Shown here: positions 1-25,089 of the stretch, piece by piece | Numbering within the stretch: the first letter of the stretch is position 1 | Layout of the letters: every line of letters begins with the position of its first letter | IMG/VR virus record: IMGVR_UViG_3300008267_000414 | Location: 1-25,089 of that record | DNA: 25,089 nucleotides | From: a virus | Strand: one strand, 5' to 3' | Position numbers and translations under genes: made by a program | The notes under the pieces: generated by a model | Database searches by the model: none | Told to the model about the DNA's origin: nothing | What the model saw: the letters and a program-made list of their open reading frames with translations, nothing else

Positions 1-525
1 ATTAGTCGTAAGCTCGTCAAAACCGTTACCTATGCTTTCCTTTATGGGGCTGGGAACGAGAAGATCGGATTTTCCTATGATCCTCAGCTTTCGCCCGCAA
101 AGGCAAAGCAAAAGGGAAAGGAAATACGAGAGGCGTATCTGGATGCAATTGAAGGTCTTAGCGATCTTGTTGAGGCCGTCAAGAAAAAGGTTCAATCAAC
201 TGGCTACATCAATAGTATTGATGGACGAAAAATTCTTGTTGACGGGCCTCACAAAAGTCTGAACTATCTCCTGCAATCAGGAGCTGGTGTCATTGCTAAG
301 CGATGGATGGTCATCGCACAAGACAACATTAAACAACTGAATATTGAAGCTGATCAACTGGCATTTGTCCATGATGAGCTTCAGTTTGAATGTAACCCCG
401 CACATGTTGCTGATCTCAAGTTCAATCTTGAGTTTGCAGCAGCTAAGGCTGGTGAGTACTACAACCTTCGCATCCCTATTGCTGCGGAAGCAGGAGACGG
501 AAACACATGGGCCGACACTCACTAA
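1..525 (+). CDS. DNA polymerase I-family (T7 gp5-like), C-terminal part
   Basis: This is the 3' end of a family A DNA polymerase that copies the phage genome; the start lies before the window. Frame 1 is open from base 1 and ends in TAA at 523-525 (174 residues visible). The first residues contain the O-helix (motif B) pattern RKLVKTVTYAFLYG, which binds the incoming dNTP. The catalytic motif C, VHDE, lies at about 367-378, followed by the usual short C-terminal tail. The next gene starts directly at the stop (TAAATG). Its place before the exonuclease matches T7 gene 5 before gene 6. The exonuclease domain and thioredoxin-binding region, if present, are outside the window. Confidence 0.93.
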   Translation: MSRKLVKTVTYAFLYGAGNEKIGFSYDPQLSPAKAKQKGKEIREAYLDAIEGLSDLVEAVKKKVQSTGYINSIDGRKILVDGPHKSLNYLLQSGAGVIAKRWMVIAQDNIKQLNIEADQLAFVHDELQFECNPAHVADLKFNLEFAAAKAGEYYNLRIPIAAEAGDGNTWADTH

Positions 526-1209
526 ATGAATCCTCTCGTCAAAAAGGCAACTGCCTTACTCCCATCCCTACCCCAAAGATTCAACACTGGTGATCAGCTA
601 GTCCATTACATCAAAGGTTGTGAGGCCATTCGCCTTGCAGTTAATGAGGCCATCGACTACCGGATTGGTGAAGCGTTAGCCAAGGCAAAGGAGGAGCTTG
701 ACCATGGTCAGTTCCTGCCTGCGTGTGAGGCGCTTGGGTACTCCAAGCAGGATTCACACCGTCTAAGGCAATGGTATGAGGAGTGTAAAAGTCCGCACTG
801 CGGACATTTGGACCCCGCCATCGCAGAGCAGAAGCTCAGCCGTAAGGCACGTGAGGAGTTCTGCCGCTCAACGCCAGAGGTTAAGGCTGTTGTCATTGAA
901 GACATCAGCAAACCAGAAGTGACCAAGATCACTGCAGCCGACATCAAACGTATGTCCCCTGCACGTGAGCTTCAGCCCGGTGAGTACACACACCCGGACT
1001 ACAACCAGATTATTCAACTCTTTGAACAAATCAGCAACCTTACTCATGACAACCAGTTCACTGACAACTTCACACGTGAAGAGTGGTTCAGCATTCATGG
1101 ATCTTGGCAAAGTGTGGGTAACTGCATCCGTGCCAAATGTGATTACATCCGCCGACATGAATCGGATCGAGAAGGAGCAATCACAGTTGACTGTGAGGAA
1201 ACACAATGA
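526..1209 (+). CDS. Hypothetical protein, DUF3102-like N-terminal half
   Basis: A 227-residue soluble protein starting at the base after the polymerase stop. I do not recognise a definite family. Residues about 45-85 (pattern GEALAKAKEEL, HGQF, ALGYSKQDSHRLRQWY) resemble the DUF3102 type of phage and plasmid protein, where a short helix pair is followed by a 'growing-season' style YS..T..R motif; this is a weak resemblance seen by eye. Several His/Cys residues (CKSPHCGH near residue 90) could bind metal but form no complete finger. It occupies the T7 gene 5.x position between polymerase and exonuclease, so a role in replication or host takeover is only inferred from place. The 3' end overlaps the next gene. 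Confidence 0.8.
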   Translation: MNPLVKKATALLPSLPQRFNTGDQLVHYIKGCEAIRLAVNEAIDYRIGEALAKAKEELDHGQFLPACEALGYSKQDSHRLRQWYEECKSPHCGHLDPAIAEQKLSRKAREEFCRSTPEVKAVVIEDISKPEVTKITAADIKRMSPARELQPGEYTHPDYNQIIQLFEQISNLTHDNQFTDNFTREEWFSIHGSWQSVGNCIRAKCDYIRRHESDREGAITVDCEETQ

Positions 1210-1657
1210 GCACAAGTCGGTAGAACTTGCCTTGAAGTCGCTTTGTAATAGCTCGGTTTGTGATGGACATGGCAATGAAACTATCTTTAAAAACATTCAT
1301 CACATTGTCAGGCACCTTATTGAAGTCGGATACTTTCCTGAAGGCTCGTACCTTGGTCGACTGCCGTTTGCTGGGATTAATACGATGAAACGTGCAGCAA
1401 TCTCAGTTGACCCGGACACATTGCATCGATTGCGTGATCGTTTAATTTTGTTTGCACTTGACAATGACTATGACCCAGACGAACTGCTTCGTGTTCTGAA
1501 CTTCTGCTCTATCAATGCTGCATCAAATGGCGTGTTTGATTTTGAAAGCGTTGTTTGTCAGAAGTCTTTCCGTGTTCTCCGCGCTCTACCAGTTTCTGTT
1601 CGCAGTGGTGTGCTCCAAGGCCGATATAAAACCGTAAAACTATTCTCTGCTGTTTAA
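1157..1657 (+). CDS. Hypothetical protein (166 aa)
   Basis: Unknown function. The reading frame is open to TAA at 1655-1657 and fills the space between the preceding gene and a small basic gene. Start choice is uncertain: ATG at 1157 overlaps the upstream gene by 53 bases, while GTG at 1193 overlaps by 17. An ATG at 1206 is in another frame and closes after five codons. The protein is mostly helical by composition, with a His-rich stretch (NIHHIVRHLIEVGY) and a basic segment (TMKRAAISVDPDTLHRLRDR). No signal peptide, membrane segment or known catalytic motif is visible. The ATG of the next gene overlaps the stop (TAATG). Confidence 0.72.
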   Translation: MNRIEKEQSQLTVRKHNEHKSVELALKSLCNSSVCDGHGNETIFKNIHHIVRHLIEVGYFPEGSYLGRLPFAGINTMKRAAISVDPDTLHRLRDRLILFALDNDYDPDELLRVLNFCSINAASNGVFDFESVVCQKSFRVLRALPVSVRSGVLQGRYKTVKLFSAV

Positions 1658-1797
1658 TGCCCCCAACTAAATCCAAAACAAACCTAGCCAAAAAACAATT
1701 TGAATCCCGTGCCAAGTTCAAGCACACCCATCAAGGCAACGGTACACGCTCATTGCCAAAGGGAACCAAAAAGCTGCGTCGAGGCCAAGGTAAATGA
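1657..1797 (+). CDS. Small basic protein (46 aa)
   Basis: Starts at the ATG overlapping the previous stop (TAATG) and ends in TGA at 1795-1797, overlapping the exonuclease ATG at 1794. The 46 residues are strongly basic, with about a dozen Lys/Arg and a C-terminal run TKKLRRGQGK; acidic residues are almost absent. A nucleic-acid binding role is plausible from charge alone. T7 also carries several small genes between 5 and 6, but I cannot assign homology. The case for a real gene is the two-sided start/stop overlap and the fact that it exactly fills the gap. Confidence 0.68.
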   Translation: MPPTKSKTNLAKKQFESRAKFKHTHQGNGTRSLPKGTKKLRRGQGK

Positions 1798-2588
1798 CCC
1801 TTCTCATTGACGCTGACTACCTTGCATACAAATCGTGTGCAGCTTGTGAAGATGAGGTTGATTACGGTGATGACCTAATCGTTGTTACCAGCCGATTCTC
1901 TGATGTTCTGGAGATGTTCCAGAATGAGCTGATGTCCATTGCTGAATGCATGGGCATGTTCGACGACTTCATCCTGTTCTTCAGTAGCCCTAAGAATTTC
2001 AGGAAAAAAATTTTCCCAGCATACAAGGGTCATCGAAATCGAAAGAAGCCTTGTGGCTACAAACGCTTGCTCAACTGGTGCGGTGACAACTACACCACCA
2101 TGGTTGTAGACAATCTGGAAGCTGATGATGCCCTCGGTATCTACGCAACAGATCCCATCGAGCAAGGTTGTAACCACATCATCTGCAGCCCTGATAAGGA
2201 CATGAGGCAGATCCCTGGGTTGTTGTTTGACATGACCAATCCTGTGATTGAAATCACCAAGGAAGAGGGTGACCGCTGGCACCTCATCCAAGCGATGAGT
2301 GGTGACCAGACTGATGGTTATGCAGGCGCTCCTGGTATTGGTATCAAACGAGCTGATGCTCTCCTCGACAAACATGGCTGCACGTGGGACACCGTTGTTC
2401 AAACATTTGAAGAACGAGGAATGACTGCTGATGATGCTCTTCTTAATGCACGTCTCGCGCGGATACTGCGGTACACCGACTTCAACCACGAAACCAATGA
2501 GCCAATCCTTTGGACCCCCACCCCCGGTGACGGAGATGACGGTGGAACAACAGTTCAAGATGCGACGACTGCAGGATCTGCTGCCTGA
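1794..2588 (+). CDS. 5'-3' exonuclease, T7 gp6-like (PIN/FEN-type)
   Basis: A 264-residue member of the T7 gene 6 / 5' nuclease family, which degrades host DNA, removes RNA primers and helps process phage concatemers. The opening LLIDADYLAY holds the first metal-binding Asp. The acidic cluster NLEADDALG lies near residue 105, and SPDKDMRQIPG near 135 is the next Asp pair. SGDQTDGYAGAPGIGIKRA near 175 is the helix-3-turn-helix DNA-binding segment with its conserved Asp residues. This order is typical of the family. The C-terminal tail, rich in Gly/Asp/Thr, is coded where the next gene (2497) overlaps in another frame and is probably poorly conserved. Confidence 0.9.
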   Translation: MTLLIDADYLAYKSCAACEDEVDYGDDLIVVTSRFSDVLEMFQNELMSIAECMGMFDDFILFFSSPKNFRKKIFPAYKGHRNRKKPCGYKRLLNWCGDNYTTMVVDNLEADDALGIYATDPIEQGCNHIICSPDKDMRQIPGLLFDMTNPVIEITKEEGDRWHLIQAMSGDQTDGYAGAPGIGIKRADALLDKHGCTWDTVVQTFEERGMTADDALLNARLARILRYTDFNHETNEPILWTPTPGDGDDGGTTVQDATTAGSAA

Positions 2589-2748
2589 AGCACGAAAGGA
2601 AGATCTGATCACGGTCTTTCTTGCACTACAACATCAGAACTTTGTCCTCACTAACACTGTGTCAAACCTCGTTAAACAATGGCCGATTCCCCAACCCACT
2701 ACGGAAGCAACTGGAATGTCGGAGACTTCATCCGAGAACAAGAACTAG
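2497..2748 (+). CDS. NblA/Ycf18-like phycobilisome degradation adaptor (putative)
   Basis: An 83-residue protein. The core, from EMTVEQQFKMRRLQ through LITVFLALQHQNF to NLVKQW, matches the NblA layout: a short first helix beginning (L/M)T(L/V)EQQFK(L/M)R, a turn, then a long helix with hydrophobic residues about every three to four positions. NblA links phycobilisomes to Clp protease so that the antenna is broken down; freshwater cyanophages, and more recently marine ones, are known to carry versions. Start at ATG 2497 keeps a SFGPPPPVTE leader; ATG 2536 is the alternative. It overlaps the exonuclease 3' end and the next gene. The assignment is from pattern only and could be wrong, because the family is short and divergent. 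Confidence 0.6.
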   Translation: MSQSFGPPPPVTEMTVEQQFKMRRLQDLLPEARKEDLITVFLALQHQNFVLTNTVSNLVKQWPIPQPTTEATGMSETSSENKN

Positions 2749-2960
2749 GTTTCCATCTTGGTAATGCAATCAAATACATCTGCCGTTGTGGAAAGAAGCC
2801 CACAGCAGACCCCATCGACGATCTCAACAAAGCAATCCACTACCTTGAAAACCACCGTGAGTTTCTACGAAACAGCAGCGCACGAGTTTCGGACAGCGTA
2901 CGAGCTGCCTATCGGGCTGACGATTTCATCTTTGAATCTGCAGCAGACTTTGATCGATGA
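2679..2960 (+). CDS. DUF3310 family protein (T7 gp1.7 nucleotide kinase-like)
   Basis: A 93-residue protein. The signature is GFHLGNAIKYICRCGKK followed by DDLNKAIHYLENHREF, the DUF3310 pattern in which a Gly-Asn-Ala-Ile-Lys-Tyr helix is followed by an acidic/aromatic helix. T7 gp1.7, a dTMP/dGMP kinase, contains this domain, so a role in nucleotide metabolism is reasonable; T7 gp1.7 is about twice as long, so activity is not assured. The gene starts inside the NblA-like gene. Its last third overlaps the MazG-like gene and has no DUF3310 features, so that tail may simply be what the overlap allows. Confidence 0.78.
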   Translation: MADSPTHYGSNWNVGDFIREQELGFHLGNAIKYICRCGKKPTADPIDDLNKAIHYLENHREFLRNSSARVSDSVRAAYRADDFIFESAADFDR

Positions 2961-3237
2961 GGAGCACCTTGAGGTTGCTCATGCTTACCTCGATCTAAAG
3001 GAAGACATCACTAACAAACGAGCACGAGAGCATCTCCTGAAGGAGCTTGCTGATCTTGTGTACGTGTGCCATCAGATGGCTGCTTGTTTTGGCTGGGATC
3101 TGCAGACCGCTTACAACCGTGTTCATGGAAGCAACATGAGCAAGCTTGGAGAAGACGGTAAACCTATTCGGCGTGAGGATGGAAAGATCCTCAAAGGTCC
3201 GAACTACTACGAACCTTCACTTATTGATCTTGTCTGA
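2857..3237 (+). CDS. MazG-like nucleotide pyrophosphohydrolase
   Basis: An all-alpha NTP pyrophosphatase-type protein. The diagnostic EExxE...ExxD pattern is seen as DEEHLEVAHAY, then about 20 residues on, KELADLVYV; these acidic residues bind the Mg ions that hold the nucleotide. WDLQTAYNRVHGSNMSK and DGKPIRREDGKILKGPNYY are the usual C-terminal elements in phage MazG-like proteins. The frame stays open back to ATG 2758, but those extra 33 residues lie inside the DUF3310 core and do not look like MazG. GTG 2857, at VSFYETAAHEF, is therefore preferred. Cyanophage MazG proteins are thought to adjust nucleotide pools during infection; substrate cannot be read from sequence. Confidence 0.8.
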   Translation: MSFYETAAHEFRTAYELPIGLTISSLNLQQTLIDEEHLEVAHAYLDLKEDITNKRAREHLLKELADLVYVCHQMAACFGWDLQTAYNRVHGSNMSKLGEDGKPIRREDGKILKGPNYYEPSLIDLV

Positions 3238-3244
3238 TATTACT

Positions 3245-4627
3245 GTGACTAAAGAACTGATCGCACGTACTGGCCGTGTACAAAGTTGGATTGATGATCC
3301 GACATCACGACTCCCTGTGAGTTGCACCGTCTTCGTAGTTGAAGACACAATGGAAGGCGACAATGGAATCGAAGCATCGTGGCGATTTGTTTCGCACGCT
3401 CTACGTTATGGAGCGGGAGTTGCAGTCCATCTATCAAAGCTCCGGCCACGAGGAGCGGAAAATGATAAAGGCTTGGTTGCATCAGGCCCCGTATCTTTTG
3501 CCAAGATCTACTCGACTCTGAATGAAATCCTGAGGCGTGGTGGAGTTTACAAGAATGGAGCAGTTGTATGTCATCTGGATCTTAACCATCCTGATGTGCT
3601 TGAGTTTATCACTGCTAGTCGTAGTGAGCTGCCTTGGGTTAAGCGCTGTGTCAACATTAATTGGCATTGGTGGAATGTTGCCACGTCAGAAGTCAAGGAA
3701 GCTCTGATCCTTGGCATCAAGCGTGGTGACATCTGGCTAAACAAAACTAAGGTTGACAAATATGGAAACCGTATCTACGGAAATGTTTGCTTGGAAGTGT
3801 ACCTGCCCTCACGGGGAACCTGTCTATTGCAGCATGTCAATCTCGGGGCTTGCGAATTTAGTGACATTCGACGTGCGTTCAGTACCGGAATGTCAGAGCT
3901 GTGCGCGCTCCATGCCAAAACTGGTGTCGGAGACAGCGGTGAATACCTCACTCCAGAGATTGATCGCCAGGTCGGTCTCGGAATGCTTGGGCTGGCCAAC
4001 CTGCTCCGTCAGCAAGGGGTGAGCTACAAGGAGTTTGGTGCAGCACTTGCTGCTATCAACAACAACGAACCTCATGAACGGACACCTGCTGCGGTGTTGG
4101 CTCATGAGATCAATGCTGGTATCCGAGAGGCTGCTCAGATCGCTAAGGCAAACGGCATGGTTCGTGCCTTCGCCATCGCTCCTACAGCCTCCTGCAGCTA
4201 CCGCTACACCGATCTCGATGGGTACACCACCTGTCCTGAGATTGCTCCTCCCATAGCCCGTCAGGTGGACCGTGACAGCGGTACGTTTGGTGTCCAGAGC
4301 TTTGACTACGGTCCTGTTGAGATCGCGTCAGATGTTGGCTGGGATGATTACTTTGCTGTAGCAAATGGCATCGTAAGGATGCTGTCAATTACGGGACTTC
4401 TTCATGGGTACTCGTTCAATAGCTGGTCCGATGTGGTCATCTATGACGACGCCTTCATTGAAGAGTGGTTGAACTCTGATCAAACCTCCCTTTACTATTC
4501 GCTTCAAGTGATGGGAGACACTCAAGATAAGTCGAGCGCCTATGCTGCACTGGATGAGTCTGAGGTTGACGATTACTTGGATGCGTTACTTAATGATCCC
4601 GCACCTGATTGTAATTGTGGAGAGTGA
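3245..4627 (+). CDS. Ribonucleotide reductase alpha subunit, class I, compact cyanopodovirus type
   Basis: Reduces ribonucleotides to deoxyribonucleotides. Numbering is from GTG 3245 (460 residues). PVSC at C27 corresponds to E. coli NrdA C225. GNVCLEV gives the catalytic N180-x-C182-x-E184. C193, in TCLLQHVNLG, corresponds to C462. APTASCSY is the phosphate-binding loop. SLYYSLQ gives a Tyr pair (Y417-Y418) in the position of the class I radical-transfer dyad, and the tail ends DCNCGE with a CxC. The N-terminal ATP-cone and helical domain are absent, so overall ATP/dATP regulation is probably lost. The frame opens at ATG 3146 inside mazG, and TTG 3230 is another possible start. Such genes were long labelled class II; the adjacent beta gene and Tyr pair argue for class I. 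Confidence 0.87.
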   Translation: MTKELIARTGRVQSWIDDPTSRLPVSCTVFVVEDTMEGDNGIEASWRFVSHALRYGAGVAVHLSKLRPRGAENDKGLVASGPVSFAKIYSTLNEILRRGGVYKNGAVVCHLDLNHPDVLEFITASRSELPWVKRCVNINWHWWNVATSEVKEALILGIKRGDIWLNKTKVDKYGNRIYGNVCLEVYLPSRGTCLLQHVNLGACEFSDIRRAFSTGMSELCALHAKTGVGDSGEYLTPEIDRQVGLGMLGLANLLRQQGVSYKEFGAALAAINNNEPHERTPAAVLAHEINAGIREAAQIAKANGMVRAFAIAPTASCSYRYTDLDGYTTCPEIAPPIARQVDRDSGTFGVQSFDYGPVEIASDVGWDDYFAVANGIVRMLSITGLLHGYSFNSWSDVVIYDDAFIEEWLNSDQTSLYYSLQVMGDTQDKSSAYAALDESEVDDYLDALLNDPAPDCNCGE

Positions 4628-5340
4628 TGAACCCGTATCAGAAACTATTTAATCGAAAGCGTAAGTGGTCTCCTGTTCAGACCACAGCCGGTGCTGTCAA
4701 GGAGGGCTCGGAGGAAACTATCTTCCGGGCTCTTGCCCTGAGGCACATGGAACTCCCCGTTGGGGATTTTATTAAAGATGCACTTGCCAATGAAGTTCCA
4801 GCGTTATCACGGGATTTACTTCTGTCCAATATCCGGGACGAAGAAAACCACGACTTGGCTCTCGGCTACATCGCGAACGCTTACGGCGTTGACGAGAAAG
4901 CTGAAGCCGAAGCACTACGCCTCAGGGAAGCTTGGGTCTCGCATCCTGATCACACTGTCCTCAAAGCGATGGTGGCCGAGCGTGCGATTTTCTTCGTTCT
5001 ACTCCCGTTCTTCCGATTTAATGGTGACGCTGGAATGCGAACAGTGAGTGCTGACATTAGTCGTGATGAACAGGTTCACGTAGCAACCAATAGTTTGGTG
5101 TGCCGTGAGCTTGGTCTGACTGTCAGCCCTTCTCTGGATAAGCTCAGAAAGGCAACCATTAACTGGGTGATGCAACCACTGAAGAAGTCCGAGAACAAAT
5201 ACTTGGACAAGCAGTTCTGGTTGGATCAAAGCGACAGCCTGATGTATGCAGGTAAAGCTGAAGGTCTGATTGAAACACAACGTGCTCGGATGCCTGCGTT
5301 CTTTGAACATGCAAACCCCAACCTCCCACAATATGCTTAG
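4627..5340 (+). CDS. Ribonucleotide reductase beta subunit (class I, divergent)
   Basis: A 237-residue ferritin-like helical protein that would hold the metal site generating the radical for the alpha subunit. Start is ATG 4627, overlapping the alpha stop (TGATG), so translation is probably coupled. Ligand-type residues are in the expected order: E42 (RHMELP), E72 and H75 (DEENH), E118 (VAERAIF), E148 and H151 (DEQVH). The residue four after H75, where E. coli NrdB has radical Tyr122, is L79; the nearest Tyr is Y81. This agrees with reports that the P-SSP7-type beta subunit is an overlooked and unusual class I protein. A different ferritin-like oxidase is the alternative, but the position beside alpha makes that unlikely. 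Confidence 0.82.
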   Translation: MNPYQKLFNRKRKWSPVQTTAGAVKEGSEETIFRALALRHMELPVGDFIKDALANEVPALSRDLLLSNIRDEENHDLALGYIANAYGVDEKAEAEALRLREAWVSHPDHTVLKAMVAERAIFFVLLPFFRFNGDAGMRTVSADISRDEQVHVATNSLVCRELGLTVSPSLDKLRKATINWVMQPLKKSENKYLDKQFWLDQSDSLMYAGKAEGLIETQRARMPAFFEHANPNLPQYA

Positions 5341-5515
5341 CCTGCTGGAAACAACAGGCATTCAACTCAGTTCACTCATCGCTGAATTAGATGAGAACTT
5401 TCCACCCACCACACCCAACCCTAGTGAATCCCTTTCACAAATAATGTACCGCTCTGGCCAACGTTCTGTGGTCGAGTGGATTCAACACCGACTCACTGAA
5501 GAGAACAATGGCTAA
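5333..5515 (+). CDS. Hypothetical protein (60 aa)
   Basis: Starts at ATG 5333, overlapping the last eight bases of the RNR beta gene, and ends in TGA just inside the following gene. The frame remains open further upstream to ATG 5270, but that stretch is coding in the beta frame. The sequence is acidic at first (LIAELDENFPPTTPN), followed by a compact SQIMYRSGQRSVVEWIQHR segment that looks like a conserved helix. I recognise no family. Its place at the join between nucleotide metabolism and head assembly gives no firm clue to function. Confidence 0.7.
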   Translation: MLSLLETTGIQLSSLIAELDENFPPTTPNPSESLSQIMYRSGQRSVVEWIQHRLTEENNG

Positions 5516-6371
5516 TCGTCAGAAAGCAAATAACATGGCGGCTCGTGGCGCTACTGCCAAAGAGATCCGCCAAGCAACAGGTGTAACTGCACAAGCTGCT
5601 CGTAACATTGTGAGCCGTGCATCTACGCCTGCACCTGTTCAAACCAATGCTGGTCCCAACCCAATGGGTGCGTCTGCTCCTAGCAAGCCAGCACAACCTG
5701 TTTCTGTCCAACAGATCAACAAGCAGAATACCCTTGGCCAGAACCTGCGTGCAGCGTCTGGTGCTAATGGTGTGTTGTCTGAGAAGGAGCTTCTTAAGAT
5801 CTCTAAGGTGTCTGGTAAGGACAATGAAAAGGTTCTTGAGAAAGCTGTAGGTAAGGGATTGATGATCGGCTCTAAGGTCGTGAATCAATACCAGAAAGGT
5901 AATTACACCGATCCTCGTCTGGCTATGGCGCGTCAGGCTCTACCTGGCTTTGCTATGGCTGCTGGTAAAGACAGTGCCATCCTCCAGCAACTGCGTAATG
6001 CAGGTCGTCAAGACAAAGGATCTGCACTGTTTATTGGATCGAAGGGTAGTACTGCCACCACGCTTCCTCGCAAGATGGGGCTTGGTATGGGGGCTGGTAC
6101 ACAGCCTGTACCTACAACACCAGCGACCCCTCAAGAGCCGGTATCTACTGGTGAACAACCTATTGAACCCATCATGCCATTCATTCCTGAGGAACTTCCT
6201 GAAGAACCCCAGGATCCCGGTGCTGGCATGTTGTCTGGTGGTGGTATGGGTGCTGCTGGTGCCAACAAACTGGGCCGCGCTAAATCACGTCTCCGTCAAC
6301 TTGGCATTTACGGACGTGGTACTGGTCTCCTTAATCGGGGACTGCAATACGGAAACGCACTTAACAAGTAA
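5508..6371 (+). CDS. Structural-module protein upstream of portal, HTH-like N terminus
   Basis: 287 residues. Residues about 1-37 (RGATAKEIRQATGVTAQAAR) have the spacing of a helix-turn-helix, with GVT at the turn. They are followed by a Pro/Ala/Gln linker, a helical middle region (NEKVLEKAVGKGLMIGSKVV), a Pro/Glu-rich stretch (IPEELPEEPQDPG) and a Gly/Met-rich and then basic C terminus (GRAKSRLRQLGIYGRG). The gene sits where T7 carries gene 7.3, a tail-assembly virion protein, so a minor virion or assembly role is the best guess from position. The HTH-like start would be unusual for such a protein and could instead contact DNA during packaging. No close homology is claimed. Confidence 0.7.
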   Translation: MANRQKANNMAARGATAKEIRQATGVTAQAARNIVSRASTPAPVQTNAGPNPMGASAPSKPAQPVSVQQINKQNTLGQNLRAASGANGVLSEKELLKISKVSGKDNEKVLEKAVGKGLMIGSKVVNQYQKGNYTDPRLAMARQALPGFAMAAGKDSAILQQLRNAGRQDKGSALFIGSKGSTATTLPRKMGLGMGAGTQPVPTTPATPQEPVSTGEQPIEPIMPFIPEELPEEPQDPGAGMLSGGGMGAAGANKLGRAKSRLRQLGIYGRGTGLLNRGLQYGNALNK

Positions 6372-6373
6372 CA

Positions 6374-7987
6374 ATGTCTGCCAAACAAAGGTATGACTAT
6401 TTAGCAAGTGATCGTTCCAACTTTCTAAACGTAGCAAGACAAGCTGCTGATCTAACTCTTCCTTACCTGAATCGTGGTGAGGAGGAGTGGATCAAAGGAG
6501 CACGTCATCTACCAACTCCTTGGCAAAGTGTTGGTGCAAAGGGTGTAGTCACTCTGGCATCTAAATTGATGCTGGCTCTACTGCCTCCTCAAACCAGCTT
6601 CTTTAAGCTGCAGGTAAATGACAGTGCATTGGGTACTGAGCTTCCGCCCGAAGCTAAGTCTGAGCTGGATCTTTCCTTTGCGAAGATCGAACGTATTATC
6701 CTTGAATCCATTGCTGCTTCTAGTGATCGTGTCGTTGTACACCAAGCACTGAAGCATCTGGTGGTGACAGGCAATGCGTTGATTTTCATGGGAGAGAAAC
6801 AGCTCAAGCTGTATCCCTTGAATCGCTTCGTTGTAGAAAGAGATGGCAACGGCAATGTGCTTGAAATAGTCACGAAAGAACGCATCTCTAAAAAGCTACT
6901 GTTGAAGGTTCTTCCTCAGATGCTGCCTAACCGTCCTGACGGTAATGAGGCAGATCGTAATGATGAGGTTGACATCTACACTTATGTACGTCGAGACAAC
7001 AACAGGTTTGTCTGGCATCAGGAGTATGAAGACAAGATCATCCCAGGCTCAATGGGTAAAGCACCCATCGAAGCAAACCCTTGGTTGGTCCTTCGTTTTA
7101 ATACTGTTGATGGTGAGGTCTATGGTCGTGGTCGAGTTGAGGAATTCATTGGGGATCTACGTTCCCTTGAAGCACTCTCTCAGGCCCTCGTAGAAGGCTC
7201 TGCAGCAGCCGCTAAGGTGGTCTTCGTGGTATCACCATCTAGTACCACCAAACCCCAGACGCTGGCCCAAGCAGGCAACGGAGCCATCGTTCAAGGAAGA
7301 CCTGATGACATCGGTGTTATCCAGGTTGGTAAGACTGCTGACTTCCGAACTGCATTTGAAATGATGCAGCAGTTGGAACGACGGTTGTCTGAAGCATTCC
7401 TCATCCTCAGTGTTCGTCAATCAGAACGAACCACTGCAGAGGAAGTACGGATGACACAGATGGAACTTGAACAGCAGCTCGGTGGACTATTCAGTTTGCT
7501 GACTACTGAGTTCCTTGTTCCGTATCTGAATCGAAAGCTCAGCACCTTCCAGAAGACTGGTCAGATTCCGCGTCTTCCAAAGGATATTGTCAAGCCCACC
7601 ATCGTTGCTGGTGTGAATGCTCTTGGGCGTGGTCAAGATCGAGAGAGCCTTGGTTCTTTCCTACAGACCATTGCTCAAACCATGGGTCCAGAAGCACTTG
7701 CGAAATACATCAATAGTGACGAGGTAATTAAGCGGCTTGCTGCTGCTCAAGGCATTGATGTTCTCAACCTTGTTAAGAGCGTTGATGAAATGCAGCAAGA
7801 GCAGATGCAGAACATCAGCCAGCAGAAGGACATGATGCTGACTCAGCAGATTGGCCAGCTTGCAAAGACACCTCTAATGGATCCAAGCAAAAACCCACAA
7901 GCAATGGAGATGATTAATGGACAAGGCAATCCCCAGCCGCCCAACCAAGGCCAAATCGAAACCAGTAACGCCGCCCCTCTCGTCTGA
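6374..7987 (+). CDS. Portal protein (head-to-tail connector, T7 gp8-like)
   Basis: 537 residues, the usual length for T7-like portals (T7 gp8 is 536). The opening KQRYDYLASDRSNFL and PYLNRGEEEW, and the later TPWQSVGAKGVVTLASKL, are typical of this family, as are the RFNTVDGEVYGRGRVEEF segment (about 235-255) and the SEAFL...RTTAEEVR segment (about 335-360). Twelve copies form the ring at one head vertex through which DNA is packaged and ejected. The C terminus is rich in Gln/Asn/Pro. The start lies two bases after the preceding stop. The last 71 bases overlap a small gene in another frame. Confidence 0.95.
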   Translation: MSAKQRYDYLASDRSNFLNVARQAADLTLPYLNRGEEEWIKGARHLPTPWQSVGAKGVVTLASKLMLALLPPQTSFFKLQVNDSALGTELPPEAKSELDLSFAKIERIILESIAASSDRVVVHQALKHLVVTGNALIFMGEKQLKLYPLNRFVVERDGNGNVLEIVTKERISKKLLLKVLPQMLPNRPDGNEADRNDEVDIYTYVRRDNNRFVWHQEYEDKIIPGSMGKAPIEANPWLVLRFNTVDGEVYGRGRVEEFIGDLRSLEALSQALVEGSAAAAKVVFVVSPSSTTKPQTLAQAGNGAIVQGRPDDIGVIQVGKTADFRTAFEMMQQLERRLSEAFLILSVRQSERTTAEEVRMTQMELEQQLGGLFSLLTTEFLVPYLNRKLSTFQKTGQIPRLPKDIVKPTIVAGVNALGRGQDRESLGSFLQTIAQTMGPEALAKYINSDEVIKRLAAAQGIDVLNLVKSVDEMQQEQMQNISQQKDMMLTQQIGQLAKTPLMDPSKNPQAMEMINGQGNPQPPNQGQIETSNAAPLV

Positions 7988-8135
7988 AGACAAAGAGTTC
8001 TTCGATGAGTCGGGTAATAAATATGCACCCCGTACCAAGATTGGTAAACCCAGTGTTGGAGTTCCGAACCGAGTGGAACGTGTTGGACTCGGCAACCTTA
8101 AAGTAATCACTACGAATGGCTACACTGACGTTTGA
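7917..8135 (+). CDS. Small hypothetical protein between portal and scaffold (72 aa)
   Basis: The frame overlaps the portal 3' end by 71 bases and the scaffold start by 20, and it alone accounts for bases 7988-8115. The protein is basic and Pro/Lys-rich at the start (RPTKAKSKPVTPP), has an acidic centre (SSEDKEFFDESG) and a Gly/Val C-terminal half. No domain is recognised and no catalytic pattern is visible. Exact gap filling in a densely packed genome is the main support. Function is unknown; the surroundings suggest head assembly. Confidence 0.65.
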   Translation: MDKAIPSRPTKAKSKPVTPPLSSEDKEFFDESGNKYAPRTKIGKPSVGVPNRVERVGLGNLKVITTNGYTDV

Positions 8136-8880
8136 TCCGACTGAAGCTCAAGACGGCGAATTTTCTGCTGAAGAACTCGACTCACTGCAAGTGGGTGAAG
8201 CTCTTTATGAACAAGAGCAGCAGCTACTGGCAGGTAAATTCAAAGATGCCGAGGATCTTGAACAGGCATACATTGAGCTGCAAAAGAAATTGGGTGATCC
8301 TGCACAGCGTAATGCTGAGCAAGTAGAGGAACAGCCCACTGAGGATGAACCTCAAGAGGAAGTTGATACTGACTTCCTTGATCGTCTTTGGCAGGAATCT
8401 CAGGATGAGTATTCCGAAGAGACCCTTCAGGCTCTGGAGAAGATGGATCCTGCTGACCTGGCACAGATGTATCTTGAATACCGTGCTCAGGTAGAGGAAG
8501 GTGGTGTTCAAGGTGAAGTGATCACTGCTGATGATGTGGAGACACTGCAGGGCATCGTTGGTGGTGAACAGCAGTATGCACAGATGATGGGCTGGGCTCA
8601 GGAATCACTGAGTGAACAGGAGATCTCCATGTACGACGCAGTGATGGAAAGGGGTGATCCGCTTGCCTGTTACTTCGCTGTGAATGCCCTTGCCTTCCGA
8701 TTCCAGGAAGCACAGGGTTATGACGGTCAGATGATTACGGGTAAGGCTCCTAGCAATCAGCAGGGCTTCCGTAGTCAGGCTGAACTTGTTCGTGCCATGA
8801 GTGATCCTCGATACGACAACGACCCTGCATACCGTGCAGATGTTGCTGCAAAACTTGAAAACTCTGATCTCAACTTCTGA
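8116..8880 (+). CDS. Scaffolding protein (capsid assembly, T7 gp9-like)
   Basis: 254 residues, strongly acidic (for example EEQPTEDEPQEEVDTD near residue 75) and predicted largely helical, as expected of the T7 gp9 family that guides procapsid formation and leaves before maturation. Place between portal and capsid agrees. The C-terminal segment RSQAELVRAMSDPRYDNDPAYRADVAAKL is the recognisable part: similar tails in related scaffolds carry the capsid-binding signal. The stop TGA at 8878-8880 overlaps the ATG of a 15-codon frame. Confidence 0.9.
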   Translation: MATLTFDPTEAQDGEFSAEELDSLQVGEALYEQEQQLLAGKFKDAEDLEQAYIELQKKLGDPAQRNAEQVEEQPTEDEPQEEVDTDFLDRLWQESQDEYSEETLQALEKMDPADLAQMYLEYRAQVEEGGVQGEVITADDVETLQGIVGGEQQYAQMMGWAQESLSEQEISMYDAVMERGDPLACYFAVNALAFRFQEAQGYDGQMITGKAPSNQQGFRSQAELVRAMSDPRYDNDPAYRADVAAKLENSDLNF

Positions 8881-8927
8881 TGAAAGGCAAAGGCGGTAAA
8901 GGCGGCGGCGGTAAGAAAGGCTGCTGA
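8880..8927 (+). CDS. Tiny Gly/Lys peptide (15 aa)
   Basis: ATG at 8880 overlaps the scaffold stop (TGATG), and the frame closes in TGA at 8925-8927. The product would be MKGKGGKGGGGKKGC: only Met, Lys, Gly and a terminal Cys. Translation by re-initiation after the scaffold gene is likely if the ribosome scans at all. Composition this biased is unlikely by chance and looks selected. I know of no function; a DNA-contacting or head-packaged peptide is a guess. The frame is too short to be sure that it is a gene. Confidence 0.45.
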   Translation: MKGKGGKGGGGKKGC

Positions 8928-8935
8928 TTAAAAGA

Positions 8936-8964
8936 AAGACCAGTCCTGCGAGTGTTCTGGTCTT
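8936..8964 (+). other. Hairpin after scaffold gene
   Basis: Perfect 8-base inverted repeat AAGACCAG / CTGGTCTT with a 13-base loop, lying between the tiny peptide and the RlpA-like gene. There is no T run after it, so it is not a standard intrinsic terminator. An RNA-processing or mRNA-stabilising stem is the more likely reading. Confidence 0.5.
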
Positions 8965-9004
8965 CTGAAGCGTTGGTTATATCAATGTCCCTTGCAATGA
9001 ACCA

Positions 9005-9310
9005 ATGCTTTATTTGACACTCACTCTTGCTTCTCTTGCTTCGTGGTATGGCCATCCGTATCACGGGAATCGCACCGCCTCCGGTGAGATCTACAACATG
9101 AATTCAATGACTGCTGCACACCCTTCACTTCCGTTTGGAACAAAGGTTCGTGTCTGCAGTAAGGCTTCAAAGAAGTGCGTCACTGTGCGTATCAATGACC
9201 GTGGACCTTTTGTTCATGGTCGGGAGATCGATCTGAGTCGTGCTGCTGCTGAGGCAATTGGATTGAGAAGTTCGGGTGGTGGTCAAGTCACCATTCAACG
9301 AGTTAAGTAA
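9005..9310 (+). CDS. RlpA-like double-psi beta-barrel protein (possible wall hydrolase)
   Basis: 101 residues covering almost exactly one RlpA/DPBB domain. ASWYG (residues 12-16) is the standard RlpA domain start, followed by NRTASGEIYN, MTAAHPSLPFGTKVRV, VTVRINDRGPF and GREIDLSRAAAEAIG. In Pseudomonas RlpA, a lytic transglycosylase, a Glu, His and Asp in the equivalent segments are needed for activity; Glu (SGE), His (AAH) and Asp (IND) are all present here. The N terminus is only a short hydrophobic stretch (LYLTLTLASLA) without a basic start, so export is uncertain. It may help lysis or be a virion-associated wall enzyme. Catalysis is not proven, since many DPBB proteins only bind sugar. 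Confidence 0.85.
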   Translation: MLYLTLTLASLASWYGHPYHGNRTASGEIYNMNSMTAAHPSLPFGTKVRVCSKASKKCVTVRINDRGPFVHGREIDLSRAAAEAIGLRSSGGGQVTIQRVK

Positions 9311-9487
9311 ATGGCACGCGCTAATCCTTTTGATCCGAAGGTGTCTTCGGTGTCTGCTGTTCAATACGTCACCCCTACTGCGGGTGCAGAAGCTTTCCGT
9401 AGTGCTTACGGTGAAGCAAATCAAACCCTTGCTGAACTGAGCCCGAAAGGTGTGAAGGTTCAAGCAGGCGGTACGGCTTGGCCGTGA
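9311..9487 (+). CDS. Small hypothetical protein (58 aa)
   Basis: ATG lies at the base after the RlpA-like stop (TAAATG) and the frame ends in TGA at 9485-9487, overlapping the next ATG. The protein begins MARANPFDPKVSSVSAVQYV and is Ala/Val/Gly-rich, with no membrane segment or known motif. Its location just before the capsid unit and its tight coupling on both sides suggest a minor head or assembly protein. No family recognised. Confidence 0.65.
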   Translation: MARANPFDPKVSSVSAVQYVTPTAGAEAFRSAYGEANQTLAELSPKGVKVQAGGTAWP

Positions 9488-9636
9488 TGGCTAAGCCTGG
9501 TCTTTACGCCAACATCCACGCCAAACGTCTTCGCATCAAGAATGGTTCTGGTGAGAAGATGAGAAAGGCTGGATCGGCTGGTGCTCCTACGGCAGCACAG
9601 TTCAAGCAGTCTGCAAAGACTGCAAAGAAGAAGTAA
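9487..9636 (+). CDS. Small basic YANIHAKR-type protein (49 aa)
   Basis: ATG overlaps the previous stop (TGATG); TAA lies at 9634-9636. The sequence GLYANIHAKRLRIKNGSGEK, then MRKAGSAGAPTAAQFKQSAK, is a pattern I know as a recurrent uncharacterised small phage protein, often near structural genes in cyanophages and other marine phages. It is strongly basic with a Lys-rich end, which suits nucleic-acid binding. Function is unknown. Very little room for error exists in the gene call, because the motif is distinctive. Confidence 0.78.
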   Translation: MAKPGLYANIHAKRLRIKNGSGEKMRKAGSAGAPTAAQFKQSAKTAKKK

Positions 9637-9638
9637 CC

Positions 9639-9663
9639 TTTAATAAGAAACTTTCTTATTAAA
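9639..9663 (+). other. AT-rich hairpin after the small-gene cluster
   Basis: Perfect 11-base inverted repeat TTTAATAAGAA / TTCTTATTAAA with a three-base loop, two bases after the stop of the preceding gene. It has no GC-rich stem and no T run, so termination would be weak. It could be an RNase III-type processing site or a 3' mRNA stabiliser. Confidence 0.6.
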
Positions 9664-9672
9664 AGTTCCTAT

Positions 9673-9724
9673 TAACAGAGCCTAAGCCCCTGTTATGTCC
9701 TGATGAGGCATATCACGCTTAGGC
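9673..9724 (+). ncRNA. Predicted RNA pseudoknot in capsid leader
   Basis: TAACAG (9673-9678) pairs with CTGTTA (9690-9695), enclosing an 11-base loop. Eight bases of that loop, GCCTAAGC (9680-9687), are perfectly complementary to GCTTAGGC (9717-9724) downstream, giving an H-type pseudoknot. The linker 9696-9716 contains a minor TGAT/ATCA stem. The same CCTAAGC and GCTTAGG strings recur at 9885-9898, so the loop has an alternative partner. This is pairing read by eye, not a computed fold. Confidence 0.5.
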
Positions 9725-9728
9725 CATC

Positions 9729-9776
9729 TGCATAGACCTGGTGGCAACATCTTGGGTTCGATTCCCTTGCTATGCG
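9729..9776 (+). ncRNA. tRNA-like acceptor/T-arm element
   Basis: TGCATAG (9729-9735) pairs with CTATGCG (9770-9776), seven pairs with one G-U, like an acceptor stem. Directly inside its 3' strand is GGGTTCGATTCCC (9754-9766), a T-arm-type stem and TTCGATT loop, extended by CAA/TTG (9745-9747 / 9767-9769). A GG-containing segment sits where a D loop would be, but the anticodon arm is missing, so this is not a normal tRNA. Possible readings are a tRNA-like processing signal, a degenerate tRNA, or a tRNA 3'-end fragment used as an attachment site. Confidence 0.45.
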
Positions 9777-9778
9777 TT

Positions 9779-9813
9779 GACTATCGGCCTCCTACGGGAG
9801 ACAACCTTTAGTC
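9779..9813 (+). other. UNCG-capped stem in capsid leader
   Basis: Outer stem GACTA (9779-9783) / TAGTC (9809-9813) encloses CTCC-TACG-GGAG (9789-9800). The inner loop is C(UACG)G, a UNCG tetraloop, which is exceptionally stable in RNA. It follows the tRNA-like element by two bases. Confidence 0.5.
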
Positions 9814-9882
9814 ATGACAGTCGGAGAGACGACAATTTTTCAAAAAACACGAATGACAATGAATCCTGAAAATTCGTTGTAA
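9814..9882 (+). CDS. Possible 22-codon upstream ORF
   Basis: ATG 9814 to TAA 9880-9882 would encode a 22-residue peptide beginning MTVGETTIFQKTR. A GGGAG lies 13 bases upstream, rather far for a ribosome binding site. It ends 47 bases before the capsid start. A leader peptide is possible, but a frame this short often occurs by chance. Confidence 0.2.
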   Translation: MTVGETTIFQKTRMTMNPENSL

Positions 9883-9884
9883 TT

Positions 9885-9898
9885 CCTAAGCGCTTAGG
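9885..9898 (+). repeat. 14-base palindrome upstream of capsid gene
   Basis: CCTAAGCGCTTAGG is a perfect palindrome ending 31 bases before the capsid start codon. Both halves repeat strings used in the pseudoknot at 9680-9724. It may act as an RNA switch partner, a protein-binding operator, or a short stem in the capsid mRNA leader. GGGAGAC (9897-9903) overlaps its end. Confidence 0.6.
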
Positions 9899-9929
9899 GA
9901 GACGTTAACAAAACTCTCTCTTTACTATT

Positions 9930-10949
9930 GTGGCTAACACTACTGTAACTTCCATTGGTCGCGTAAATAATACGAGCGCGACTCCTCTTGCTCTTGGTAC
10001 TGCTTACGATACTAAGTATGCAACCTATCTGAAGCTGTTCTCTGGCGAGATGTTCAAGGCGTATGAAAGCGCCACTATCGCCAAGGGCACTGTGCAGAGC
10101 CGTACCCTGAAGAACGGTAAGGCTATGCAGTTCATCTTCACTGGCCGTATGGAGGCCGCTTACCACGAGCCCGGAACTCCGATCCTGGGTAGTGGTGATC
10201 CTCCGGTGGCTGAGAAGACCATCGTCTGTGACGACCTTCTCGTCAGCTCTGCCTTTGTGTATGACCTGGACGAGACCCTGGCTCACTACAGCCTCCGTTC
10301 GGAGATCGCTGCCAAGATCGGTCACGCTCTGGCCGAAGCTTACGACAAGAAGATCTTCCGTCAGATCGCTAAGGCTGCTCGTGAAGCTCACCCCATCACT
10401 GCTGCTCCTGGCCCTGAGCCCGGCGGTAGCATCATCCAACTGGGTGCTAACAAAGAGTTTGACGCTCAAGCCATTGTCGATGCCTTCTTTGAAGCTGCCT
10501 CGATCATGGATGAGAAGAACCTGCCCAAGCAGGGTCGTATGGCTGTGCTGTCTCCCCGTCAGTACTACGCACTCATCAGCCAAGTTGACAGCAACATCCT
10601 GAACCGTGACTACGGCAACACTCAGGGTAGCCTCAACTCTGGTGATGGCCTGTATGAGATCGCTGGTATTCCTATCAAGCGTTCCAACAACCTGCCCTTC
10701 CTGGCTGGCAACATTGCCGCTGTGAACGGTGAGAACAACAACTACTCTGGTGACTTCAGCACCCACTGTGGTCTGATCTATCACAAAGATGCTGCTGGCG
10801 TTGTGGAGGCCATTGGTCCTCAAGTGCAGACCACCGGCTCTGACGTTCGTACCATGTACCAAGGCGACATCATCGTGGGTCGTCTGGCTATGGGCTGTGG
10901 CACCCTGAACCCCGCCTGTGCTATTGAGCTGCAGTCGGCACGTTCCTGA
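9930..10949 (+). CDS. Major capsid protein (T7 gp10-like)
   Basis: 339 residues forming the icosahedral head shell. The N-terminal pattern ALGTAYDTKYATYLKLFSGE, then FEMFKAYE-type and GRMEAAYHEPGTPILG segments, belongs to the T7 gp10 / cyanopodovirus capsid family, as does NRDYGNTQGSLNSGDGLYEIAGIPI in the C-terminal half. The only usable in-frame start is GTG 9930: an in-frame TAA lies at 9906-9908 and no ATG occurs between. There is no purine-rich site at normal distance; the nearest GGGAG is about 27 bases away. Codons are biased to C- and G-ending forms (CTG, GGT/GGC, AAG, AAC) more than in neighbouring genes, as expected for the most highly expressed gene. Confidence 0.95.
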   Translation: MANTTVTSIGRVNNTSATPLALGTAYDTKYATYLKLFSGEMFKAYESATIAKGTVQSRTLKNGKAMQFIFTGRMEAAYHEPGTPILGSGDPPVAEKTIVCDDLLVSSAFVYDLDETLAHYSLRSEIAAKIGHALAEAYDKKIFRQIAKAAREAHPITAAPGPEPGGSIIQLGANKEFDAQAIVDAFFEAASIMDEKNLPKQGRMAVLSPRQYYALISQVDSNILNRDYGNTQGSLNSGDGLYEIAGIPIKRSNNLPFLAGNIAAVNGENNNYSGDFSTHCGLIYHKDAAGVVEAIGPQVQTTGSDVRTMYQGDIIVGRLAMGCGTLNPACAIELQSARS

Positions 10950-10964
10950 TAAAGGAGACTGACG

Positions 10965-11294
10965 ATGGGATTCGCTCCTTCTGACGGTGTAGGCGTCACT
11001 ACAAGTGAAACTGCTTACAAACGTCCTCCTATTGAGCCTGGTCGTGAAGGTGGCACTGTTGTCACTGTGACCCGTCTTACTGCTGGCACTGGCCAGACTG
11101 CTGGCACCAAAGCCACCACTGATGACAACATCAATGGCAGTGGCTGCACCATCACTACTACTGTGACTGATGGAGCTGTTACTGGCCAAACTGTTGCCGC
11201 AGGTGGTGATGGTTATCGCGTTGGTGATGTGCTGTCGGTTGCTGGCACTACTGCTGCCACCTTCCGTGTTGACACTGTTTCTTACACCAACTGA
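10965..11294 (+). CDS. Hypothetical protein after capsid (109 aa), possible head accessory protein
   Basis: Preceded by a clear ribosome binding site (AAGGAGACTGACG before ATG 10965). The protein is Thr/Gly/Val-rich with beta-strand character: TVVTVTRLTAGTG, then CTITTTVTDGAV and a C-terminal GGDGYRVGDVLSVAGTTAATF repeat-like unit of a type common in phage structural proteins. No signal or membrane segment. It lies between the capsid gene and the capsid terminator, so it should be made in large amounts, which suits a decoration or other virion protein. No named family is claimed. Confidence 0.78.
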   Translation: MGFAPSDGVGVTTSETAYKRPPIEPGREGGTVVTVTRLTAGTGQTAGTKATTDDNINGSGCTITTTVTDGAVTGQTVAAGGDGYRVGDVLSVAGTTAATFRVDTVSYTN

Positions 11295-11305
11295 GGTAAA
11301 TACCT

Positions 11306-11578
11306 ATGGCTAACCTTTCTGTTGCTGCTGGCAACAACGGTGTTGCTGGTACTGAAACCAGCCTGCCTTCTGCTGTGACTGGTGCTTATGGCACTGGCTA
11401 CTCTGACAATGGCAACCTGGCTGTCGCTGGTAACGCTGCTGTGCGCCGTGCTGTTGCACGTACCAGCAAGTCCGCCCCTACCACCGCTTCTAAAGTCTTC
11501 TCGGAGACTCAAGGTCTGCGGTTTGCTTATTCGGGTGTTGAATCTGATAGCCCCGCGCTTGATGCTTCTCGCACCTGA
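11306..11578 (+). CDS. Hypothetical protein before terminator (90 aa)
   Basis: Start ATG 11306 follows GAGGT at suitable spacing (11293-11297). The sequence is Ala/Gly/Ser/Thr-rich with little charge until a basic stretch (AVRRAVARTSKS near residue 47). It ends in TGA just before the intrinsic terminator at 11590. It is in the capsid transcription unit and so probably abundant. The function is unknown; a small head protein is possible. Codon choice resembles that of the capsid gene. Confidence 0.74.
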   Translation: MANLSVAAGNNGVAGTETSLPSAVTGAYGTGYSDNGNLAVAGNAAVRRAVARTSKSAPTTASKVFSETQGLRFAYSGVESDSPALDASRT

Positions 11579-11589
11579 TCATTGATTTT

Positions 11590-11617
11590 GGGAGTCCTTC
11601 GGGGCTCCCTTTTTTTT
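11590..11617 (+). terminator. Intrinsic terminator of capsid unit
   Basis: GGGAGTCC / GGGCTCCC forms an 8-pair stem (one G-U) closed by a C(UUCG)G tetraloop at 11598-11601, followed by eight Ts (11610-11617). T7 also has its main terminator after gene 10, so both position and structure fit. It would lower expression of the tail genes relative to the capsid. Confidence 0.93.
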
Positions 11618-11644
11618 ATTTCCCTTGCTAACAACACTATTGTT

Positions 11645-12253
11645 ATGCCGTTCCCTACCACTAACGCTCAGACTGAGCTTCAAGCTGTTAATGAGATCCT
11701 GGCGTCAGTTGGTCAGGCTCCTGTCACTACTCTCGATCAAACCAACCCGGACGTTGCGATTGCATACGACACACTCTTGCAGGTGTCTCGGGAGGTGCAG
11801 GCAGAGGGATGGACGTTTAATAAAGAGTTCAATTACCCGTTCACTCCAGATAACAACAACCAAATCCAGATCCCAAACAACGTACTGCAACTTGATCTAA
11901 CACCAGACTACAGGGATCGTGATGTAGTCCGTCGTAGTGGAAAGCTGTATGACCGCACTGCTCACAGCTACACCTTCACTGAGCAGGTCTCCTGTGATGT
12001 GGTGTGGCTGTTTGACTGGGTAGATCTTCCCACTCCTATCAAAGACTACATCGTTGCTCGTGCTGCAAGTATTGTCTCTACTCGCATTGTTGGCGATAGT
12101 ACCCAATACCAGATGCTGCAGCAACGTGAAGCTTATACCCGTGCTATGGCTCTGGAGTATGAATGCAATCAAGGTGACTATACATTCTTTGGCCACCCTC
12201 GTGGTGCCAATTATTACACCAGCTATGAACCCTATCGTGCCTTGTATCGCTAA
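11645..12253 (+). CDS. Tail tubular protein A (T7 gp11-like, gatekeeper)
   Basis: 202 residues; T7 gp11 is 196. Typical features are ELQAVNEILASVGQAPV at the start, then QVSREVQAEGWTFN and a C-terminal YIVARAASIVSTR / REAYTRAMALEYECNQGDY helix pair. It forms the ring joining the portal to the nozzle. The frame is open back to ATG 11582, but that would run through the terminator, so ATG 11645 is the start. A five-pair hairpin AACAA/TTGTT (11630-11644) abuts this ATG. The stop overlaps the next ATG (TAATG). Confidence 0.93.
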   Translation: MPFPTTNAQTELQAVNEILASVGQAPVTTLDQTNPDVAIAYDTLLQVSREVQAEGWTFNKEFNYPFTPDNNNQIQIPNNVLQLDLTPDYRDRDVVRRSGKLYDRTAHSYTFTEQVSCDVVWLFDWVDLPTPIKDYIVARAASIVSTRIVGDSTQYQMLQQREAYTRAMALEYECNQGDYTFFGHPRGANYYTSYEPYRALYR

Positions 12254-14670
12254 TGGCTGCAGTAACACAACGAATTCCGAACTTCCTCGGTGGAGTATCG
12301 AAGCAACCTGACGACAAAAAAATTCCAGGCCAGGTACGAGAAGCAATCAACTCCTATCCTGATCCAACCTTTGGTCTTAGCAAACGGCCTGGTACGAAGT
12401 GGCTTGGTAACCTTTCCTCCACCACTAATGAGTTTCAAAACGGTAAGTGGTTCTACATCAACCGTGATGAAACTGAGAAATACATTGGTGTGATCTACGG
12501 TGCAAACATCAAGATCTGGAATGTCAATAACCCAGCAGCTACCGTCACTGTCACCAACAGTGGTTCTAGCTACCTGACCTACGGCACATCCAACGCAAAG
12601 GATAGCCTTCAGGTTTTGACCGTTCAAGACACCACCATTGTTGTTAACAGTCAGAAGACCGTCACCACTCAAGCAGCTCCAAGCTTCACTGCTAAGGCAC
12701 GCGCAACCATTCGTCTTTTCAGTGCTGAGTATGGTGCAAGCTACTCAGTAACTATTGCTGGGTTTACTACGTCTGCTTACACCACAAAGAACACAGAAGA
12801 TCCGGCTAACACCAACACCACTAGCAATCAGGTTCTTAACGCTGAAGAAGTACTGACACAGATCAAGAACCGTATTGACTCACTGAACAGTGCCAACAGT
12901 CTTGGCCTTACTGTCACGCAGCTCAAGGGTTGTATTGAGATCAGCAGGTCCACTGCCTTCACAATCACAGCAAAAGGTGGCATCAGTGGTGAAGAACTGA
13001 CAGCATTCCAAGATGAGGTTGATAACTTCTCACGACTACCTGCCGAATCCGTCCATAACCGTGTAGTCAAGATCAATAATACAGTCCTCAAGGAGGACAG
13101 CTACTACGCAAAGTTCATTGCGGAGAATGGTGCCTCAGGTAAAGGTAGCTGGGAAGAGACCGTAGCCCCAAACGTATCCAAAGGTCTCACCGCTGCCACC
13201 ATGCCACATGAGCTGGTGAACACTGCACTGAACACGTTTGAGTTACGTCCTATCACCTGGGATGAACGGATCGTTGGTGATGATGAAACCAATGAACACC
13301 CCAGCTTTGTTGGTAAAACAATCCAACAAGCATTCTTCCATAACAACCGCCTTGGCTTCCTGACTGAGGACAATGTGTCCATGAGTCAAAGCGGTGAGTT
13401 CTATAACTTCTATCACGTCTCTGCTCTTACCCAAGCTGATAACGATCCTATTGACATCAGTTGCTCAAGCCTAAGGCCAGCAGTGCTTCATGCAGTGCTA
13501 CCTGCTGCTCAGGGTCTGGTGCTGTTCAGTAAGGCTCAGCAGTTCCTGATGTACTCCGATGACGGTATCTTGACACCCAAGACATCCGTGATTCGTACCA
13601 TCAGCAACTACGAGAACGATGAGAAAGTCGATCCTGTAGATGTGGGTCCAAACATGGTGTTCCTGAGCAAGTCTCCAGGTTATACCCGTATCTACGCAAT
13701 GGCAACACGTGGTCAACAGGAGAATCCAGATGTCCTTGATATTGGCCGTATTGTTTCTGAGTGGGTTCCTGATTCTGTCACTGATCTAGTGGCATCACCA
13801 CAGAACTCATTCTTCTCGATGTATGGCCCATCGAGTGATTACATCTACTTCTTCCGTACCTATGTGGTTGGTGATGAGACTGCGATGCAAACGTGGTTTA
13901 ACTGGAAGCTTCACGGCAACGTGAACTTCTTTGTTGTTGACAGCGATGATACCTACATCGTCACCTATCAATCCAACCAGTACACGCTGGTCAAAGCAAA
14001 CCTCACTCAGACCCCTGACGATGCCATCCTGAGGGCTGATAGCGGGCAGGTTGTACAACTGTGCTTGGATTGCTATGCAACGCCTTCTAGCGTCACCTAC
14101 AACGCTACTACGAAGGTTAATCGTTGCTACCTCCGGTATAAAGACATTACTGGGTTGAGCCCTGCTGTGATCATTGCTGACCCAACCAACACTGGTGAGT
14201 CTGGCTTCACTGTGACGCCCACTCGTGGTAGCGATATAACTGGTCCTTACTTTGAGTTTGTTGGTGACAACTATTCAGCACAAGCCAGTAAGGTCTATCT
14301 GGGATTCAAGTATGACTTTGACATCCAACTCCCGACACTGTACTACCAGATTGGAGAGAACAGAGCAGACTACACAGCAAACCTCACGGTTTCTCGGGTG
14401 AAGTTCTCAGTTGGTCTTTCAAGCAACGTTGGCTTCAAGCTGAAAGCAAAAGGTCAGTCTGAATGGTACGACGTTCAATCCATTCAAGATGCTGACTACT
14501 ACCTGGCAAATGACGTTCCGTTGAACGAACAGACTGTGTACACATTACCTATTCATCAACGTAATTCAAACTTTGATTTGAAAGTCTTTAGTGATTCACC
14601 ATTCCCGATCTCTCTTACTTCGATGATGTGGGAAGGATCTTATTCACCACGATTCTATAGGAGGGCGTAA
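12253..14670 (+). CDS. Tail tubular protein B (T7 gp12-like, nozzle)
   Basis: 805 residues, close to T7 gp12 (794). The N-terminal IPNFLGGVSKQPDDKKIPGQ, with YPDPTFGLSKRPGTKW, is the family hallmark; GKWFYINRDETEKYIG and the C-terminal PTLYYQIGENRADYTANLTV and SLTSMMWEGSYSPRFYRRA are also typical. The protein forms the tail nozzle and anchors the fibres. ATG overlaps the gp11-like stop, and its own TAA overlaps the next ATG, so the three tail genes are probably translationally coupled. Nothing is unusual in length or composition. Confidence 0.95.
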   Translation: MAAVTQRIPNFLGGVSKQPDDKKIPGQVREAINSYPDPTFGLSKRPGTKWLGNLSSTTNEFQNGKWFYINRDETEKYIGVIYGANIKIWNVNNPAATVTVTNSGSSYLTYGTSNAKDSLQVLTVQDTTIVVNSQKTVTTQAAPSFTAKARATIRLFSAEYGASYSVTIAGFTTSAYTTKNTEDPANTNTTSNQVLNAEEVLTQIKNRIDSLNSANSLGLTVTQLKGCIEISRSTAFTITAKGGISGEELTAFQDEVDNFSRLPAESVHNRVVKINNTVLKEDSYYAKFIAENGASGKGSWEETVAPNVSKGLTAATMPHELVNTALNTFELRPITWDERIVGDDETNEHPSFVGKTIQQAFFHNNRLGFLTEDNVSMSQSGEFYNFYHVSALTQADNDPIDISCSSLRPAVLHAVLPAAQGLVLFSKAQQFLMYSDDGILTPKTSVIRTISNYENDEKVDPVDVGPNMVFLSKSPGYTRIYAMATRGQQENPDVLDIGRIVSEWVPDSVTDLVASPQNSFFSMYGPSSDYIYFFRTYVVGDETAMQTWFNWKLHGNVNFFVVDSDDTYIVTYQSNQYTLVKANLTQTPDDAILRADSGQVVQLCLDCYATPSSVTYNATTKVNRCYLRYKDITGLSPAVIIADPTNTGESGFTVTPTRGSDITGPYFEFVGDNYSAQASKVYLGFKYDFDIQLPTLYYQIGENRADYTANLTVSRVKFSVGLSSNVGFKLKAKGQSEWYDVQSIQDADYYLANDVPLNEQTVYTLPIHQRNSNFDLKVFSDSPFPISLTSMMWEGSYSPRFYRRA

Positions 14671-15536
14671 TGGCTGATTTACTTACCCTAGGCGCTAGTG
14701 TTGGTATGGGTATCATCAGTGGTATCACTGGTGCTAGCTCTCAGAATGAAGCACGGCGTCTTGAGCAAGAACGAATCAATAAGCAATACAAGTATGATAA
14801 GAAGTTAGACAGGTTCACTTGGAGACAAACCAAGAGAGACTATAACTATCGACTAAGGGATGTTCAGAATCAGCGAGAGAATAATGAGTCAAATCTCCAA
14901 TATCTTGAAGAAACTGCTCGTCGTAATTACCAGTACGATCTTCAGATCCGCGATTTCGACTACAAGAATCAACTTCGCCAATACAAAGAGTCTGAACGTA
15001 TCTACGGTCTCCAGCGTGGTGCAAATGCTCAAGCTGCAGCACTAGCACGTCAAAGCGAAGAGAATCGTTATAACGAGATCATGAAGGGTATGGCATTTGA
15101 GCAGCAAGACATGCTTGTGAAGATGCTACAAGAAGAAGGTCAGTCCATTGCACGTGGTGTGTCTGGTCGTTCAGCGTCGAAACAGATTGCGTCGGTGATC
15201 GCTGGGTACGGAAGAAACCAGGCAATCCTTGAGGAAAGCGTTCTTAGTGCAAGCAGAGACTCTGCTATGGCAATGCGCCAGATCGAGCAGGAGCGCTACC
15301 AAGCTGATCTCAACGCTGATTCACGTCGCATGTTGCAGCCTCTCAAAGCACCTGCACCGATGGCTCCTCTTGCTATGCCGCGTCCAAACCTGTTGGATCC
15401 TCTACGTCCACGGCGTGGTCCACGTCCAATCAAAGGGACCAACACTGTCCAAGGTGCAAGTGCGGTAGCGATTGCAGGAAATGTTATTAATGCTGGCTTG
15501 AGCGCCTACACAATGTTTGGCGGTAAATTTACCTAA
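14670..15536 (+). CDS. Internal virion protein, gp14-like
   Basis: 288 residues. Residues about 4-24 (LLTLGASVGMGIISGITGAS) are hydrophobic and Gly-rich and could enter a membrane, as T7 gp14 does in the outer membrane. A long charged helical region follows (about 28-190; many Arg/Gln/Glu/Tyr, e.g. YRLRDVQNQRENNESN), then a Pro/Met-rich linker (KAPAPMAPLAMPRPN) and a second small hydrophobic segment near the C terminus (AVAIAGNVINAGLSAYTMFG). Position after the nozzle gene and before two large core genes matches T7 gene 14. Direct similarity is low, so the call depends on order and architecture. Confidence 0.82.
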   Translation: MADLLTLGASVGMGIISGITGASSQNEARRLEQERINKQYKYDKKLDRFTWRQTKRDYNYRLRDVQNQRENNESNLQYLEETARRNYQYDLQIRDFDYKNQLRQYKESERIYGLQRGANAQAAALARQSEENRYNEIMKGMAFEQQDMLVKMLQEEGQSIARGVSGRSASKQIASVIAGYGRNQAILEESVLSASRDSAMAMRQIEQERYQADLNADSRRMLQPLKAPAPMAPLAMPRPNLLDPLRPRRGPRPIKGTNTVQGASAVAIAGNVINAGLSAYTMFGGKFT

Positions 15537-15547
15537 GTAATTAAGAA

Positions 15548-18500
15548 ATGGATCAAATCAAGTATCAAGGGTACGCCCGTGATCGAGGATTTAATCCGGT
15601 ACAGTTCAGTATGGGCCGAGTTGATGCTATTGGTCAACAAGGCGACTCAATGCTACGGCAGATGAGGGATAACCAGCGTACTGAAATTGGTAATCGTGAT
15701 GCATTCCTCCAAGCAACACAACGTGCTCAGGCACTAGAACGTGATAATCGTCAAGCCAATTATGAGTTTGCACGGTCTTCACGTAAGTCTTTCCAAGATG
15801 CTGTTCTTCGTAATCAAGAGCGTCTTGTTACTGATGCACAACGGGCTCAGCAGAACTACGACAAGGATCTTACCAACCTTGCATTGCTGTCTAGATTCTC
15901 TGACACCATCAGCAAATCGCTTGTTGAATATCAAAAACAACGAGAAGAAGATCAGTACAACCAAGAAATCGTCAACAGCATGCTCGGGGCTAATCCCCAA
16001 GAAGCTGCTGCAGTTGAGGATGCGTACCAACAACTTCGTGCTGGCGGTCAGCAGATCCAAGGTTTAGCTGACAAGCTTGAAGACAACGGAATGCCAGAAG
16101 AACTGGTTCAGTCCGTCCGTCAACAGTCTCGTACTAGCCCTGTTGTCAGTGCAAAGGCAGCGGCTGCAATGGCTCCTGCTGATTACTTCTCTTTTCTTGA
16201 AGAACGATTCTCCAGCGATGATCAGAACCGTATCACGGTAATGACTCCTAATGGTCCAATGGAGATCACTCCGATGAACCATAGCGGGTCTGCACAACGT
16301 GAAGCAGTGATGCGTGCGTTGTTGCCGATCTTCCTTAAGGAGAAGGGGCTATATGGAATGAAGGCGTCCTTCCTGGCTCCGGCTTTGTTGGAGATGAGAA
16401 AGACAGAACTTAACTTCCTCAATCAAGAAGCGCGTGCTTTCTCTGTTGCTCAAAACAAACAACGTGCTGATGAAGCAAACGTATTGTTTGAGACAGAGGT
16501 ACAAAGTAACCCCACTCAAGCGTGGACTAATTACCTTGAGTCCATGAAGGGTGTGAAGGATAGTGATGGCGTGCGTCTGGGGTATGCAGGTGGTTTCCAA
16601 AAGGCTATGGAGCGCCTACGTGATCTTGGTGACGTAGCTGCTGTTGAAGCTATTCGCGATAGTCCCCACCCAATTGTCAAAGGCAAGACGTGGGGGCAGG
16701 TTCGTGGTGATGACTTTAATGACGTTCTTGAGGAAATTAATAACGATGCATTTGCTCGTGATAAGAACCAAGAGGCTCGCTTCCAAATGGAAGGGGATAA
16801 GCTTGCTCGGGAGATCATTGCTGACTGGGATAAGAACCCACCGTCTGAAGCGGATGCAGAAGCTGTTATCAAGGCTCATACTGCTAAGTACGGTCCCAAC
16901 AGCGATCTTCAGAACTGGGCTTCTAAATACACTGTGGAAGCCATTGATGAAGCAGCAACTCGCAAGAACCTTGATGAGCTAATTCGTCAGGGCATCCCCA
17001 TTCCACCTCAGGATCTTATTGGCCTTCCAAAAGAGATTCAGGATTCATATCGCGGCTATGTTCAAAAGGCTGATGACGCGATGAAAAGTGGTGGTGGTGA
17101 CACCGCGATGAGTTACATCAAAGAGAAGATTGAGGCACGCGCACAATGGTCCGCTGCCAAGGGTAATCCTAAAGACCCATCCATCGGCCTTGCTGTTGCT
17201 GCTGCTCAACGTGAGCTTCAACGTCTTATCTCTGAGAATCTTGCTGGAGGCCAATCTCCTCAAGAAGCTGTACAAAATGCTCTTAAGGCTGTAGAGACTA
17301 TTGTTGATGATCCGAAGGGTCGTTATCAGTACAATCAAGATAAGCCTGGTGGTGAAGGCTTTGCAAGCTTCAACATCACTCCCAGCATTGCAGGTACAGC
17401 AGAAGCTGCTCGACGCCGTGCATACCTCAAGTCAAAGGTAGAAGGTGGTGGTAATGCTGCTATTTCTACGTTCCAGCTTATCCCTGCACCCATCCTAAAG
17501 CAGACTGCAGACAGCTTCTTCTTGAACAAGCGTCTTGTCATTCCACCAATTGCTGATGAAATCTCTCGGCTTTACGCTGGTAAGATCAGCCCTCTTGCTG
17601 TTCTCAACGAACAGATCAATCTCTATAACCGTACTGCTACAAACAAGCTGAAGCCAATCACTGTTGTTGATGCAGGTGGTGGTGATGCTGGATCACCTAT
17701 GTCTCCGCGTATGCGTGAGATCATGCGTCAGCTCCAGTACATGCCAACTCGTGAGACTGTCAACCGCGTCTCCATGGTCAGCGGTTCAGCCCCTAAATAC
17801 GTCAGGCAAGGCCCTGAGGGCTTCAACGACGTGATGAGCATGGTTGTTACCATGGGTCACCCACACCCAGCTTTAGCAGCCGCACAGTGGGCTCTGGAGA
17901 CTGGATATGGAAAGTCTCAACTAGCTACAGGTCAGAACAACCTATTTGGGTTCCGCTCTTACGATCCAAAGAGTAATGGCTGGAGAGCCTACAACAGCCA
18001 CACTGAATCCGTTCAAGCTTACGTCGATAACATCACCAAGAATTCACGTTACGCTGCAGTCCTTAAAGCTAAAACACCACGAGAAGCTGCAATTGCTGTA
18101 GCTGCTGCTGGTTACGCTGGAGGTGAAGCCGCATACCCGAACAAACTTATTCGTGTTATGCGAGAGAACGGGATCAATCCTGATGTTCCGTATGTCAACC
18201 CAACGGGTAATCAATGGCATGCCCCTGGTGTAGCCAATACAAAACTCAGCAATGCCATCGGCAAGCAGCTTCTGTCTCAGATGCAGAAGACAAGTGGTTT
18301 TGGTTCACAAGAATCTTTCCGACGTAAACCCCACGAAGGCAATGACTATGCAGTGGTTCAAGGTTCTCGTATGAGCCTGAAGCAACCTGCACGTGTTGTT
18401 GATGTCATCTCTGAACGTGACCCCAACCACGGCGGTTACGGCGGTATGGTCGAGATCGAATTCCCTGATGGTGCTCGTGCTCGTGTAGCACACCTGTCAA

Positions 18501-18706
18501 AGGTCAAAGTCAAGCCCGGTGATGTAATCCCTGCCAAGAAGGTATTTGCCCTTACTGGTGGTGCTCCTGGTACGCCTGGAGCTGGACGATCCACTGGTCC
18601 TCATGTACATCTTGAAATGTTGACGACTGCACGCGGTCGCAATGAAACAACTAAAGGAAAGGCAGATCCCACTGCAATTGCTCCTCGCTTTTACATCGAT
18701 AGCTAA
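15548..18706 (+). CDS. Internal core protein, gp15-like, with C-terminal glucosaminidase and M23 peptidase
   Basis: 1052 residues, about 300 more than T7 gp15. Residues 1-740 are Gln/Arg/Ala-rich and helical, as expected of an ejected core protein. Residues about 760-880 form a glucosaminidase-type domain: HPALAAAQWALETGYGKSQ with Glu784 in the ETGYGKS motif, then NLFGFR, and SHTESVQAYVDNI. Residues about 925-1025 form an M23-type metallopeptidase: H929 and D933 (PHEGNDY), H982 (AHLSK) and H1019-x-H1021 (TGPHVHLEM), the full set of zinc and catalytic residues. It could cut both glycan and peptide links of the wall during DNA entry. No SD is obvious; start is 11 bases after the gp14-like stop. 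Confidence 0.88.
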   Translation: MDQIKYQGYARDRGFNPVQFSMGRVDAIGQQGDSMLRQMRDNQRTEIGNRDAFLQATQRAQALERDNRQANYEFARSSRKSFQDAVLRNQERLVTDAQRAQQNYDKDLTNLALLSRFSDTISKSLVEYQKQREEDQYNQEIVNSMLGANPQEAAAVEDAYQQLRAGGQQIQGLADKLEDNGMPEELVQSVRQQSRTSPVVSAKAAAAMAPADYFSFLEERFSSDDQNRITVMTPNGPMEITPMNHSGSAQREAVMRALLPIFLKEKGLYGMKASFLAPALLEMRKTELNFLNQEARAFSVAQNKQRADEANVLFETEVQSNPTQAWTNYLESMKGVKDSDGVRLGYAGGFQKAMERLRDLGDVAAVEAIRDSPHPIVKGKTWGQVRGDDFNDVLEEINNDAFARDKNQEARFQMEGDKLAREIIADWDKNPPSEADAEAVIKAHTAKYGPNSDLQNWASKYTVEAIDEAATRKNLDELIRQGIPIPPQDLIGLPKEIQDSYRGYVQKADDAMKSGGGDTAMSYIKEKIEARAQWSAAKGNPKDPSIGLAVAAAQRELQRLISENLAGGQSPQEAVQNALKAVETIVDDPKGRYQYNQDKPGGEGFASFNITPSIAGTAEAARRRAYLKSKVEGGGNAAISTFQLIPAPILKQTADSFFLNKRLVIPPIADEISRLYAGKISPLAVLNEQINLYNRTATNKLKPITVVDAGGGDAGSPMSPRMREIMRQLQYMPTRETVNRVSMVSGSAPKYVRQGPEGFNDVMSMVVTMGHPHPALAAAQWALETGYGKSQLATGQNNLFGFRSYDPKSNGWRAYNSHTESVQAYVDNITKNSRYAAVLKAKTPREAAIAVAAAGYAGGEAAYPNKLIRVMRENGINPDVPYVNPTGNQWHAPGVANTKLSNAIGKQLLSQMQKTSGFGSQESFRRKPHEGNDYAVVQGSRMSLKQPARVVDVISERDPNHGGYGGMVEIEFPDGARARVAHLSKVKVKPGDVIPAKKVFALTGGAPGTPGAGRSTGPHVHLEMLTTARGRNETTKGKADPTAIAPRFYIDS

Positions 18707-18708
18707 TT

Positions 18709-21700
18709 ATGCCTTACGATCCTCTTAACTTTGCCAATAAGCCTGATTACCTTTCCGATATTCCTAAAGACGAATACGCGCTTCAGTTGGCTGAAGAGGA
18801 ACTAAAGGCAGATCAGGCTCAACTCGGTGAACTCAATAAAGCACAGCAGAACGTTGATCAGCAGACTAAACAGCAAGAAGCTGATCAACAACAGCAAGAC
18901 GCCAAAGCTCAGGCAATGGAATCTGAGTCGTCAGCTCTAAATATTGGGGAGAATATTAAGAACAACATCTCCAATGCTTTTGAAGTTCCTACAGCCCTTG
19001 TCGGTGGCTTCATTGATTTTGCAGAAGATATTGGAAATCGGACTGGAGCCAAATGGCTAGACCTTGATGACCGCATTGAACCGCAGAATCGAACTGAATA
19101 CGGTAAGGCTCTACGTAGCATTGTAAGTGTTGTTGGGCCTAATCTCGTAGGTCTGTTGACACTGAAACGTGGTGTCAACGGATTTGCTAAAAACTGGCCT
19201 GGTATCAGCCAACTGACAAAGCTAAATGCTCCTACTAAAGCTGGCCTTGATATTGCTGCTAGTGCCGGTATCGGTGTTGCTGTTGATGCGGTATCACGCG
19301 AATCTGAAGACCGAAACCTTACGGGTACTCTAAAGGAAGAGTTTCCGTCAGTCTTTGGTTGGATTCCTGACAACATAGCTACGCTTGATACTGACTCACC
19401 AGATGTTAAGCGAAAGAAGAATATCCTAGAAGGATTTGGTCTAGGTGGAATCCTTGATGGTGTCGGCTATTTGGCTAAGGCCGCGAAGCCAATGGTTAAA
19501 GGCTTACTACCCGGAACTAAAATCGTTCCTTTAGATGACACTGCTAAAGCATCAATCGCTAGGGAAGCTGAGCAGGTCAAGCCCCTTACTGGCAATCCTG
19601 CTGTTGATTACGTAGGACGGAACGTAGAGGCCCGTGAAGCTCATGAGGCAGCTTCTGTGATGGATGAGTTCCAACGCAACCCAGACCCACAGAATCCGAC
19701 GCCACGTATGAATCCTGATCTCTTTAACAAGCATGAGACAGGTATTTCAGGCATACGTCCAAATGCTGTTCGCAGGGGTATGGTGGATGCTGGTCGTATC
19801 CACACCAACACTGACACTGTAAATGGTGTTATCGAAAACATCGTTTCAGAGCCTGCTCTACGTGAAGGTTTGGATGCTGCATCTCAGGGTAAACGTCCTG
19901 TTATCGAGATGGTTGCCAAGGGAATCCGTGAGTCAGGTAAGTTCAAAGCTGTCACTCAGCTTGGCAAGGAAATTGACCCTCGCACAATGGACGAAGGGAT
20001 GCTTTCCATGTACAAGCAGATTATTGACCCCAATAACAAGCTCGACGATATCAGTGATGTCTTTATCGACGAGAAGTTCATCAACAATAACTTCAAGGTC
20101 GATGGTAAGGGTATCGAGCAGATTACCGACCGAGCCTATACTACTTCGATGCTTGCCGTTCGTCGTTTGATGGACGACTACATGAGTGCTGAGAATGCCA
20201 AAGCAGCAGCTCTGACGATTAACAGTGTTGCTGGTGAAGTTACTGACCTTGCTCATGGTGTCAAGATCTTTGGCAATGAGATCGATACTAGTGAGGTTCA
20301 GCAACGTATTCTTGACAAGGTTGAATTCTTGCTGAATGAGACATGGGTTAACTCCTACGCCTCTGGTATGGCTCTACGCAATAAAGGCTTTTGGGCTAAA
20401 GCTAAGAATGTTGCTGATTTGGGACGTATCGCTAAAGAAGCTCACGCTGACATTACCGACAAGTTCGCCAAGAAAGCAGCTCAGAACAAAGAGTTTGTCG
20501 ATAACCTTAGAACCATCTCAAGGGAAAATCCTGAGTATCTCAAGCCCTTGATGGAGGCATACGACCTTACCAATGGTGATGTCCGTACGATATCTGCCCT
20601 CAATGGTTGGTTCAACAAGCATCTCAATCCTGCTGGTCTGATCACTAAAGGTTTTATCGATAATGACCCCAGCATGCCAAACTTTGTGCAGCAGGGTCTT
20701 TGGAGCACGATTTATAACTCCATCCTTTCTGCATCCAGCACGTTTACCAATGCATGGTTTGGTAACGCAGCTCTGATTGTCTCAAAGCCGTTTACTCAGC
20801 TTCTGGGTACTGGTCTTGACTACAAGCAACTGCAGCGCTGGTGGGTCCAATACGGAGCTTTTGGTGACTCATTCCAGAATGCAATGAGCTACGCCCGTCT
20901 TCAGACACAGAAGATCATGGATGATCCCGTCAAGTACGGAGACATTGATCGTCCAGACTTTGCAATCATGGATGAAGACCGGTGGATGGTACTTGAAAAC
21001 ATTGCCAGTGCTAGAGCGGCTAAAGGTGAAAGCGGTCCTATGCATATGTACCGACTCGCCAAGGCTCTGCGTGATTTCAACAACTCCAAATGGGTTCGCT
21101 ACAGTGCCAACCTTATGTCTAGTGGTGATGCTTTCACACGTGCATTCCTAGGCTCTGCTCAGGCTAGAGCACGAGCTTACACCGATCTTCTTGACCAAGG
21201 TGGTGATATCACTGAAGCTTCACTAAAGCAGACTTCAGAGCGCATCTACAAGGAGATGTTTGACCAGGATGGCATCATCCGGGATGAAGTAGTTGACTTC
21301 CAAACTAAGGAAATCGCTATGTCTCTGGACAACCCTGTCTCCAATGCTGTGACTGGTTTGACCACAGCTATGCCCATCCTTAAGCCGTTCATCTTGTTCC
21401 CCAGAACAACCACTAACATGCTTGGCATGGGCTTCAGGTATTCACCGTTAGGTGTTCTGCATAAAGACTTCCTGATGGCGGTTCGTCCTACTCAGGCAAC
21501 CAAGGAGCAGATTGCAGAGTTTATGGCTGCCCGTGGCATCACCAACTATAGCTATAACGACTGGCTTGATGCTGCCGCTGAAACTCGTGGCCGTGTTGCT
21601 ACTGGTGCAATCGCATTGTTTGGAGCTAATCAGTTGCTCCTCCAAGGTGCTTTGACCGGCAGCCCGCCCGCTGACAAAGAACAGCGTCGCTCTATGGAAA

Positions 21701-22665
21701 AGGCCATGGGTGGTGCTTACTGGAACTCAGTCAAGATCGGCAACCAGTGGTACAGCCACCAGTGGATGGGACCAATGTCCAGCGTCCTGACCATGGCTGC
21801 TGATACTGCAAACCTATTCTGGGCTAATCCTAATGAGGGCATTCTTGAGAACATCCATGGAAAGATCCTCTATTCTGTTGGCCTGAACATTACGAATAAA
21901 TCGTGGACACAAGGTCTAGCTTCTTTCTTTGACCTTACCAGTGGCAACAAAGCCGCTCTTAACCGCTGGATTGCTAACACTGGTAATTCGATCATCCCCT
22001 TTGCTGGTGCTCGCGGTCAAGTAAGCCGCATCTACGATCCCGCATTGCGTGAAGTCGAGGACGACATCGGTCAACTCATGCGTAATCGCAACTCTCTACT
22101 GGATATCTTTGATCCTAATGGGAAGCTGCCGTATTCACGGGACATCATGGATGGTTCTATCCTTAACAACCATAACCTTCTTGTCCGTCTTCTGAATGCC
22201 TCGACTCCAATCAAGGTCAATACAGACAAGATGACACCAGGCCGTCAGCTTCTGATTGATGCTGGTTATAACGCTGTCCCATCGCTCACTAAATACCACG
22301 GTAGCCCTGAGAAGTATACGCATGAGCAACGCAGCAAGCTTGCTGGCTACATGGGTATCTATGGCAATATCGAGGGTCAACTAGCAGAGCTTACGAAGAA
22401 GCCATGGGTGCAGCAGGAGCTTGCTGCAATCAAAGATGCTCGGATGAAGAATATTGAGAGCAAAGAGCTTGATTTCGGAAAGGGTAATCTGCACCGAGAG
22501 ATTGATCGTATCTTCCTACAAGCCAAACAGTTTGCTGAATCTAAACTTCTCAACGAGAATCCGCAGATGCGTGCCCCAGGCTTTGCCAAAGGCTCTCGGG
22601 AGATGCAGCTACGCACTGGGCAAGACATTCAAAAGGTTATCAACTTCCACAGACAAGGTAGTTAA
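18709..22665 (+). CDS. Internal core protein, gp16-like (1318 aa)
   Basis: The same length as T7 gp16 (1318 residues) and in the same place, two bases after the gp15-like stop. The N terminus (about 20-75) is a Gln/Glu-rich coiled-coil candidate (EEELKADQAQLGELNKAQQN) rather than the lysozyme-like transglycosylase domain that opens T7 gp16. Gly/Ala-rich hydrophobic segments occur near 135-185 (LVGLLTLKRGVNG; AGLDIAASAGIGVAVDA) and near 975-990 (TGAIALFGANQLLLQGALTG), which could help cross the inner membrane. The rest is largely helical. The wall-cutting role seems to have moved to the gp15-like protein. Expected to form the DNA ejection channel. Confidence 0.87.
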   Translation: MPYDPLNFANKPDYLSDIPKDEYALQLAEEELKADQAQLGELNKAQQNVDQQTKQQEADQQQQDAKAQAMESESSALNIGENIKNNISNAFEVPTALVGGFIDFAEDIGNRTGAKWLDLDDRIEPQNRTEYGKALRSIVSVVGPNLVGLLTLKRGVNGFAKNWPGISQLTKLNAPTKAGLDIAASAGIGVAVDAVSRESEDRNLTGTLKEEFPSVFGWIPDNIATLDTDSPDVKRKKNILEGFGLGGILDGVGYLAKAAKPMVKGLLPGTKIVPLDDTAKASIAREAEQVKPLTGNPAVDYVGRNVEAREAHEAASVMDEFQRNPDPQNPTPRMNPDLFNKHETGISGIRPNAVRRGMVDAGRIHTNTDTVNGVIENIVSEPALREGLDAASQGKRPVIEMVAKGIRESGKFKAVTQLGKEIDPRTMDEGMLSMYKQIIDPNNKLDDISDVFIDEKFINNNFKVDGKGIEQITDRAYTTSMLAVRRLMDDYMSAENAKAAALTINSVAGEVTDLAHGVKIFGNEIDTSEVQQRILDKVEFLLNETWVNSYASGMALRNKGFWAKAKNVADLGRIAKEAHADITDKFAKKAAQNKEFVDNLRTISRENPEYLKPLMEAYDLTNGDVRTISALNGWFNKHLNPAGLITKGFIDNDPSMPNFVQQGLWSTIYNSILSASSTFTNAWFGNAALIVSKPFTQLLGTGLDYKQLQRWWVQYGAFGDSFQNAMSYARLQTQKIMDDPVKYGDIDRPDFAIMDEDRWMVLENIASARAAKGESGPMHMYRLAKALRDFNNSKWVRYSANLMSSGDAFTRAFLGSAQARARAYTDLLDQGGDITEASLKQTSERIYKEMFDQDGIIRDEVVDFQTKEIAMSLDNPVSNAVTGLTTAMPILKPFILFPRTTTNMLGMGFRYSPLGVLHKDFLMAVRPTQATKEQIAEFMAARGITNYSYNDWLDAAAETRGRVATGAIALFGANQLLLQGALTGSPPADKEQRRSMEKAMGGAYWNSVKIGNQWYSHQWMGPMSSVLTMAADTANLFWANPNEGILENIHGKILYSVGLNITNKSWTQGLASFFDLTSGNKAALNRWIANTGNSIIPFAGARGQVSRIYDPALREVEDDIGQLMRNRNSLLDIFDPNGKLPYSRDIMDGSILNNHNLLVRLLNASTPIKVNTDKMTPGRQLLIDAGYNAVPSLTKYHGSPEKYTHEQRSKLAGYMGIYGNIEGQLAELTKKPWVQQELAAIKDARMKNIESKELDFGKGNLHREIDRIFLQAKQFAESKLLNENPQMRAPGFAKGSREMQLRTGQDIQKVINFHRQGS

Positions 22666-22670
22666 AGTTA

Positions 22671-22823
22671 ATGGCTGTCACTCAGAATACCTACACAGGG
22701 GACGGAACCACCGTCCTCTTTTCTTTTACCTTCCCATATCTAGAGACCACCGATATCAAGGTTTCCTTGAACGGTACTGTTACCCAACGCTACTACTATC
22801 CAATTCAATACAGCACCGGCTAA
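22671..22823 (+). pseudogene. Tail fibre N-terminal segment, frame closes after 50 codons
   Basis: ATG 22671 starts the usual T7 gp17-type virion-attachment domain: TQNTYTGDGTTVLFSFTFPY then LETTDIKVSLNGTVTQ. From about 22783 this frame turns into unrelated residues and stops at TAA 22821-22823. In the +1 frame the expected continuation is present (NATTIQFNTAPANGAAIRIY), starting at 22786. Compared with T7 gp17, a few residues that normally join the two parts (a D-Y-x-F region) seem to be missing. So a short deletion (2 mod 3) or one-base insertion is likely, in the phage itself or in the assembly. It is best read together with the following entry as one fibre gene. Confidence 0.8.
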
Positions 22824-25089
22824 TGGGGCTGCTATTCGGATTTATCGTCAAACGGATGACGCTAGCCTGGCTGCTCAGTTCTATCCAGGTTCTGCTATCC
22901 GTTCGTCTGACCTGAACGATAACTTCACACAGAACTTATACGTCACGCAAGAATCGTCAAACAATGCAGCAACAGCCACTAGCACGGCTAACACTGCACT
23001 GACGAACTCCAACACTGCTATTGGTACAGCTAACACCGCTCTTAGCACGGCTAATACAGCCTCCAGTAACGCTTCTGCAGCCGTATCAACGGCTAACACT
23101 GCTAGCACCAACGCTAGTGCTGCTGTGTCTACGGCTAATACGGCCAGCACTAACGCTACTACTGCTGTCAACACAGCCAATGCAGCTACTGCAACGGCCA
23201 ACAGCGCAGCGTCTGATGCCGCTACAGCACTTAGTACAGCCAACGCCGCTACAAGCACGGCAAACGCTGCATCCACTGCTGCAACTAACGCTGTAAACAC
23301 TGCTAACTCCGCTACGTCTGCAGCTAGTTCTGCAGTGTCTACAGCTAATACAGCTTCTACCAATGCCTCTAATGCTGTAACAACGGCTAATACTGCCTCT
23401 ACTAATGCTACAACAGCAGTTAACACGGCTAACGCTGCAACCGTTACTGCTAACGCTGCTGCTGCTGCTGTGGCTAATGCTGTGCTTTATACAACCGTAG
23501 CTAACGTTGCAGCAATCCCCGCTACACCTGCTAATAACACTGCTGTTGAAGTTACCAATTCTACTGGTATTGAAAGCTTCACTCCACTTAGTGGTCTACC
23601 AGTAGGTTTTGTTGGTAGTTCTGGTCTTAGTGTTCGTATTATCTACCAAACTGCTGGTACTACCTGGACCTGGATTCAATACTTCCCGAATGATCCTGAA
23701 GCACGTTACCTGAAACTTGTAGGTGGTACTGTCACTGGTAACCTTGCAGTGAGTGGAACGCTCACAAAGAGTGGTAATAATGTTGTTACTGTAGGCGATA
23801 CCGGTACTGTCACCTCAACAATGATTGCCAATCAGACCATCACCACCACAGGTGTGGTCAGTGCTGCTGCTGGTGCTGCAGCAACTCCAAGCATTGCGTT
23901 CACCGGTGACACCAACACCGGCATCTACTCCCCCGGTGCAGACCAAGTAGCCATCTCGACTAATGGTGCGGGGAGGTTGTTTGTTGATAGTAGTGGGAAT
24001 GTTGGATTGGCAACAAGTTCGCCAATCAGTGTTGGTGTTGCAGGAATGCCCGCCGTAACACTTGCCTCTGCAACTTCAGGCAGATCTGGAGCTCTGTACT
24101 GGGCGGATACTGGACTAAACAATAAAGCATCAAGTTATTGGTTTGGGTCAGTTTTTAACTTCGGAACTGAGACTAATCATCCCATTGTTTTTACGCAGAA
24201 CGCATCCGAGAAAATGCGTCTTACTTCAACTGGCCTAGGTCTGGGGACTAGCAGCCCTGGCTGGCCTCTTTCCGTTTATGGATCATCCAACCCTGGTATT
24301 GGTTTACGGACCAGTGGGGGGACTTCCGATGATTGGGCCATCAGGGTCAATGATACAAATAACCGCTTTTATTTGTTTAATAACACTAGCGGATACGGAG
24401 AGGTTGTAAGTATTCTTCGAGACGGGAAAGTAGGGATTGGCGATAATGCGCCTAGCCATAAGTTAGTTGTACGCCAAAACAATTCTGGTGGCGTAGCTGC
24501 TATTCATTTGCCTGAAGACGAGTCAACAATTCTTGGCTCAACAGCAAACACAAACATCAAGATGGGCGGGAACATGACTGTTTCTGCCGGTGGAGTTCTT
24601 GGTTTTAATACAAACGGCTCCGAACGCGCCCGCATCGACAGCTCCGGCAGGTTGTTAGTTGGCACGTCTACGAGCACTGCCGTTGCAGGAGCTGCTGCAC
24701 TTTCTCAAATTGAAACGGGGGCAAACATTGGCCTTTCAATCCTGCGGCGTGGTGACGTTCCAATTGTTGCTTTTGGCAGAACTGGAGGTTCCGGCGTAAC
24801 TGTTGTCAATAACGGAGATGAACTTGGCCGCATTTCTTTTGCGGCTGCAGATGGAACTGACATTGAATCAGTCGGCGCACAGATCTCGGCAACTATAGAT
24901 GGAACACCTGGGTCTAATGACGTCCCAACAAGATTAGTGTTCTCCACTACCGCCGACGGGGCGAGCAGCCCGACGGAGCGGGCGCGAATTACGAGTTCAG
25001 GCAAAACGGTTATTAACTCTACTGACCCCGTCCTTAGTGCAACCTTTTCTGTGCTTTCCCAGACAGGCGTAAATACGTGTGCGCTCAGG
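22783..25089 (+). CDS. Tail fibre protein, main part (runs off window end)
   Basis: Frame 1 is open from 22771 to the last base with no ATG before 23821, so it must be reached by frameshift or belongs to a broken gene. Residues in order: the rest of the attachment domain (QFYPGSAIRSSDLNDNFTQN), an Ala/Thr/Asn-rich heptad stalk (22972-23484), a beta-rich link (VANVAAIPATPANNTAVEV to WTWIQYFPNDPEARYLK), a GGTVTGNLAVSGTL strand unit, then a series of modules with E-R-x-R-I-x-S-S-G and GTSSP-like signatures. The last third uses more GGG, AGG, TTG and GCG codons than the first part, which suggests exchange of receptor-binding modules. The C-terminal tip is not in the window. Confidence 0.85.
22972..23484 (+). 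repeat. Alanine-rich heptad repeat stalk in fibre gene
   Basis: About 24 consecutive seven-codon units of the type STANTAS / TNASAAV, with Ala or Val at the core positions and Asn/Thr/Ser outside. At DNA level the string ACGGCTAA(C/T)AC is repeated with small changes. The protein should form a trimeric coiled stalk. The DNA repeats make the region prone to length change by recombination. Confidence 0.85.
23962..25062 (+). repeat. Repeated fibre modules
   Basis: Protein-level repeats spaced irregularly: GAGRLFVDSSGNVGLATSSP (near 23968), SEKMRLTSTGLGLGTSSPG (near 24208), VSILRDGKVGIGDNAPSHK (near 24409), SERARIDSSGRLLVGTSTST (near 24622) and TERARITSSGKTVINSTDPV (near 24976). Each looks like a beta-hairpin followed by a GxGTSSP-type turn, a design common in phage receptor-binding fibres. 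Confidence 0.75.

Follow-up and report, generated by a model that had tools for sequence, protein, structure and literature searches.

The window analysed here, that is, the whole stretch of DNA, is a virus record of 25,089 bases. It contains a gene for a T7-like major capsid protein of 339 amino acids (9930-10949, plus strand, GTG start), and this gene is 85-95% identical to its counterparts in the Synechococcus podoviruses S-SRP01, DSL-LC07, S-CBP3, S-CBP4, and S-CBP1 and 78% identical to that of NATL1A-7. It is preceded by a non-coding leader of 293 nt (9637-9929), in which a pseudoknot, a tRNA-like element, a covarying double hairpin, and a palindrome follow one another from 5' to 3'; all leader features described below are on the plus strand, except the palindrome, to which no strand is assigned. 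The leader folds 4.8 standard deviations below dinucleotide shuffles and compensatory changes were found in relatives, which bears out an earlier reading of the letters of the window (the sequence-only reading) that the leader is selected for structure. That reading covered 9673-9898 and did not remark on the tRNA-like element (9730-9775) and the double hairpin (9777-9834), which lie inside this segment. Its statement that the leader matches no named RNA family also held: an Rfam 15 scan of the window, including the GOLLD, ROOL, manA, wcaG, glutamine-II, and ToxI models, gave no match on any leader module at gathering scores, a scan of 9560-9990 gave only sub-threshold matches far below gathering scores, scans of relatives placed no family on the pseudoknot, the mini tRNA-like element, the double hairpin, or the palindrome, and no description of these leader elements was found in the open-licence literature. 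From the comparison of related sequences, the leader appears to be a chain of independent modules rather than one switch.

An AT-rich, terminator-like hairpin (TTTAATAAG..CTTATTAAA, 9639-9663) lies where the upstream gene ends, outside the conserved core of the leader; it is also found upstream of the leader in the relatives L071, L073, and L076, and in a shorter form in S-CBP1. In several cyanopodoviruses, a glutamine-II riboswitch (RF01704) and, after it, a small gene for a YRGVxY peptide lie just upstream of the capsid leader (L006:1127-1191 in S-CBP4, L008:70-126 in NATL1A-7, L132:2283-2335, L135, and L140), and this riboswitch is absent from the window. Elsewhere in the window (22963-23461), a repeat with a period of 42 nt codes for a segment rich in Ala, Thr, and Asn within a gene that is likely to specify a tail fibre.

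The pseudoknot and its genomic settings

The pseudoknot RNA spans 9672-9728 and is supported by covariation and by an independent covariance model. The octamer GCCTAAGC (9680-9687) is the exact reverse complement of 9717-9724 and is located in the loop of an AACAG/CTGTT hairpin (S1, 9674-9678 with 9690-9694), so that an H-type pseudoknot is possible. Its second helix, S2, pairs 9681-9687 with 9717-9723 and is extended by G9680-C9724; a hairpin, S3, is embedded between the strands (9695-9699 with 9707-9711), and the 3' end is an invariant CCAUC (9724-9728). The eight-base complementarity had been pointed out by the sequence-only reading, which named compensating base changes as the check, and such changes were found: double changes occurred in all seven S2 pairs among 57 distinct relatives. 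In the same 57 sequences, 98.9% of the cells of S1, S2, and S3 were paired, and 106 cells carried double changes, compared with 29 ± 4 after shuffling and 2-12 in slid controls. The degenerate scan pattern used to collect the relatives was taken from the hairpin region and left the S2 strands and the 5' strand of S1 free, and therefore this support was not built in, while the variation of S3 was partly limited by the pattern.

With this pattern, the pseudoknot was found in at least 119 viral stretches of IMG/VR, from podoviruses, myoviruses, and one siphovirus, all infecting cyanobacteria. BLAST searches with the pseudoknot of the window and with related copies led to T4-like cyanophages (S-CREM1, S-SZBM1, S-SRM01, S-RIM8, and S-RIM32) and to the siphovirus S-CBS2, and whole-genome searches gave about one copy per phage genome. 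Furthermore, a covariance model, R1 (A4), that was built from T4-like cyanophage-type rows only, with no window-type rows, matched 9672-9728 of the window with 75.1 bits (E=1.9e-16) and found every other member tested, including the diverged S-CBS2 copy at 1e-8; the best E-value in a further 589 kb of T-arm-rich viral DNA was 0.26. Two exact patterns had zero matches in 84,980 bacterial and archaeal genomes, which may nevertheless hold diverged host copies. The window copy combines S2 complementarity, S3, and the 3' CCAUC with a tRNA-like element that starts one nucleotide after CCAUC, which places it in what we call the cyanophage tRNA-leader pseudoknot family. By these searches, the family appears to occur in viruses only, is common to T7-like, T4-like, and siphovirus-type cyanophages, and has no model in Rfam 15. 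A hammerhead ribozyme, considered because of CTGATGAG, was rejected: relatives show CTTATGAG or CTTGAG, which breaks the CUGANGA core, the GAAA partner strand is lacking, and there was no Rfam match.

Among the matches listed, a same-strand tRNA followed within 400 nt in 95 of 118 unique contexts, and in 64 of these 95 it began 0-8 nt after CCAUC; an antisense tRNA followed the pseudoknot in none of the 118. The pseudoknot precedes an abiF RNA in L226 and L099, and in L283, L258, and L322 it precedes a coding gene without a tRNA. A TATAxA box was located at most 16 nt upstream in 61 of the 118 contexts listed, and other contexts directly follow the 3' end of a tRNA; no TATAxA box precedes the window copy. 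These boxes are suggestive of late promoters and, with the preceding tRNA 3' ends, hint at the pseudoknot as the possible 5' end of many of these RNAs, an inferred position since the start site is not placeable to the base. Another podovirus lineage, clearly distinct, also has the pseudoknot before its capsid genes (L092, L096, and L099; L436, L433, and L439), and therefore the cassette seems to move between phages.

An abiF RNA (RF03085) was found in 9 of the 17 pseudoknot loci scanned, sometimes directly after the pseudoknot. No Abi_2 gene was found in nine records, nearly all of which carry an orphan abiF RNA and one of which is a mycobacteriophage. Such orphan RNAs (L226:863-899, L227:1501-1537, L231:1201-1237, L235, L256, L264, L286, and L307) are located in the tRNA arrays of cyanophages and of mycobacteriophage Redno2, and it is possible that they act as anti-defence decoys.

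The tRNA-like element, double hairpin, and palindrome

One nucleotide downstream of the pseudoknot is a mini tRNA-like structure of 46 nt without an anticodon arm (9730-9775). It consists of an acceptor stem (GCATAG 9730-9735 with CTATGC 9770-9775) in register with a CUGGUG string (9738-9743) and a T-arm, GGG[TTCGATT]CCC, with the loop UUCGAUU (9754-9766). The same architecture is found before the capsid genes of very different T7-like lineages, including Syn5; the region 100-220 nt before cyanopodovirus capsid genes, in which the window copy also falls, commonly holds a full tRNA, the mini form, a T-arm form, or a replacing GGCACC hairpin. Of 23 distinct capsid-leader copies with CUGGUG, 21 had an uninterrupted acceptor stem of 5 bp or more in the expected register, compared with 8.4% when the 3' strands were swapped among copies. 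This count was constrained to the register, because an unconstrained search was too noisy to be evidence. About ten unrelated acceptor stems occur, among them GCATAG, AAGTAA, AAGTGA, AACTGA, GGAATG, GGTAG, ACGGCTA, and GCGGCC, and each is matched by its 3' strand.

In the window itself, ARAGORN found neither a tRNA nor a tmRNA and the tRNA model RF00005 had no match; the T-stem is weak, with three G-C pairs followed by U-U mismatches, and the element alone folds no better than shuffles (z -0.44). The relatives L010, L020, and L008 do match a tRNA by RF00005 or ARAGORN. At the same place in the leader, a tRNA-Gly is annotated in NATL1A-7, ARAGORN calls a Trp tRNA in L010 and an odd Cys tRNA in L020, and P-SSP7 and S-CBP3 have a T-arm with a small second hairpin. 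When 197 capsid loci were considered, three had too little upstream sequence and 194 were scored; the hairpin GGCACCTCAGAGTCGGACC replaces the tRNA-like element in 81 of the 194, and the T-arm total of 85 is slightly high, as a few (for example L047 and L059) are chance matches in the double hairpin. In most close relatives (L003-L088) the replacement is GGAGCAGGGCACCTCAGAGTCGGACCCTGCTC, with a conserved loop and a covarying stem, located, for example in L006, about 160-190 nt upstream of the capsid start. Cyanomyoviruses and cyanopodoviruses also share unusual tRNA-like genes (L020:2283-2355, L256, L257, and L229) in which the anticodon arm is very short, with GACAA or GACAT as its loop; ARAGORN calls some of them tRNA-Cys(aca).

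The double hairpin, or module B (9777-9834), is presumed to be the 5' end of the processed capsid mRNA and is kept in all close relatives. It comprises an irregular GACT/AGTC hairpin with a UACG tetraloop (9779-9813) and a second hairpin, GTCG-GAGAGA-CGAC (9820-9833), whose GAGAGA loop is constant while its stem varies (GTCG/CGAC, GTCTG/CAGAC, and GTGG/CCAC). In its helices P1-P3, 97% of cells are paired, with 41 double-change cells compared with 13 ± 3 after shuffling.

The last module is a loopless, perfect palindrome of 14 nt, CCTAAGCGCTTAGG, at 9885-9898, 31 nt before the GTG at 9930, as had been read earlier. In 97% of 143 distinct cyanopodovirus leaders, and in 5.6% of shuffled leaders, a perfect loopless palindrome measuring 10 nt or more has its centre 25-60 nt, in most cases 35-46 nt, upstream of the capsid start; for palindromes of 14 nt or longer, these values were 65% and 0.4%, with 1.4% in the neighbouring zone. 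About 20 different cores were found (AAGCGCTT, AAGATCTT, GAACGTTC, AAAGCTTT, AGGATCCT, AACCGGTT, CAGGCCTG, TTCATGAA, and more), and because the leaders are related, this diversity tells more than the 97%. The perfect central pairing of each match is by construction, as the test sought loopless palindromes. A hairpin with a free loop needs no self-complementary centre, and this suggests an intermolecular RNA duplex or a role at the DNA level. The half-site is partly conserved, with A at offset 3 in 24 of 30. A repeated phage promoter was rejected as an explanation, since the palindrome is present in a single copy in the genomes of three complete relatives. The right arm of the palindrome can also form helix Y, in which AGGGAGA (9896-9902) pairs with TCTCTCT (9915-9921; span 9896-9921), so that the left arm and this strand, just upstream of the start codon, compete for the right arm. 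Helix Y gives the minimum free energy fold of the window segment, and over 21 core families the mean energy of this duplex was -6.6 kcal/mol, compared with -4.7 kcal/mol with swapped partners (p=0.003); several lineages (P-SSP7, Syn5, and L358) have a weak helix Y or none. In the relatives compared, the palindrome appears as a separate element of the capsid leader, conserved in position and nearly free in sequence.

The sequence-only reading had proposed that the strands of the pseudoknot and the palindrome exchange partners and so gate the capsid start, as a 7-mer of the pseudoknot recurs in the palindrome. The recurrence is true of this genome, in which the 7-mers are identical, but it is not conserved in relatives, where the strings vary independently and without mutual complementarity, the very outcome that the sequence-only reading had named as refuting its proposal. 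The longest string shared by the two elements reaches 7 nt in the window-type genome alone; it measures 6 nt in L010 and L043 and 3 nt in L020, L025, L090, L091, L433, L436, and L439. For instance, L020, L025, L090, and L091 have the pseudoknot strands GCCAGCC/GGCTGGT beside the palindrome TCTCTAAGCGCTTAGAGA, and L433 and L436 retain CCTAAGC with another palindrome. In addition, the pseudoknot is present in 5 of 84 close capsid leaders (that of L043 was read by eye and then confirmed by model R1 and the shared-string comparison), the palindrome is kept in essentially all, and about 94% of the close relatives that keep it are without the pseudoknot. An exchange of partners is therefore scarcely credible, and by this comparison the common 7-mer is coincidental and peculiar to this genome. 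There may be a different kind of switch, in which the right arm of the palindrome pairs with either the left arm or the strand before the start codon.

Proposed processing of the leader and alternative explanations

An acceptor stem with a T-arm is the minimal substrate of RNase P. The explanation that we prefer, and to which we give about an even chance, is that the leader is modular and that its tRNA-like element is an RNase P/RNase Z site, at which the upstream genes are split from the capsid mRNA and the pseudoknot is freed. The host RNase P and RNase Z would recognise the acceptor stem and T-arm and cut the long late transcript, after which the capsid mRNA would begin with the module B hairpin (about 9776). 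The pseudoknot would then either come free as a small, structured RNA (about 57 nt) or stay on as a structured terminus. Real tRNAs follow the pseudoknot in the same arrangement in T4-like cyanophages, so that cutting at these would release it likewise. The covariation of pseudoknot, acceptor stems, and module B, full tRNAs in relatives, and the adjacency of pseudoknot and tRNA count for this explanation; the weak T-stem of the window, the unexceptional folding of its tRNA-like element, and the GGCACCTCAGAGTCGGACC hairpin, in which an RNase P substrate is not evident, count against it, and as some pseudoknots precede protein genes without a tRNA, release by RNase P cannot be general. The freed or terminal pseudoknot might possibly protect RNA ends or act in trans as a decoy. 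If instead the tRNA-like piece were a decayed tRNA or an attP core and not functional as RNA, the full tRNAs at the same place in relatives would be expected, and a T-arm with an acceptor stem is the usual att core; about ten covarying acceptor-stem sequences at a constant position before the capsid gene make this improbable.

For the pseudoknot itself, a phage decoy or antitoxin mimic against a host RNase toxin, co-expressed with the tRNAs, is a rather doubtful alternative to which the virus-only distribution at about one copy per genome and the nearby orphan abiF RNAs in records without Abi_2 lend some weight. ToxI-like type III antitoxins likewise form H-type pseudoknots, and type III antitoxins come as tandem repeats; the cyanophage pseudoknot is a single unit, no host toxin locus with the pseudoknot RNA was found by the exact patterns in the cellular genomes searched, and the invariant CCAUC beside a tRNA suggests a processing context. 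The abiF RNA is a proven RNA antitoxin that neutralises AbiF (PMC12373285), and phage escape by a pseudo-ToxI that neutralises ToxN has been documented (PMC5449768). It is unlikely that the pseudoknot is instead a stability element at the 5' end of late transcripts, blocking 5'-end-dependent decay by RNase E or RNase J: the TATAxA boxes or preceding tRNA 3' ends and its occurrence at the head of protein mRNAs would fit, but the window lacks the box and the cut would follow the pseudoknot. Near the start codon, the palindrome and helix Y could together switch the translation or dimerisation of the capsid mRNA, with the right arm pairing with the left arm, either its own or that of a second mRNA, or with the pre-start strand. 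The many loopless cores at a fixed place and the strength of helix Y speak for such a switch, which we regard as a tentative possibility; helix Y is weak or missing in several lineages, and a role in DNA, as a site for a dyad-binding protein or a cruciform, is equally compatible with the findings, among them a partly conserved half-site. Together with the preferred processing at the tRNA-like element, we can tentatively imagine a capsid mRNA that pairs with its own second copy, or a DNA dyad recognised by its shape, linked to a competing start-codon hairpin and combined with a virus-only pseudoknot and a tRNA mimic cut by RNase P/Z.

Such processing could let abundant ocean and freshwater phages separate the capsid mRNA from upstream genes, and the palindrome is a strongly constrained signal before the most expressed phage gene.

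Comparison with known systems

The pseudoknot RNA is linked to phage tRNA arrays and to orphan antitoxin RNAs, a setting known from other RNAs. GOLLD and ROOL are structured non-coding RNAs of phages and prophages that are often located near tRNA islands (PMC12286853). They share the phage and tRNA setting with the pseudoknot; they are, however, ornate and several hundred nucleotides long, compared with 57 nt here. The abiF RNA is also short, phage-borne, and found in the same tRNA arrays, but it is a simple hairpin with its own covariance model, RF03085, which the pseudoknot does not match. ToxI has the H-type pseudoknot and the possible decoy logic in common with the cyanophage RNA, which differs in its single copy, its embedded hairpin, its tRNA context, and in that no toxin gene was seen.

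The TLS-PK motifs of Weinberg et al. (2017) are reportedly a class that combines a tRNA-like structure and a pseudoknot. Their pseudoknot is reportedly directly 5' of the tRNA-like structure, as it is here, and no such Rfam 15 model matched; an overlap with this class would lower the novelty of the pair of pseudoknot and tRNA-like element, not that of the palindrome. The tRNA-like domain of tmRNA has an acceptor stem and T-arm without a normal anticodon arm, as does the element in the window, which differs in being without a tag reading frame and in that ARAGORN calls no tmRNA there. In the dimer initiation site of HIV-1, self-complementarity is kept while the sequence changes. The palindrome shows the same sequence-free self-complementarity, but in a DNA phage for which no RNA dimer is known and without a surrounding hairpin loop. 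Finally, the phi10 promoter and leader of T7, which precede gene 10, have GGGAGA followed by a 5' hairpin ahead of the capsid gene, as is seen here; phi10 is a repeated phage promoter, whereas the palindrome is sequence-free and occurs once per genome.
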